DNA from: Armigeres subalbatus | Taxonomy: Eukaryota > Arthropoda > Insecta > Diptera > Culicidae | Direction of reading: 5' to 3' | DNA length: 64,000 nucleotides | Assembly: GCF_024139115.2 (NCBI RefSeq) | Contig: NC_085141.1 | Coordinates: 370,163,925 to 370,227,924, forward strand | Shown: positions 1 through 64,000 of the stretch, piece after piece | How the letters are laid out: every line of letters starts with the position of its first letter | How positions within the stretch are numbered: the first letter of the stretch is position 1 | Notes under the pieces: model-generated | What the model saw: the letters and a program-made list of their open reading frames with translations, nothing else | What the model was told of the DNA's origin: nothing | The model's database searches: none | Program-made: the position numbers and the translations under genes

Positions 1-2
1 GG

Positions 3-1038
3 GGGAGACAGTCTCCAGGGGATGAGCTCCCTGGGGGCCGCCTCAAAACGCGGAGGGTTACTACCCCGAACAAGGGTAGTGGGGCTGGGAAGCTGAACCC
101 CGGCCAGGTACCTCCAAAACCGGGGGAGGAAGGACCTGGAAAGGTCCGTCCACCCAGGAAAGACGGTGGTAAGGGGTTACGGCAGGCTGAGAGCTCTCAG
201 CCGCCCCAGACCAGGGAAATAGAGGGGGATGACGCCTCCTGGACCCTGGTCAAGAACAAGAGGAAACCGAAGACATCAAGGGCCGAAAAGAAGGCCCAGG
301 CGAATGAGGGTAGCAAGAAGTCTAGGGTAGGCGCCAATCGCTCCAGGGGCGATGCCCTAGTCATCAAAACGGACGAGGCTAAGTACTCGGACGTCTTGAA
401 GGCGATGAGGAGTGACGTCAAGCTCGGTGAACTCGGCGCCGACGTACGTCGAATAAGACGTACTCGGATGGGCGAGATGATCCTCGAGCTAAAGCGGGGC
501 GTCTCGCAAAAGGGCGCCGCCTACAAGAAGTTGGCGGAGGAAGTCCTAGGCGAGACGGTCAAGGTGAGGGCACTCACGACGGAGGTGAACCTTAGGGTTA
601 AAGACCTGCATGAGATCACCGAAGTCGAAGAGCTCGTCACGGCACTGCGGCGACAGTGTGAAGTGGAGACGCCCACCGCAGTCGTTCGGCTACGGAAAGG
701 TCCGGCAGGGACGCAGGTAGCATTGGTTCGGCTATCTGCAGCGGACGCCTCCAAGGTAGTCAAGTTAGGGAGCGTCAAGGTGGGATGGTCGGTGTGCCCT
801 GTGAGCATATACGAGCAACCCAAAGTTTGCTTCAAGTGCGTGGAACCTGGGCACAAGCAATGAGACTGCAAAGGCCCTGATAGAAGCAAGCTTTGCCAAC
901 GCTGCGGATTGGAGGGACAAAAGGCACAATGCTGCACGAACCCTCCCAATTGTTTAATTTGTTCCAGCAATGTTGCGAACAGCAAACATCCCATGAGGGT
1001 TCGATGTGCCCGGCGTTTAAGCGTGCTGCAAAATCACA
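3..1038 (+). pseudogene. R1-clade LINE ORF1 (gag-like) C-terminal part, broken
   Basis: This is the nucleic-acid-binding first ORF of a non-LTR retrotransposon. The frame is open from the window edge to a TGA at 861-863. The N-terminal part is rich in Lys, Arg and Pro. It is followed by a gag-like core (about 396-780) and then a CCHC zinc knuckle, C-F-K-C-V-E-P-G-H, which the TGA cuts just before its last Cys. The frame continues after the stop with two more Cys-rich knuckles (C-Q-R-C and C-L-I-C) to about 1038. Three C-terminal knuckles are typical of R1/Jockey-type ORF1 proteins. The true start lies outside the window. It runs directly into the ORF2 remnant at 1039. The clade is inferred from the architecture and from the ORF2 remnants nearby. 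Confidence 0.8.
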
Positions 1039-1260
1039 GTGCAGGTAACGCAGCTGGCTTGCTCGGCCTCGCTTGAATGTCCGGTGTGCGCAGATTTAGA
1101 TGAAACGGCGGAACACGTGTTGTTCGTGTGCCCACGTTTTCGCGCAATGCGTGACCACATGCTTGCCACATGTGGTCTGGACACAACCCCGGACAACCTA
1201 GTTCGGAGGATGTGTAAAGATGAAGTTGGCTGGAACGCCGTTTTATCGGCTATCGTTTAA
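1039..1260 (+). pseudogene. R1-clade ORF2: start fused to C-terminal zinc knuckle
   Basis: A 73-codon open frame. Its first residues (Q-V-T-Q-L) match the beginning of ORF2 as seen again at 2847-2866. It then jumps straight to the C-terminal C-P-V-C...H-V-L-F-V-C-P-R-F zinc knuckle that closes R1-type ORF2 proteins. Endonuclease, reverse transcriptase and linker are all missing, so this copy has lost most of ORF2 by internal deletion. A close relative of the knuckle region lies at 5137-5330. There is no catalytic function left. Confidence 0.8.
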
Positions 1261-2075
1261 ATCGTCTCGGAGCTACACAGAAGGTGGCGCGTGGCTTCCC
1301 GAGTAGCACACTTGCCATATACCAGTCACTGTGGCTCATTTACGACGATACAGACGATACAATATCCAGTCACATTGGAGTTGCTGCAACCAAATCGAAC
1401 TGAATTGTGCTGCTAGGGTTCAAGGATGGCTAGTTCAGGCGCAAATAAGAGGTGGTCCAAGGGTTCGGAGTTGGCTTCATAGGTCATACCGGTGCCCTGT
1501 GGTTGAACTCGATCCTTTTATCGAACAAGTAGCCGCGCGAAGAACAACATGGAATCGTCGCTTTCGCGGCGTCGGTCAACCGGGCGGGTTCCGAGCCCGG
1601 AAAGGGGTCCTCGTCAAGGCTGGGGCAGGTGTAGGCATTGCGTTGGCAAGTCCCTCTATGTGTTGGCGAATAGCCCATTTCGCAGAGAGGTCAATTTGGG
1701 GTGCACGCGGCATCATCATTCTTGATCCCACCTTTCGAGGACCTAGGGCGTGGTAAGGCCACCTGGAAAGCCGGCAATGCGCTGGCACGATACCATGGTG
1801 TTCTTCTAAAAAAGCGAGTCACGATGTTCGGTGCTGTAATGATACGCAGCTAACCTTGAGGGTGCGTTGTGCACTGGCCCCCCTTTGAAGCATTACTTTC
1901 TGGTTGTACCGAAGGGACTATGGGCTTGGCGGCAATGGAAACGGTTTAGCGAGTCATGGATGTAGTCCTGCCTACCTCGTTTGCTGTTGGAGGTGGTCCC
2001 TAACCCCGCACTTCCTGGACAACCCAGGATGTCTGTTGAGCAGATTCCCCCTACATTGCTTAGGAAGAAAAAAAA
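1261..2075 (+). mobile_element. 3' UTR and A-rich tail of the first R1-clade LINE copy
   Basis: From 1261 to about 1900 the sequence is colinear with 5330-5697, downstream of the second LINE copy, apart from a ~170-bp block (about 1640-1790) present only here. The copy ends in an A-rich tract near 2070-2080, as expected for a target-primed insertion. Open frames of 60-140 codons in this part are not conserved between the two copies and look fortuitous. Confidence 0.65.
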
Positions 2076-2089
2076 ACACACACACACCA

Positions 2090-2815
2090 ACTTTCTATAG
2101 GAAACAGTGGGACACGATTCTGCCTCGAATGCAGCTTGTTGCAAGCAATCGGTTGAGCATAAGTGCTTGAAAAATGAGTGACACTTTTTTACGTGATTAT
2201 TCCGTAAAAACCCTGATTAACCCACCTAGCGGAGATGGTTCCTTTCTCGTGCAAATAAAAAAATTTTGTTCATTACTTCCGTGCCAATTATCCAATGTAG
2301 CCAATGGGAAAGAACTCTGCGTCGAATGCAACTTGTTACGAGCAAATCGGTTGAGGACAAGTGCCCGAAAAATCCGATCATGCTAATTTTCAATAGGAAA
2401 CAATAAGACACGATTCTACGTCGAATGCAAATTGTTGCGAGTAAATCGGTTGAGGATAAGTGCCCAAAAAATGAGTGACACTTTTTTACGCGAGTTTTCC
2501 GTGAACAAGGTATTTTGGCCATAACTTCCGAGCCCATAGTCCGATTTCAATGGGAAACAATGGGCCAAGATTCTGCGTTGAATGCAATTTGTTGCAGGCC
2601 AATCGGCTGAAGATAAGTGCCTAAAAATGAATGACATTTTTTTTCGCGATTTTTTGATTAAAAATTGTTTTTTGACCGTACTTCCGAGCCCACAGTCCGA
2701 CCATGCCAATTTTCAATAGGAAACAATGGGTCTGCGTCGAATGCATTTTGTTGCGAAAAAATCGGTTGAGGATAAGTACCTGAAAAATGAGTGACATTTT
2801 TTGCGCACTCACTCA
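2090..2815. repeat. Tandem array, ~150-160 bp units
   Basis: About five degenerate copies of a unit. Landmarks recur: TCGAATGCA, then TTGTTGC and AATCGGTTGAGGATAAGTGC, then AATGAGTGACA with a T-rich run. The landmark AATGAGTGACA (or a one-base variant) occurs near 2173, 2469, 2628 and 2788. A diverged single copy lies near 18,188-18,230. Antisense frames through the array are periodic translations of the repeat, not genes. Confidence 0.8.
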
Positions 2816-3136
2816 CACACCGGGCGTTTAAGCGTGCTGCAAAATCACAGTGTAGGTAACGCAGCTAAACCTGAACAACTGTGATGCAGCCCAGCAACTG
2901 CTGTGTCAGATAGTTGCTGAGGCTCCCGAGATGTTCAGATCTATCATGCATAGATGCCACGACGAGGGTGTCTTCCCTGAAGCAGGGAAAAGGCAGAGCT
3001 TGGTCCTATTGCCAAAGGGGGGAAAACCACCGGGGAATCCGTCGGCATATAGACCAATATGCCTGCTTGATACGGCGGGGAAGGTGCTCGAGGAGATCAT
3101 CCTCAACAGGTTGATGATACGCACAGAGAGTGCGGA

Positions 3137-4079
3137 TAGGGATGAAACGGTAACGGTAAGGTATCGATACTTTTACTTTCAAGTAGTACCGAATAAAAGT
3201 ATCGATACCACTAACGTATCGAATTAAAAGTATCGATACCTACTTGTATCATATGAGTACTCATCAATTCGAAGTAAATCTATTTTGTCACTAACAAGTA
3301 GTCATTCATAATTTATGTTGGATGAAACACTGAATAGTGAAAGGTTTTAGCATTTTTCATTACTATTGGTCCATCGATTTTATAATAAACTTATCTCGAT
3401 AGTGTGTAAAAAGCGAACACATTTTAGATTTAAGCGAATTGTTATTTAAATCATTATATTTATAGTTGCCGTATTTTTAATTCATGTTCATATAGACGTA
3501 AAATTCTGAATAATTAGAAAACAGCTGCAAATATTAGTACAGGTCCAATATTACCCAAGATATTTGCGTAATTTATTATCGACTTTGAAGAAAATTCGGA
3601 AAGGATCTGACACAAATAAGTGTTAAGCAGCAAAAAATACTTGTCATAAGACGAGTTTGTACTATTTCATTTAATTCCACTACTTTATTGTACCTTTAAC
3701 AGATACGTATTTCACCCTCAACAGTTGCCTTAGGTACAATAAGGTAATGGAATTAAATGGAATAGTACAAACTCGTCCTATGACAAGTGAATACATTCCA
3801 CTAAAAGCTTTAAATAATGTTCATAGCAAAAAATAAATACTTGAACGTATTTATTCGATTTAAATACTAACATTTAAAAGATTCTTACGAAAAAATACGA
3901 GTGTTTCTATTTAAGTTTATAATATTTAATAGATTTTGAATTGAGTACTCAATTGATTCAACTACTTCAATTCGATACTTACTTGGTATCGGTATAAAAG
4001 TATCGATTCCAAAAGTACTTGGTATAGAATCAAAAGTATCGAGTATTTACTCGTATTTACTTGTATCGATTCATCCCTA
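3137..4079. mobile_element. hAT-like non-autonomous element inside the LINE RT
   Basis: The ends read TAGGGATGAAACG and CGATTCATCCCTA, near-perfect inverted repeats. The flanks are AGTGCGGA (3129-3136) and GGTGCGGA (4080-4087), an 8-bp target duplication with one mismatch. Both subterminal regions are packed with the motif AAAAGTATCGATACC. The interior is AT-rich and non-coding. An 8-bp duplication with TAGGGATG ends fits the hAT superfamily. A second hairpin element lies inside at about 3637-3808. Confidence 0.85.
3637..3808. mobile_element. Hairpin MITE nested in the hAT-like element
   Basis: Arms carrying ACTTGTCATAAGACGAGT and its complement flank a short loop with AGATACGTATTTC. The right end reads GAATACATTCCACTAAAA. 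The same family recurs at 47,487-47,706, partly at 41,389-41,540, and as the outer host at 57,225-62,095. Confidence 0.7.
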
Positions 4080-5066
4080 GGTGCGGATGGTCTATCGTGT
4101 AACTAGTTTTGCTTCCAAAAGGGTAAGTCGACCGTAGACGCTATCTTGTCGGTTACCAAATCCGCGGAGATAGCTATCCAGCGTAAGAGGAGGGGAGTTC
4201 GCTATTGTGCAGTAGTGACTCTCGACATTGCATTCAATAGTGCTAGCTGGGCAGCTATCGCAGATGCGCTCCTGCGTCTTGGAATTCCCGAGTACCTGTA
4301 CAAGATTCTTGGAAGCTACTTCCAGAATCGAGTACTGGTATACGACACGGAGGCGGGGTGGAAGTGCGTTGACATAACTTTAGGGGTTCCAGTTCCGCTC
4401 CGCAAGGTTTCATACTGGGTCCGGTGTTATGGAACGTCATGTACAACGGTGCCTTGAGGTTGAAGTTCCCGGTGGGCGTGGTTATCGGCGGCTTCGCTGA
4501 CGATATTATGCTGGAGGTCTACGGCGAATCGATCGAAGAGGTGGAGTTGAATGCAGCCCACTCGATCGCAATTGTAGAGGAGTGGATGAGTTCCAGGAAG
4601 TTAGAACTGGCTCACCACAAGACTGAGGTGGTTGTTGTTAACAATCGAAAGTCGGAGCAACAAGTGGTGATAAGGGCAAGCAACTGCGCGGTCACATCTG
4701 AACGCTCCATCAAACTCTTGGGGGTAATGATCGACGATAAGCTCACCTTTGGTAGCCACGTCAATTACGCCTGCAAGCGTGCCTCCACAGCTATAGTGGC
4801 ATTGTCCCGGATGATGTCCAATAGCTCTGTGGTTTATGCCAGCAAGCGCAAGCTTCTGGCTAGTGTCGCTCTGTCCATACTGAGGTATGGGGGCCAGCTT
4901 GGGGCACGGCCCTGCGTATTAACTGCTACAGAACGAAGTTAGAAAGTACGTATAGGCTCATGTGCCTAAGAGTTGCGAGCGCGTACCGTACCGTGTCGCA
5001 CGATGCACTTTGCGTCATCACCGATATGATGCCTATTGACATCGTTATCGGTGAAGACATAGAGTG

Positions 5067-5136
5067 AAAACCAATCGATGGATAAGGTGGTGGAGATAAG
5101 TCAAACAAACTATCCATGAAATAGAAGGTAACAGGT
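5067..5136. repeat. Arm A of a 70-bp inverted duplication
   Basis: The segment ending in CATGAAATAGAAGGTAACAG reappears in reverse complement at 6247-6311. Arm A sits between the RT thumb and the 3' knuckle of the LINE. Confidence 0.75.
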
Positions 5137-5697
5137 CGGCCTCGCCCGAGTGTCCGGTGTACCCAGGTTTATAAGAAACGGCGGAACACGTGTTGTTTGT
5201 GTGCCCACGTTTTCGCACAATGCGTGACCACATGCTTGCCAGATGTGGTCTGGACACTACCCCGGACAACCTAGTCCGGAGGATGTGTAAAGATGACGTT
5301 GGCTGAAACGCCGTTTTATTGGCTATAGTCCAAATCATCTCGGAGCTACACAGAAAGTGGCGCGTGGACTCGAGGAATGGCTAGTTCAGGCACAAATAAG
5401 AGGTGGTCCAAGGGTTTGGAGTCGGCTTCATGGGTCATACCCGTAGCCTGTGGTCGAATACGATCCTTTTATCGAATAGGTGGCCGCGCGAAGAACAACA
5501 TGGTATCGTCGCTTTCGCGGCGTCGGTCAACCGGGCGGGTTCCGAGCCCGAGGACGGAAAGGGGTCCTCGTGAAGGCTGGGGCAGGCGTAGACATGGTGT
5601 TCTTCTAAAAAAGCGAGTCACGATGTTCGATGCTGCAAGGACACGCAGCTAACCTCGAGGGTGCGTTGTGCACTGGCTCCCCTTTGAAGCATTACCT
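5137..5697 (+). pseudogene. R1-clade LINE ORF2 C-terminal knuckle and 3' UTR (second copy)
   Basis: Aligns with 1066-1900 of the first copy. The knuckle (C-P-V... H-V-L-F-V-C-P-R-F) is readable but frameshifted near 5160. The 3' UTR lacks the ~170-bp block present in copy one. Similarity stops at about 5697, where a different element begins. It is the downstream half of the LINE at 2820-5060. Confidence 0.7.
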
Positions 5698-5702
5698 TAT
5701 GC

Positions 5703-5907
5703 AGTGCAGTAACCAACACGAAAGGAGCGAAAACAAAGCGAGAATCACCATTTTTCTGTGGGGGCTGCCTATCCGATTCTGTTTTTTCGCACTTGTATTC
5801 AAGTTTGATAAATTTGTTATCATGGCTTGTTATGATTCGGAACAGTTTTTGCCTCACTTTTATCGTTGTTCGTTATCTATTGAGAGCGATTTCTGCAAAC
5901 CTTGATT
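5703..5907. mobile_element. Fragment of a hAT-like element (family of 62,193-62,846)
   Basis: The sequence is the reverse complement of about 62,193-62,575, without the 174-bp insertion present there. It ends in GCAAACCTTG, matching the CAGGGTTTGC terminus of the complete copy. The other end is missing. Short frames here are not conserved. Confidence 0.65.
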
Positions 5908-6246
5908 TAGGCTTTTCGAGTTTGATGAGGGTGCTTTTATATTTGCTAACCAGTTAAGGTTGATAATGTGAAGTCGCGTGGAAAATAATAGATGTTGTAG
6001 AATGTTATTGAGGGGGTTAGAAGCAGAGGGGTGTAAGTGACATTTTTGTCAAAATTGAGTTGACTATAGCAAAAATTCTTTGGTTCTAGAGCTTTGCGGC
6101 AATATGTCGATCTAGTTTGTACGATGCATCACCAGTGTGCTCACCAGACGCCAAGCTCATTTCGATGTCATCATTCACTGCCAGCTTTACCGTTTGGTCT
6201 CTGGGATTCTGCTGCTTTCTCTTGTCACGCATGAAGTTTCTATAAT

Positions 6247-6311
6247 CCTGTTACCTTCTATTTCATGGATAGTTTGTTTGACTTATCTCCACCACCTTAT
6301 CCATCGATTGG
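6247..6311. repeat. Arm B of the inverted duplication
   Basis: Reverse complement of 5067-5136 (CTGTTACCTTCTATTTCATG start). It is followed by LINE-unlike sequence. It shows a duplicated, flipped piece of the LINE neighbourhood. Confidence 0.75.
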
Positions 6312-6720
6312 TTTTCTTCACGTCCCTTAAATATTCATCAAGGAGGTTACCTCTTACATATTCTAAGGTTAGATCAGCTTCTGGTCGCCTCTCCAGCGCC
6401 GTAATGAGTCTTCCTTACGATTCCAGTTAGCTTGACAAAATTATGGCCACTATCCAGTGTTCCTTCAGCTCTTCTCCCATAGCAATCAGCTGATTAAGCA
6501 GGTTATCTGTTTCAAATGTTCAGACATGCTCCTGGCAACACAGCTTGCGAAGAACATGCATCTTGCTCGCCAAAGATGACCGTAAATGGTAAGTTCGTAA
6601 TGCGTCCCACCTCTCCTTACTCGCCGAAAGTTGCCCATCTTCAACTGAGAGCCAAAGCACCTTCGCATCTTTCTTAGTCCAATCTGCAGGCTTTGTTCAG
6701 GGATGACGCTCAACGGGTCC
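6312..6720 (-). other. Unidentified, possibly coding relic
   Basis: The minus strand has a 75-codon frame (6486-6713) rich in Arg and Cys, and the base composition is less AT-rich than the flanks. Similar composition resumes at 7054-7250 after the hairpin MITE. I cannot assign it to a family; an old retroelement gag or pol piece is possible. Confidence 0.3.
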
Positions 6721-6724
6721 TCTT

Positions 6725-7053
6725 CACGCTAAAAATGAACTACTCAAAATTGAGTCGAATCCGACTCATTTTCATTAAAATCGGGACAACTCAAAATTTG
6801 AGTAAAAGATACTACTTCAATAAAATGATGATTTCGCGAAAGTTAAGCTTGGCCTTCCATCAATTTTTAATACGACAGATGCGAATCAAGTTTATCTATC
6901 TATCTAAGTGCATTTTACGACAAACAGACTCCTAGTTTAAGTGCAATCATCATTTTATTGAAGTAGTATCTTTTACTCTAATTTTGAGTTGTCCCGTTTT
7001 TAATGAAAATGAGTCGGATTCGACTCAATTTTGAGTAGTTCATTTTTAGCGTG
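6725..7053. mobile_element. Long-hairpin MITE, 329 bp
   Basis: Begins CACGCTAAAAATGAACTACT and ends in the exact complement. The arms match over roughly 110 bp, down to ATAAAATGATGATT. The loop is about 100 bp. No coding capacity. Flanking target duplication is at most TT, so the superfamily is undecided. Confidence 0.85.
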
Positions 7054-7576
7054 TTGTATCAGTACAAGCTCTATTCCATGCTCCTGGGAGCATGGTACTT
7101 CTCGTGAAACCAACCATTCCGTTGGCGTCGCTGTGCAGTGCCTAACCCATCCTACGCTGTTTCGTCACAGTTTCGTGGATATTATATCGCTTGATTCATT
7201 GGCATCTCCTATCCGCTCGTCTAGCGTCTGTTGGTACTTTTGAGCAACCCATTAAGGTGATTATACAACAAAGCCACAAATCGGCCATCTTGGAAACCAC
7301 GCGCTCTTTACCGACAATTTTCAATAGAGCGAATTGACAAAACCATAACATTCATATGGGGTGAAACAATGGCAGATAATTTATTCACTTATGGTGGAAA
7401 TTAGTACTACTGATTGTCATTAACGTTGGTAACGGAATGAAGGCTTTCCGTAATAATTGTATTGTATTCAGTTCAAACAAAGATAATTGCCTATTTCCGG
7501 GGATTAAACCACCCGACTTGGACATTAATTTACAATGTTATGAAAACTCATATGTGAATATGTACGTTATGTGGAA
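7054..7576. other. Unannotated interval
   Basis: Up to about 7250 the composition resembles 6312-6720, suggesting the MITE split one older element. From 7250 to 7576 I see only AT-rich sequence without repeats or convincing frames. Confidence 0.4.
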
Positions 7577-7614
7577 GATATTGATTTGGAAAATGTATTG
7601 GAGGTAACCACTTT

Positions 7615-7688
7615 CCCTTCGATGGGACTCGAACCCATGACCCTACAGTACGCTAGACTGGTGCTTTAACCAACTAAGCTACGAAGGA
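7615..7688 (-). tRNA. tRNA-like sequence, left arm (tRNA-derived, not assigned)
   Basis: Read on the minus strand it folds as a cloverleaf. The acceptor stem TCCTTCG pairs with CGAAGGG. Box A is TAGCTTAGTTGG, box B is GGTTCGAGTCC, and the T stem ATGGG pairs with CCCAT. The loop CTAGCGT would give anticodon AGC, but the anticodon stem has a C-T mismatch. Both internal RNA polymerase III promoter boxes look intact. I treat it as tRNA-derived repeat DNA rather than a working tRNA. Confidence 0.55.
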
Positions 7689-8004
7689 CCTCCGTCGGCC
7701 TTCGCAACCTAGCGGCTACTGAACGAGCTCGAGATTCCCAAATTGGACGCATAGTCAAATCACTCGCAATCCATTTCTCAAGCCAATACTTCCACATGTG
7801 TATAGTACACGTCCACATTAGAGGAGCGTGAGTATTTAGAATGTCTGGCGGCTGTACACATTCTTCATCAGCAACTGTACTGATCAAGTGAGGTTGTGTA
7901 AGCTATTTGCCAGTCGGTCGTCAAGCTCAGACCCGACCGCATTGCGTAGGCAAGAGCATCTCGAGCTCGTTCAGTAGCCGCTAGGTTGCGAAGGCCGACG
8001 GAGG

Positions 8005-8331
8005 TCCTTCGTAGCTTAGTTGGTTAAAGCACCAGTCTACACACTAACTTTTTCTTTCTCGAGCTCGGCAAAATCGGGCACCGCTGAAGCTCAGTAAATT
8101 TCAGAACTGAACTTCGGCATAAAATTTGGTTTATTACTGATTGTCGGCAAAATATTTACCATATCTCAGCAACTGAAACGTCACTTTAACTGAGATCTCG
8201 GCAAAAATCATGTTTGCTGAAACTCGGCTGTGCCCACCTCGGGAAAATAAACAAAAAATGCTGAGATCTCGGCGAAAAAAATTAAGTGTGTAGCGTACTG
8301 TAGGGTCATGGGTTCGAGTCTCATCGAAGGG
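8005..8331 (+). pseudogene. tRNA-like sequence, right arm, split by a MITE
   Basis: Same cloverleaf as 7615-7688 in the opposite orientation. It is interrupted in the anticodon loop after ...CAGTCTA by the 251-bp element at 8040-8290. Box A lies before and box B after the insertion. Confidence 0.7.
8040..8290. mobile_element. TA-flanked MITE inside the tRNA-like sequence
   Basis: Ends CACACTAACTTTTT and AAAAATTAAGTGTG form imperfect inverted repeats. The TA at 8038-8039 is repeated at 8291-8292, and the uninterrupted copy at 7615-7688 shows the empty site with a single TA. The interior repeats a CTCGGCAAA-like motif several times. A TA duplication fits a Tc1/mariner-type donor. Confidence 0.9.
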
Positions 8332-8404
8332 AAAGTGGTTACCTCCAACACTTTTTCCAAATCAATGTATTGTATTGTTATTTATTGTCAACAGGTGAAA
8401 TGGT

Positions 8405-9480
8405 CACCCCAATGACCGTTTATTTAAAACTAAATACATTAGTATTGTCAAGATTAACATAAAACACGTCTGAAATTGCACTTATTAGTTTCTCGTGACA
8501 CATTAAAATTAAACACAGAATAACATCTATTGAATGGGCGAGACATGCTTCGTATGTGCAGGATGCAGGAAGATTGAAGAACGAGTGCGTTCGGAGGTTA
8601 AGGCGGCGTGTGTTGATGTCTGCTTGTAAAAGATCACCGATGAAGCAAGCTTTAGCCACATTACGTCTTGCCTCAAGCGAATCGAGATTGATGAGCATGC
8701 AACGGTTACTATAGCAGGGAAGGTTGACTGAATCTCTCCATCTCAAATGTCTGTCGCAAAGCGGACAAATTTGCGTTGGATAGTTTCGATGCGCTGAATT
8801 TCGTTCTGATAATACGGGGACCAGACGACCGAGGAATATTCTAATATTGGTCGAACAGTAGCACAAAACAATGATTTTAGGCAGTACACATCCCGGAATT
8901 TCTTAGCAAATCACAAAAGGAAACCTAGCTGTGAAGATGCCTTCGAAACGATATATGCTACGTGGTCCTTGAATGTCATTTTCGTATCGACCAAAACACC
9001 TAGGTCTTTGACTTTCGATTCTCGTTGAAGCTTTTTATCTGCCAAAGCGTATTCATGCTGGAGAAGAGAGTGTTTGCGTCCAAAAAATATGACCGAGCAT
9101 TTAGCGACATTGAGCGTCATTCGGCACCATTCTGCAAAGGATTCAAACTGTTGTTGCAGAAACATTGCGTCTTGAGTTTGCTTGATACAATAATACAGTT
9201 TCAAGTCGTCGGCTTACGATAACTTATATTTCAAAATAAAGTCATTCATTGACGTCATTCATATAAAGCAGAAACAGAAACGGTCCAAGATGACTACCCT
9301 GTGGAACGCCGGATCGGACTACAAACGGTGAGGAAATGTGGTCTTCAATTTTCACCGCCATACTGCGACCTGATAAAAAGGATTGAAGCCAGCTGAGCAG
9401 AGCGTTATTTATGCCTAATTTGTCAAATTTTGCTACGGCAATCTGGTGATTCATTTTGTCGAATGCAGAAGAAAGATCTG
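8405..9480 (-). pseudogene. Jockey/CR1-group LINE RT, C-terminal half
   Basis: Downstream half of the LINE whose N-terminal half lies at 11,534-13,900. On the minus strand it shows A-F-D-K-M-N-H, the G-V-P-Q-G-S-H-L-G-P motif (about 9293-9310) and then the catalytic box, where the Tyr codon of Y-A-D-D has become TAA (box at 9205-9216). Thumb and C-terminal tail follow (L-R-H-L-R-W-R-D near 8740). The frame shifts at least twice. The low-coordinate end, about 8370-8405, contains TGTATTGTATTGTTATT, probably the 3' tail. The clade is assigned by motif appearance only. Confidence 0.8.
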
Positions 9481-9482
9481 TA

Positions 9483-11531
9483 TCCAGCTTTCCACGCTAG
9501 CCATAATGGCGGCTGCTATAAATGAATGTGACAGTAACTGCTTCCGACGCTAAACTGTAATCGACGCTGATTGTATCTAAGCGACCATTTTCATATTGTT
9601 TATTAATTATTTTCAGCAAATGCAAGGTTCGAAGAAAATGAATAAGATTTTCAAAACTACCATTCGAATAGTATTATATTACTAATACCCATTTTCGTTT
9701 TAGGTTGTAGTAATTATCTGATACACTAAAAAGCCAAAAAAATCGGCTTTTGTGACCATGTTGCTGTATAATTTAGTTATGAGAAGAACAAACTCAGATA
9801 ATGATAAATGCATCGCAGGACTGGTTCAAATAATAATTTCCCACACTTAACTTCTGGTTCTCAGTTGTTTCTATTAAAACTAGAAGAGAATCATCGTTTG
9901 AAATCATGTTTCCGAGTTCATACAAACCCTCCAGTATATGAATCAAAGGTGATCCTCATCGATTCTCTATCAACACACTCGGCCTGTTTGATTATTTTTC
10001 CTAGCTTTGCACAGCCAAGCGCACAGTTCTTTAACTTCTACATCTAAACGATTCATTTGTATATTACGGCCCTCAAAGGACCCGTCCAGTGGACGATATC
10101 GGTCATGAACCTCCGTTTGGCAGAAGCTTCAAAAGGTAAACGGGCTTTCGGAAACAAATTAATCCAAGAATATATAATTTTAGGCAGAAGGTTATGCTTC
10201 GTATTGCATTATCAAATTTTGGGTCTTCCATACGAATCTTCCATTTTATATGCATATTTCTTAGAAGAATCTTAGCATCTTCATATTAGGCACATGTAAC
10301 TCCGAAATCATCGTACGATTTTTTTCATCCCATTAGCGTTTTGGATTTGAATAAAGATTATATTGGCAAGCGATCATTAAATCAGGATTTTTTTCATATT
10401 TTTTGTTCGTGTTTACAATTTACTGTCTGTAAATACAGATCTTGGAAAAAGGTTTATGCTATTTCATTTAGTTCTATCAATTAATTAAACTGTCTAGAAT
10501 AGTAGAGCGTTATCTGTACAATGGTTGATTTTGCGCTTATTGACCATTACTATTACTTTCACTTTATTGTCACATCGTATCACGCTAAGAAAAAGGTTTT
10601 CACCGCTCCCACTATGCGCCATGACATCTATTGCAAATAACTTTTTCGTACACGGTTATCAATCAAGGAACTAGGACCGTCCAATACTTGGTATGTTTGA
10701 TCAAAACATAGAATTGTGCAGTATGGGGAATAGTCATGAAGCTGGAATCTACATGTAGGAACTCCATACCATAGGTCGAGCCATAGGTATACGCATCGCA
10801 ATTAATGAACAACGCCGAGTTTTGTCACTCGGATAATAGGGGGAAAGACGGCTTTGGCAGGTTTTGTTCTATTATTGGCAGGGGTTTTTTTGTTGACCAA
10901 ATTTTATGAAATTTGACCACAATATTCTTTGATATGCAAAGAATGTTTAGGCCAAATTAGTCAGTCATAAAAAAAACCCTGCCAATAATAGAACAAAACC
11001 TGCCAAAGCCGTCATTCCCCCTAATATTATTGATTTTATTTGCATTCAAATCTGCATTCAGCTGCACATCGGTGTTCATTTAGATTGGTTTTTAGAGAAA
11101 CAAGCTAGCATTCGATATCCAGAACACACAGCATGGTGCACCTTATCATCTAATTCCAATCTGAACATATCCAAACTGCTCGCCTTGAATCTTACGGCAT
11201 GCCGGAATTGATTTGGACTTAGCTGAGTTAGCTCTTCTCATACATAAATTGTACATCAACAGGGTAACAAAAGGATAAATTGTTAGCTTGTTAGTGTATG
11301 GGAGAAGTACTTCAACCTGAAACGATAATGGGTATTAAATGCAATAATCAAAACTAGTTACGAAAATATTATCCATTTTCTTCGAATCTTGCCTTTGCTG
11401 AAAATAATAAATAAACAATGTGAAAATGGTTGCTAAGATACAATTAGCGTCGATTACAGTTTAGCGTCGGAAGCAGTTACTGTCACATTTATTTATAGCA
11501 GCCGCCATTATGGCTAGCGTGGAAAGCTGGA
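9483..11531. mobile_element. 2-kb element with ~210-bp inverted termini and TA flanks
   Basis: Starts TCCAGCTTTCCACGCTAGCC and ends in its complement. The arms (about 9483-9705 and 11,325-11,531) match at roughly 90%. TA dinucleotides flank both ends (9481-9482, 11,532-11,533). It splits the LINE between codons for ...D-A-I-Y and T-D-L-S-S-A-F-D-K. The interior has no recognisable transposase; the frames at 9808-10,275 are short and featureless. Another copy of one terminus is at 40,875-40,972. A TA target suggests a Tc1/mariner-type donor, but the long arms are unusual. Confidence 0.85.
10839..11021. mobile_element. Hairpin MITE, 183 bp, TA flanks
   Basis: Inverted termini GGGGGAAAGACGGCTTTGGC and complement, matching over ~45 bp through TTCTATTATTGGCAGGG. 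TA precedes (10,837-10,838) and follows (11,022-11,023). It lies inside the 2-kb element at 9483-11,531. Confidence 0.85.
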
Positions 11532-11533
11532 TA

Positions 11534-12330
11534 GATTGCATCCACCTGATGGCCATTCTCTATTTGTCCTATTACAAAGGAAGTGAAGCACGCTAGGATA
11601 GTGGTCGTTGAACGTTTGGGCATAAACCCGTGTTGGTCGTTTGAAATGTAATGGGCGTAGCTTGAAGTCAATTCGCCAAGAACAATCAACTCAAATAGCT
11701 TGGAAACGGCGCACAGCGCAGCTATTCCCCGGTAGTTTTATACGGTCCTCTTGCAGCCCTTTTTGAAAACTGGAAATACATATGACTGCTTCCAGCACAC
11801 CGGAAACACCCCGGAAGTCAGCGAGAGGTTGAATAATGCAGTAAGTGGTCTGACAAGCGACTCTGCGCTACGTTTAATAACAACCGATGGGATACCGTCG
11901 AGGCCGCATCCCGTGGAGGATTTCAACTTATTACTGGCAACTATTATTGAGTCGTTTGTGATGACCAATGGCTGTCTAGCGGCAGGAAGACTGGGAACAT
12001 TCCTAGTGGCAATAACTACATCTTGCGGGTCGAGATACTCATTAGTAAATACACTACTGAATTTAGTACGGAACAAATTAGAAATGTCGTTGGTAGTTTG
12101 GGCATCAGATAAACCATCAGTCATCGTTGAGGGCAATCCAGATTCATTCCGTTGTTCGTTGACGCACCGCCAAAAGCTTTTGGGATTATTTCTGAGACGA
12201 CTTTGCAAACGATTTTGAAAGGCGTTATAGAGATGAACGTTGAGTTGCTGATATTTGGAGTTGGCTTTAATATAGCTAGCTTTTGTAGAGTCCGTACGAT
12301 ACTTGCTGTGTTGTCTGAGGGCCACGCGTT
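11534..12330 (-). pseudogene. Jockey/CR1-group LINE: linker and RT N-terminal half
   Basis: A 195-codon frame (11,738-12,325) carries the endonuclease-RT linker (K-S-F-W-R-C-V-N) and the RT fingers: S-T-G-C-G-L-D-G-I-P and F-P-V-C-W-K-Q-S-Y-V-F-P-V-F-K-K-G. After a frameshift near 11,738 it continues as Y-R-G-I-A-A-L...N-D-Q-H-G-F-M-P-K-R-S-T-T. It is cut at 11,532 by the 2-kb element and resumes at 9480. It belongs to one LINE copy transcribed from the minus strand. Confidence 0.85.
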
Positions 12331-13300
12331 ACACACTTTTCAGACTTTTAAGATAACCAATAGACCAGGCTGGTTTGACGGGTTCTGGTATGGATCTGAC
12401 GAGAACAAACTGGTCGATGTCGTAAAGTAGTATGTTTGACATGCTCGAAGCAGCTAAGTTGACGACGGAATCTCGAAGAGCCGCATCCCGCTCAACTTGA
12501 GCAAGAAAGGCATTCATCCCGTGAAAATTGGCCTTTTAAAAGTCGTATAAAACGCTTTCAGATGGCTCGTGGAAGTTATGAAAAGGTTTTATCTTGAGTT
12601 GCATCTGACGGAGGATGATATCTGATAATCTTGACGAGCGGTGATGGGGCCTGCGTAACCGAACAGCTCTCGCGGAGTTCGTTGCCAATGAAAAGCAGGT
12701 ATTCGGTTGTTTTCATTTTCCACATCATTCATCTGGTTCAGTCCAGGTGTGCTATACGCGTCAAAATGTAATCGGGAAGAGAAATCCCGATTTATGGCGC
12801 TGCCAATTGGTTGTGCTCAAGTTGAAGTCACCGAGGATAATAATTTTGTCCCTTGGTCCTAATTACCAGACCACCCAGTTGAGCGTAGCGAGGTGAGTGT
12901 CGATCAACTCCGCATCATTGATTCGATCGATAGGGATGTAAAGAACGCAGATGAAGAGAGTGGCATCAGTAGTAGACAGCGACCCACAATTGCTTAACCG
13001 ACGAGGTTACAGGAGGACTCACTAAGCGAGATTTAAAGCAGGAGCGAACTAACAGAACACCTCCTCCAGTGCTTTTGTTACTGTTAGAAGATGACCTATC
13101 TTGCCGATAAACGCGGTATTATTGTTGAGCCAGGTTTCGGTGAAGGCATAGACGTCGTAGCAGCCATCGCTAAGGGCCAAATGATAATCGGCAAGAGAAC
13201 TATTGATCCCGCCGACGTTCTGGTAGTATATCAATACATTCGAAGATTCTTGAACCGCACGCCTATCACTTGAAACATCCGGTAACATGGAGTTGAACTG
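12331..13300 (-). pseudogene. Jockey/CR1-group LINE endonuclease domain, frameshifted
   Basis: The APE-like endonuclease that would nick target DNA. Its start (I-Y-Y-Q-N-V-G-G-I-N and A-F-T-E-T-W-L) is readable at about 13,120-13,240, and I-I-L-G-D-F-N-L near 12,830. Frameshifts interrupt it between. The remainder to 12,331 is the domain's C-terminal part, with a 62-codon frame at 12,329-12,517. Confidence 0.75.
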
Positions 13301-13900
13301 GCGTGGAGATGGTGTAGCAATACTGGAAATCGGAATGCTCTCAGGTACAGAAGATACTGGTAACTGATTGTACTTGCCGGTTATAGGATTTCGGAAGACC
13401 CCGTCTCCCAACTCAGACGCAGGACCGGGACGGCTGCTGGTCGCTGGCAGCGGAAGCTCAACTGCGCTGAGAGGAATAGGGGCTCCCTTACAGCTAGTAT
13501 CGATTGTGCGTCCCGGTGAACGATTTGACGACTGGGATGTAGCGGCTTGATGATGAGGTCTGAAAGTACTGTGTAGGCACGACATTCGGGTGGATTCGCT
13601 GGAAATCGGGAAACTTTCATACGGAGACTGAGATGAAGGCTGATCATACTTGCCGAAAGCTGGTGTCCGGGAGACCTCGTCTCCCAACTCACACGCAGGG
13701 CCGGGACGGCTGCTGGTCGCTGGCAGGAATGGCTCGACTGCGTTGAGTGGAATAGAGGCTTCCTCACAGCTGGTGTCAAAAGTGCGTCCCGGATGAGAAC
13801 TAGATGAATGCATAGCAGAGACTTGACGTTGCGGTGGAGAAATGGTAATTGATTCTTGTAAATGCGGCGATCCTGTTCGTTCGATGAAACTCGGACTCAA
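13301..13900 (-). pseudogene. LINE N-terminal extension with a ~93-residue tandem duplication
   Basis: Part of a 283-codon frame (13,049-13,900) that runs into the endonuclease start. Two blocks, about 13,310-13,590 and 13,590-13,870, repeat at an offset near 277 bp. They share P-A-T-S-S-R-P-G-P-A and E-L-G-D and a Ser/Pro-rich composition. This looks like a low-complexity leader to the endonuclease, duplicated in this copy or family. I know no function for it. An overlapping 132-codon minus-strand frame is a shadow of the same repeat. Confidence 0.65.
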
Positions 13901-14049
13901 TTCCGAATGGATGTTAGCAGAGATAACAGAAATTTGGCTTGGCGCGAATCGGAAGTTTGAAGTAATTGTAGGCGACCAACCAGCAGAGGTTGAGAGTTGA
14001 TCGATGATGCTGAAATTTGAATCGGCATCAGGCGATGAATGTCGATAAG

Positions 14050-15170
14050 AGATGTACTTGCCTATATAACAGCTTTCACTTCCTATATGTGCTTTTGCAT
14101 CCTCGATGGCAATTCTTATATCGTGTGTTAGGCACCCTTCGTAAGCCTTATCCGTAGGCTATCATAGAACGCATCTTCCACGTTATCAGGCTTATCGTTC
14201 GTTGAGGCATGAATGCTGACCAGGCTGTACTTGAAGAATTTGCCCTTCATTCATTACACGCAAATGCAATCGCCTATCGGCTTTCACCGGATAATTCGCT
14301 TTATCTGCTTCCCGATCACCATGAAGCCAATTCTACGATCTGAAGTGCTGCTCTGTATGTATTAAGGTGGCTCAAAAAACACTTTTTCAAATTTTTTGAT
14401 GGGCCGCCCTCTTATTCGGCTCTATTTGATGCCCTGATGCTCTGGACAAAATTTTAGCCAAATCGGTCAACGTTTGGGCAGTGCTAAACTCGTTGGAAGT
14501 TTATATGGAAAAATGTATGCAGACACATCCAAAAACAGTGATTTGCAGTTGGACGGCACAATTTAAGATCTAGAACCATGATACTCATTCAGTTCTTGTA
14601 AAATAAAATACAGAATGTTATGCTGAAAACCGCGAGAAGATTAGAGTTTATTAGGCAAAGATATTAGCATTTTATTGGAGTGTTGTAGGGGTGAATTCAT
14701 TTCTTTTCAAAGGTAAAAGAAACGAAATTTGCTCAAACCCCACTGCAGAGAAATGCTAATAACTTAGCCGGGCAAACTCGAATCTTCTCGCGGTTTTCTG
14801 CATAACATTCTGTATTAAATTCTCCAAGATCTGAATAAGTATCATAGTTCTTCATCGTAAGTTGTGTAGTCCAGCTGCAATTTACTGTTTTTGGATGTTT
14901 CTGCATTTTTCCATATAAACTTCCAACGAGTTTAGCACTGCCCAAACATTGACCGATTTGGCTGAAATTTTGTCCAGAGCATCAGGGCATCAAATAGAAC
15001 CAAATAAGAGGGCGGCCCATCAAAAAAATTGAAAAAAGTTTTTCCCATACTAATTTGAGCCACCCTAGTATGTATGCTCAACTTTTGCCTTTCTTGGTAA
15101 CTGTAGAATCTTCGGTGGGCTAGCTTGCCACGGTTGCGCAATCTACATCGCGTTGAAAGGGCTGTATTTT
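14050..15170 (-). pseudogene. Second LINE endonuclease fragment (RTE-like), interrupted
   Basis: Minus-strand pieces on both sides of the insertion at 14,363-15,067 join into an endonuclease segment. I-G-F-M-V-I-G-K-Q lies near 14,330, G-K-F-F-K-Y-S-L-V-S-I-H-A near 14,240, and D-I-R-I-A-I-E-D near 14,120. The order matches the RTE endonuclease at 56,193 (G-R-L-F-N-Y-S...I-V-I-G-D-M-N-A-Q), so it is a related but different LINE. Frameshifts are frequent. Only this part of the element is present. Confidence 0.6.
14363..15067. mobile_element. Palindromic (foldback) element, 705 bp, perfect 8-bp duplication
   Basis: Ends TAAGGTGGCTCAAAA and complement GAGCCACCCTA. GTATGTAT occurs immediately before (14,355-14,362) and after (15,068-15,075). 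The two halves are near reverse complements over about 300 bp each, leaving a small centre around 14,700. 8-bp duplication suggests a hAT-type donor. Frames inside mirror the palindrome and are not genes. Confidence 0.9.
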
Positions 15171-16370
15171 TTTCTATTGCGTTTATTTGACAGGCTCAGG
15201 CGTGTGTAACACTTAACGGAGCCGATATTTCATGATATTTACAATCGATATCTTCTTATTATTAACAGTTAGTAAGGGGAAAAGGGCATAGACCAAGATA
15301 CTCGTGGCGGCTCAAGGTTAGATTGCGTAATTTCAGGACGGACGAGGTTGGGATTTAGGTTTGAGGTATTACAGCTGCTTATCCGGGTATTTGACGTCAT
15401 TAACGGTATGGCGTAGCGCCGTGCTCGAGTTGTGGTTCGTCAGGGAGCATCTTCCGGATGGCCATAGCTTCGTGTTACACGGAACAATAAGACAAGGACA
15501 GAAAAGGCTGTCTTCTTGATGATGACACGATGCAGGACAGTTTTGCTTAGAGTCTCTCGCTGGCACTCGGATGATGATCGGCTACCCCTAACATGGAGAA
15601 CATACGCTGTAGTGTAGATCGGATCGGATTTGCACCTCTGATGAGGAGAAAACTTCCCTGTCAGCATACGACCATAGCTCCCACCGGTGTTGGTTACCCG
15701 ATATACCGCTAAGGACCGCGTTGAGCGGTTTTATTCCTTCAGGTACGTGAAGTATCAATGGTACTCATTACCTAGCATTTACCCTGCACATATGAACAAT
15801 ATGAAAAATGAAAGTCACTCATTGTATTGGTATTCATACTTTAAAACTTAATTTAAATTCGAAAATTAGAATCAGAAAAGGTTTTCCGTACGCAAAGATC
15901 CGGGAAAATTATTGCGGAGCCTTTTCTTTCGTTTATTTGGAAGGCGCATTCGCCGTGTCGCCGTGTTGGCGTTATTAGAGAGTATAGATAAGATCTCCGG
16001 ACAAGATTAGTTCATTCTTCAGAATTAAGATGAAAAACCTACTAGTAGATGGTAATAGATTTATATCAGAGTTTGTTTTTATGTGACAACATTTTTGTAT
16101 AGCAGAGGTTGATATAAAACATGTCCCATTAGTAGTTAAAATAGTAACAAATGTAACAAAATTTCTTCTAGATTCAACAAAAACGTTAATGAATATGTTT
16201 CTTATCAACAAAAATATAACTCAACGTGTTACATGAAAAGTAATGAAAAATATATCAAATTATTACAAATAATGTTATTGAAGAGAACAAAGTTTTTACT
16301 CGTTATGTTATAAGTTTTTCATAGACAAATTTTATTCTGTCTCATAATAAAGAATAATCGATTTCCTGTA
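15171..16370. other. Unannotated interval
   Basis: 15,240-15,720 is less AT-rich than its surroundings and has a 75-codon minus frame without recognised motifs; it may be an old retroelement UTR. 15,720-16,370 is AT-rich and shows nothing I can support. Confidence 0.4.
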
Positions 16371-16379
16371 AGGCCGATA

Positions 16380-16620
16380 CAAATATTTAAAATCTATTTT
16401 GTCTCCCCCCTCGGATTTTTTTTGCCAAGAAATAATATCTTGAGGGGGCAACAAAATAAAATTCGGATAATTTTGAGGATTTTCAAAACATTCTTTAACA
16501 AATCCGTGGAGTTTTTTTGATTTTTTTTTCATTTTAATATTTATTTTTTATTATCCCCCCCCCCCTCTTGACCTTTCGGAGACCAGTAGGACAAAAAGTT
16601 AAATAAATATTTGTAACGGC
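16380..16620. repeat. Dispersed repeat with poly-C and GACCAGTAGGAC
   Basis: Contains TTCTTTAACAAATCCG, a long C run (16,555-16,566) and CCTTTCGGAGACCAGTAGGA. The block recurs at 42,910-43,060, and its end at 56,775-56,895. Termini are not defined. Confidence 0.6.
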
Positions 16621-16761
16621 CTAAGTATTCTATTCGTATTGGTTATTACACATCATGTTATATAATCATGTTACTTATGACAATCATCGAGTTTTCTGTC
16701 GTTCAGCTGGGACAGATCATTCATGACAGAATTATTTCAGACATTTTTATTTGTAACACAT

Positions 16762-16979
16762 AGGGGAACTGTTCCATTTTCCATCTCAATGAACATATAT
16801 TCATCTCATCGTAAAACAAAGAAATACAGACCCAAACTCGTCGCTTTTTATTGCTAACTCGCGTGCCCACTGGTGAAAAAAATCATAAAAATAAGAAACA
16901 AAACAAATTCCATTTCATTGCTTTGTTTTTGATGGGATGGAACTAGGAGCTATGGGATGAAGTGCCGAACCGTTCCCCT
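16762..16979. mobile_element. MITE with AGGGGAAC termini
   Basis: Ends AGGGGAACTGTTCC and GAACCGTTCCCCT, with TA at both sides if the terminus is read as GGGGAAC. A second copy at 62,144-63,022 carries a further insertion, so this copy supplies the empty site. Confidence 0.8.
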
Positions 16980-16989
16980 ATTTATAAAA

Positions 16990-18380
16990 TTGTAAAAGAA
17001 CTGGTCGAGAACATTCTCCGTGAATTTTTACTATAGTAAATTACACCATTCATTGGGTGCAACTACATAACTTTTGCAACAAGCCGTCTAGGGCGGGATA
17101 TAATCAATCATTAAAACCAAATACACGTTTCGGTAATTGCACATTAAAAATTGTCGTAAACTCGAGTGCACTCGTCCATTCGTCAGCAGAGAAACTGCAA
17201 AGGGTCGACACTCGACATGTTTACGCGCCAAAAAGGATCCGCCGATTCACGTGCGCCTCTGCGGATTGTCTGCGCTCGATCCCCTCTGTCAACGAATTCT
17301 CATACCAGACCGATTTACGCAAGCGGGTGCAGCAGGGTAAGGTGGCATAAACAGAAAGCAACGTGGATGATGTTTGCGAAATACGAGATCGTCTGCCGCC
17401 CCCCACAGACAGAGAGTTCCGCGCATGCATGGCGCAATATATTTTGATGGCTTCCTTACTGGACGCTTACTGGAAGTCGTAAATCCGACAACAACCGTCT
17501 CGCGGGCTTGACTGATCGTTGGCCGATGGGAATGGGATTGTTTTGCGCAGCCCGACGATGTTTTCGCGCGCGGTTTGATTTTCATCTCACGTTGCCCGCC
17601 ACTAGTCAACAAGTCAACATAACCATAACCATATAACAACAAAAACGACAACAACATAAAGGTTCAAACACAATGTAACCGGTATTGCGGTGCGATCAAT
17701 TGCAAAAACTTTTCAATTACGCGATATTCTGGTAGATACTCTGCTGAACGTCTAGATAGGTCGTGCTGCAATACCAGGTTACTGGAACGCCGGTCGCAGT
17801 GTGTATGGACCTTGAAACCTCGGACAAAACAAAACAAACCCCGGAGGGATGACGGGTGGATTCGTTGACCCCGATGGCGCGCCGGATTGGTATTATTTTT
17901 GACAGCCAGACAGACATCAGACGGAGAAGCTCCGCCGGTTGTTTTTGGATTTAAAACACGCATTACAGCGGAGGCAATCTTTTACGATTTTACGATCAAC
18001 ATATTTCCTTTTTATGGAAGTGCAGAAATCATAACAACAGCAAGGATCAATCCAGCTAAAGTTCGATTTTCTTGATATCTATACACAAGAAATCAGTACC
18101 AGAGTCTATTATATATAGACTTGCGGAAAGAGTGAAGCCAAATCTACCTATTGAACTGTCCGTCATTTTTTAGGCAGGATTCCTCGTCGAATGCAACCTG
18201 ATGTAAGCAAATCGGATAACACCAAGAAACAGACGTCTCACTTCGGTTTATATCTATCGTTTTGATAAAAAAACAGTCAATTTGAATTCTAGTAGGTGGT
18301 CGAACCGCCACTCGGAGCGCTGCAGTAAAAATAATAACGTATGACATTTCATCTGCTTTTATCTATCTTCTATCTTCTTC
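16990..18380. other. Interval without identified genes
   Basis: Overlapping frames of 60-120 codons occur at 17,057-17,960 on both strands, without recognisable domains or consistent codon bias. The stretch has moderate GC and no repeats I could match, so it may be single-copy DNA, possibly near a gene. A diverged copy of the 2-kb tandem unit lies near 18,188-18,230. Confidence 0.4.
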
Positions 18381-18384
18381 TATA

Positions 18385-19500
18385 TATATAAAAATCAATC
18401 TATGTATGTATGTTCGCTAACTACTTCTGAAACACTTGGCCGATTTCAACCAAATTTGGTACACGCATTCTATATCCTCAGGAGAAGTTAACAAAGGGGT
18501 GAGATGGTCATTAGGAAAAGGGGAGGGGTTTTGTTAAGAAAACGAACAATTATGTGTAACTTGCATCTCCTAGGGCCGATTTCAATCAAATTTTGTACAC
18601 ATATTCAATATAAGGAGACAACCATATGAGAGTGTAATCTTTGAAAGGGGAGGGGTCTGGAGGAGGGGTATGGTTCAGAAAACGGGTAATTCAGAGTAAA
18701 TTCTGAACCCCTGCACCGATTTCAACCAAATTTGATACAAACATTCTCTACCCTAAACAAAAGATAACAAAGCGGGTGGGGCGGTCATTGTAAAAAGGGA
18801 GGGTATGGGGAGGGGTTGTCTTTATAAAACGAGCAATTCAGTGTAACTCCCAACCCCAGTACCCATATCAACCAAATTTTGTACACATATTCACTAAGAG
18901 TAGTCGATCATATGGAAGTGTAATTTGGTAAAGAGGGAGGGGCTGGGGAGGGTATTGTTCAGAAAACAAGCAATTCAGTGTATCTTTTGAACCCCTGGAC
19001 CGATTTCATCCAAATTTGGTACACATTCTCTATCCTAAGGAGAAAATAACAAAGGGTGGTATGATCATTGGGAAAAAGGGATGGTAAGGGGAAGGGTTGT
19101 ATTTAGAAAAGAGCAATTCAGTGTAACACCTAACTCCCAGGACCGATTTCAACCAAAATTGGTGTACACATTTTCTATCCCAAGGAGAAGATAACAAAGG
19201 AGGTGGGAGGGTCATTGGGGAAAAAGGGAAGTTATGGGGAAGGGTTGTCTTTAAAAAAATGAGCAATTCAGTGTAACTCCCAGGATAAATTACAACCAGA
19301 TTTGGTACACTTATTCTCTATTTTTGGAAGATGTTTATTGAAAAGGTAGAAGGGCCAAACAAATATATAAAAATAGATTGATACAAAGGAACAATTCTAT
19401 GAGCGGTAGATCTACCTCTGTGGGTTTTGTGCTACAGCATTGGACATTTTAATTGAATAATTTACTTTTCAGTCCCTAGCAAAGCCGAATACATATAGCT
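18385..19500. repeat. ~210-bp tandem array with TATATATAAAAATC start, possibly Helitron-like
   Basis: Begins ATATATATAAAAATCAATCT. It contains about five degenerate units carrying ACCGATTTCAACCAAATTTG, GGAGAAGATAACAAAGG, GGGGAGGGGTTGT and GAGCAATTCAGTGTAA. It ends near GCAAAGCCGAATACATATAGC. A shorter relative starts at 19,753 (ATATATAAAACTCAATG) and ends near 20,206 (GCCGGGTACATAAAGCTAGT). A TATATATAAAAAT-type start and CTAG-type end recall Helitron-like elements, but I see no 3' hairpin proof. Confidence 0.6.
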
Positions 19501-19509
19501 ATTAGCTAT

Positions 19510-19763
19510 CTATATATCTCGGATACTTATTCAACGTATGTGACGTATGTGATTTTGTAAACAAAAATTTAAACGTTGATTTCTGCAATCTGATAGCACT
19601 CCACGCAAACCATCGCCACATACAGGTAGGGGAGGTTTCGGCTACATGTTCGTTGTGTTGGTTTGCGTAGGAGTGCCATCATATTTGACAAATCGACGTA
19701 TGCATCTTTGTTTACAAAATCACATACGTCCTTTTGAATAAGTACCTGAGATATATAAAACTC
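19510..19763. mobile_element. MITE with ATATATCTC termini
   Basis: Inverted arms ATATATCTCGGATACTTATT and complement, then both arms share CGTATGTGATTTTGTAAACA. It is inserted within the Helitron-like sequence pair. Confidence 0.7.
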
Positions 19764-19904
19764 AATGTTTGTATGTTTGTGTGTATGCTCCAGCCTAACT
19801 TCTGAACCCATTATTGTATTGTTTAGTTATCGATCAATTTAACCATTTATCGAAATTATGGTTGCCCAGTGACAAGCAATGATTAATGTGTTTCCTTCTG
19901 GATG

Positions 19905-20050
19905 GTGAATGTGATCCCTTCTTTAAAAATAGACGTTTGCCCGGAATAAGGCATCGGTGGATGTTTTTCCTTCTTTAGAAATAAACGTTTGCCCGGAATA
20001 TGGCGATTATGGGTTTGCTCCCTTCTTCAAAACCAGTCAATGTTTTCAAA
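19905..20050. repeat. Short direct repeat with CGTTTGCCCGGAATA
   Basis: Two units of about 65 bp, each with CCTTCTTTA(A/G)AAATA and GTTTGCCCGGAATA (near 19,930 and 19,990), and a partial third. Confidence 0.6.
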
Positions 20051-20274
20051 TGAAATCTGCCTTCTTCTGATCAAATGATGAAGTATCGATAAGAAAACGC
20101 AATTATCCTGTTGACCAATTGGTTTATTCATTTTCCGATTGTGAAAAAAAAACTGCGAATCAAACTGGCAATTCCGAGCAAGGCCGGGTACATAAAGCTA
20201 GTATCAAATATATTTGTAGTAGTGTTTGTGACCGTCGACTTTTATTGTTTTTACTAAGTTTTCTCTGTCAAAAT

Positions 20275-23200
20275 ATGGGGCGAAAGTGTGAATTCTTCTT
20301 ATATACCAACAGATAAGGGAAAAACTGTGGAAAATCTCGGGATCGAGTGAAGTGTGCAAAGTGGGTATCATTTTGTCGATCGAAGGAACTTACTCTAGAG
20401 TTTGATGAAGGTGGGCAAAGTGCTGTGCAGAAACGAGTTTTGTGTTCTGACCACTGACCATAGTTCAGCAGACTACAACAACAGTTTGAAGCCGGAGAAA
20501 GGGTGAGCTAAATACCTAACGAGCTGACTTGAGTACAAACGTATTTTTTTATTGATCAGGTTACGTGACAATGTGATCCCGTGCTGTCCACAAGAATCAA
20601 TGTCGGCTTGTAGTGCACCTCTGTGTTCACAAGGTCCTGGTTTCTCATCTCAAGTGGAATTAGATTTTCAACAAATCGAATTTCTTGAAAGTTCCGACGA
20701 GGATGATGCCCAATACCTAGATATACAGTATTTGATTGAAGAGGTAACACCTACTATCATCCAATCCAATCAAGAACCATCGAACTGCACATATCTCCAA
20801 ATTCTTGCAAGTCTTCGAATCTTGACAGTTATCAAGAATCTATCCAGGAAGTCTCACAAACACATTCTGAATCAGCTCCTAATTTGAATGAGCCGGAATG
20901 CCAATTAGATTCAGACGACACCAGACCGAATAGCTTTTATGCAGGAACACGATTTTCTAGGTCTTATGATGACACTGATTCTGGATGTAACCCGAACTCC
21001 GAGCAATTATTTCTTGATGAAAAAAAGACTTCTATGCGGCTGCGCGATGAAGTTCAGAAAGTTAAAAGAGAATGGCAAAGAAGTGATCTGAAAGTGAAGC
21101 GGAAGGATAAATGGAGACTCGAATCTATGGAACGAGGACGTAGAAAAATACAGAACCTGAAAAAGGAATTGAAGCAGCTACGGAAGCATAAATCACAGGA
21201 TGAGTCATTAGGTGGGCTGGTTCGAGCTAACCCAGTGTTGCACAACAGTCTGTTGAATTCTACGCGGAAGCCAAAAGGACGACGTTATTATTCGGCAATA
21301 AAGAAATTTGCACGTGGAGCCTATTTAGCCTATTTAGCGTTCCGTTATGTACAACGATCAAAAATTTTGAGCCTTCCCAACAAAGCGACCATTGGATGAT
21401 ACAACGCCAAAACGGACACTTTTTTCGGATTTCCCAGCACAGGAAGTAGCCTCAAAATCGAAAAGAATAACCCTATGACACTAGCGACAGAAGCAGTTGT
21501 TGTAATGGTCTCTGGTATTGCTCCATTGCAACCAACAAAATGGGAAACATATGATGAAACCGATGAGCGTAGTAGAACAGTGCGAAAAAGATTCAAACAG
21601 GTATTATAAATTGTGACATAGGGTAACGACAGGTATTCCCGGCAGGCTATTGCGCTTCGACATACCCCTCTAAAGCCGCAATTGCATCGTTAAATTCTAT
21701 TTCAACTAGCTGCATCGTAAATTCTCGAGTGAGCCACACGGTTACGGAGGACTTTTGGCAAAATTATGTTTCTATCCTTGGTTGTTGCGCCTGTGCCGGG
21801 AATTGTTCCCTGACGGGAATACCATTCGTAACCCTATAGCAGCTCATGTATCATTATTTTCTATTAAACTTACTTTAAATTGCAGGCTATTGGATACGAG
21901 GTGGCGCATAATACTCTCGGCAGTCAGGATCAGTTTGATCTTATCAAACGATCTATCAAAGCATTGAAGCTGCGTGGGTTATATCCATTAGTGTTAACCA
22001 TGGACCAATGCACCACCAATGTTAAAATGGCGAAAGTAATAAAATCAACCACGGAGAAACCAACAGTTAGAATAGAAGGTACTGATATTGCTGTAATGTT
22101 TGATACTCCCCATCTACTGAAAAGCGCCCGTAATATGCTACTAAAGCATAATGCCATTTTTGCTGGTCAAATAGTATCATTCAAATGGATAAGACAACTA
22201 TTTGAAATCGATCACTGTTCCATTCCCAGACTTGCCGCTCAAAGCTCAAAGAAGAGCTTATTAACATGGCTCCATTCGCAACCATGAACGTATCGAAAGC
22301 AGCGCGAACTTTGAGTAACTCTGTTGCCAAAGGTATAGAGTTTTACGTAGAATCTAAGGAGCTTTCACAGGAGGCAAAAGGAACAGCAAGCTTTGTAGGA
22401 TTTTTCGACAATTTGTTTGATTGCTTCAATTCAAAAGGATCCCAAAATGAAAGAAAGGTAAATTACAATAGTTTTGTAAGGAATTAATTCTAAATTATCG
22501 ATCTGGAAAATTTTCGAATGTTATCATCTATGTACAATACTATAATTTGAATATTTTCTACATTTACTCTGATTTCGCTCTAATAAACAGTACAATGTTT
22601 TTATACAGGCGTATCGTAACGCGATCATGAATGATTCTTGTCATTGGGGATTTCTTTCGAAAGCTTCAAAGCTGTTGAATGATTTATATTTCACAAAAGA
22701 CACTTGTTTCAACATTAAGCAGGTATTAGTCGTATACTGTGAAACGCTAAACTAACAACTAACATGTAATTTATTTATTTAATTAAGTCTTGTTCTGATT
22801 TCAATTTCAAGGCGATTCGAGACTCGAAAGAGTTGACTGCAAAACAACGTCACCCGAATTTTGTTTACGGGTTTGTCAGGAACATCAACGCCGTACAATG
22901 GCTATGGGACAAGTTGAACAACGAATTTGGCTACGAGAATCTTTCAACAAACCATCTTTGCCAAGATCCCAACGAAAATTTGTTCTCAGAAGTAAGGCGT
23001 CGATGCGGCCGAAATGATTCACCTAATGATGTTCAATTTGCAGCAGCATTGAAAAGTGCGGCAATCGCTGCGAACGAGAGAATACATAAGGAAGCAATTG
23101 TGAATCCGACAATGCCGTACCACTATGTGACTTCAATGATATGGAATTAGAAGATCTTTGGGAAATGGAGGAATATTCGCCGCATTTCAAATACAAACTA

Positions 23201-23689
23201 CGACCACTAAAATCTGCAAATTCTAACTTCACCAACAAGGAACTCAACGGCCTTACCTATATTTAAGGAGCGGCTATTGTAAAGCTATCACACAGTAAGT
23301 GTCGACAACGTTTGACTACTGATCGAGAGAATCTGGATAAAAACGATCGAGTATATTGCTTCAGCACATTAAAAAATGCCTCTTGCTATCCAAGCACGTT
23401 ATTATTCGAAATAGGACTACAGGCATTTACCGCATACAAGCAAAAATTTAGGAAATTCCTATATCAAAATCGACGCAATGTTAAAACACGTCTAAAGCAA
23501 TACATTATTTACGATAATTTCTGTGATGAGATGTGTCAGAAATGCTTCGAAACGATTTTAGATAGGATTTTTAACACATTCATTCAAGGGTTTTTAAGGG
23601 AAGTAAAACTATCTCTGCGTATGAAACAAAAGGCTAAGCGTGATGGAAAGCGCAACCGAAAAGCTGTTCGTATGAATTTACCTAGATAG
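20275..23689 (+). pseudogene. P-element-superfamily transposase with THAP domain, degraded
   Basis: A multi-exon transposase relic. The ATG at 20,275 opens a THAP DNA-binding domain: K-C-E-F, then V-K-C-A-K-W, then V-L-C-S-D-H as the C-x2-H pair, ending in L-R-D-N-V-I-P. It is broken by a stop at 20,314 and two after the C-x2-H pair. A Lys/Arg/Glu-rich coiled coil follows (about 21,030-21,200), then the RNase-H-like catalytic region with T-M-D-Q (Asp codon 22,003), D-T-P-H-L-L (Asp codon 22,102) and N-L-F-S-E-V-R (Glu near 22,990). Plausible GT-AG introns lie at about 20,507-20,560, 21,601-21,884, 22,456-22,609 and 22,721-22,812. A frameshift near 23,130 and an in-frame TAA at about 23,265 precede the last open stretch (to 23,689). 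No P-type terminal inverted repeats were found. The family assignment is solid; activity is excluded. Confidence 0.85.
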
Positions 23690-23975
23690 ATGAAAGTGTA
23701 ACACCTACAATTTGCACCGTCCGTTATGAAAGTCATTATAACTAGTTGGTCGTAAGAAAAAAAAATCATAAATATACCTACAAACACTTTTCTCCATCAT
23801 CACATTTTTTCTGAATCACCCTTCGCCTTTATTTACAATTCACGGTCAGGCTCACCGATCTCTTAAAATGCCACGGCATCAGCAATACTTTACACAATTT
23901 AGAAAACCTTGAGCTTTGTCGTGGTACTTGTAATTGATGATTTTTCACAGGATATAAATTTTCGGATACACCCAC

Positions 23976-26028
23976 CCCAAGTAACAATTTCAAGGCTGCA
24001 TGGATTTATTCAAGATTTTTAACGGTTTTATCGCTGCTTTGATCAATGCTGCGAGATCAGCTTCATTCGAAGACTTATAGCTATCTTCAAAACCGTAATA
24101 AAACGCTCAATAAATCTACAAACGTCAAATACCTCATGAGCTTATTAGTGGTCTAATGATTATCCTGAGGACTTCAATAAAACCAATTTTGAAAACACTC
24201 ATAAAGACGGATATATTGGTCATGGACTTGTCTTACGCATAACCTAAATAAAACTTAGTAGTTTTCAAAAGGTTTATAATGGCATTGTTCAAGAGCATAA
24301 TGTTAATGTTGAATTTCATGAACTATGGTCATTCGAATGGCTAAAACAAATGTTTTTGTTACATGTTCCTCAATTATTTTAAACAAAGAAAACATCAAAC
24401 ACAATATTCCCCACTGATCGTTCGCTTATTCAAAATATTGTTGTTTATCAGCAATAAAATCCATTGGTCAAATTCCACTCCTGATAATGGAACAGATGAT
24501 AATAATATAATAAACTAAAGGATCGTGTTATCTTATTACCGGTAAATGAAAATGGTATAAATACGAATACGCAACAAATGGTGAGATGAACACTATTTGA
24601 GATGTTCTTCTGCTGCTGCTGGAAGCATAAGTTCTATTCAATTTATCATGGACCGGGTAGCTTTCAATGCGAACACTTTTAAATTTGAACCTCGTTGGCT
24701 CGCATCGAACATCGTTCAAATTAAAAATGGTTCAAACGTCATTCAGCAAGTGGGATAGCGAAAATAAAAATTAAACATCGATAAACGAAACGCATAATCA
24801 AAACAAAATAGCAGAGAGTAAATTAACCTTGTTAATTTGAATGAAGTACCGTTTAAATTACACAGTTCGGATTTGGTTCTATTCCCTATCTTCTCACGGC
24901 ACGGTAAATGTTAAATTCGACAGGCCTTTGTATTTTACTGGAATTAGGAAAACTTTTCAATAATATTAGGTATCCATAGTTGTGGAAATACTAACTGAAC
25001 ATTTGGTTGATAAAGAAAAGATATTTTAGTTACTAGATAAAGATTGTCGCTTCGGTTCCCTTTGTTCTGCTGTCCGAAACATGTGTGGTACATACCTGTC
25101 AAATCGTATGGATTTTCCTTCTTTGACATTTAGCTCCCCTATCCTCGCCAGCAAAAGATGTTACGGACAGCGACGACAGCGACAATCTTTATCTAGTAAC
25201 TAAAATATCTTTTTGATAAAGGCCAAGCTTCCGTGGAATGTAGAACCATCGCACGAAGAAGAACTGATCGTAAGGAAACGAGTGCCGCGACTTTCAGCAA
25301 AAACATTTTATTTTTAAAAGTTATGCAAATTTTATTTTGACCGTTAAACTGCCCACAGTGTAGTAGCCATGCTGTGCATGGCCATGCATAGAATTGGTTT
25401 TATATGGGCGAAAATATTTTTTTCGAAATCCTTTGCCATTATTAATAACGGCTGTCTTTCACGATGATTTTCAAATATAAAAGCATAAGAAATGTTTTGT
25501 TGCCAATCGGAATGCCACTAGGAAAAAAAGACCTCATATCGATTAAATAGTTACACTAATTAATAAGCCGTAAGCTATAATATTACAACGGCGCGCTTAA
25601 TTAAACTGATTTTCTTACCTGGTTTCACCAGAAATTCGGACACGCATAAAAAGTGTAAGCACGCGAACGAATTCTGGGGCATCCAATTTCCGATTATTGA
25701 ATAATATTTTTCATCCATGATCAATGTCCATGAATGTTGTTTTTTTTTTTATTTATCCATTTCTACTATTTTCCTTTTTCTCCAAAACAATAACAAAAAG
25801 CTCCACGGAAAAGAAATTCCATTTTTTGACAGCGGTTTTATGGCAGTTTTATGAACATTCTTGAACTTCATTTGAAGACGTTCTCAAGAGTGGTTCACTT
25901 GGTCATAACATAATCTTATAGCGGTCATCAAGAGGTTGATATGTAGATATTAGTTTTATTGCTAGTCTTGAAAATTTGTTCTCCAAATCCGCTAATAGAC
26001 TATGATAAAACTCAAAATGTTACTTGGG
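23976..26028. mobile_element. 2-kb non-coding element with CCCAAGTAACA termini
   Basis: Left end CCCAAGTAACAATTT, right end AAAATGTTACTTGGG. Flanks ACACCCAC and ACATCCTC match at 6 of 8 bases, compatible with an old 8-bp duplication. Subterminal sequences on both sides contain repeated AATAAAACC/GCTATAA-like motifs. No transposase frame is visible. An internal MITE sits at 25,016-25,213. Confidence 0.55.
25016..25213. mobile_element. Hairpin MITE, 198 bp, perfect 8-bp duplication
   Basis: Inverted arms of about 35 bp start AAAAGATATTTTAGTTACTA. TGATAAAG flanks both sides (25,008-25,015 and 25,214-25,221). The loop is non-coding. Confidence 0.9.
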
Positions 26029-27110
26029 ACATCCTCCTGATTGTGGAATATGCGTCGAGTAGTCAACAAAAATAATTCCACTTCTTTGCAACCATAATTT
26101 ATTGTCAAACAACAAACACCGGTGCAATTGAAATCACAATGATGATTTTTACAGAAAACACTCTAGCTTAATTCATAGTACGGGAACCTCCAGTATAATT
26201 GAACGGTTGCGGCAACACATCACTTTCACAATCAGTTACAGCTATCGGTTCTGTCGACTGGGCTGTTCCCCACTTCAATTAGCAGTCTCTGTTGCATTCC
26301 AGATTTTTGTGCATCGAGAGTGAGAGAGTTACTTGCCGAAGACGCTGTTATTTCCGAAAATGGTAACGATTATTTACAATGTCACAAAATGCAAAATCTC
26401 ATTCAACTTACCTTTTCTTGCTTTTCGAATATATTCACAAAAATCGATTCTGTAATCCATAATCCTAGCTCCTGGAAGTTGAGATATCCGCTGAGTAGAC
26501 GATTAACTTTTTCGTCGGAACACTGTCCGGAAAATGGAAATAAGATCCCTAAAAACGCAAATGATCGACTATGTCGCGGCCCAAACAACATCCAATAGTT
26601 AAATAACAAATGAGTGTGTGTGTGCGTAACAGCAATAAGTTGACAGATAAAAAGGTGTAGTTTTCTAAAATGTCTTATTTGTTTTTGAAATAAAATATAA
26701 TTGTTGCATTGCGCATTTCTGTATTACTTTCTATTTATTTTTGAAGCTAATATTGCTAGGCGATAGCATAAAAGCAGTGTTACATGACACGGTTGTTGTT
26801 TTGTGTTAAATTACTCGTTATTTTAAGTATCGCACATTGAATATTTTTTCATCATACCAATTAGGTTCTTTTAACGAAATCGTCTTGATATGCATATCTT
26901 TTTTAGGTGGTCAAGCGGCAAACAGATAGCGCTAGTGTTCTAACGTATATGAATTTGAATTAATTACAATGATTTTTAAGTAAATTTGTTCTAAGTGAGA
27001 CGTCTGTTTCTCTGTGCGGATAAGCTAAGTACAAACAAGTGTGTCTCACATTTTTGTACACACAACATACATACATACACACATACAGACATCATCTCAA
27101 TTCGTCGAGC
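26029..27110. other. Unannotated interval
   Basis: AT-rich. Short frames (such as 26,320-26,598) lack motifs. Near 27,050 there is a small ACATAC-rich simple repeat. Nothing else can be supported. Confidence 0.4.
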
Positions 27111-27118
27111 TGAGTAGA

Positions 27119-27489
27119 TTGGTATATAACCACAGAGAACAGACATGGATGCTCGAACAAAATTTCGTTAAAAACGTGTGTAAAGATTTAAATCGCACCT
27201 CAGCGCCGCCAACGCACGCTGCCCGACATAAAAACTCAATTCCACTAAGTGATGGCGTTGGCATACACTTCATAAACAATGTAGTGCTGCCACCTAGGAG
27301 CGAGCCTAGCAGCAATTCGGAATGAACACTAGCGCTAAAAAGTAAAACACGGCAAATTTTAACCATATTTATCAGCACACTAACACCGCGCAACGGGGGC
27401 ATAACGACATACTTTAAAATGACCAGTACAAACTTTTACACAAGCACGCGAATGAAGATGAACGTCTGTTCTCTGTGATATAACACCCA
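27119..27489. mobile_element. Element with CACAGAGAACAGAC inverted ends
   Basis: Left GTATATAACCACAGAGAACA and right TGTTCTCTGTGATATAACAC are inverted copies about 330 bp apart. The 94-codon frame between is not conserved-looking. Exact termini and target duplication are unclear. Confidence 0.55.
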
Positions 27490-27545
27490 TAATGGGTCTC
27501 CTAGCCTTTTATCAAAAGTTCGGTTTTGGAGTGATCTTATCGCCT

Positions 27546-28362
27546 TTACGTATACTTAGTATACAAGAAGGGCAAGTTGAGCATTCGAAAAGGTTTGCAG
27601 CAGTTTCCGCTTGAATATTTTCTATTATTTCGCGATTGGACCCAAAATGAGGACATTTGCGTTCTTAAGCTTAGAAAAATATCGAGTTCTGTAGATAGCC
27701 AGTTTGGTACGGCGGCGAACTCTATTCGTTCAGTGCGTTTGCGATGTCCAAAATATGCACGGTTTCCAGCCACGACGCGAATTTCTATGCTGGTATCCTC
27801 CGTCTTCTCAAAGTTACGTGTCATAATGTCTATGTCGGACTTAGTGAAAATCGTACCACTCGTGTCGATCCCTGACCTTCGTATTACTCCTTTCAAAGCG
27901 ATATTGAATAGCAGGCACGAAAGACCATCATCTTGCCGTAACCCTCTGCGCTTTTCGACGGGACTCAAGAATGCTCCTGAAACTCGAACTACGCACATCA
28001 CCCGATCAATCGTCGCCCTAATCAACTATGTATGGCAGTTTATCCGGGAGTCCGTGCACTAGCTGCCTTAGCTATCTCCGATCGTTATCGTGAAGCGTTG
28101 GCTCATAAATTCCGCCCGGTACTGCCCCACGAACTCCCTTGCAATTAGTGTTATTCGACGGCATACAATTTGGGAGAGTACCTTGTAGGTAACGATCAGC
28201 AATGTGTTTGCGCGGTATTTGCTGCAATCCACCTTTCGCCCTTTCTGTAGATGGGTCACACGACACCTTCCATCCACTCCTGCGGCAGAACCTCATCCTC
28301 CCAAACCTTGGTAATGACCCAGTGCAACGCTCCAGTGCCAGTGCCACACCACCGTGCTTCAA
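27546..28362 (-). pseudogene. RTE-clade LINE RT fragment
   Basis: Minus-strand homologue of the RT at 48,769-49,515. The frame at 28,072-28,362 matches the region around Q-E-W-M-E-G-V, shifted. The frame at 27,546-28,025 carries M-C-V-V-R-V-S-G-A-F and G-L-R-Q-D-D-G-L-S-C-L-L-F-N-I-A-L. A deletion removes the F-A-D portion of the catalytic box, leaving K-S-D-I-D-I-M. It then joins thumb sequence (R-I-V-A-G-N-like). Both ends are truncated. No function remains. Confidence 0.8.
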
Positions 28363-28465
28363 TATCTAATGGATATCTCCTGGTTTTAATCAAAGAAATT
28401 CTTCTGACAACTCCCATGAAAATTTACTCAGTAATTTTCCCTAAATTTTGTTGCAGCATTTTGTT

Positions 28466-28545
28466 GTGGGCTTCGTGGCCGTGCGGTTAGCAACCTCAAT
28501 CGTCTAGACGCATGTGCTGTGGATTGTTGGATCGATTTTCGCCCC
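28466..28545 (+). repeat. tRNA-like SINE head
   Basis: TGGCCGTGCGGTTAGCAACC resembles a box A region and GGATCGATTTTCGCC a worn box B, about 45 bp apart. It precedes the degenerate array at 28,560, which may be the SINE body. Confidence 0.5.
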
Positions 28546-28559
28546 AGTTAAAGGGAATT

Positions 28560-29260
28560 TTTTTCGTACGTCAATAAACCATCCAGAAAACTTTTCTGGA
28601 TTTTGTCCGAAAAATTCCTTCAGGATTTCACCCGGATGTATTCTAACGAATTTACCCTGGAAATATCCCAATTTTTCTTCCTCGAGGTACTCCAGGAACT
28701 CTCAGCGGAATTTATTTCAAAAATTCTTTCAGAAATCCTTCTATGAATTCCCTCGGAAATTCATCATGATCGGCGCCGGGATATTTTTTCAAAAGAAGAA
28801 TTTATGATGATTTTTTCGTAGAATAAATCCGAAGGAGATCCTGAAAGATTTCATGAAACAATTCCTGAAGGATTTACTGATAAAATTCTCAAAGAAATTT
28901 CTGGTTTGAATCCCTGGAGGATTATTTGGATGAACTCTTCAATGAATTTTCGATGTCATGTGTGTTTTTTCAAATGGACTTACTGGAGAAATTCTCGGGA
29001 AAAATCCTGAAATGTTTTTTGAAGAAATTCTAGAATATGAAGTAGGTATTTAAAGAAAGTTTTTTGTGGATTTTAATAAAAAAGTCGTGCTGAATTTCTA
29101 AACACATTCTGAAATAATTACATATATTTCGCTATGAATATTCGAAGGAATTCTTGTAGCAATTTTCGGAGGGGTTTCTAGAAATAATTCCCTAAATTCC
29201 TGAAGAATAATTTACATATTTTCTGAAACATTGAATGTTAGGTGGATTTCTAAGAACAAG
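28560..29260. repeat. Degenerate short-period array (AAATTCCTGAAGGATTT-like)
   Basis: Many imperfect copies of GGATTT...GAAATTC(C/T)T and their complements at roughly 30-bp spacing, interrupted and diverged. No coding potential. Confidence 0.6.
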
Positions 29261-29559
29261 AAAAAAATATGTTTGGCCGTTGGAGGGATCTAATGACCAA
29301 GTTGGCCTTACAAAGACATTCTCCCACTAATTTAGCTTGGAATCAGCATTTTGCTAGATACAGTTGCCATCCGATGATTTCGATTTGAAGACTATATCGG
29401 TAATGAGAATAAATTCTCCATATATACTTGGAAGTTGGACCCATGCTGAGGGTAGCTGGTGTCGATTGCCGTTCCGGTCTAGGAAATTTTCAAATTAGGA
29501 ATTGTCTTGACTTCCTTGACCGTAATGCTCAATAGTCCTTTAATAATATTCTGCGTGGT

Positions 29560-30530
29560 AAAATATTCACGGCGGCGGCCCACAGGTCTACTGTAAACTC
29601 TCTTCGCCTTAACAATCGCGTACTGACAAGAAAGATTTGTGTGAAAGATTCGTGTCTGTGTTCATGCACTTTTCCGGCTCCTAGCTTATGCTAGTTCGCC
29701 AACTGGCTGGCTAATCCACTGCTACTCGATTCCTCGGCGGTCATGCCATAAACCTCCTAACTCGTATCCTCCTGACTCCCCCCGGCGTCGAGGGTGGTCT
29801 GACTACCGGCGGCTATCGCAGGAGACGCTTTCGTGCATTGCGCCTACTTCGTCTTCGGGTTGCAGAGGTGGTCCGACAGTTCCGGTGGTGGATGACGTCC
29901 GCACTGGCGGTGCCCTGCATACCCGAAGCGCTTTCTTCTTCTTTCTTCAGCAGGTTGACTGTTCGAGTGCCAAGATCGGTCCGACGATTCCGGTTGGCAG
30001 AAGACTTCCGGTTCACCGGCGCCTCGACAACCCGAGGCCAAACACAGCTCACTGGACTCACAATGGATTTTCCTCCGAGAATACGCTTATTCGCTGGTCA
30101 CTTCTCCAACTACGCTGCAGCTCTGACAGTATTTGCGTCACGACTCTGCTGACCACATTCCACGTACCTTCTTCGTGACACATTCGCTCTGTGATGTTGT
30201 CCGCCCGTAGGGCAGACCAAGATTTTTTTATGTATACAGGTTATCCGACTTGTCAATATCCCCAACTCAGCCATCTTGGATTTTTGTATGGAATTTATGC
30301 TCGTTTATTTTCGTTTTGCATTAAAAATGTATGTTTCCCCCTCCCGCGCTGGTTATTCCCATCTGCTGACGAAGTCGGATAACCTGTACATAAAAAAAAT
30401 CTTGGGGCAGACAACACTCTACGTACTTTCGCAAACCTTGGGCAATCGAATACCATGTGTTCTGGAGTCTCTTCGACATTCTCACACTCTGAACAAAACG
30501 GTGAATTAGTATGTCCTAACCAGGGTTGTA
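29560..30530 (-). pseudogene. R1/LOA-group LINE: C-terminal knuckle and 3' part
   Basis: On the minus strand the sequence reads C-S-E-C-E-N-V-E-E-T-P-E-H-M-V-F-D-C-P-R-F (about 30,500-30,430), the zinc knuckle that ends R1/LOA-type ORF2 proteins. After the MITE at 30,218-30,404 it continues with A-D-N-I-T-E-R-M-C and a Gly/Ser/Arg-rich tail down to about 29,760. Below that is probable 3' UTR. It differs from the R1 copies at 1-5.7 kb. The RT itself is absent. Confidence 0.7.
30218..30404. mobile_element. Hairpin MITE, 187 bp, perfect 8-bp duplication
   Basis: Ends CAAGATTTTTTTATGTA and TACATAAAAAAAATCTTG, with GGTTATCCGAC shared further in. GGGCAGAC flanks both sides (30,210-30,217 and 30,405-30,412). 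It interrupts the LINE C-terminal coding sequence. Confidence 0.92.
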
Positions 30531-31127
30531 AATTTTCGGCAGCACTGGATGAAGGTGATGTTTTTTTATATCATGTTTTTATTTTCTTCCTGCTTTGAAA
30601 TCAACCTCACATTCCCGGAGAGGCAGAAAAGTAAACAACAGAACTCACATCACCCACTGCGCCACGAAGATGAAATTTACCATAGCAAAATGTACACATT
30701 CACCCAGCAAATTGAAAAAATTCACCACGCGTTTAAATGGGTCACTCACAGTCATTCGGTAAGGCGCGAACTGAGCAGCCTGTCAGAGCGACTTGTGAGT
30801 GGCTGAATGCGAAATTGAACTGTCGGTGTTGGAAATGATTTTTCGGCTGCACCCAGTCGCACTCACCACGGCGGCGATGAAGGCGACTGCAGATTATACT
30901 GAGATCCATGTTTTTCACTGCATTGACTGTGAAATATTTCTACCCTGGTCCTTACCGATGTAAGTACTTCCGGAAGCATCCGTGACCCGTGACAGAAGCT
31001 GCGTCAGGTGAAAGTTCACTTCACCATGCTTTCTGTTCATCCACACCGACAGGTTTGGGATGAGCCGGTGGGCCCCCCTCCCTCCCGGGTCGACTTCCTG
31101 CCTGCTTCCCTCTGCACGACTGACGAC
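30531..31127. other. Unannotated interval
   Basis: An 85-codon frame at 30,549-30,806 shows no recognised motif. The rest has mixed composition without repeats I could match. Confidence 0.4.
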
Positions 31128-31416
31128 TTCTTCTTCTTATTGGCATTACATCCCCACACTGGGACAGAGCGTCCTCGCAGCTTAGTGTTCATTAAGCACT
31201 TCCACAGTTATTAACTGCGAGGTTTCTAAGCCAGGTTAACATTTTTTGCATTGGTATATCATGAGGCTAACACGATGATACTTATATGTCCAGGAAAGTC
31301 GAGACAATTTCCAATCCGAAAATTGCCTAGAACGGTACCGGGAATCGAACACAGCCGCCCTCAGCATGGTCTTGCTTTGTAGCCATGCGTCTTACTGCAC
31401 GGATAAGGAGGACCCC
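31128..31416 (-). repeat. tRNA-derived SINE copy 1 (Feilai-like)
   Basis: Read on the minus strand: tRNA-like head with box B GTTCGATTCCCGG-type sequence near 31,340, then a body ending in CCAATAAGAAGAAGAA. Sister copies are at 41,209, 52,575 and 57,342. The Feilai name is from memory of the mosquito SINE literature and was not checked. Confidence 0.8.
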
Positions 31417-32029
31417 GGGGCCTTCTTACAGTTCATAATTATTTCTTTGAAAATTATATTTGAAAAATAAGAAGTTTAAGAGAGAACGCGTCTCAAGGGA
31501 GTTCAAAATCCCTATTTCTTGCGTGATGTGTGAAATGAAATGAATAATTCCTTTAGGATTTTTGTAACCCACTATAAATAATATACAATACAAATATTAC
31601 TGAATAAATAAGGATTTCTGAATATTTATAAATTCCTAGAAAACTCATAAAATAAAATAAACCAAAAAAAACTTTCTCATTAGAAAAAAAAAAAAGTTTT
31701 ATTTTCAGAACTCGCGCACTACTAGATCTAGTTGGATCAGTTAAATCCAACTCTAAAGTTTGTCGCTCGATACTCGGAATCACTATCGAAACTATTCGGA
31801 TCAAGGAATATTTAACTCTGGAGTAGTTTAAACTGTTTCGATTCACTATTGACCCAATTAGGTCAATAAAACTCCACTCTGGAGTGAGATCATCAATGGT
31901 CAGAATCGCTGTGGAACCGAATCAACCAAAACTTCTTTTTTAGGTGGGTTGGTTGATGGTTTGGATACACCTCTCTCCGGATCAGGACCTAGTTGAGTCA
32001 AAGAAATCCTGCTATGATGAAGGGTTGAC
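31417..32029. other. Unannotated interval
   Basis: AT-rich, with an A-run at 31,683-31,696 and several GATCAGTTAAATCCAACTCTA-like imperfect short repeats between 31,730 and 31,990. No genes. Confidence 0.4.
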
Positions 32030-32034
32030 CGATG

Positions 32035-32556
32035 CACAGTGGCAGAAAGTCGGACAAAACCTCAAAATTTTCTTTTCGTGATTTTTGTTTTTAATTTAAC
32101 ATATATATTGAATGAGCTAGTTCCGAAATATTTTGATTGTAGCTTGTAAATTTAATTTTTGGTGTCTTGTTGAAGTTCATTCCGTAAAGTGTCTCCCGAA
32201 CAAATATGTATGGGAAAATGAAATTTGGGAAAACTTTGTTGGGAAAGATACGAAAAGATCTGATATTATGTATGAACATCTATTTTTTTGTCTACTTTCC
32301 GGTGGTTAGTGTGGTGAATTGCGCATAGCTGCGCCAAAGCGGGAAATTGACTGGTGCAATGTTAGAATGAGGACGCTGTCTTTATTCTAGATGCTAGGGC
32401 TTGGGCTTGCGGAAGCTTTTGTATGTCGGATAGGAAGTATGTCGGATAACCATTTTCACCTCAACATGAATTCAACGTTTCAAAATTACTCTGTGGTGAA
32501 GTTTTGAACGCAATCTCAGGTTTTGTCCGGGATTTGTACGAGCGCCCGCCACTGTG
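32035..32556. mobile_element. Transib-like non-autonomous element with 12/23 RSS-like ends
   Basis: The left end is CACAGTG (32,035-32,041), a 12-bp spacer (32,042-32,053), then ACAAAACCT (32,054-32,062). The right end, read inward on the minus strand, is CACAGTG (32,550-32,556), a 23-bp spacer (32,527-32,549), then the same ACAAAACCT (32,518-32,526). CGATG flanks both sides (32,030-32,034; 32,557-32,561). CACAGTG is the consensus heptamer of V(D)J recombination signals, and the nonamer agrees with ACAAAAACC at 7 of 9 positions. Transib elements are known for CAC(A/T)-type ends and 5-bp GC-leaning duplications. The 522-bp interior has no transposase frame. The family call is inference from the termini. 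Confidence 0.8.
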
Positions 32557-32561
32557 CGATG

Positions 32562-35500
32562 TTCGGAATCGCAAGCAAACCTAGTCAGATAAAGAAAAAT
32601 CCAAAACTGGTGTCGTTTTGTCGGTGGTTTGAACGAAGTTGGGAATTCCAAATTTGAATAAATATGATCGATGACTCGAATTGCTATTAGCCTTATTGGA
32701 ATTGCTATTAGACACAAAACCTTTACCACTACCTCCTGCAATCAATAATTTGAGCAAAAACAAAATTCTCGGAATTCAGTCAAATGCTCGATTATGGATG
32801 GAGTCCCTTAAGAACAAGCCTCACGAAATCCAAAACTAAATGCACTCGGGTTTTCATCGTCTTGTTCTGAAGGAATCCTTTATATATTCAATTGTTTTTT
32901 TTTGTAACAGGTTTCGGAAAACTCTGAAAAACTGGTCTATTCGGCAGTTAAAATTAAGACCAACGCATATAAGATATTGATGTGAAAATTATGAAATATT
33001 CATTATATGCCTTAGATTATTCAACATACATCTTTGAACAAACAACTATTTGAATCAGTTATTAAACTAAATAACAAAATTGTTCTTATAGCGTAATTCT
33101 TAACTTCAGTGCCTCCTATAGGCTGGCACCCTTGATGATGACCAATCACACGCTACTGCGCAGACTGCACGATATTATTTTAAATCAACAAATGCGTAAT
33201 TTCATTTCTAATAAAAACATTGAAGAGGTATGTAGAAAACTGAATACGCATTCATTGTTTCAGAATGGTATTGCGTAGTAAACGTATATCGAATATATTC
33301 AACGGGGCAGCCGAAATTTTTTGATAAGATGATGTTTGCTGTTAATTAAAATTTGTTTCGAAATCCCGCGGAGTTTCGTTTCATTTTGTTAAATCCTAGT
33401 TCTTGCCGACGAAATTTTTGGAATTTAACTAAACGGAGGGAAATCAAAAGAAATCAGATCTCACTATGCTTAAATTCCGCGGAATTTCGTTTCGATTCAC
33501 TTGGAACGATTTTTTTTTTTCGATATACCGCATATCCTTAATAGCAACATAAAACCGCGCATCCTCGCCCTTCATATAAATTATCTTTGTCGATCAGTCA
33601 AGATCAGTCATCATATTTCCACACTCTCAAATGCGTCCACTGGGTTTCCACTGCGTCTGAAGATGTCACAAACAGTTGAGAGTGCCACCTCCCTCGAGTC
33701 AGCCTTGAAAGTGATGAACTTTTCGGCCACGACGATGGACGATCACCGTCCAACACCACGGCGATGATGGACTGGGACAGTGCATAATTTGCCGTTTGTG
33801 AGATTGGGTACTTTAAAAACGATAATACAGCAGCACATTTGAAAAAAAAAACCCACCGCCACAGAGAGTGACGTACGCGCCGCCGTTGTCACCGAAGGAA
33901 CGCTTAACCTTTCGGTTGAAAATCCTGCGCGCGGTTATGGGGCAGCGAGCAGACTGCACACTCTGACTGAGTGAAGGGAGAGCTGCAGAATGAGACACCA
34001 GAAAATGCAGTAAACATAAACAAATAGTTGGCATTCCCTAGACGGGACCTCGTCCGCGTGCATGTGTCCCAGTTGCCACTCCTTCGTCAATGTATGTTTT
34101 CGTGGCTTTGCCCTGGCACAGTGGGATAAACCCAGTCGCAGATTTTGTCGATATTTTTAACTAAAATGTGCAATAGGTATTTGCTGGATTTCCTTTCCTT
34201 ACATACCTACTTGTGGAATCTTTCAAATTGGTCAATAAATTACACTACAGGAAACCGATAACAAAAATTACTTCCTACGTCTTATTTTTTTTAGGTATTT
34301 AGCGTCGACGATAGCTAGTGGATTTTCGTCAACTCGTACAATAATCACACTGGTTAATTTGGACATATTCTACTCGCCGATCCCGCTATGCGTAACATTA
34401 TCCACCGTAAACACGAGACGGAGGAGACTCAACAGTTACTCGCATCACCGACTAGCAGCGATTCAAATGAACAATAAAAATGAATGCAACTGAAAGACCC
34501 ACCGAGCCAACGGTCCCACAAAAAAGTACTCCCAGGAATGCGTCTGCCCTACTACTGCCGCCGTTGTTGTTCGTTTGAGCTCGAGAATTGTTGTTGCTGC
34601 TGCTGATGTGGTGACCGAGCTGAGCGCATCAGGCACTGTGCGGTTCGTCTCGTCGGTAAACATTTGGTGTTCCAATCCAACAACTGCCATCCGAGAATCA
34701 ACCATGTAGTAGCAGACAGCCGCAGAAACGCAATGCCAGCAATTTCCGTTCGGCCCGTCCCCCGAAACGGAGCGTGCGGATGATCGAAGGTATCAGGATC
34801 GAGACGATGCATCGACGACAACGACGCCGACATCAATGCTGATGATGGGGCTGTCCCCCTGTACTAGATGTGCATTTAGCGGTCGTAAAAATAGCCGACG
34901 ACATGTTGTATGGGACAAATTGATTGTTTTGCTGGTGTGGCGTGATTTTCGGTTTTGGCGGGCTGCATGGTTTCACTGAAAGCAATCTGATAGCTTGAGA
35001 AGTCGAGATATGAGGGATGGCACTTTTAACTTGTCAATTGATGAAATTTGAAAGTACAGAAAATCATAAACATAGTGAATCCTGCTAGTGCTCTGCTCTC
35101 ATAGAAGAGACACACATATGCAACTCTTTGTACAGACTTTCTTCTACCTTCCCATGCAACCTTTCCGTTTTAACACCCATGTGATTATTTTCATCTCTTT
35201 AATGTTGCACTTTCACAAGGAGTATGGATATGAAGCAGTGAACGAATTTATTTTAAGAAATATATTTTTGTATACATAATTCCAAAGTTTCTTTCCCTTA
35301 AAAAATGGGGCTTGTGACGTAAAATTAAAACAAAAAATGACTGAGATTTAAATTAAATTCTTTTGATGTCCATATTGTTAGCCGCTACATGATCTGATTT
35401 TAATCAATTTCGTTCGCCTACAAAATGCAACCATTTCTTGTGAACTCTACAAACCAACTTCGAGCCTTAAAACGCTTTCTCACAACGAATCATAAAGCAA

Positions 35501-36575
35501 AAAATTACTATCATAAATGTAAATGACCGTTTCGCGTACACGTCTAAATAATACGCATATTCGGTTTCCCAGGCATCGTAGGTTCTGCTCACAGTTGCAT
35601 CTAATTCCTGCTGCGATTGTCTTTGCTGATCGAGCGGACAGCAATGCTACCGACGCACGGCGAGGGCTGAAAATATTTGATTTTCATTCATATTTTGTCG
35701 AGTTTTACGATTTGTGGCGTGTCGCCCAGCCATTGCTGGGTTTCCCAGTTTGGCAACTTGACGCTGAGATCGAATGATATAAAGTGGATTTCTGGCAGAA
35801 CAGTTGACAGGCGTTAGCAATATCCTCACATACAATAATTAAATTAATAAAAAAAAACAATATTAGTACGGAAATGAGTGTCACATGTCTCCTTTTTAAC
35901 GGTCGATGTCGTTTTATATGTTCAGTCTATAGGTCGAGTATGGACTGTTCCATTTAGCTGTCTGAGCTTCAAATTTTCTACAAAATTAGTGAAAAAGATA
36001 TAAACAATATGAATATTAAATATTTGAGCGGAAAAGTAATGTAACATGTAAAACGAACAAGAACAACAATGAATCGATTGTGGACTTGTGATGTTTTCGG
36101 AAAACACACTAACATTTGCCGCGTCGTCGTCGGCAGTGGTATGGTGCCTCAATTGCTCATTATGGCACTGTTTACCGCCCTCCGGCGGAATTCCCCGCCA
36201 TCAGACAGACCATCAGGGACGCCGGCCGCTATGGCCCGTTACGATGCAATGAACGTCGCGCTACGGTTGCAATTTGTTTGTGTTGTTTTTGTTGCCGCTT
36301 TTGTTATTGTTATTGCCTGTTTTGTTGACGTGCGAAATGGGCACTTGCTGTTGGCTGTTGGTGGTAGAATTGCCACTCCCGTAAAAAAGAGATATTATTT
36401 AAGAAAAACTTTATAGCAGCGGAGTTATAAAGTTCTGCAAAAAGAAAAATAATGGAACAAATTATCTAGGATATTCCATTAATTGAGATTGTTCAATTAA
36501 CTTGTACTATTAACTAAGCCACTTAGCTCTTTTTCCGTAATGCTGGGTAGCACCTTTACGTGGTGCATTACGGAG
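32562..36575. other. Long interval without identified genes
   Basis: I see no convincing exon, RNA gene or complete transposon. At 33,362-33,500 the palindrome-like motif TCCGCGGAATTTCGTTTC occurs twice. 33,850-34,100 and 34,460-34,870 are less AT-rich and hold overlapping frames on the minus strand (for example 34,463-34,836) without motifs; they could be single-copy regulatory or exonic DNA. 36,069-36,416 has a 115-codon frame with a hydrophobic stretch but no other support. Confidence 0.4.
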
Positions 36576-36582
36576 TAAGATC

Positions 36583-36830
36583 TACCAACCACAGCTGCTT
36601 AGAAGCTCTTTTCGGTACTCAAAGCTTCAATACCCATTCAATTACATCCATTACACCTCCCTGGAGGTCAACGAATATGGTAAGATAGTTATGAGATATT
36701 CTGGGCAATTCAAACTGTCATTGAGTTCGGGACTTGAGATCTACAGCTGCTTAGAAACTCTTTTCGGTACGCAATGCTTCAGTATCCGTTCAATTATATC
36801 CACTACACCTCCCCAAGCAGCTCGCGCAAC
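36583..36830. repeat. Tandem pair, ~170-bp unit (GAGATCTACAGCTGCTTAG family)
   Basis: Landmarks CAGCTGCTTAGAA, CTCTTTTCGGTAC, TTCAATTA(C/T)ATCCA and TACACCTCCC occur twice, at about 36,590 and 36,745. The family recurs at 38,361-38,645. Confidence 0.8.
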
Positions 36831-36841
36831 ATCTTTCAAAT

Positions 36842-38117
36842 AGGGTAAATGATATATTTTGGACATGTACATATTTTGGACAAGTCTGAGCTTCTTCGAT
36901 CAATTTTAGATAATGTGTAGGAATTTTTTTATCGAAAGTATGATCATTGCATACTTTTACCTCAACTCTAGCGGCTCCTGATGAGAATTCACAAATCAAC
37001 TATTATTTATCGTTAAAATTATCTAAAATGTAAAGCTTTCTACCAAAGTGCCTGCTGGACGCCAGTATGCAGGAGAACATGCATTATAGGACTCTTCGTA
37101 ACATGCACCTGAAACACGTTTAAATTGGTTCAAACGGCAATCATGAGGTCCTGCGGCCAAAGTTTGATTGTAATTGAGATACGAACATATTCCAATCGCT
37201 TAACATGAACTTGAGACGGATGAAAAAGGAGTGACCAAAATGAAGTTATGTTTTTATGCATCAGACATTTATTGGTCACCCCATGTACAGTAGATGGATG
37301 AACAATTAATTGCCAACTTTCAGGCTGTTTTCAATGATATCGATAAGATTGCGAAACAATGTTAATTTCTGGTTTAATCTATGTCAGTTAAGCAAATAAA
37401 TGCATTTAAATGAATGTGGGTACGTGTAGGTAAGTCATACCATTGAGATCTGTAGGTGGCCATTTTTAAATAAGGAGAAAATGACTCTGTCCAAAATATA
37501 TTCATTTTCCATGTCGAAATTATATATTTGATGTCCAAAAAGAAAATATTTCAGTTCGCAGTATATCACAGTTTACACCTAGTAAACGTAATTTACTCAA
37601 AAATTGGGTAATGGAGACACAAGACTAATCATAGGTTATGTATTTGGATGACCCTAGTGGTTTTCAATTGGTTTATACTATTCAATCTCGATATATTTTC
37701 TAATGAATGTCCTGCGCTTGTCCAAGATACATCATTCCTAGGTGTTTGTTCCTTATAAATTGCATTGAAGACACTGGCAAAACATCGAGTCACATTAAAG
37801 CCACTTCCCAGTTTTAGAAAACACAATGTTTCATTTCCGTTTTAGTTGGGTCGCAATATTCTACCCATCTGACTTCTTGGGTGGTTTGAAATTCGATGTG
37901 TTTCATATCAGAAACAAAACAGATAAGTTGCAGAATTAATAACACTTCGGTTCATTGCTGTTATGACAATGTTTCTGATATGTAGCAAAACACTTAGAGC
38001 TCAGCTGAGCAGTATTTTATTTTGACAGTCCCCTGCATGCTCCGTATAAGGTACAATAAAGTTACAAATGACTTTGTTGTTTATGTAGTGCACTTGTAGC
38101 AGAATCTCCAAATGGAA
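36842..38117. other. Unannotated interval with weak inverted ends
   Basis: AATGATATATTTTGGACATG (36,846) and a diverged complement near 37,490 could be ends of an old element. GAGTGACCAA/TTGGTCACCC (37,231 and 37,272) forms a small stem. No genes. Confidence 0.35.
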
Positions 38118-38190
38118 TTGATGGTGTGATGGTTATAGTAGAAGGTTGCAAATCTCAAGGCCCATGGTTCAATTCCCGGTTGGTTTTTAT
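38118..38190 (+). repeat. tRNA-like relic
   Basis: ATGGTGTGATGGTTATAGTA resembles box A and GGTTCAATTCCCGG a box B, about 45 bp apart. It is probably a worn SINE head. Confidence 0.4.
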
Positions 38191-38360
38191 GTTTTTATTT
38201 TCATTGTAGCCGCAAGATGTTGCAAATAGGCTTTACCTCTTGCGCTTTTTGTATCACGAAGGAGTTCCAAATACGACGCGTTGTGCATAAGTTAGACCTT
38301 TAGTAAGTCACACCACAGTTGTTGTTACTCTCTAAGAAACAAGAGGTGTTGTTTGGGTCC

Positions 38361-38645
38361 CAGGAGGTCAACGGATATCGTAAGATAATTTTAAGATATT
38401 CTGGGTAATCCAAACTATCCTTGAGTTCGGGACTTGAGATCTACAGCTGATTAGTAGCTCTTTTCGGTACTCAAAGCTTTAACATTCGTTTAACAACATC
38501 CGTTCAACTACATCCATTACCCCTCCCGGGGGGTCAACGAAAATGGTAAGATAGTTTTGAGATATTCTAGGCAATCCAAACTGCTTGAGTTCGGGACTTC
38601 AAATCTGTAGCTGTTTAGAAGTTTCGTTATTCAAAGCCTCAATAT
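38361..38645. repeat. Second tandem block of the 36.6-kb family
   Basis: Two units with GAGGTCAACG...GGTAAGATA, GAGATATTCT, TTGAGTTCGGGACTT, CAGCTG and TTTAACAACATCC landmarks. Confidence 0.8.
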
Positions 38646-38649
38646 GGTC

Positions 38650-39300
38650 GGGGTTCTGCCAAAACGCACCAAGCGGCTTTTGGACTAACTTTTGGTATTT
38701 TGACCGTAAATGGAAAACGGAATTCACGGTTTGAATTTCATTTCATACGTACATTTATTATAGAGTGCGTGATTTCTCTTGTTTCGGAAGCAGAACGACC
38801 GCGCGATCGGCCGAAATATTGTGTTCTGCATTGCGCAGCAGAACGAGTTAATAAAGTTAATCAGTTCAGTACGCGTTTTCTCGTGTTTTAGATTCTCCAG
38901 TAATCAGAACGATCGGACGGTTGTCAAAATTTAGTTTTGCTTTGTGCGGAAAGCAAAACGATCGGCCGGTCACCGAAATTTTGTTTTGCTTTATGCGGGT
39001 AAGTAGGTTCAGAAAATGAAAATTTAGTTCGCATCCGTGTAGTGCGGCCGATAATTAAAACATTTAGCGTTTTTCGATTGTTGATGTTTCAAATCAAACT
39101 ACATGCTATAAACGGCAGACCTTTTACAAAACGAACCCTGCCACACTCCCTACCTCTTATATCCAACATCCCAGTGATTTCTCGTGGAAGTGCAGATGAC
39201 TCGTCGGCTTCTATCAAAGCGAGTATCACGTCAACAATTTCCTACCTATACTTTAATTGATTATGATGTAATTATTTTTGGGTCACCAGTTCTTACACAT
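38650..39300. other. Unannotated interval
   Basis: Begins with TCTGCCAAAACGCACCAAGC, a diverged complement of which lies near 41,010. CGATCGGACGG/CGATCGGCCGGTCACC motifs repeat at 38,800-38,980. Frames at 38,700 and 39,042 are short and without motifs. Confidence 0.35.
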
Positions 39301-39760
39301 TGAAGATGATGTTAGTCCCAAACATCAGTTGTAGATCACAAGTTCTGACTTTAAGAATTTCTTAAAACCATCTCACCATGTCTCTTGATCTTCACAAATA
39401 TATTATGGATATAGTTGAACATATATCCAAGCTTGAAGCGATGAAAAAAGCTAGAGTGGTGGCTGTAGATCGCAAGCTCTGAACTCATGGACTGTTTGGA
39501 TGACCTGGAACATCCCAAAAACATCTTACCATGTCTAATTGTCTTCTGGAGTATGTTATGGACATGGTTGAATACATATCCAAGATTCTAGTGTCGAAAA
39601 AATCTAGTGTCATGGGTGTAGATAGCAAGTTCTGTACTCAAGGACAGTTTGGATGACCCAGGATATCTTAAAACCATCTGAAAAAGCTCGTATCGCTTGT
39701 TCTGGACTCAAGGGCAGTTTGGATGATCTAGTACATCCCGAAAAAATATGTTTCAACTTG
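39300..39760. repeat. Tandem array, ~170-bp units
   Basis: About three units share ATATATTATGGA(T/C)AT, ATATCCAAG, GTAGAT(C/A)GCAAG, GACAGTTTGGATGAC and CATCTTACCATGTCT-like landmarks. They are related in style to, but distinct from, the 36.6-kb family. Confidence 0.7.
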
Positions 39761-39820
39761 TTTTGCCAGTTCTCCATTGTTAATCACGAAAAAAATGGAT
39801 CATATCAAATTCACTGCTAC

Positions 39821-40055
39821 GGATCTGTCTCAATTGGATGATTAAACTCAAATTAAACTTAAAAGTGACAGTTCAATAATTATCGAATAACCCTGCTGGA
39901 TGAGCAGGATTACTTTTGACAGAATCATTTTTGATCTATGTCTTATTGGAATTGCTGGGTAGCACGCAGCTATTCTTATGGCCGGGTGATTTTTAAATTT
40001 TCGAACTGTCAGTTTTAAGTAAAATTAAATTTGATTCGGGAAATGAGACAGAGCC
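39821..40055. mobile_element. MITE with GG(A/C)TCTGTCTCA termini
   Basis: Left GGATCTGTCTCAATT and right AATGAGACAGAGCC are inverted. Further in, AAAGTGACAGTTC pairs with GAACTGTCAGTTT. About 235 bp, no target duplication recognised. Confidence 0.65.
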
Positions 40056-40870
40056 TTAATACCGCTTGGAAAAATTTTGGCCTGAAAGGAATAAATTACT
40101 AAAGGACATTTTGGTTTTCTTTCATGAGACAAAAAAGTGAGCAAACAACAACGGTTCCGTTTCCGCAATAAAGAATTATGAAGGCTGTTTTTGTCGTTAG
40201 CAAGAGGTTTATTTGCCTCCTTTGGATCTAATCAATGAATACTTTGGAAAAGAAAAGCATTATATAATATAATACTTTGTATACAAAGAATATATTATGT
40301 AGAGAAGCATTACTGACTACAGGTAGTATGTTTCGAATGAGAACTTAAATCTTCTGGTCAGCAATATGTACAGTACAATATACCACAATAGGAAAACATG
40401 TGTTTCTTTCATTATTCTAAAAAAACACTCCAACAATGCCGAAGCCAGCGTTGAATGGGCAACATCGTCCATTCAACAGGAATCCTCCATGACCCTGGAG
40501 TCCAAACTTTTTTGGATGGTATATTCTGTATCTGTATCAAAAATATCAAGAACTGTCAGCGAAGAAGATCTTGTATCCATTCCGAACATTCAAAGTACAG
40601 GGGACGATAATCTAGCTAAATTGTCTTCGGCCAATATGCACTATTGGAAGAAGTTCCTCTCAAAGGCGCCTGTTTCTTCAAAAGTCTGCCTTACTGCCTC
40701 ATTCACATGTTCAGGACATAGCTCTTAGATTCGGATCAAATTACTTCTCGCGTGAGTGCAGTATTTGCATAGGCAGTTAAATAACTTGAGAGGTCCTGGA
40801 AAATGCAAAAATATTACTGTTTTAATTTCCTTCAGCTAGATAGTGTAGGTGAATAAACAGAAACTTGTTG
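40056..40870. other. Unannotated interval
   Basis: A 120-codon plus frame at 40,366-40,728 is Ser-rich with no motif and no codon signal I can judge. Otherwise AT-rich sequence without matched repeats. Confidence 0.35.
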
Positions 40871-40874
40871 AGAT

Positions 40875-40972
40875 TAGTGTCGATTAGCGTCAATTACAGT
40901 CCTGCGTCGTCGGAAGCAGTTACTGTCAGAATTATGTAAAGCATCCTCCATTATGGTGAACGTGGAAAGCTG
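40875..40972. mobile_element. Orphan terminus of the 9483-11,531 family
   Basis: Aligns to the right terminus of the 2-kb element: TTAGCGTCAATTACAG, GGAAGCAGTTACTGTCA, CATTATGG and AACGTGGAAAGCTGG. The opposite end was not found. Confidence 0.75.
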
Positions 40973-41208
40973 GTTATGAGGGATTTTATGAGTTAGGCCA
41001 TTTTGCTCCGTTGGTGCGTTTTGCGCTGCTCTCCTCTATTAATGTTCATACCCGAAAGAAAAGTTTCTCTGGGGTATGGGTTCTTCAGTTCACGGAGGTG
41101 AGCGTAGGTTGAGTTGCTATAATTTTTCGTCATATAGCTATGAACAGAAGGAGACGCATGGTGCAGCAACACATCACATCACTCGGATCATGCGTTATGA
41201 ACCTATAT

Positions 41209-41372
41209 CTTCTTCTTCTTATTGGCATTATATCCCCCTCTAGGACATTGCAGCCTTGCGGCTTAGTATTCATTAAACACTTCCACAATTGTTAGCTGCG
41301 TGGTTTCTATACACGATGATACTTTTATGCCCAGGGAAGTTGAGACAATTTCCAACCCGAAAATTTCCTAGA
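41209..41372 (-). repeat. SINE copy 2 (Feilai-like), headless
   Basis: The body matches copy 1 (TATCCCC...CAGCTT, CACTTCCACAA, ACACGATGATACTTTTATG) but the tRNA-like head is missing. It stops at ...CTAGACCGAACC. Confidence 0.75.
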
Positions 41373-41388
41373 CCGAACCGACTCAGTA

Positions 41389-41540
41389 CGTCAAGTCAAG
41401 TACGAGACACTGAAGACGGCCTTCCAGTTGAGGTCGAAATACGTACCAGTAAAGATTACAACGTGGCAGAATTAAATGGAATAGTTCTAGACTCGGCTTA
41501 TGATAGGTGGAGATATTCCGATAAGAGCTTATTATGATTT
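41389..41540. mobile_element. Partial hairpin MITE (ACGAGACACTGAAGAC family)
   Basis: Shares AAGTACGAGACACTGAAGAC, GAGGTCGAAATACGTA and the worn right arm with 47,487-47,706. The left arm is missing. Confidence 0.65.
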
Positions 41541-42470
41541 TCTTAATCTCATGATGTTTATAAATTGAACATTCAAGAATCATTTTCAACGGATAATTTC
41601 TCCTACATTATGGAACATTAATTTTTTCGATCCTCGATGTTGTTGTTTTCAATTTTTTTTTCTAAAGGTTGTGTAAAATGATCGTTGCCTGGTCGTCGTC
41701 GTTATTGGATTTGATGGGCCGGCACGACGGTGGGAACAAAGCTCGTAAAATTTTGCAGTGCTGCAAAAGGAGACTGCGCCTCTGGAAGCTATTAGCCGAA
41801 CCGTCGTCGTCGTTGTCGGTTGGTGGCTTCTTCGGGTAATTCAACTTTTCTTCAATTAATTGATACTGCAAAACGGCACGGAATAATTCTATTAAGTACA
41901 ATTAGGTTGTACGTACGGAATAGATTGAATTTATTAAGCTCGAGATAAATTTTATTCTAATTTATTTTTACGCTCAATGGAAAGTTGAAGCAGAACTAAC
42001 TGTACAAATACGTACTTCGATCTGAACAGAGGAGCACATTCAAAGTCTCGTACTTGAACCGAGTTTCGACCCTATCGCAGTTGGATCAGGCTTCCAACTC
42101 TTCCAAAAAACAAATGTCTCAACGCTACAACTTTTGCCATTTAGAGATGAGGCAGTCTAGGGCTGTAAATCTCTATATAAAGATACAAAAAAAAACCTTT
42201 GCCATGGTAGAAAACAAAACTTTAAATAACACATTCCACTAAAAATCTCAAAATAATTTTCTTACCAGAAAAATGGCTAGAAGAGAAACCAATCGTGCGC
42301 GTGCCAAAAAGAATGAATTTTTTACCCAATAAAGAAATGGGGTGAGTTGGCGTAAATCGTGTGTCTAAAAATTGGGGCCGAGCAGTGAAAACTTTCAAAC
42401 CAGCAGGAAAAAAGCAAAACCAACCCAAGTCATTCAGACCAATAAGTCGACTTTGTTCATATTTAAAAAT
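41541..42470. other. Unannotated interval
   Basis: Non-coding. GTCTCGTACTTGAACCGAG (42,042) and CATTCCACTAAAAATC (42,231) may be scraps of the hairpin MITE family. Frames around 41,662-41,901 and 42,222-42,428 have no motifs. Confidence 0.35.
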
Positions 42471-42471
42471 T

Positions 42472-42800
42472 GTGGAGACATTTTAGTGGCTACCGCTTCT
42501 GCCTTATAAGCAGGAGGTCGTGGGTTTAATTCCAGCCTCGTCCCATTCCTACTTTGTATTTCTATCCTAGTTCTTTCTGTGTTTCACGTTCTACCAAAAC
42601 GATTCGTACTGTTATAAATTTCCACACAATCCCAAAACCTCCCGTGGTACCTATGAGAGGTCGTAGAGTTCTCTGCATCTTTTTAAAGTAGGTGTCCTAC
42701 TAACCATCCTTCCCCTTCCTCAGCATTCGTAAGAACGTGGCCAGGACAGATCTCGACTATTGGAGAGTGCATTGCTTCCATCTAAGAGATAGTGATTAGT
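42472..42800 (+). repeat. tRNA-derived SINE (GCAGGAGGTCGTGGG family)
   Basis: Head: TTAGTGGCTACCGCTTCTGC (box A region), then GGAGGTCGTGGGTTTAATTC (box B region). The body contains TTTCTGTGTTTCACGTTCTA and ACAATCCCAAAACCTCCCGT. The body recurs inverted at 43,150-43,320 and 46,555-46,680. Confidence 0.75.
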
Positions 42801-42909
42801 CCCAAATCAATATCAGTGGTAACGGATAGAAGTGATGCTACTCTCATACAATAGTCCAGGCTTGTACCACCTACGAATTTGTGCGAATTGCTCAATGCTA
42901 ATGCTAATG

Positions 42910-43060
42910 CTAAAAATAATAATTTGAGGGGACAAAATAAAATTTCGGGAAATTTTGAGGGTTTTCAAATTATTCTTTAACAAATCCGAAGAGTTTTTTT
43001 TATTTTTCTCATTGGAATATACCCTCTCCCCCTTGACCTTCCGGTGACCAGCAGGACACA
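42910..43060. repeat. Second copy of the 16.4-kb dispersed repeat
   Basis: Shares GGGACAAAATAAAATT, TTTTCAAA, ATTCTTTAACAAATCCG and CCCTTGACCTTCCGG(T)GACCAG with 16,435-16,600. Confidence 0.7.
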
Positions 43061-43149
43061 ACAACGTGTATAAAAATTAAACTAAAATTAGGTTAGAACG
43101 GTTTAAACATTAAGTTTAAACTAAATTGAAATAAACTGAAACCGTCTGT

Positions 43150-43320
43150 CGCCACGTCCTTGCGAATGCTGAGGAAAGGGAAAGATGGTCAGTTGAACAC
43201 CTACTCAAGAAGGATGCAGAGAAATCTACGACCTCTCGTAGATGTCACGGGAGGTTTTGGGATTGTGTAGAAGTTTATAACCTTCCGGGACTCGCACCGT
43301 TGTAAAAAGTACAACACATT
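43150..43320 (-). repeat. SINE body, inverted, at the left edge of the satellite block
   Basis: Reverse complement of about 42,600-42,760. It ends with ACTCGCACCGTTGTAAAAAG and TACAACA. Confidence 0.7.
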
Positions 43321-43569
43321 GAGTAGAAATGAGATAGCTTTTTAGTCAGTTGACCAATTTGCACCAAACCATCATGTATTCCTCAAAAAAAATAGTTCTT
43401 CATCAATTGAAAAGATAATAAGAGTGATTCGATAGAAGGCTTGTGTTAATATAGCTAAATAAAAGGCTCAGGTGCACTGGGAAAAGTGACCAGTAATGAA
43501 TTATGTATTTATTTATTTCATTAACAATTCATCCTAAAGTAACGAGATTTTTTCTATATCATTTCTGAT

Positions 43570-44760
43570 AATAACCTTGGAGTTAATTCGCAGTAGGTGG
43601 CCACCAGGCGGCCTTCCGGAAAATCCGGAACGTCCGTAAAAATGGTCATTTTGTGAAGCTCGTCCTAGAGCAGCACCATTTTTTCTAAACCATTCCTGAT
43701 GGTGATTTTGGAGATATTCCACAATTCTTACTCTGCTATCACTGTGGGTGGCCACCAGACGGGCCTCCTTATAATCCGGAACGTTCGTAAAAATGGTCAT
43801 TCTGGAAAGTTCGTCCGAGAGCAGCGCAATTTTTTCTATATCCTTTCTAATGATGATTTTAGAGAAATTCCACAGTTCTTACTCTGCTTTAACCGTAGGT
43901 GGCCACCAGACGGCCTTCCTTATAATCCAGAACGTCCGTAAAAATTGTCATTTTGGAATGTTTGTTCTAGAGTAGCGCATTTTTTTTCTAAACCATTTCT
44001 GACAATAACCTTGGAGTTAATTCGCAGTTCCCACTAACCTATGGCCGTAGGTGGCCACCAGACGGCCTTCCGTATAATCCGGAACAACCGTAAAAATGGT
44101 AATTTTGAAAAGTTTATCCTAGAGCAGCGCAATTTTTTGTAAACCATTTCTGACGGCGATATTCGAGTTAATACACAGCTCCTACTCTGCTACGACCGCA
44201 GTGCCCACCAGGTGGCTTTCCGGAAAATCCTGAACGTCCGTAAAAATTGTAATTTTGTGAAGTTCGTCCTAGAGCAGCGCAATTTTTCTAAACCATTTCT
44301 GACGGTGATTTTCGATGAAATTCTCAGTCATTACTCTGCTATGACCGCAGGTGACCACCAGATGGCCTTCGGGATAATCCGGAACGACCGTAAAAATGAT
44401 GATTTTGGAAAGTTTTTCCTAGAGCAGCGCATTTTTTTCTAAACCTTTTCTGACGGTGATCTTGGAGATATTTGAAAGTTTTAATCAGCTATGACTGCAC
44501 GTGGCCACCAGGCGGCCTTCCGAATAATTTGGAAAACCCGTAAAATGGTCATTTTGGATGGTTCGTCCTAGAGTAGCGCAATTTTTGGTGGCGGTCTTAG
44601 TGTTAATTCACAGTTCTTACTCTGCAACGGCCGCAGGTGGCTAACAAACGGCCTTTCCGCAAATCTGGAACATCCGTGAATGGTCGTTTTATACAGTTCG
44701 TCCTAGACCAACGATTTTCTTCTAAACCATTTCTGATAATGACCAGAAAGTTAGTCAATG
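43570..44760. repeat. Satellite array A, ~150-bp period, about 8 units
   Basis: The GGTGGCCACCAG core recurs at about 43,592, 43,745, 43,897, 44,047, 44,201, 44,349, 44,503 and 44,633, spacing 130-154 bp. Each unit also has CTAGAGCAGCGCAATTTTT and AAACCATTTCTGA. Frames through the array are periodic shadows. Confidence 0.9.
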
Positions 44761-45359
44761 CTCTTTACCATCAAATATTGTATAGAGTTTTCCACCTTCG
44801 CCAAAGGTATAATAATAGCCCAAAAATATATGTACTACGCAAACAAATGAATAATGAATTTTATCATAATAATACCTAAATAGTAGTCATTGATGATAAT
44901 AACCACATTAGAAATTCGAGAGATATTGGTCTTATTTGGCCAAAACGAAGCTTTTTCAGCTTAAAAACTTTGTTGGGATGTGATAGGAACGCAAAATACG
45001 GAATTCTAATTGGATGTAAGAAATCAGTTTTTCCTGCATTTCCAATACTAACAGTTACTGTTAGACTAGTCAACTTGAAGGTACAGGATTGAAATGGAAA
45101 CGCTACGGAAATCCATTTCCTGTTCTAGCGCTTGCTGTAATATGAGAAGTATACAAAAAGATACAAATGGGCCTGAGATCGAACCCAAGGCATCCTGTGT
45201 ATGAGGCAGAAACGGTAGTTATATGACACACTTTTCTGAACACATTGGTTTTCTAATCTCAAATAACTGTAAATGACGGCACTTTTAAATATCCTGCGAC
45301 ATCTAACAAAACTGGTTGATCCATATATCACCACCCAGCGGATGTAATCCAAACTAAAC
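44761..45359. other. Spacer between the two satellite arrays
   Basis: Contains a worn minus-strand tRNA-like sequence (about 45,155-45,235, GAGATCGAACCCAAGGCATC). Otherwise AT-rich with no genes. Confidence 0.5.
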
Positions 45360-46370
45360 AGTTTTTGGTTTAATGGTTTTCATCCTCGAGCAGCTGTGAA
45401 GAAGACGGCCACTCTCTAATATCACAGATCCGGGGTTATATAATCAAACTGGTGGTCTCACATGTACTATCACTACTCTACGGATGAATTTTAAACTTCA
45501 CAATATTTCAACATATTGGTTTCCAATCCCCGAACAACTTTGTAGAAAACGGCAATCTCTAAATCCCCCAGATCCCAAGATATGGAAGAACTGATATCTC
45601 ATATGCAGTAGCACCTCCTTGCGGATGAATTTTAAATTATTCTGTTTTTCAAAATATTTATTTCCAGTCCTCGAACAATTTTGTTGAAGACGGCAATTTT
45701 CTAAATTTCACAGATCCCGAAATATCGAACTAAACTGATCTCTCATATACAGTAGCGCCACCTTGCGGATGAATTCTAAACTAATTAGCTTCTCAACATA
45801 TTGGATTCCAATCCTCGAACAACTTTGTAGAAGACGGCAACTTTCTAAATCTCACAGATCCCGAGATATCGAAGAACTGATCTCTCATATACAGTAGCGC
45901 CGCCTTACGGTTCAATTCTGAACTAAACAGTTCATCAACATATGGGTTTCCAATGCTCGAACAACTTTATAGATAATGGCAACTTTACAAAACCAATAGT
46001 TCCTGAGATATCAAACCAAACTGATCTCTTATATACAGTAGTGCCACATTGCGGATGAATTTCAAACTAATTAGCTTCTCAACATATTGGATTCCAATCC
46101 ACGAACAACTTTGTAGGAGACGGCAACTTTCTAATTCCCACAGATCCCGAGATATCTAACCAAACTAATAACTCAAATACACTAGCGCCGCCTTACGGCT
46201 GAATTCTGAACTTAACAGTTTCTCAACATATTGGTTTCCAATCCTTGAACAACTTTGTAGAAGACGGAAATTTCCTAAATCCCATAGATCTCGAGATATC
46301 GAACCAAACTGGTATTTTCATGTACACTAGCGCCGCTCAGTGGGAGAATTCTAAATCAATTTTTTCTTGA
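45360..46370. repeat. Satellite array B, ~145-bp period, about 7 units
   Basis: Units contain TCTCATATACAGTAGCGCCG, CAACATATTGG, CCAATCCTCGAACAACTTTG, TAGAAGACGGCAACTTTCTA and CAGATCCCGAGATATCGAA. Distinct from array A. Confidence 0.9.
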
Positions 46371-46554
46371 CTCAGGGCCGCATGGGATTATAGATGAATT
46401 TAGATTTTTGTCAGAGTTTTTAGAGTTTTTAGACCAGCAGAAGATCCATTGGACTTAAAAAATGTCCTCAATGAGAGAATATATCCCCTTTATTATTTTC
46501 CCTAAAAAATCACGTTGATATCATTTGAATTGGCTTCATTATAACGGATTTTAG
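46371..46554. other. Satellite-edge sequence
   Basis: Non-coding AT-rich DNA between array B and the inverted SINE scrap. Confidence 0.4.
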
Positions 46555-46680
46555 GACTGTTGTACTTTTCACAACACGCGAGTTCTCGTGTTATGGAAGT
46601 TGAAGCGAGTAGCGGAAGGATAACTGTGAGAATCGTTTTGGTAGAAAGTGAAACACAGAAAGAACTAATTGAGCTTGAGC
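46555..46680 (-). repeat. SINE scrap, inverted, at the right edge of the satellite block
   Basis: GTTGTACTTTTCACAACACG is an inverted near-copy of 43,292-43,314, and CGTTTTGGTAGAAAGTGAAA is an inverted copy of the SINE body at 42,570-42,605. Confidence 0.65.
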
Positions 46681-47150
46681 TTGAGCGTGATTGACTGCTC
46701 GTAGCTCAGCTGTTTTTGCATAGGGAACCAACAGATGTTGGCTTGGGACTAGCACTCATCTTCAATACACAAGTACTGGTGATCTCATGTGTAAGGTCAT
46801 ACTGACGCCTGCCACGTCAGAATGCAAGTCAATGAAGGGGGAGGAAATGTTGATGCAATCACTCGCCCACTGCAAGCCGAATATACCTCTGCACTTGCCA
46901 CAAGTTCATGCGGAATTTGTTGGAATTTTTGGGTTAGGTTCGAGAGGCAAACGTCCGTCTTAGTTAACGAGCTGCCAATGTGATAGATAGGAGAAAGCAA
47001 CTGATGGATTTTCTAATTGGATGTAGGAAACGAGCTCTATAGTTCATTTCCAATTCTAGCAGATTACTGCTAGAATACTCAAGTTGAAGGTATAGGAATA
47101 GCAATGGAAACGGTATGGAAGTCCATTTCCAGTTCTAGCGATTGCTAGAA
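46681..47150. other. Unannotated interval
   Basis: GAGCTTGAGCTTGAGCGTGA at 46,673-46,692 is a short direct repeat. The rest is unmatched, without genes. Confidence 0.35.
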
Positions 47151-47164
47151 CATGAGAAATATAG

Positions 47165-47375
47165 AAAAAGATACAAAGTAGAAGAATGGAACGGACCTGG
47201 GATTGAACCCACGACCTCCTGCGTATGAGGCAGAAGCAGTAGCCATATGACTACCAAGCCCGTTCAGAAAGTGAACTAATATAGAAATACAAAGTAGGAA
47301 AGGGACGAGCCTGGAATTGAATCCACGACCTCCAGGCAAAATCGGTAGCCACTAGACCACCGAGCTCGTCAGCTT
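47165..47375 (-). repeat. Two tandem tRNA-derived SINE heads
   Basis: On the minus strand, two cloverleaf-like heads lie side by side: 47,185-47,268 (box A around TTGGTAGTCATATGGCTACT, box B GGGTTCAATCCC) and 47,298-47,372 (CGGTGGTCTAGTGGCTACCG, GGATTCAATTCC). The first loop region reads CTCATAC. Same family as 42,472. Confidence 0.75.
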
Positions 47376-47486
47376 TGGAAAAATTCAGAATATCTAAAAA
47401 AATAATGCAATAAAGTTGGAAGAAATTCTTGTAGAGAAAAATTTTAATTTAGCAGAAAATATAATAAAAAAAATATTTTGAGCTTT

Positions 47487-47706
47487 TTAGTGGAATGTCT
47501 TCACTTGTCATAAGACGAGTTAATACAATCCCATTGAATTCCACCACTTAATTGTATCTTCAGTGTCTCGTACTTGACTCGACTCGACTCGAGTCAAGTA
47601 CGAGACACTGAAGACGGCCTTACTGTTGAGGTCGAAATACGTATCTGTCAAGATACAATTAAGTGGCGGAATTCAATGGGATTGTATAAACTCGTCTTAT
47701 GACAAG
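47487..47706. mobile_element. Complete hairpin MITE, 220 bp
   Basis: Outer TTTAGTGGAATG, arms TCACTTGTCATAAGACGAGT and complement. The centre has a palindrome of TCAAGTACGAGACACTGAAG around CTCGACTCGAG. Best-preserved member of the family seen at 3637, 41,389 and 57,225. Confidence 0.85.
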
Positions 47707-48057
47707 AGAAAATATAAAATAAATCTTTAAAAGTGACGAATGCTTAGTAGTATTCCGAAAAAATGGTTTAAAATCTCTTTGAAACCGATTGATGTTTGTA
47801 ATTCGTACTATATATACCCCTAGCAGCACAATTCACGTTGATTTTGTTGAAACAACTCATATATGACTAAATTTAGTCGTATATGAGTATAATTGACTGA
47901 TTTGCAACATGTGTGTTGCTCGGGACTATTTTTAAGCAGACCAATCAACGTTTAAAATGCATTGATTTTTCAGGAAAAAGATTAGATTCTTTGAATCGGT
48001 TAATCGTGGCTGAAAATTATCGCGTGAAATAGCTAGTAATTGTTGCTCCATGATTTA

Positions 48058-49515
48058 TTTATTTATTCATTACCAGACTAAGGCCGGAGTGGCCTGTACT
48101 GCACAAAAAAGTCTTCTCCATTCATCTCGGTCCATGGCTGCACTTCGCCAACCACGCAGTCTGCGGAGGGTCCGCAAATCGTCCTCCACCTGATCGATCC
48201 ACCTTGCCCGCTGTGCACCTCGCCTTCTTGTTCCCATCGGATCGTTGTCGAGAACCATTTTCACCGGATTACTGTCCGACATTCTGGCTACGTGCCCGGC
48301 CCACCGCAGTCTTCCGATTTTCGCGGTGTGAACGATGGATGGTTCTCCCAACAGCTGATGCAACTCGTGGTTCATTCACCCCACCATAGATGGTACGCAG
48401 CACTTTCCTTTCAAAAACTCGCGTTGGGCCTCCACGAGCATCGTCCAGGTCCGTCCAGGTCCGTAGAGAACTACCGGTCTAATAAGCGTTTTGTAGATAG
48501 TCAGTTTGGTACGGCGGCGAACTCTATTCGATCGGAGCGTCTTGCGGAATCCAAAGTACGTACAATTTCCAGCCACTATGCGTCTTCGAATTTCTCTGCT
48601 GGTATCGTTATCGGCGTTCACCAGTGAGCCCAAGTACACGAGTTCTTCAACCACCTCGATTTCGTCACTACCGATAGAAACTCGTGGTGGGTGGTTTACA
48701 TTGACCTCTCTTGAGCCTCTTCCTATCATGTACTTCTTTTTCGACGTGTTGATGACTATTCCAATCCGTTAAGCTTCGCTTTTAAGTCTGATGTAGGCTT
48801 CCTCCATCCTCTCAAAGTTACGTGCCATGATATCAATGTCGTCGGCGAAACCAAATAACTGGACGGACTTCGTGAAAATCGTACCACTCGTGTCACTCCC
48901 TGCCCTTCGTATTACTCCCTCCAAAGCGATGTTGAATAGCAGACACGAAAGACCATCATCTTGCCGTAACCCTCTGCGCGTTTCGAAAGGACTCGAGAAT
49001 GCCCCTGAAACTCGAACTACGCACATCACCCGATCCATCGTCGCCTTGATCAACCGTATCAGTTTATCCGGAAATCCGTTTTCGTGCATTAGCTGCCATA
49101 GCTGGTCCCGATCGATTGTATCATATGTGGCTTTGAAGTCGATAAATAGATGATGTGTGGGCACGTTGTATTCGCGGCATTTCTGCAATACCTGACGTAT
49201 GGCGAACACCTGGTCTGTGTTAGAGCGTTCGCCCATAAATCCCGCCTGGTACTGCCCCACGAACTCTCTTGCAATTGGTGTTAGTCGGCGGCATAACATT
49301 TGGGAGAGTGCCTTGTAGGCCGCGTTCAGCAATGTGATTGCGCGGTAGTTGCTAAAATCCAGCTTATCGCCCTTTTTGTAGATGGGACACACGACACCTT
49401 CCATCCACTCCTGCGGCAGAACCTCATCCTCCCAAACCTTGGTAATCACCCAGTGCAGCGCTTTAGCCAGTGCCTCACCACCGTGTTTAAACAGCTCTCC
49501 TGGTAGTTGGTCCAT
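48058..49515 (-). pseudogene. RTE-clade LINE, 5'-truncated: RT and C-terminal region
   Basis: A 248-codon frame (48,769-49,515) begins in the RT fingers (Q-L-P-G-E-L-F-K-H-G-G). It contains N-Y-R-A-I-T-L-L-N, A-G-F-M-G-E-R-S-N-T-D-Q, G-L-R-Q-D-D-G-L-S-C-L and the catalytic F-A-D-D-I-D-I-M (F-A-D-D at 48,838-48,849). After an ochre stop at 48,769 the thumb follows (48,376-48,729: V-Y-L-G-S-L-V, R-P-V-V-L-Y-G). Then comes the C-terminal L-R-W-A-G-H-V-A-R-M domain with R-A-R-W-I-D-Q-V-E-D-D-L (48,070-48,375). The 3' end carries AATAAATAAATAA (48,053-48,068), an RTE-style tail. The endonuclease is absent: the copy is 5'-truncated at about 49,515. Confidence 0.9.
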
Positions 49516-52500
49516 ATTCCATTAAGTTTTATAAGCATTTTGAGAAAATTATAATTCTATCGAGAATTACTTTTCTCCGTTTTCAGGAGATCCCTATGAA
49601 ATCTATCTTCAGAATTTTGTGAAATTGCGGATCATAGGTATCGTACACTTAATACAGCCTAACTACCCCTGCCCCCATAAGTGCTTAACCTAATATAAGT
49701 CCTTAGAGATCTAATATGTGTACGGCTTCTCAGTGGTGTGTTGTGTGAAGAATTTTTTTCCTAGATTCCAGATATTTAACACTAAATCATTTCTATTATT
49801 TCTACGGCGCCACTCGTATACTGTAAGATGTGGGACTCTGGGTCCCCTTATTTCTGAACGGTACACAATTATGATGGCCTTAAAAATGGCCTCATGCAGC
49901 ACGGTCACCTTACAAAATTAAGTTATAATTTTTCAACTCGTTTCTGCGTGGAAGCCTCAATCGGCGTAAACTATTTCGTTGGAACTCATTATCTTGCAAC
50001 ACCTCGCCGTATTCTATAAATGAATTTATATTTATTTGAACATTCAATAAAATATGCCAGTTATGCCAGCGAAACTCTAAATTCAACCCATTAATTTTTT
50101 TCTCACCGATCATAAACTTCCAACTGTCGACTTCCAGATATGAATTATTACGTCCCGCCATCCGTGGCCTCCATTCAACGATTTTCACTTGTTTCTTCCG
50201 AATCCATCGGCGGCGACTGCCGGTCCGGGCAGCTCCAATTAAACCCACTAAAATTCGAAATTAGCCCTCGATCGCGCAATAACTAGAACGGAAGGCGCAT
50301 TTTCTGCTCCTCCCCATCGTCGCTTCCGAATTCGGTAGACCTTCTTTTCTTCCTTCCGGACTTCAACGATTGCGCCGCAGCCGCCCGTCGATACCGCCGA
50401 TGGTCACACACCGAAACCTAAACTCCGCTAATGGGAATCCGGACACCATCCGATCAGAGACCTGATGCGTGCATCGCCGCCGCGCGGGTGGTGGGGTTTT
50501 CGGCCTGGGGCGGAGGGCCAGCCGAAAGAGAACACAGGAAATTACGCACGGCGAAGAAGAGCATAAAAATCATGTAATGAAGGGTGCTTAATTTATTAAC
50601 ATAAATAAAATTATTTTGACCGCACGAGTGGCTATCGCATCGCATCACATCGGTTCGGAAGCCGCGCGCCGCTTAAGACGGGAAGCGATAGAAAGCCGGG
50701 CCCGCCCTCGTCTCTGCGCGAAACCGAAGAACCGTAACTAGTTGCGGTCTATAAAACTAATAAAATTAATAACAAAGCATGCCGAGTGATGAACCATAGG
50801 ATTAGTCGCGGCCAAAAATAAAAATTCCTTTGGCACTATCCTGCGTTTCATGTCCGATGCGTAAACCAACAAACAAGTGAAAAGTACTTTTCGTTTTGAT
50901 ATGTTTATTTTTGTTTTTACAGCTTGATTTATTGCTGTGCCACCTAACAAATGCAATTACCCCACTGCCTAGTATACTAGATTGTGATTCCATGCTTTTG
51001 AATAACTCATCCCCGAATAGCCGTAAATACAGGAAGCGAAATTTCATTCAACGATAGCATAAGCGATGTATTCTCGAAGCCACACCTGAACCTTAAAAAG
51101 TTATGTATACAATCTTGGCATACACAAAAAAGGATAAAGAAAAAAGAACACATAATTTTATTTCAAATATATTTTGGCAATCCTACGCCTTTGCTTGCAA
51201 GTCTCACTGGATATATTTCACAGAGCTTTTACTTAGCTTAGCACAAAGATCCTCTGAACTGGCCCAATAACAGTGGTTAGGTTTAGGAGAACTAAGCAGT
51301 CATTATTATTCCTATTATTACCGATGTATAAAATGACAGATTTTGACTTAACGATGAACTTATTTCCGCCGGAAAAATCAACAATAGGGTAAACGAACTT
51401 GATACTTGTCTTACTCTTAAAACGTGACTGGTGTTCCCGAATCCATGAATTAAATCACGGTGTATTTTTGCTGGTTCACGAATTAGGGAACGCTTTTTTT
51501 GCGTGTGTAAATTAATCTTCAGGCTATAACTTATGAACCCATTGCCAGATTTTATTTCTATTGACTATCAAAATTAGGATAAAAATCTACATTGTAGCAG
51601 TAGGTTCGAATAATTCTGCCATTGCAATTGATCCTTCCCCCTTCTTATTTAAGGCCAAATTTTCCCAAGGAACCCATATTTTCTGAAGCCCCTAACTATT
51701 TTTAAGTTGAAAAATATACGAGAAAGGCAAAAAAAAACTCGAAAAAATTAAAAAGTTCATAGTTTAATTTGGTTTAACATTCGCTTAATTTTAGACCAAC
51801 ATCATGTTGATGCGGAACACTTTTTCCTGTTTTGTTTTCAAATGCAGTTGTAAATGTAGATTTTCAAGAAAGTCAAAGAATTTTTTGAAAACAAGATATA
51901 TTTTTGACGGAAAACATCATATTTAGTGGTGTGTGAAATATAATCTATGGGGTTAATTTTGTATCGCAGATAAATGCACACGCATTGATAGGAACATCCT
52001 ATATCCTGTAACTTATACATAACATATTTTCCTCACAGTACAAATCAAATTTTGGACACCTTATTTCATGAAAACCCCCCATAGTTTAATAGTCAATTAT
52101 TCCCGCGGTCAAAGTTGGCGGCGACTATAAGCGCAAGGAGGATGCCCAGCAATGAAGTCCAAAAGAAAGATAGAGGCTAATATTATGGAATATGATCAAC
52201 ATCGTGTGTAGGTAACTATTTCGAGCGCCATCACCCCGCTATGCAACATTGTTAGCGAGGGTGAATCGAACTCCAATTTCGATGGAGGGTGAACGATAAG
52301 AAGGAGATCGGGTACTCTTCATGTTCGGCAGTTAGTTACAGCGGACCAACCTGTTGCTAAGGTGGGTGTATGTGACTACGTCAAATTTAAAACAAACTAA
52401 ACCGCTAACCGTGTGATTGAGAGAAAAAGGAACGCTGTTAGATTGGGACTTTATGGTTGATTAAAATCTAGTGTAGTCGAGTCTAGTCCACACATACACA

Positions 52501-52565
52501 ACCAGTTCATGAAATCATGGAAAGTAATAGATTCGACTGTATCTATCACTTTTCTTGTCAATATT
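49516..52565. other. Long interval without identified genes
   Basis: Mostly AT-rich. 50,270-50,740 is GC-richer, with no convincing exon (a 64-codon minus frame only). GTTCCCGAATCCATGAA and TTCACGAATTAGGGAAC (51,432-51,490) form a small imperfect stem. I see no transposon ends or RNA genes. Confidence 0.4.
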
Positions 52566-52574
52566 CGTGTTGAT

Positions 52575-52855
52575 TTCTTCTTCTTCTTATTGGCATTACA
52601 TCCCCACACTGGGACAGAGCCGCCTCGCAGCTTAGTGTTCATTAAGCACTTCCACAGTTATTAACAGCGAGGTTTCTAAGCCAAGTTACCATTTTTGCAT
52701 TCGTCTATCATGAGGCTAACACGATGAAACTTTTATGCCCAGGGAAGTCGAGACAATTTCCAATCCGAAAATCGGGAATCGAACCCAGCCACCCTCAGCA
52801 TGGTCTTGCTTTGTAGCCGTGCGTCTTACCACACGGCTAAGGAGTGCCCCAGGAG
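52575..52855 (-). repeat. SINE copy 3 (Feilai-like), complete with target duplication
   Basis: Full unit: tail TTCTTCTTCTTATTGGC at the left, tRNA-like head at the right (box B complement GGGAATCGAACCC, box A region complement near ACACGGCTAAGG). CGTGTTGAT flanks both sides (52,566-52,574 and 52,856-52,864). This copy gives the undisturbed head used to interpret 57,342-62,061. Confidence 0.9.
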
Positions 52856-52864
52856 CGTGTTGAT

Positions 52865-53575
52865 AATCCTCCGTAAATCTGAGCCAATTTGCTTAGTCAA
52901 GCATAAGCCGTTTTACGTTTGTATGGAAGCTTGTACAACAAAATAAACCTTCTATTAAACTTACAACAGCGCCTCCCCACCAAGCGCCAACGAAAATAGA
53001 ACCAATATAGTTAAAAGCAACACTCTTGAGCCCTCACTCAACAAAAACGCACCTTGGTTCTTGCCTATCTTTTCAAACGGACCGAAGTAACAATTATAAA
53101 AAAAAAGTTTTATACTACAATCAACAACTTCCATAATGATCTGTTAATTGTAGTACGCAACTCGATTTAAAAAAAAATGTTGTTTAGGTCCCTTTGAAAA
53201 GTTAAGCGAGAATCTTTCTTTTCATTACTCAGTACAGTGTTGACCCGATTTTGTCACTCCCCGATTCTGTTTTCCCCCGATTTTGTCCACCGCACGGTTT
53301 TAGAGTCCCTTCCCGATTTTGACAACACGACCGGATTTTAATGTTTCCAAAATGGGGATGTTTCCAAAAACGAGGAAAAAAATTTCATACGAAATTTCAA
53401 TTTTTTTTGTTTGCGTGATTGAAGCTAAATACTTAGAATATGTGCTACAAAGTATGTGGAGTGTGTTTAAATGATGCACGTGCATCATAATTGACATTTT
53501 TGATATATTATTCATAACTCGGAGTATGTAGTTCAAACAAAATTGAAGCAAACTCAAGAATGGTAATCAAACGAT
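52865..53575. other. Mostly unannotated; possible transposon terminus
   Basis: CAGTGTTGACCCGATTTTGT at 53,233 followed by repeated CCGATTTTGT looks like one end of a DNA transposon, but the partner end was not found before the LINE at 53,576. ACTACAATCAACA/TGTTAATTGTAGT (53,115 and 53,142) is a short stem. Confidence 0.4.
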
Positions 53576-56500
53576 TATTATTTATTTATTCAGGCTAAGG
53601 CCGAAGTGGCCTGTGCGGTATATAAGAGTCTTCTCCATTCGGCTCGGTCCATGGCTACACGTCGCCAACCACGCAGTCTACGGAGGGTCCGCAAGTCATC
53701 TTCCACCTGATCGATCCACCTTGCCCGCTGCGCACCTCGCCTTCTTGTGCCCGTCGGATCGTTGTCGAGAACCATTTTCACCGGGTTACTGTCCGACATT
53801 CTGGCTACGTGCCCGGCCCATCGCAGTCGTCCGATTTTCGCGGTGTGAACGATGGATGGTTCTCCCAACAGCTGATGCAATTCGTGGTTCATTCGCCTCC
53901 TCCACGTACCGTCCGCCATCTGCACCCCACCATAGATGGTACGCAGCACTTTCCTTTCGAAAATTCCAAGTGCGCGTTGGTCCTCCACGAGCATCGTCCA
54001 GGTCTCGTGTCCGTAGAGGACTACCGGTCTAATGAGCGTTTTGTAGATTGTCAGTTTGGTACGGCGGCGAACTCTATTCGATCGGAGCGTCTTGCGGAGT
54101 CCAAAGTACGTACGATTTCCAGCCACTATGCGTCTCCGAATTTTTCTGCTGGTGTCACCAGTCACCAGTGAGCCCAAGTACCCAAATTCTTCTACCACCT
54201 AGATTTCGTCACCACCGATGCCAACTTGTCTTCTCTTGAACCTCTTCCTATCATGTACTTCGTCTTCGACGTGTTGATGACTAGTCCGATCCGCTTTGCT
54301 TCCCTCTTCAGTCTGATGTAGACTTCCTCCATCTTTTCAAAGTTACGTGCCATAATATCTATGTCGTCGGCGAAGCCAAATAGCTGGACGGACTTATTGA
54401 AAATTGTACCACTCGTGTTAATCCCTGCTCTTCGTATTACCCCTTCCAAAGCGATGTTGGATAGCAAACACGAAAGACCATCACCTTGCCGTAACCCTCT
54501 GCGCGAGAATGCCCCTGAAACTCGAACTACTCACATCACCCGATCCATTGTCCTCTTGATCAACCGTTCGTGCTTTAGCTGCCATAGATGATCTCGATCG
54601 ATCGTATCATATGCGGCTTTGAAGTCAATGAATAGTTGATGTGGGCACGTTGTATTCGCGGTATTTCTGCAGTACTTGGCGAATGGCGAACACCTGGTCC
54701 GTGGTGGAGCGTTCGCCCATAAAACCCGCCTGGTACTGCCCCACGAACTCCCTTGCAGTTGGTGCTAGTCGACGGCATAAAATTTGGGAGAGTACCTTGT
54801 AGGCGGCGTTGCGCAATGTGATTGCGCGGTAGTCGCTACAATCCAGCTTATCGCCCTTTTTGTAGATGGGACACACGACACCTTCCATCCACTCCTGCGA
54901 CAAAACTTCCTCCTCTCAAATCTTGGTAATGACCCAGTGCAGCGCTCTAGCCAGTGCCTCACCACCGTGTTTAAATAGCTCTCCTGGTAGTTGGTCAACC
55001 CCAGGGGCTTTGTTGTTCTTCAGCCGGCCAATTTCCTCCTGGATTTCCTGGAGATCCGGAGCCGGTAAGATTATGTCCTGCGCGCGTTCTCCCAGGTCCA
55101 TCACTATACCGCTATCTTCGTCTGCCACATCGCCATTCAGGTGTTCTTCGTAGTGCTGCCGCCACCTTTGGATCACCTCACGCTCGTTCGTAAGAAGGTT
55201 CCCGTTTATGTCCTTACACATATCAGGCTGTGGCACGTGGCCCTTACGTGAACGGTTTAACTTCTCATAGAACTTTCGTGTGTTATTAGCGCGGTACAGT
55301 TGCTCCATTTCTTCACGGTCTCGATCTTCCTGCTGGCATTTTTTCCTTAGGAAAATCGAGTTTTGTCTGTTCTGCGCCTGTTTATATCGTGCCTCGTTCT
55401 CCCTCGTGCGGTGTTGCAGTAATCTCGCCCATGCTGCATTCTTCTCTTCCACTAACTGCTCACATTCGCCGTCATACCAGTCGTTTCTCTGATCCGGCGG
55501 CACCGTGCCAAGTGCAGCGGTTGCGGTGCTACCAATGGCGGATCGAATATCTCTCCAGTCATCTTCAAAAGACGCTGCGCCTAGCTGCTCTTCCGTTGGA
55601 AGTACCATTTCCAGCTGCTGCGCGGATTCTTGGGCTAGTCTACCGTCTTGTAGCCGCCCAATGTTAAGCCGCGGCGTCCGACTTCGAAGCGTGTTGTACA
55701 CCGTCGAGAGTTTTGAGCGCAGGCATACTGCAACGAGGTAGTGGTCGGATTCAATATTCGCACTGCGGTAAGTGCGGACGTTCGTGATGTCGGAGAAGAA
55801 TTTACCGTCGATTAGAACGTGGTCGATTTGGTTTTCCGTTTCTTGGTTAGGTGATCTCCATGTGGCCTTGTGGATATTTTTGCGGGGAAAGAAGATGCTT
55901 CGGACTACCATTCCGCGGGAGGCTGCGAAGTTTATGCATCGTTGGCCGTTGTCATTCGATACGGTGTGCAGACTATCCGGTCCGATGACCGGTCTATACA
56001 TTTCCTCCCTTCCTACCTGTGCGTTCATGTCACCGATGACGATTTTGACGTCCCGCAGTGGGCATCCATCGTATGTCCGCTTCAGCTGTGCACAGAATGC
56101 TTCTTTCTCGTCGTCGGGTCTCTCTTCGTGTGGGCAGTGCACGTTGATGATGCTATAGTTGAACAAACGGCCTTTTATCCTCAGCTTGCACATCCTTGCG
56201 TTGGTTGGCTGTCACCCAATCACGCGTTGGCGCATCTTACCCAGCACCCAGAAGGTAGCCGCTCGATGCCCGCTTTTCCACACTTTCTGTCTTGTCCAGC
56301 AAATATCCTGCAGCGCCACGACGTCGAAGTTGCGGGGATGTAATTCATCGTAGATCATCCTGTCGCAACCTGCGAAACCTAGCGACTTGCAATTCCATGT
56401 TCCAAGCTGCGGGGATGTAATTCATCGTAGATCATCCTGTCGCAACCTGCGAAACCTAGCGACTTGCAATTCCATGTTCCAAGCTTCCAATCGTGATCCT

Positions 56501-56582
56501 GTATTCGTCGCCTAGGTCTTTGCTGATTATATCGAGTCGCATTATTGTTCGTAATTATTGGTTTTAGCGTCCCACCTAACAC
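53576..56582 (-). pseudogene. Near-complete RTE-clade LINE (endonuclease + RT)
   Basis: The best preserved LINE here. From high to low coordinates: endonuclease start (W-K-L-G-T-W-N-C-K-S-L, near 56,490); a 425-codon frame (54,916-56,193) with endonuclease core (I-V-I-G-D-M-N-A-Q, Y-D-G-E-C-E-Q-L), linker and RT fingers (N-N-K-A-P-G-V-D-Q-L-P-G-E); then RT. A TGA at 54,913-54,915 replaces the Trp seen in the sister copy (V-W-E). A 2-nt loss near 54,640 and a deletion near 54,510 shift frame. F-A-D-D is at 54,363-54,374. The C-terminal 202-codon frame (53,590-54,198) ends in the L-R-W-A-G-H-V-A-R-M domain. The tail TTATTATTTATTTATT at 53,576 (minus-strand AATAAATAA) fits RTE. Single-ORF architecture supports the clade. 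Confidence 0.92.
56333..56487. repeat. 77-bp direct tandem duplication in the RTE endonuclease start
   Basis: GCGGGGATGTAATTCATCGT through TTCCATGTTCCAAGCT occurs twice back to back (about 56,333-56,410 and 56,411-56,487), almost identical. It disrupts the endonuclease frame. Confidence 0.9.
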
Positions 56583-57220
56583 CAGGACTTGGGCTTGTGC
56601 GCTTTGAGCGGCACACGGTCGCTTTGGTGGGGCCTACTTGCGGATACATGCAGCTTTTTATAGAGGTTTAACAGGGCCCACTGTCAAACCACACCACATC
56701 CTAGGCAAGCCCCACAACTCGCAGATGGCCTGGGGAGGGATCGTCAAGCCCTTGGACATATTTCCTGCTGCCCACGATTTTTTTGATATTAATATTTATT
56801 TTTTACAACACCGACCACACAACCCCCTCCCCCACCCACACGCTTGCCCCTTCGGCGACCAGTAGAACAAAAAGTTAATTAAATAAATAACGGCCTTATT
56901 CCAGTTTAAAAAAAGAGATTGGAAGCATTTTATCATCCCACCACGGCGATTGAGTGTGTGTGTGTATCCACGGTTAAAGGCAAGGTGACTTTCTACATGT
57001 ACTTGTTGGATTGAATAGCTGTGAACATTGGCAAGTTTCTTAACATTTGTCGTATTTTTCAGAGACCTTCATATTAAATAATCTTGAACTAACTTAATCG
57101 ATCCTTGATCTAGCTCCAAGAACATGAATCTCGATTTTATTATCACTTGCACCGACACTTAGTAAGCAGCTTCGTTGTCGATTCGTGTTCGCTTTTGATA
57201 ATAAAATAGTAAAAAACATG
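56583..57220. other. LINE 5' flank and dispersed-repeat tail
   Basis: 56,583-56,765 may be the 5' UTR of the RTE copy. 56,775-56,895 carries the C-rich end of the 16.4-kb repeat (CCCTTCGGCGACCAGTAGAA). The remainder is unmatched. Confidence 0.5.
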
Positions 57221-57679
57221 TCAGGATGTTATCTTTGCAGATACGTATTTCGGCCTCAACTGTGAGGCCGTCTTCAGTGTCTCGTACTTGACTCGACTTG
57301 ATGGAAATGGAAAGTACTAAACCCGTCTTAGACGGTTGAATCTTCCTCTTCTTATTGGCATTACATCCCCACACTGGGACAGAGCCGCCTCGCAGCTTAG
57401 TGTTCATTAAGCGCTTCCACAGTTATTAACTGCGAGGTTTCTTAGCCAAGTTACCATTTTTGCATTCGTATATCATGAGGCTAACACGATGATACCTAAT
57501 GCCCAGGGAAGTCGAGACAATTTCCAATCCGAAAATTGCATAGACCGGCACCGGGAATCGAACCCAGCCACCCTCAGCATAGTCTTGCTTTGTAGCCGCG
57601 CGTCTTACCGCACGGCTAATGTTGACGCAGAAATGGTGAACTGTTTGTCAAGAGGAGGTGTAAGGAAAAGGCGTTCCGT

Positions 57680-58595
57680 TTTGATAGCGAACTGTTAGCG
57701 TTTTTGTGGCGTGCCAAACCGTCCGAAAAGCCAACCGTCTACTTGATGGATGTCGCCACATTTGGCAGCACATGTTCACCAGCTTCGGCACAATTCGTAA
57801 AAAATCGGAACGCTGAGCAACATCGAGAGCTTTATACCGAAGCGGCGAAAGCGATTGTCGACGACCACTACGTCGACGATTATCTGGCGAGTTTCAGTTC
57901 GGAAGAAGAGGCAGCAAAGATAGTAAGCGAAGTACGATACGTACACAATAACGGGGGATTCCAGCTACACAATTGGCGGTCGAACAGTGCCACGTGACTA
58001 GAGCGTCTGGGTGAAGTGCAACCTGAAACAGACAAGCAGCTAAACCTGGTCGATGCAGCGAAATCCGAAAGGGTACTCGGAATGCTTTGGAGCCCTTCGA
58101 CCGATGAACTGAGTTTTTCCACACAGATGAGCGAAGATTTGCAAACGCTGATCCGTACAACGACACGGCCGACGAAGAGACAAATATTACGGTGCGTTAT
58201 GACCCTATTCGATCCTTTGGGGCTGCTCTCTCCGTTTATCATACACGGCAAGGTCCTTATTCAAGACCTGTGGCGCGAAGGCACGGAGTGGGACGAGCAA
58301 GTCAGTGACATCGTCTTCGTAAAATGGGAGAGATGGGTACAGATGATCCAGTACATTGCCAGAGTCTATGCTATTATTCATGCTATTTCCGTCATGCCAA
58401 CAAGAAGACGTACCGCAATTCCGAGATACACGTTTTCGTTGACGCTAGTGAGGTAGCATACTCTTATGCAGTCTACCTGCGTACATTCGACAGAGTCGGA
58501 GATCCGCAGTGCTGCCTTATTGCAGGCAAATCAAAGGTCGCCCTGCTGAAGCCGTGGTCGATTCCCAGACTCGAACTGCAAGGGTGTGTCCTAGG
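57680..58595 (+). pseudogene. BEL/Pao pol: reverse transcriptase and start of RNase H
   Basis: The RT copies the element's RNA. Visible are the palm with S-P-A-S-A-Q-F, the catalytic Y-V-D-D-Y (Y-V-D-D codons at 57,869-57,880), then V-L-G-M-L-W and T-K-R-Q-I-L-R...F-D-P-L-G-L-L-S-P-F, hallmarks of BEL/Pao pol. An in-frame TGA lies at 57,995-57,997 and a frame change near 58,345. It then continues I-H-V-F-V-D-A-S-E-V-A-Y-S-Y-A-V (RNase H region) and I-P-R-L-E-L-Q-G-C-V-L-G, where the hAT element interrupts at 58,596. Confidence 0.92.
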
Positions 58596-59416
58596 CAGTG
58601 TTGTAAAATGTCATTTGCATTCGTTTGTATAATTTTCCCAGAACTTTTTCAGAAGGTAGCTATCAATTCATCCCAGACAACCAGAATGCATGCATAATAG
58701 AATTGTTTTTCTGTTATGCGATGCCTATGCGCACAAATTTCATCGCTTACCAGTCGCGAAAACACTTTTTACGTACAAAAGTGGAGGCGATATAAGTGTA
58801 TTTCTTATCCGACGTTGCACGGAAGTGTATGCGATGTGCACGATTTTTATGCGAGTTTGTTCGTTATGCATTGCGATGTAGTTTGTGATAACAAACTCTG
58901 TTTGACAGATAATCCGATTTCATGTGAGTTTGATTGCAGGAATATGCGATGTCAACAAATGAAGCTGGAATAAACTCGTAAAATAGCCTACTGTGCGGGA
59001 AAATTTATAAATAAACTGATGAGCTTTGCACAACAATACGAATCTGATGAAACTTGGATCGGTAAACGATTTTGATCGTGCATTCTTATGCGATGTGTGG
59101 TTGTCTGGGATGTTGTATGACGAACTTATAGCGGTTAAATGGGCCTACAACTTTGTCTAACGAGACTTTGCTGTAAATATGTAATCTGGGGCGTGGCAGG
59201 CAAAATGTCATTCAAATGACATTATGTCCTTGACATTTTGGAGAGTTTTCACTCTCCAGCCTTTGATGTTATACTTAGAGCAATGTGCCCTTGGACAAAA
59301 ATATAACCCTACTCAAGCGTTATGAGTACATTCAAAATTATGGAAGAAATTTTGCTTCTAAAGAAAGTTATGAACAAATTAGTCAAATGACATGCAGATG
59401 ACATTTTACAAGCCTG
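58596..59416. mobile_element. hAT non-autonomous element in BEL pol, perfect 8-bp duplication
   Basis: Ends CAGTGTTGTAAAATGTCAT and ATGACATTTTACAAGCCTG fit hAT CAG-type termini. GTCCTAGG flanks both sides (58,588-58,595 and 59,417-59,424). 821 bp with no transposase frame. ATGACATTTTGC-like motifs recur in the right half. Confidence 0.95.
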
Positions 59417-61343
59417 GTCCTAGGTGTACGATGGTCGAAATTCGTCAGGGAAAACCACGATGTCCCCGTCTCCGACATAGTGTTTTGGACGGACTCCAGG
59501 ACAGCACTGGCCTGGATCAAGTCAGATCCTAGAAATTATCGGCAAACCGTGTCCTTCAGAGTAAGTGAGATTCTGGAGCACACAACAGCAAGTCAGTGCG
59601 ATGGGTGCCATCATCGTCCAACCCAGCGGATGAAGCAACTAAATGGGGCACTGGACCATACTTTCACCACGACAGCAAGTGGTTTCAGGGGCCCAACTTT
59701 CTTCGGCTTCCGGAACACGAGTGGCCCCGCTCCAAAGAGCCGGTGACTGTTACTAGTGACGAAATGCGTACGTCAGTTCTACATCACTGTTCGTTCCAAC
59801 CGCCGATTGATTTCGACCGGTTCTCATCCTGGGATCGCCTACAACGAGCAACAGCATACGCTCTCCGATTCATACACAATTCGGCCCAGAGGCGTCCGAA
59901 ATATACGGGACAACTGCAACAAGCAGAGCTACGGGCAGCAGAGGAAACCATTCTTAGGTTGGCACAGCGGGAATCATATCCAGATGAGATAGCAGCACTA
60001 TCGAATAAAGCGCCGAACGAGACCGGGCAGGAGATCATCGGGAAGCATAGCTCCATCTACCGACTGATGCCAATCTTGGATAAACACGGCTTGTTACGAG
60101 AGCGCGGCAGGGTCGGCGCGGCAGAGGACGTCTGCTACGACGTGCGCCACCCCGTAATCCTACCGAGAAAACACCGAGTAACGGAGCTTCTTGTACATCG
60201 ATACCACCACCACCTTCGCCATGGCAACGCGGAGACAGTAGTTGACAAACTTCGTCAGCTGTACACTATCCGTAGACTCCGCGCGGTGGTCAAGTAAGTC
60301 AGCCGTAACTGCGCTTATTGTAAGATCCGTCGGGCTAGGCCGGCGAACCCACCAATGGCACCACTTCCAGCTGCGCGCCTGGCACATCATGAACGAGCCT
60401 TCACGTATACCGGGGTGGACTACTTCGGACCACTGTTGGTGAAGTTGGGAAGATCCAACGTCAAACGATGGATCGCATTGTTTACATGCCTGACAGTGCG
60501 CGCCGTTCATCTTGAAGTCGCTTATACGTTATCCACAGAGTCCTGCATTTCCTGCGTCCGTCGATTCGTGGGTCGGCGGGGACCACCCGCCGAATTTTTC
60601 AGCGACAACGGAACAAATTTCCAAGGTGCCGATCGAGTGTTGCAGCACCAGATAAGCCAGGGACTGTCAACAACGTTCACCAGTACCAACACAAAGTGGA
60701 ACTTCATTCCGCCGGGAGCACCACATATGGGCGGGGCATGGGAACGCTTAGTGCAGTCAGTGAAAGCAGCGATGGGCGAAGCGTACTCCGAGGAGAAGCT
60801 GGATGACGAGGGGCTGCAGACACTGGTCGTGGAGGCGGAAAGTATAGTCAACTCAAGGCCTCTGACGTACTTATCACTTGAATCCGAGGAAGCAGAAGCA
60901 CTCACTCCGAACCACTTTCTGTTGCTGAGTTCAAGTGGAGTGAAGCATTCAATAACCCAAACCGAAGAGGGCCCGCGAAGTGAGCTGGTTCGCCGAAAAA
61001 TTCTTGGGAGATCACACGAGCAAATCCGCACCAAGCTTGACGCTTTCTGGAAACGCTGGTTGGCAGAATACTTGCCGGTGATCCGTCGACAACCGAAATG
61101 GTTCGATGACACCAGAACGATGATCGCAGGAGACTTAGTGATGGTCGCGGAACCATTTAAGCGTAATGGATGGGAACGCGGACGAATTGTACGTATGATT
61201 CCGAGTGCAGATGGGCAGCATCGACAAGCCGTCGTGAAGATAGGACAGAAGAGTCTGCTGAGGCCGGTGACAAGGCTGGCGTTACTAGACTTGGAGGAAA
61301 AACGTGAAGTTCCGGAAGGCTCCGGACTACACCCGGGGGAGAC
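59417..61343 (+). pseudogene. BEL/Pao pol: RNase H end, integrase and C-terminal domain
   Basis: After the hAT insertion pol resumes with V-F-W-T-D-S-R-T-A-L-A-W-I (RNase H). It continues R-W-V-P-S-S-S-N-P-A-D-E-A-T (two frames meet near 59,600). The integrase zinc-binding region follows (H-H-L-R-H-G-N-A-E near 60,210; C-A-Y-C near 60,313), with a TAA at 60,295-60,297 between the His and Cys pairs. The catalytic core shows G-V-D-Y-F-G-P-L, F-F-S-D-N-G-T-N-F and G-G-A-W-E-R-L-V. A BEL-typical C-terminal domain ends near 61,370, overlapping the LTR. Apart from the nonsense codon, the 345-codon frame 60,355-61,392 is open. Integrase inserts the cDNA copy. Confidence 0.93.
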
Positions 61344-62054
61344 TGTTGACGCAGAAATGGTGAACTGGCCACCCTGCCACCGTCGTTTCTAAAGCGGCGC
61401 CGAACCTGTCAAAGCGGTGCGTTGTTCGAAGTGACAGACGTCAACGAGTGACGGACGACCTGTCAAAAACCATTTCCGGCCCTTCATTCTTTTTACGGTT
61501 CGCAGTAAAACAAAGTGCAGCTCGCGAGTGAAAAATAAAACCTTAACTAAAAATAGGATAATAAGTAGTGAATAAGTAGTTTATAGTGAATAGTGTGTAT
61601 TTGAGCCATATTCACACAGTGAAAGTGAAATACGTTGCGTTTGAGACGAGTTTATTAACTCAACCAATTGAGGTTAGTTTAGGTTAGTTTCTGAATCCAA
61701 GCCCTAATCATTGAATTCCCAGAGCATAGTTCGTTGTCCGAGTCCGCCGCCAGTCCGTTGATCCGTAGATACCTGAAAAGAGAAAGAAAAGTAAGAAGAA
61801 ATTAAATAGAAATAATCAAATACTAAAACTAAATCGAATAGGTCTTGTCTCACGTGGACGTAAAATCGAACCGTAGGGTGCGCAAACAAAGGGCACACCG
61901 AATTGTAAGAGCATTCTAATACTATCATGGAATATTGTATTATATTGTAGTTGAAGCAACAACAACAACACCAATAATAATAACAACAGAATACAAATAT
62001 CGTTCGCTATCAAAACGGCTCGCCTAATTATTTGACCCTATGACAGCCTTGACA
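61344..62054 (+). repeat. 3' LTR of the BEL/Pao element
   Basis: Starts TGTTGACGCAGAAATGGTGA right after the purine-rich ACCCGGGGGAGAC (polypurine tract) and ends ...CCTTGACA. About 711 bp. The pol stop lies inside it. The first 24 bp equal 57,620-57,643. Confidence 0.92.
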
Positions 62055-62192
62055 GCTAAGGAGACGGTTGAATACATTCCACTAAAAAGAGCTTAACATA
62101 TTTTTTTTGGTTTGTATTTGCGTGATATTGTTTATGCCTATATAGGGAAACGGTTTGGCACTTCATCCCATAGCTCCTATTTCCATCTAATC

Positions 62193-62846
62193 CAGGGTTT
62201 GCAGAAATTGCTCTCGATAGATAACGAACAACGATAAAAGAGAGGCAAAAACTGCTCCGAATCATAACAAGCCATGATAACAATTGACTTCTCCAAATAA
62301 ATAAAAGTGTGCGTGACTTCGCTGTATTCCTGTCAATGTATGCTGTCTTCCTCCAAAAGTATTCGTTATATTTTTGCCGCAACGAGATTACCACCCACTT
62401 TTATTTTATATATCTTATACAGTGACGTTAGTGTGCGAGAAATTGCGCTTGGAGAACTCAATTGTATCAAACTTGTATACAAGTGCGAAAAATAAAATTG
62501 GATAGGCAGCCCCCACAGAAAAATGGTGATTCTCGCTTTGTTTTCGCTCCTTTCATGTTGGTAACTGCACAGCTGTGTAGAACAAGTTGAAATGCATCAT
62601 CAGAGCCAGTGCTCCCCGTATTTGGAGCTTTCTAAAAGAAATTTATCATGGGGTATGGCCCACACGCTCTCTTTCCCCGGAGAGCAACCAGAAAGGAAAA
62701 GAAGAAGAATGGGGTATGGCCTCCCGAATCAGTCCTCTATCATAACAGTTTGCGAAAAAAGTCTCTCGCGGTATGCTACATATCGCATATGTATACAGAG
62801 ATGATAAGTGAGAGACTTGATCTTTCTCTTTAGGATTCAATCCCAG
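62193..62846. mobile_element. hAT-like element inserted in the MITE, perfect 8-bp duplication
   Basis: Starts CAGGGTTTGCAG and ends GATTCAATCCCAG. ATCTAATC flanks both sides (62,185-62,192 and 62,847-62,854). The left 380 bp are related to 5703-5907. No transposase frame. Confidence 0.88.
62287..62460. mobile_element. 174-bp insertion inside the hAT-like element
   Basis: Ends ACTTCTCCAA and TTGGAGAACT (9 of 10 inverted), CAATTG on both sides (62,281-62,286 and 62,461-62,466). The relative at 5703-5907 lacks it, giving an empty site. Confidence 0.8.
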
Positions 62847-63022
62847 ATCTAATCAAAAACAAAGCAATGAAATGGAATTTGGTTTGTTTTTAATTTTTGT
62901 GATTTTTTCACCAGTGAGCACGCGTGTTGGCAAAAAGATGCGACGAGATTGGTACTGCATTTCTTTGTTTTTCGATGAGATGAATATATGTTCAGTGAGA
63001 TGGAAAATGGAACTGTTCCCCT

Positions 63023-64000
63023 GATTAGCGTGACTTGCACAATTTTAGAAAAAATCTACTTTTTTCAATTTCGTACAACGTTTATATTCCCCCGAAAAGT
63101 ACTCTGTATCGAAAGTCGTCCCATACAGCAGAGTGGGGCGTCAGCACTGTCAATGTCAATTAGCGGAAGAACATCTTTCTTTGGTTCTTCTTCGCGCGCG
63201 ACATCAAATCGAAAAAGGGGAAACACGATGTGCAACAAGCAGCCGCTGCGCCATCCGCCAGGCCGGGCGGGAAATGAAGCCTCGTTTCTCAACGGTGATC
63301 CATCACGCCATCGTCACCTACCGGGCGAAACCGGGAAGGGCGCTATCGCCTGGGCTGCTTCACCGCACCACGCACACGGCCGACAACTATACAAAGTAGT
63401 ATGGTCCCGCCGGACGCCTACAGAAACGGAAGATGACGATGACGATGAGAGGGGTTGAACTGCCACCGTTCGCACGTGACGGGAATAATGAGCTGATTCC
63501 GATCCACGCCAAGCGCCGATCGAAACTATTTCTGGATGGGCCCCTCCGATATATAATGAGCGACGAGTCTCTTATCCCCCACTTGGAAGGAGTCGAAAGA
63601 AGTCGTTAGCTTTATCGGTTGTTTTTCGATTGTCATAAACACGGTGATCCCGGGCGGAATCCAAGCGGTCAAAGCAATTATATGTGCCTTCCCATCTGCC
63701 ATATGGGGTTCGTTGCCTCTCGGTGTATGCGATTAGGGTGCAGCTACGAGTGACGCGTTCTCTGTCTATTTTAGACCAGTGATCTATTTTTAGAATGATT
63801 ACGATCATGCGTGTTGTCTTTAACGTTCCGCTCTGTGGACGATAGTGCTGGAAAATTTACCCCAAAATTGTTCTGATGATGGTAGTAATTGCATTCTGAT
63901 GAATAATTGCTTTCCTAAGTGTTTTAAGTGCCAGCCCATTTAAGTTATGCAACAATTAAGACACCCTTATGGCGATCCTTTCATAAATTAGAAAGAAAAA
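63023..64000. other. Unannotated right edge
   Basis: 63,130-63,480 is GC-richer with overlapping frames of 75-156 codons on both strands and no motif. GATGACGATGACGATGA (63,434) is a short simple repeat. No gene can be supported. Confidence 0.4.

Follow-up and report, generated by a model that had tools for sequence, protein, structure and literature searches.

The locus considered here raises the question of whether a short mosquito transposon can carry, at its two ends, an unequal pair of recombination signals of the 12/23 type, and whether such an arrangement is the property of a family or of a single copy. The window, by which we mean the whole stretch of 64,000 nucleotides analysed (Armigeres subalbatus, contig NC_085141.1, positions 370,163,925 to 370,227,924, forward strand), contains one such element of 522 bp at 32035-32556, which reads directly as CGATG-CACAGTG-12 bp-ACAAAACCT ... 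AGGTTTTGT-23 bp-CACTGTG-CGATG. The initial annotation had described exact heptamers, identical 9-mers, spacers of 12 and 23 bp and a duplication of CGATG, and all of these are present where it placed them; the match of 7 in 9 letters that it claimed for the nonamer is borne out for ACAAAACCT when compared with the recombination signal sequence (RSS) consensus ACAAAAACC. The features are as follows.

32030..32034, no strand: left target-site duplication CGATG, by direct reading identical to 32557-32561
32035..32041, plus strand: left heptamer CACAGTG of the 12-signal end, from the window sequence
32042..32053, plus strand: 12-bp spacer GCAGAAAGTCGG, a length shared by 81 of the family's 89 left ends
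32054..32062, plus strand: left nonamer-like word ACAAAACCT, 7/9 to the RSS consensus quoted in passages of PMC8289069
32063..32517, no strand: interior with no open reading frame of at least 150 aa, matching other copies in stretches at 75-94% identity
32518..32526, minus strand: right nonamer-like word ACAAAACCT, separated from the right heptamer by 23 bp, the best spacer at all 19 recognised right ends
32527..32549, minus strand: 23-bp spacer GCGGGCGCTCGTACAAATCCCGG, from the window sequence
32529..32537, minus strand: ACAAATCCC, a further nonamer-like word at a distance of 12 bp from the right heptamer, with 7/9 to the RSS consensus as well
32550..32556, minus strand: right heptamer CACAGTG of the 23-signal end, from the window sequence
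32557..32561, no strand: right target-site duplication CGATG, from the window sequence

With the 12-RSS and 23-RSS of vertebrates the element thus shares the exact CACAGTG, a nonamer matching at 7 of 9 positions and the two spacer lengths, a likeness in sequence. It differs from them in that its ends bound a transposon and not gene segments, and in that its right end carries two nonamer-like words.

An arrangement of this kind could in principle be a product of chance or a lone oddity, and the heptamer, which occurs 10 times in the window, speaks for this as long as it is taken by itself, being near chance expectation (5.3 expected; 6 of 100 shuffles reach 10). The combination of an exact 5-bp repeat, an inverted 7-mer and a common inner 9-mer, on the other hand, is found at three places in the window, as against two matches in total over 60 first-order Markov shuffles subjected to the same three-part search. 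Two of these places are symmetric elements with long inverted repeats, and only 32035-32556 has the common word at clearly unequal distances from its ends. The flanks of the element have no relative in the window or among the fetched loci. A candidate second copy at 34117-34640 of the window was rejected, having two heptamers without matching nonamers and without a duplication. Among the other features of the window are a short element flanked on both sides by TAATA, with long inverted repeats in register (10839-11021), which looks like an unrelated symmetric miniature inverted-repeat transposable element (MITE), a symmetric inverted-repeat element flanked by AAATT (14394-15025), and adjoining reading frames at 59569-61392, which by eye resemble those of a retroelement polyprotein that includes an integrase.

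The decisive evidence on chance comes from the genome as a whole, an assembly of 1.34 Gb in 2076 contigs, with three contigs of 319, 465 and 430 Mb. The pattern CACAGTG-N12-ACAAAAC occurs 396 times genome-wide, against 8 occurrences of a reversed-pattern control. Spacer classes were judged by eye among the 100 of these 396 matches that were listed, all on contig 1, where mostly three were seen: GCGGAAAGCCGG-like (the family of the window element), GCGGAAACCCAG-like and ATGCCACTCCAT-like. Forty of the 100 listed places were followed, comprising 29 GCGGAAAGCCGG-like or unclassed, 7 GCGGAAACCCAG-like and 4 ATGCCACTCCAT-like ones. Because the spacer is fixed at 12 bp in this search, the left ends of the family were searched again with the spacer left free, by means of the pattern CACAGTGG-N{2,15}-ACAAAACCTCA, which admits spacers of 3-16 bp and requires an exact heptamer and nonamer. 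This longer pattern occurs at 89 places and its reversed control at none; the spacer measures 12 bp in 81 of them, 11 in four, 9 in two, and 16 and 5 in one each. The window element therefore belongs to a dispersed family with dozens of copies in its genome. Given these counts and several independent insertions, each with a duplication of its own, we consider the probability of a chance arrangement or lone oddity to be negligible.

Right ends were studied in a sample of 30 loci, namely the window and 29 fetched loci on contig 1 whose left ends had been picked by the 12-bp pattern, by scanning downstream for a heptamer and nonamer with the spacer free between 5 and 40 bp. A recognisable right end was found in 19 of the 30, and in all 19 the best spacer is 23 bp, although the scan leans towards the 23-spaced word because the left nonamer served as its template. 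No convincing right end was found in the remaining 11 (L001, L017, L020, L022, L029, L031, L033, L034, L039, L040 and L041); L001, L017 and L022 gave chance-like matches at other spacers only, and L039-L041 have no interior in common with the window element. The proposal that the spacing is a constant of the family holds very nearly in the copies covered here, with 12 bp on the left and 23 bp at every recognised right end, and the nonamer recurs across copies as the initial annotation had anticipated.

The flanks of the same 19 copies bear on the superfamily to which the element belongs. Exactly 5 bp of flank are identical in 12 copies, and in none does the identity reach 6 to 9 bp, so that the recurrence of 5-bp duplications, expected from the window copy, is confirmed; six further copies have a duplication with one mismatch, and L003 combines a 23-bp right end with flanks that differ at three positions. 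When left and right flanks of different loci are mispaired, they agree in 9 of 342 cases. Two pairs of loci, L027/L028 and L025/L032, share their flanks, so that the copies represent about 17 independent insertions, 11 of which have exact duplications. The five-mers of the left flank are biased towards CGNNG (C first in 18/19, G second in 12/19, G fifth in 14/19). That the family might be a MITE of the hAT or another superfamily, whose ends merely resemble an RSS, has in its favour that heptamer-like ends alone are common and that hAT ends also carry CAGTG-like words. The duplications of hAT elements, however, measure 8 bp, a length over which none of the 19 flank pairs is identical, and both the two-part ends and the C-G-rich targets of 5 bp are in keeping with Transib, so that we regard a hAT-like origin as very improbable. 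The family has the 5-bp duplication, the C-G-rich target and the CAC heptamer with an A-rich nonamer-like word of the Transib superfamily, whose GC bias in target choice is stated in passages of PMC8289069.

Transib transposase genes are present in the same genome. The RAG1 Pfam model has 13 matches in it at E values up to 1, one of which reaches the cut-off. A reading frame at locus L049 matches the PDB chain 6pqn, listed as a DNA-mediated transposase and presumably the Helicoverpa Transib, at an E value of 7e-76, and a frame at L042 matches it at 3.7e-55; the L049 frame itself has at least 145 matches in the genome. The 129 transposase positions checked (16 additional fragments of these loci were set aside) all lie more than 20 kb from the 89 left ends of the family, the nearest at 23.5 kb. 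Seven of the 13 RAG1 Pfam loci were read with their flanks, and two of the seven gave clean ends with exact 5-bp duplications. The first, T48, is 3950 bp long, carries transposase frames, is flanked by an exact CGCTG duplication and has the ends CACAGTG-13-TCATAAATC and CACAGTG-23-CCATAAATA. The second, T53, is 3362 bp long, with an exact CGTCT duplication and symmetric 22/22 ends. T42/T43, 95% alike over 3.7 kb, were rejected as a clean 13/23 pair, since their 13/23-like ends have CACTATA/CACTATG and lack a clean duplication, and T45, T49 and T52, also among these seven, showed no convincing end pair. About 1.3 kb beyond the transposase frame of L049, on the 3' side of the gene, lies a 12-spaced CACAGTG...ACAAAAC end, whose partner was looked for and not found. 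L013 is 3747 bp long, with 12/23 ends and a duplication mismatched at one position; it was rejected as an autonomous copy, its frames by eye containing no transposase.

No transposase copy carrying exactly the ends of the window family was found among the loci covered; the transposase-bearing T48 has 13/23 ends. The assignment to Transib itself is supported by the 5-bp duplications, the spacing, the recurring nonamer, the abundance of Transib transposases and the 13/23 ends of T48.

A further question is which of the words at the right end is functional. The usual 12/23 layout, as we would word it, has one nonamer at each end, and the right end of this family departs from it by carrying two nonamer-like words, ACAAATCCC at 12 bp, which the initial annotation had not mentioned, and ACAAAACCT at 23 bp from the heptamer. 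The working ends of the element might accordingly be 12/12, or specific to each end in some other way, with the right end read through ACAAATCCC and the 23-spaced match a by-product of the shared ancestry of the two ends. Consistent with this, the two words match the RSS consensus equally well (7/9 each; consensus as given in passages of PMC8289069) and are equally conserved in the 19 right ends, at 161 of 171 letters each, and when one mismatch is allowed per word, 9 of 10 pairs with exact duplications score both as 12/12 and as 12/23. The 23-spaced word, however, is identical to the left nonamer, an identity which in the window copy spans 12 bases (CGGACAAAACCT), and T48 keeps a 23-spaced CCATAAATA at its right end while having, by eye, no A-rich word at 12. 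The identity to the left nonamer and the right end of T48 thus favour the reading at 23 bp, and we judge a 12/12 element to be unlikely.

Ends of the 12-bp type also occur outside the family. Seven loci of the GCGGAAACCCAG class were followed (L002, L005, L006, L007, L008, L012 and L016), in six of which a right spacer of 23 bp was found, tied with 12 in L005; none was found in L007. In the other six, homology extends far beyond the ends, and these copies are therefore embedded in a larger repeat rather than independently inserted. The related element with a 12-bp left end appears in these six as a passenger of a larger amplified repeat, and its right heptamer at 23 bp is mostly changed to CGCAGTG. 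No paired right end was found for the ATGCC class (L009/L004, L010, L011, L014 and the transposase-adjoining L049). L027 (4425-4535) and L028 (4000-4110) hold a 111-bp version consisting of almost nothing other than the ends, with an exact CAGTT duplication and shared flanks.

Taken as a whole, the window element is very probably a non-autonomous, MITE-like Transib copy in a mosquito, moved by a Transib transposase that is made elsewhere and pairs a 12-type with a 23-type end. We infer both the kind of enzyme and the pairing. On this view, a Transib (RAG1-like DDE) transposase encoded at another place in the genome would recognise both ends by their nonamer and heptamer. It would bring the left end, of the 12 type, together with the right end, of the 23 type, and cut at the heptamer, a RAG-like cut by a Transib transposase being described in passages of PMC6941560. 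The element would then insert at a 5-bp C-G-rich target, giving rise to the 5-bp duplication.

The two spacers of the family also offer a hint as to how the asymmetry may have originated. When the family consensus spacers GCGGAAAGCCGG and GCGGGCCCTCATACAAATCCCGG are aligned with a single 11-bp gap, 10 of 12 positions agree, and only 10 of 20000 shuffles align equally well, so that both ends resemble a single ancestral end, with a difference of about one helical turn. The same alignment gives 8/12 for the window copy alone (396 of 20000 shuffles) and 8/12 for the GCGGAAACCCAG class (347 of 20000), and in T48 and T42 the signal is absent (about 2000 of 20000 each). It is conceivable, though we hold it to be rather doubtful, that within this lineage of mosquitoes a 12-signal arose from a 23-type end when the spacer was shortened by about one helical turn (11 bp), turning a symmetric Transib into a 12/23 element favoured by a transposase acting without RAG2. 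A symmetric state is still present in the same genome, in the 22/22 ends of T53. The 12-bp left spacer could also be described as a frozen accident, in which one founder with an 11-bp deletion spread and the asymmetry has no role; the spacer alignment fits this as well, plain descent can explain constancy within one family, and 8 of the 89 left ends deviate from 12 bp. Spacers of 13 and 23 bp recur, however, at the mutually different end sequences of T48 and T42/T43, and 12/23 ends are reported from other insects in passages of PMC8355894, which makes an accident without function somewhat unlikely.

Ends of this kind have precedents. Passages of PMC8355894, after Kapitonov and Jurka (2005), list 12/23-asymmetric ends for Transib5 of Drosophila melanogaster and for Transib2, Transib-N1, -N2 and -N3 of Anopheles gambiae, likewise a mosquito; like the window family, these have a heptamer, a nonamer-like word and spacers of 12 and 23 bp (plus or minus 1), a likeness taken from their description. 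Most Transib families are said to have symmetric ends (PMC8289069, in part), and 12/23 spacing is said not to hold for the RAG-like gene pairs of invertebrates (PMC8355894, in part). Hztransib of Helicoverpa zea likewise belongs to the Transib superfamily and makes a 5-bp duplication (GCTCG), but is 3518 bp long with its own transposase (passages of PMC1852546), and its ends are reported to be symmetric and to bear little or no resemblance to a nonamer (passages of PMC8289069). ProtoRAG of amphioxus is also a RAG-related transposon with unequal end spacers, but these measure 27 and 31 bp (PMC8289069, in part), and it encodes RAG1-like and RAG2-like proteins (PMC7204232, in part). The iMITEdb database includes Transib among the insect MITE superfamilies, with an average of about 482 bp and a set that includes Aedes aegypti; its Transib MITEs are likewise non-autonomous and of similar size, and the relevant passages (PMC5199201) make no mention of 12/23 spacing.

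Both 12/23 ends of mosquito Transibs and insect Transib MITEs are thus already in print, in the passages of PMC8355894 and PMC5199201 cited above, and the window family is a clean further example. No 12/23 Aedes family is described in the titles and opening lines of abstracts among the Transib papers listed, nor in the Transib passages of PMC3442997 and PMC5248466; this comparison covered papers, and the family may already be catalogued in Repbase or iMITEdb. What is added here is the copy-number evidence for a near-constant spacing, the second nonamer-like word, the one-turn relation between the ends, and the co-occurrence of asymmetric and symmetric Transibs in one genome.

These observations address the origin of the 12/23 rule, for which this genome offers a 12/23 family, a transposase-bearing 13/23 copy and a 22/22 copy. 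If the proposed loss of one turn of spacer is true, a single indel created the 12/23 asymmetry within Transib, and one genome allows the two states to be set side by side. With these elements as natural substrates one could ask whether spacer asymmetry matters to a RAG1-like transposase that acts on its own, in the absence of RAG2.
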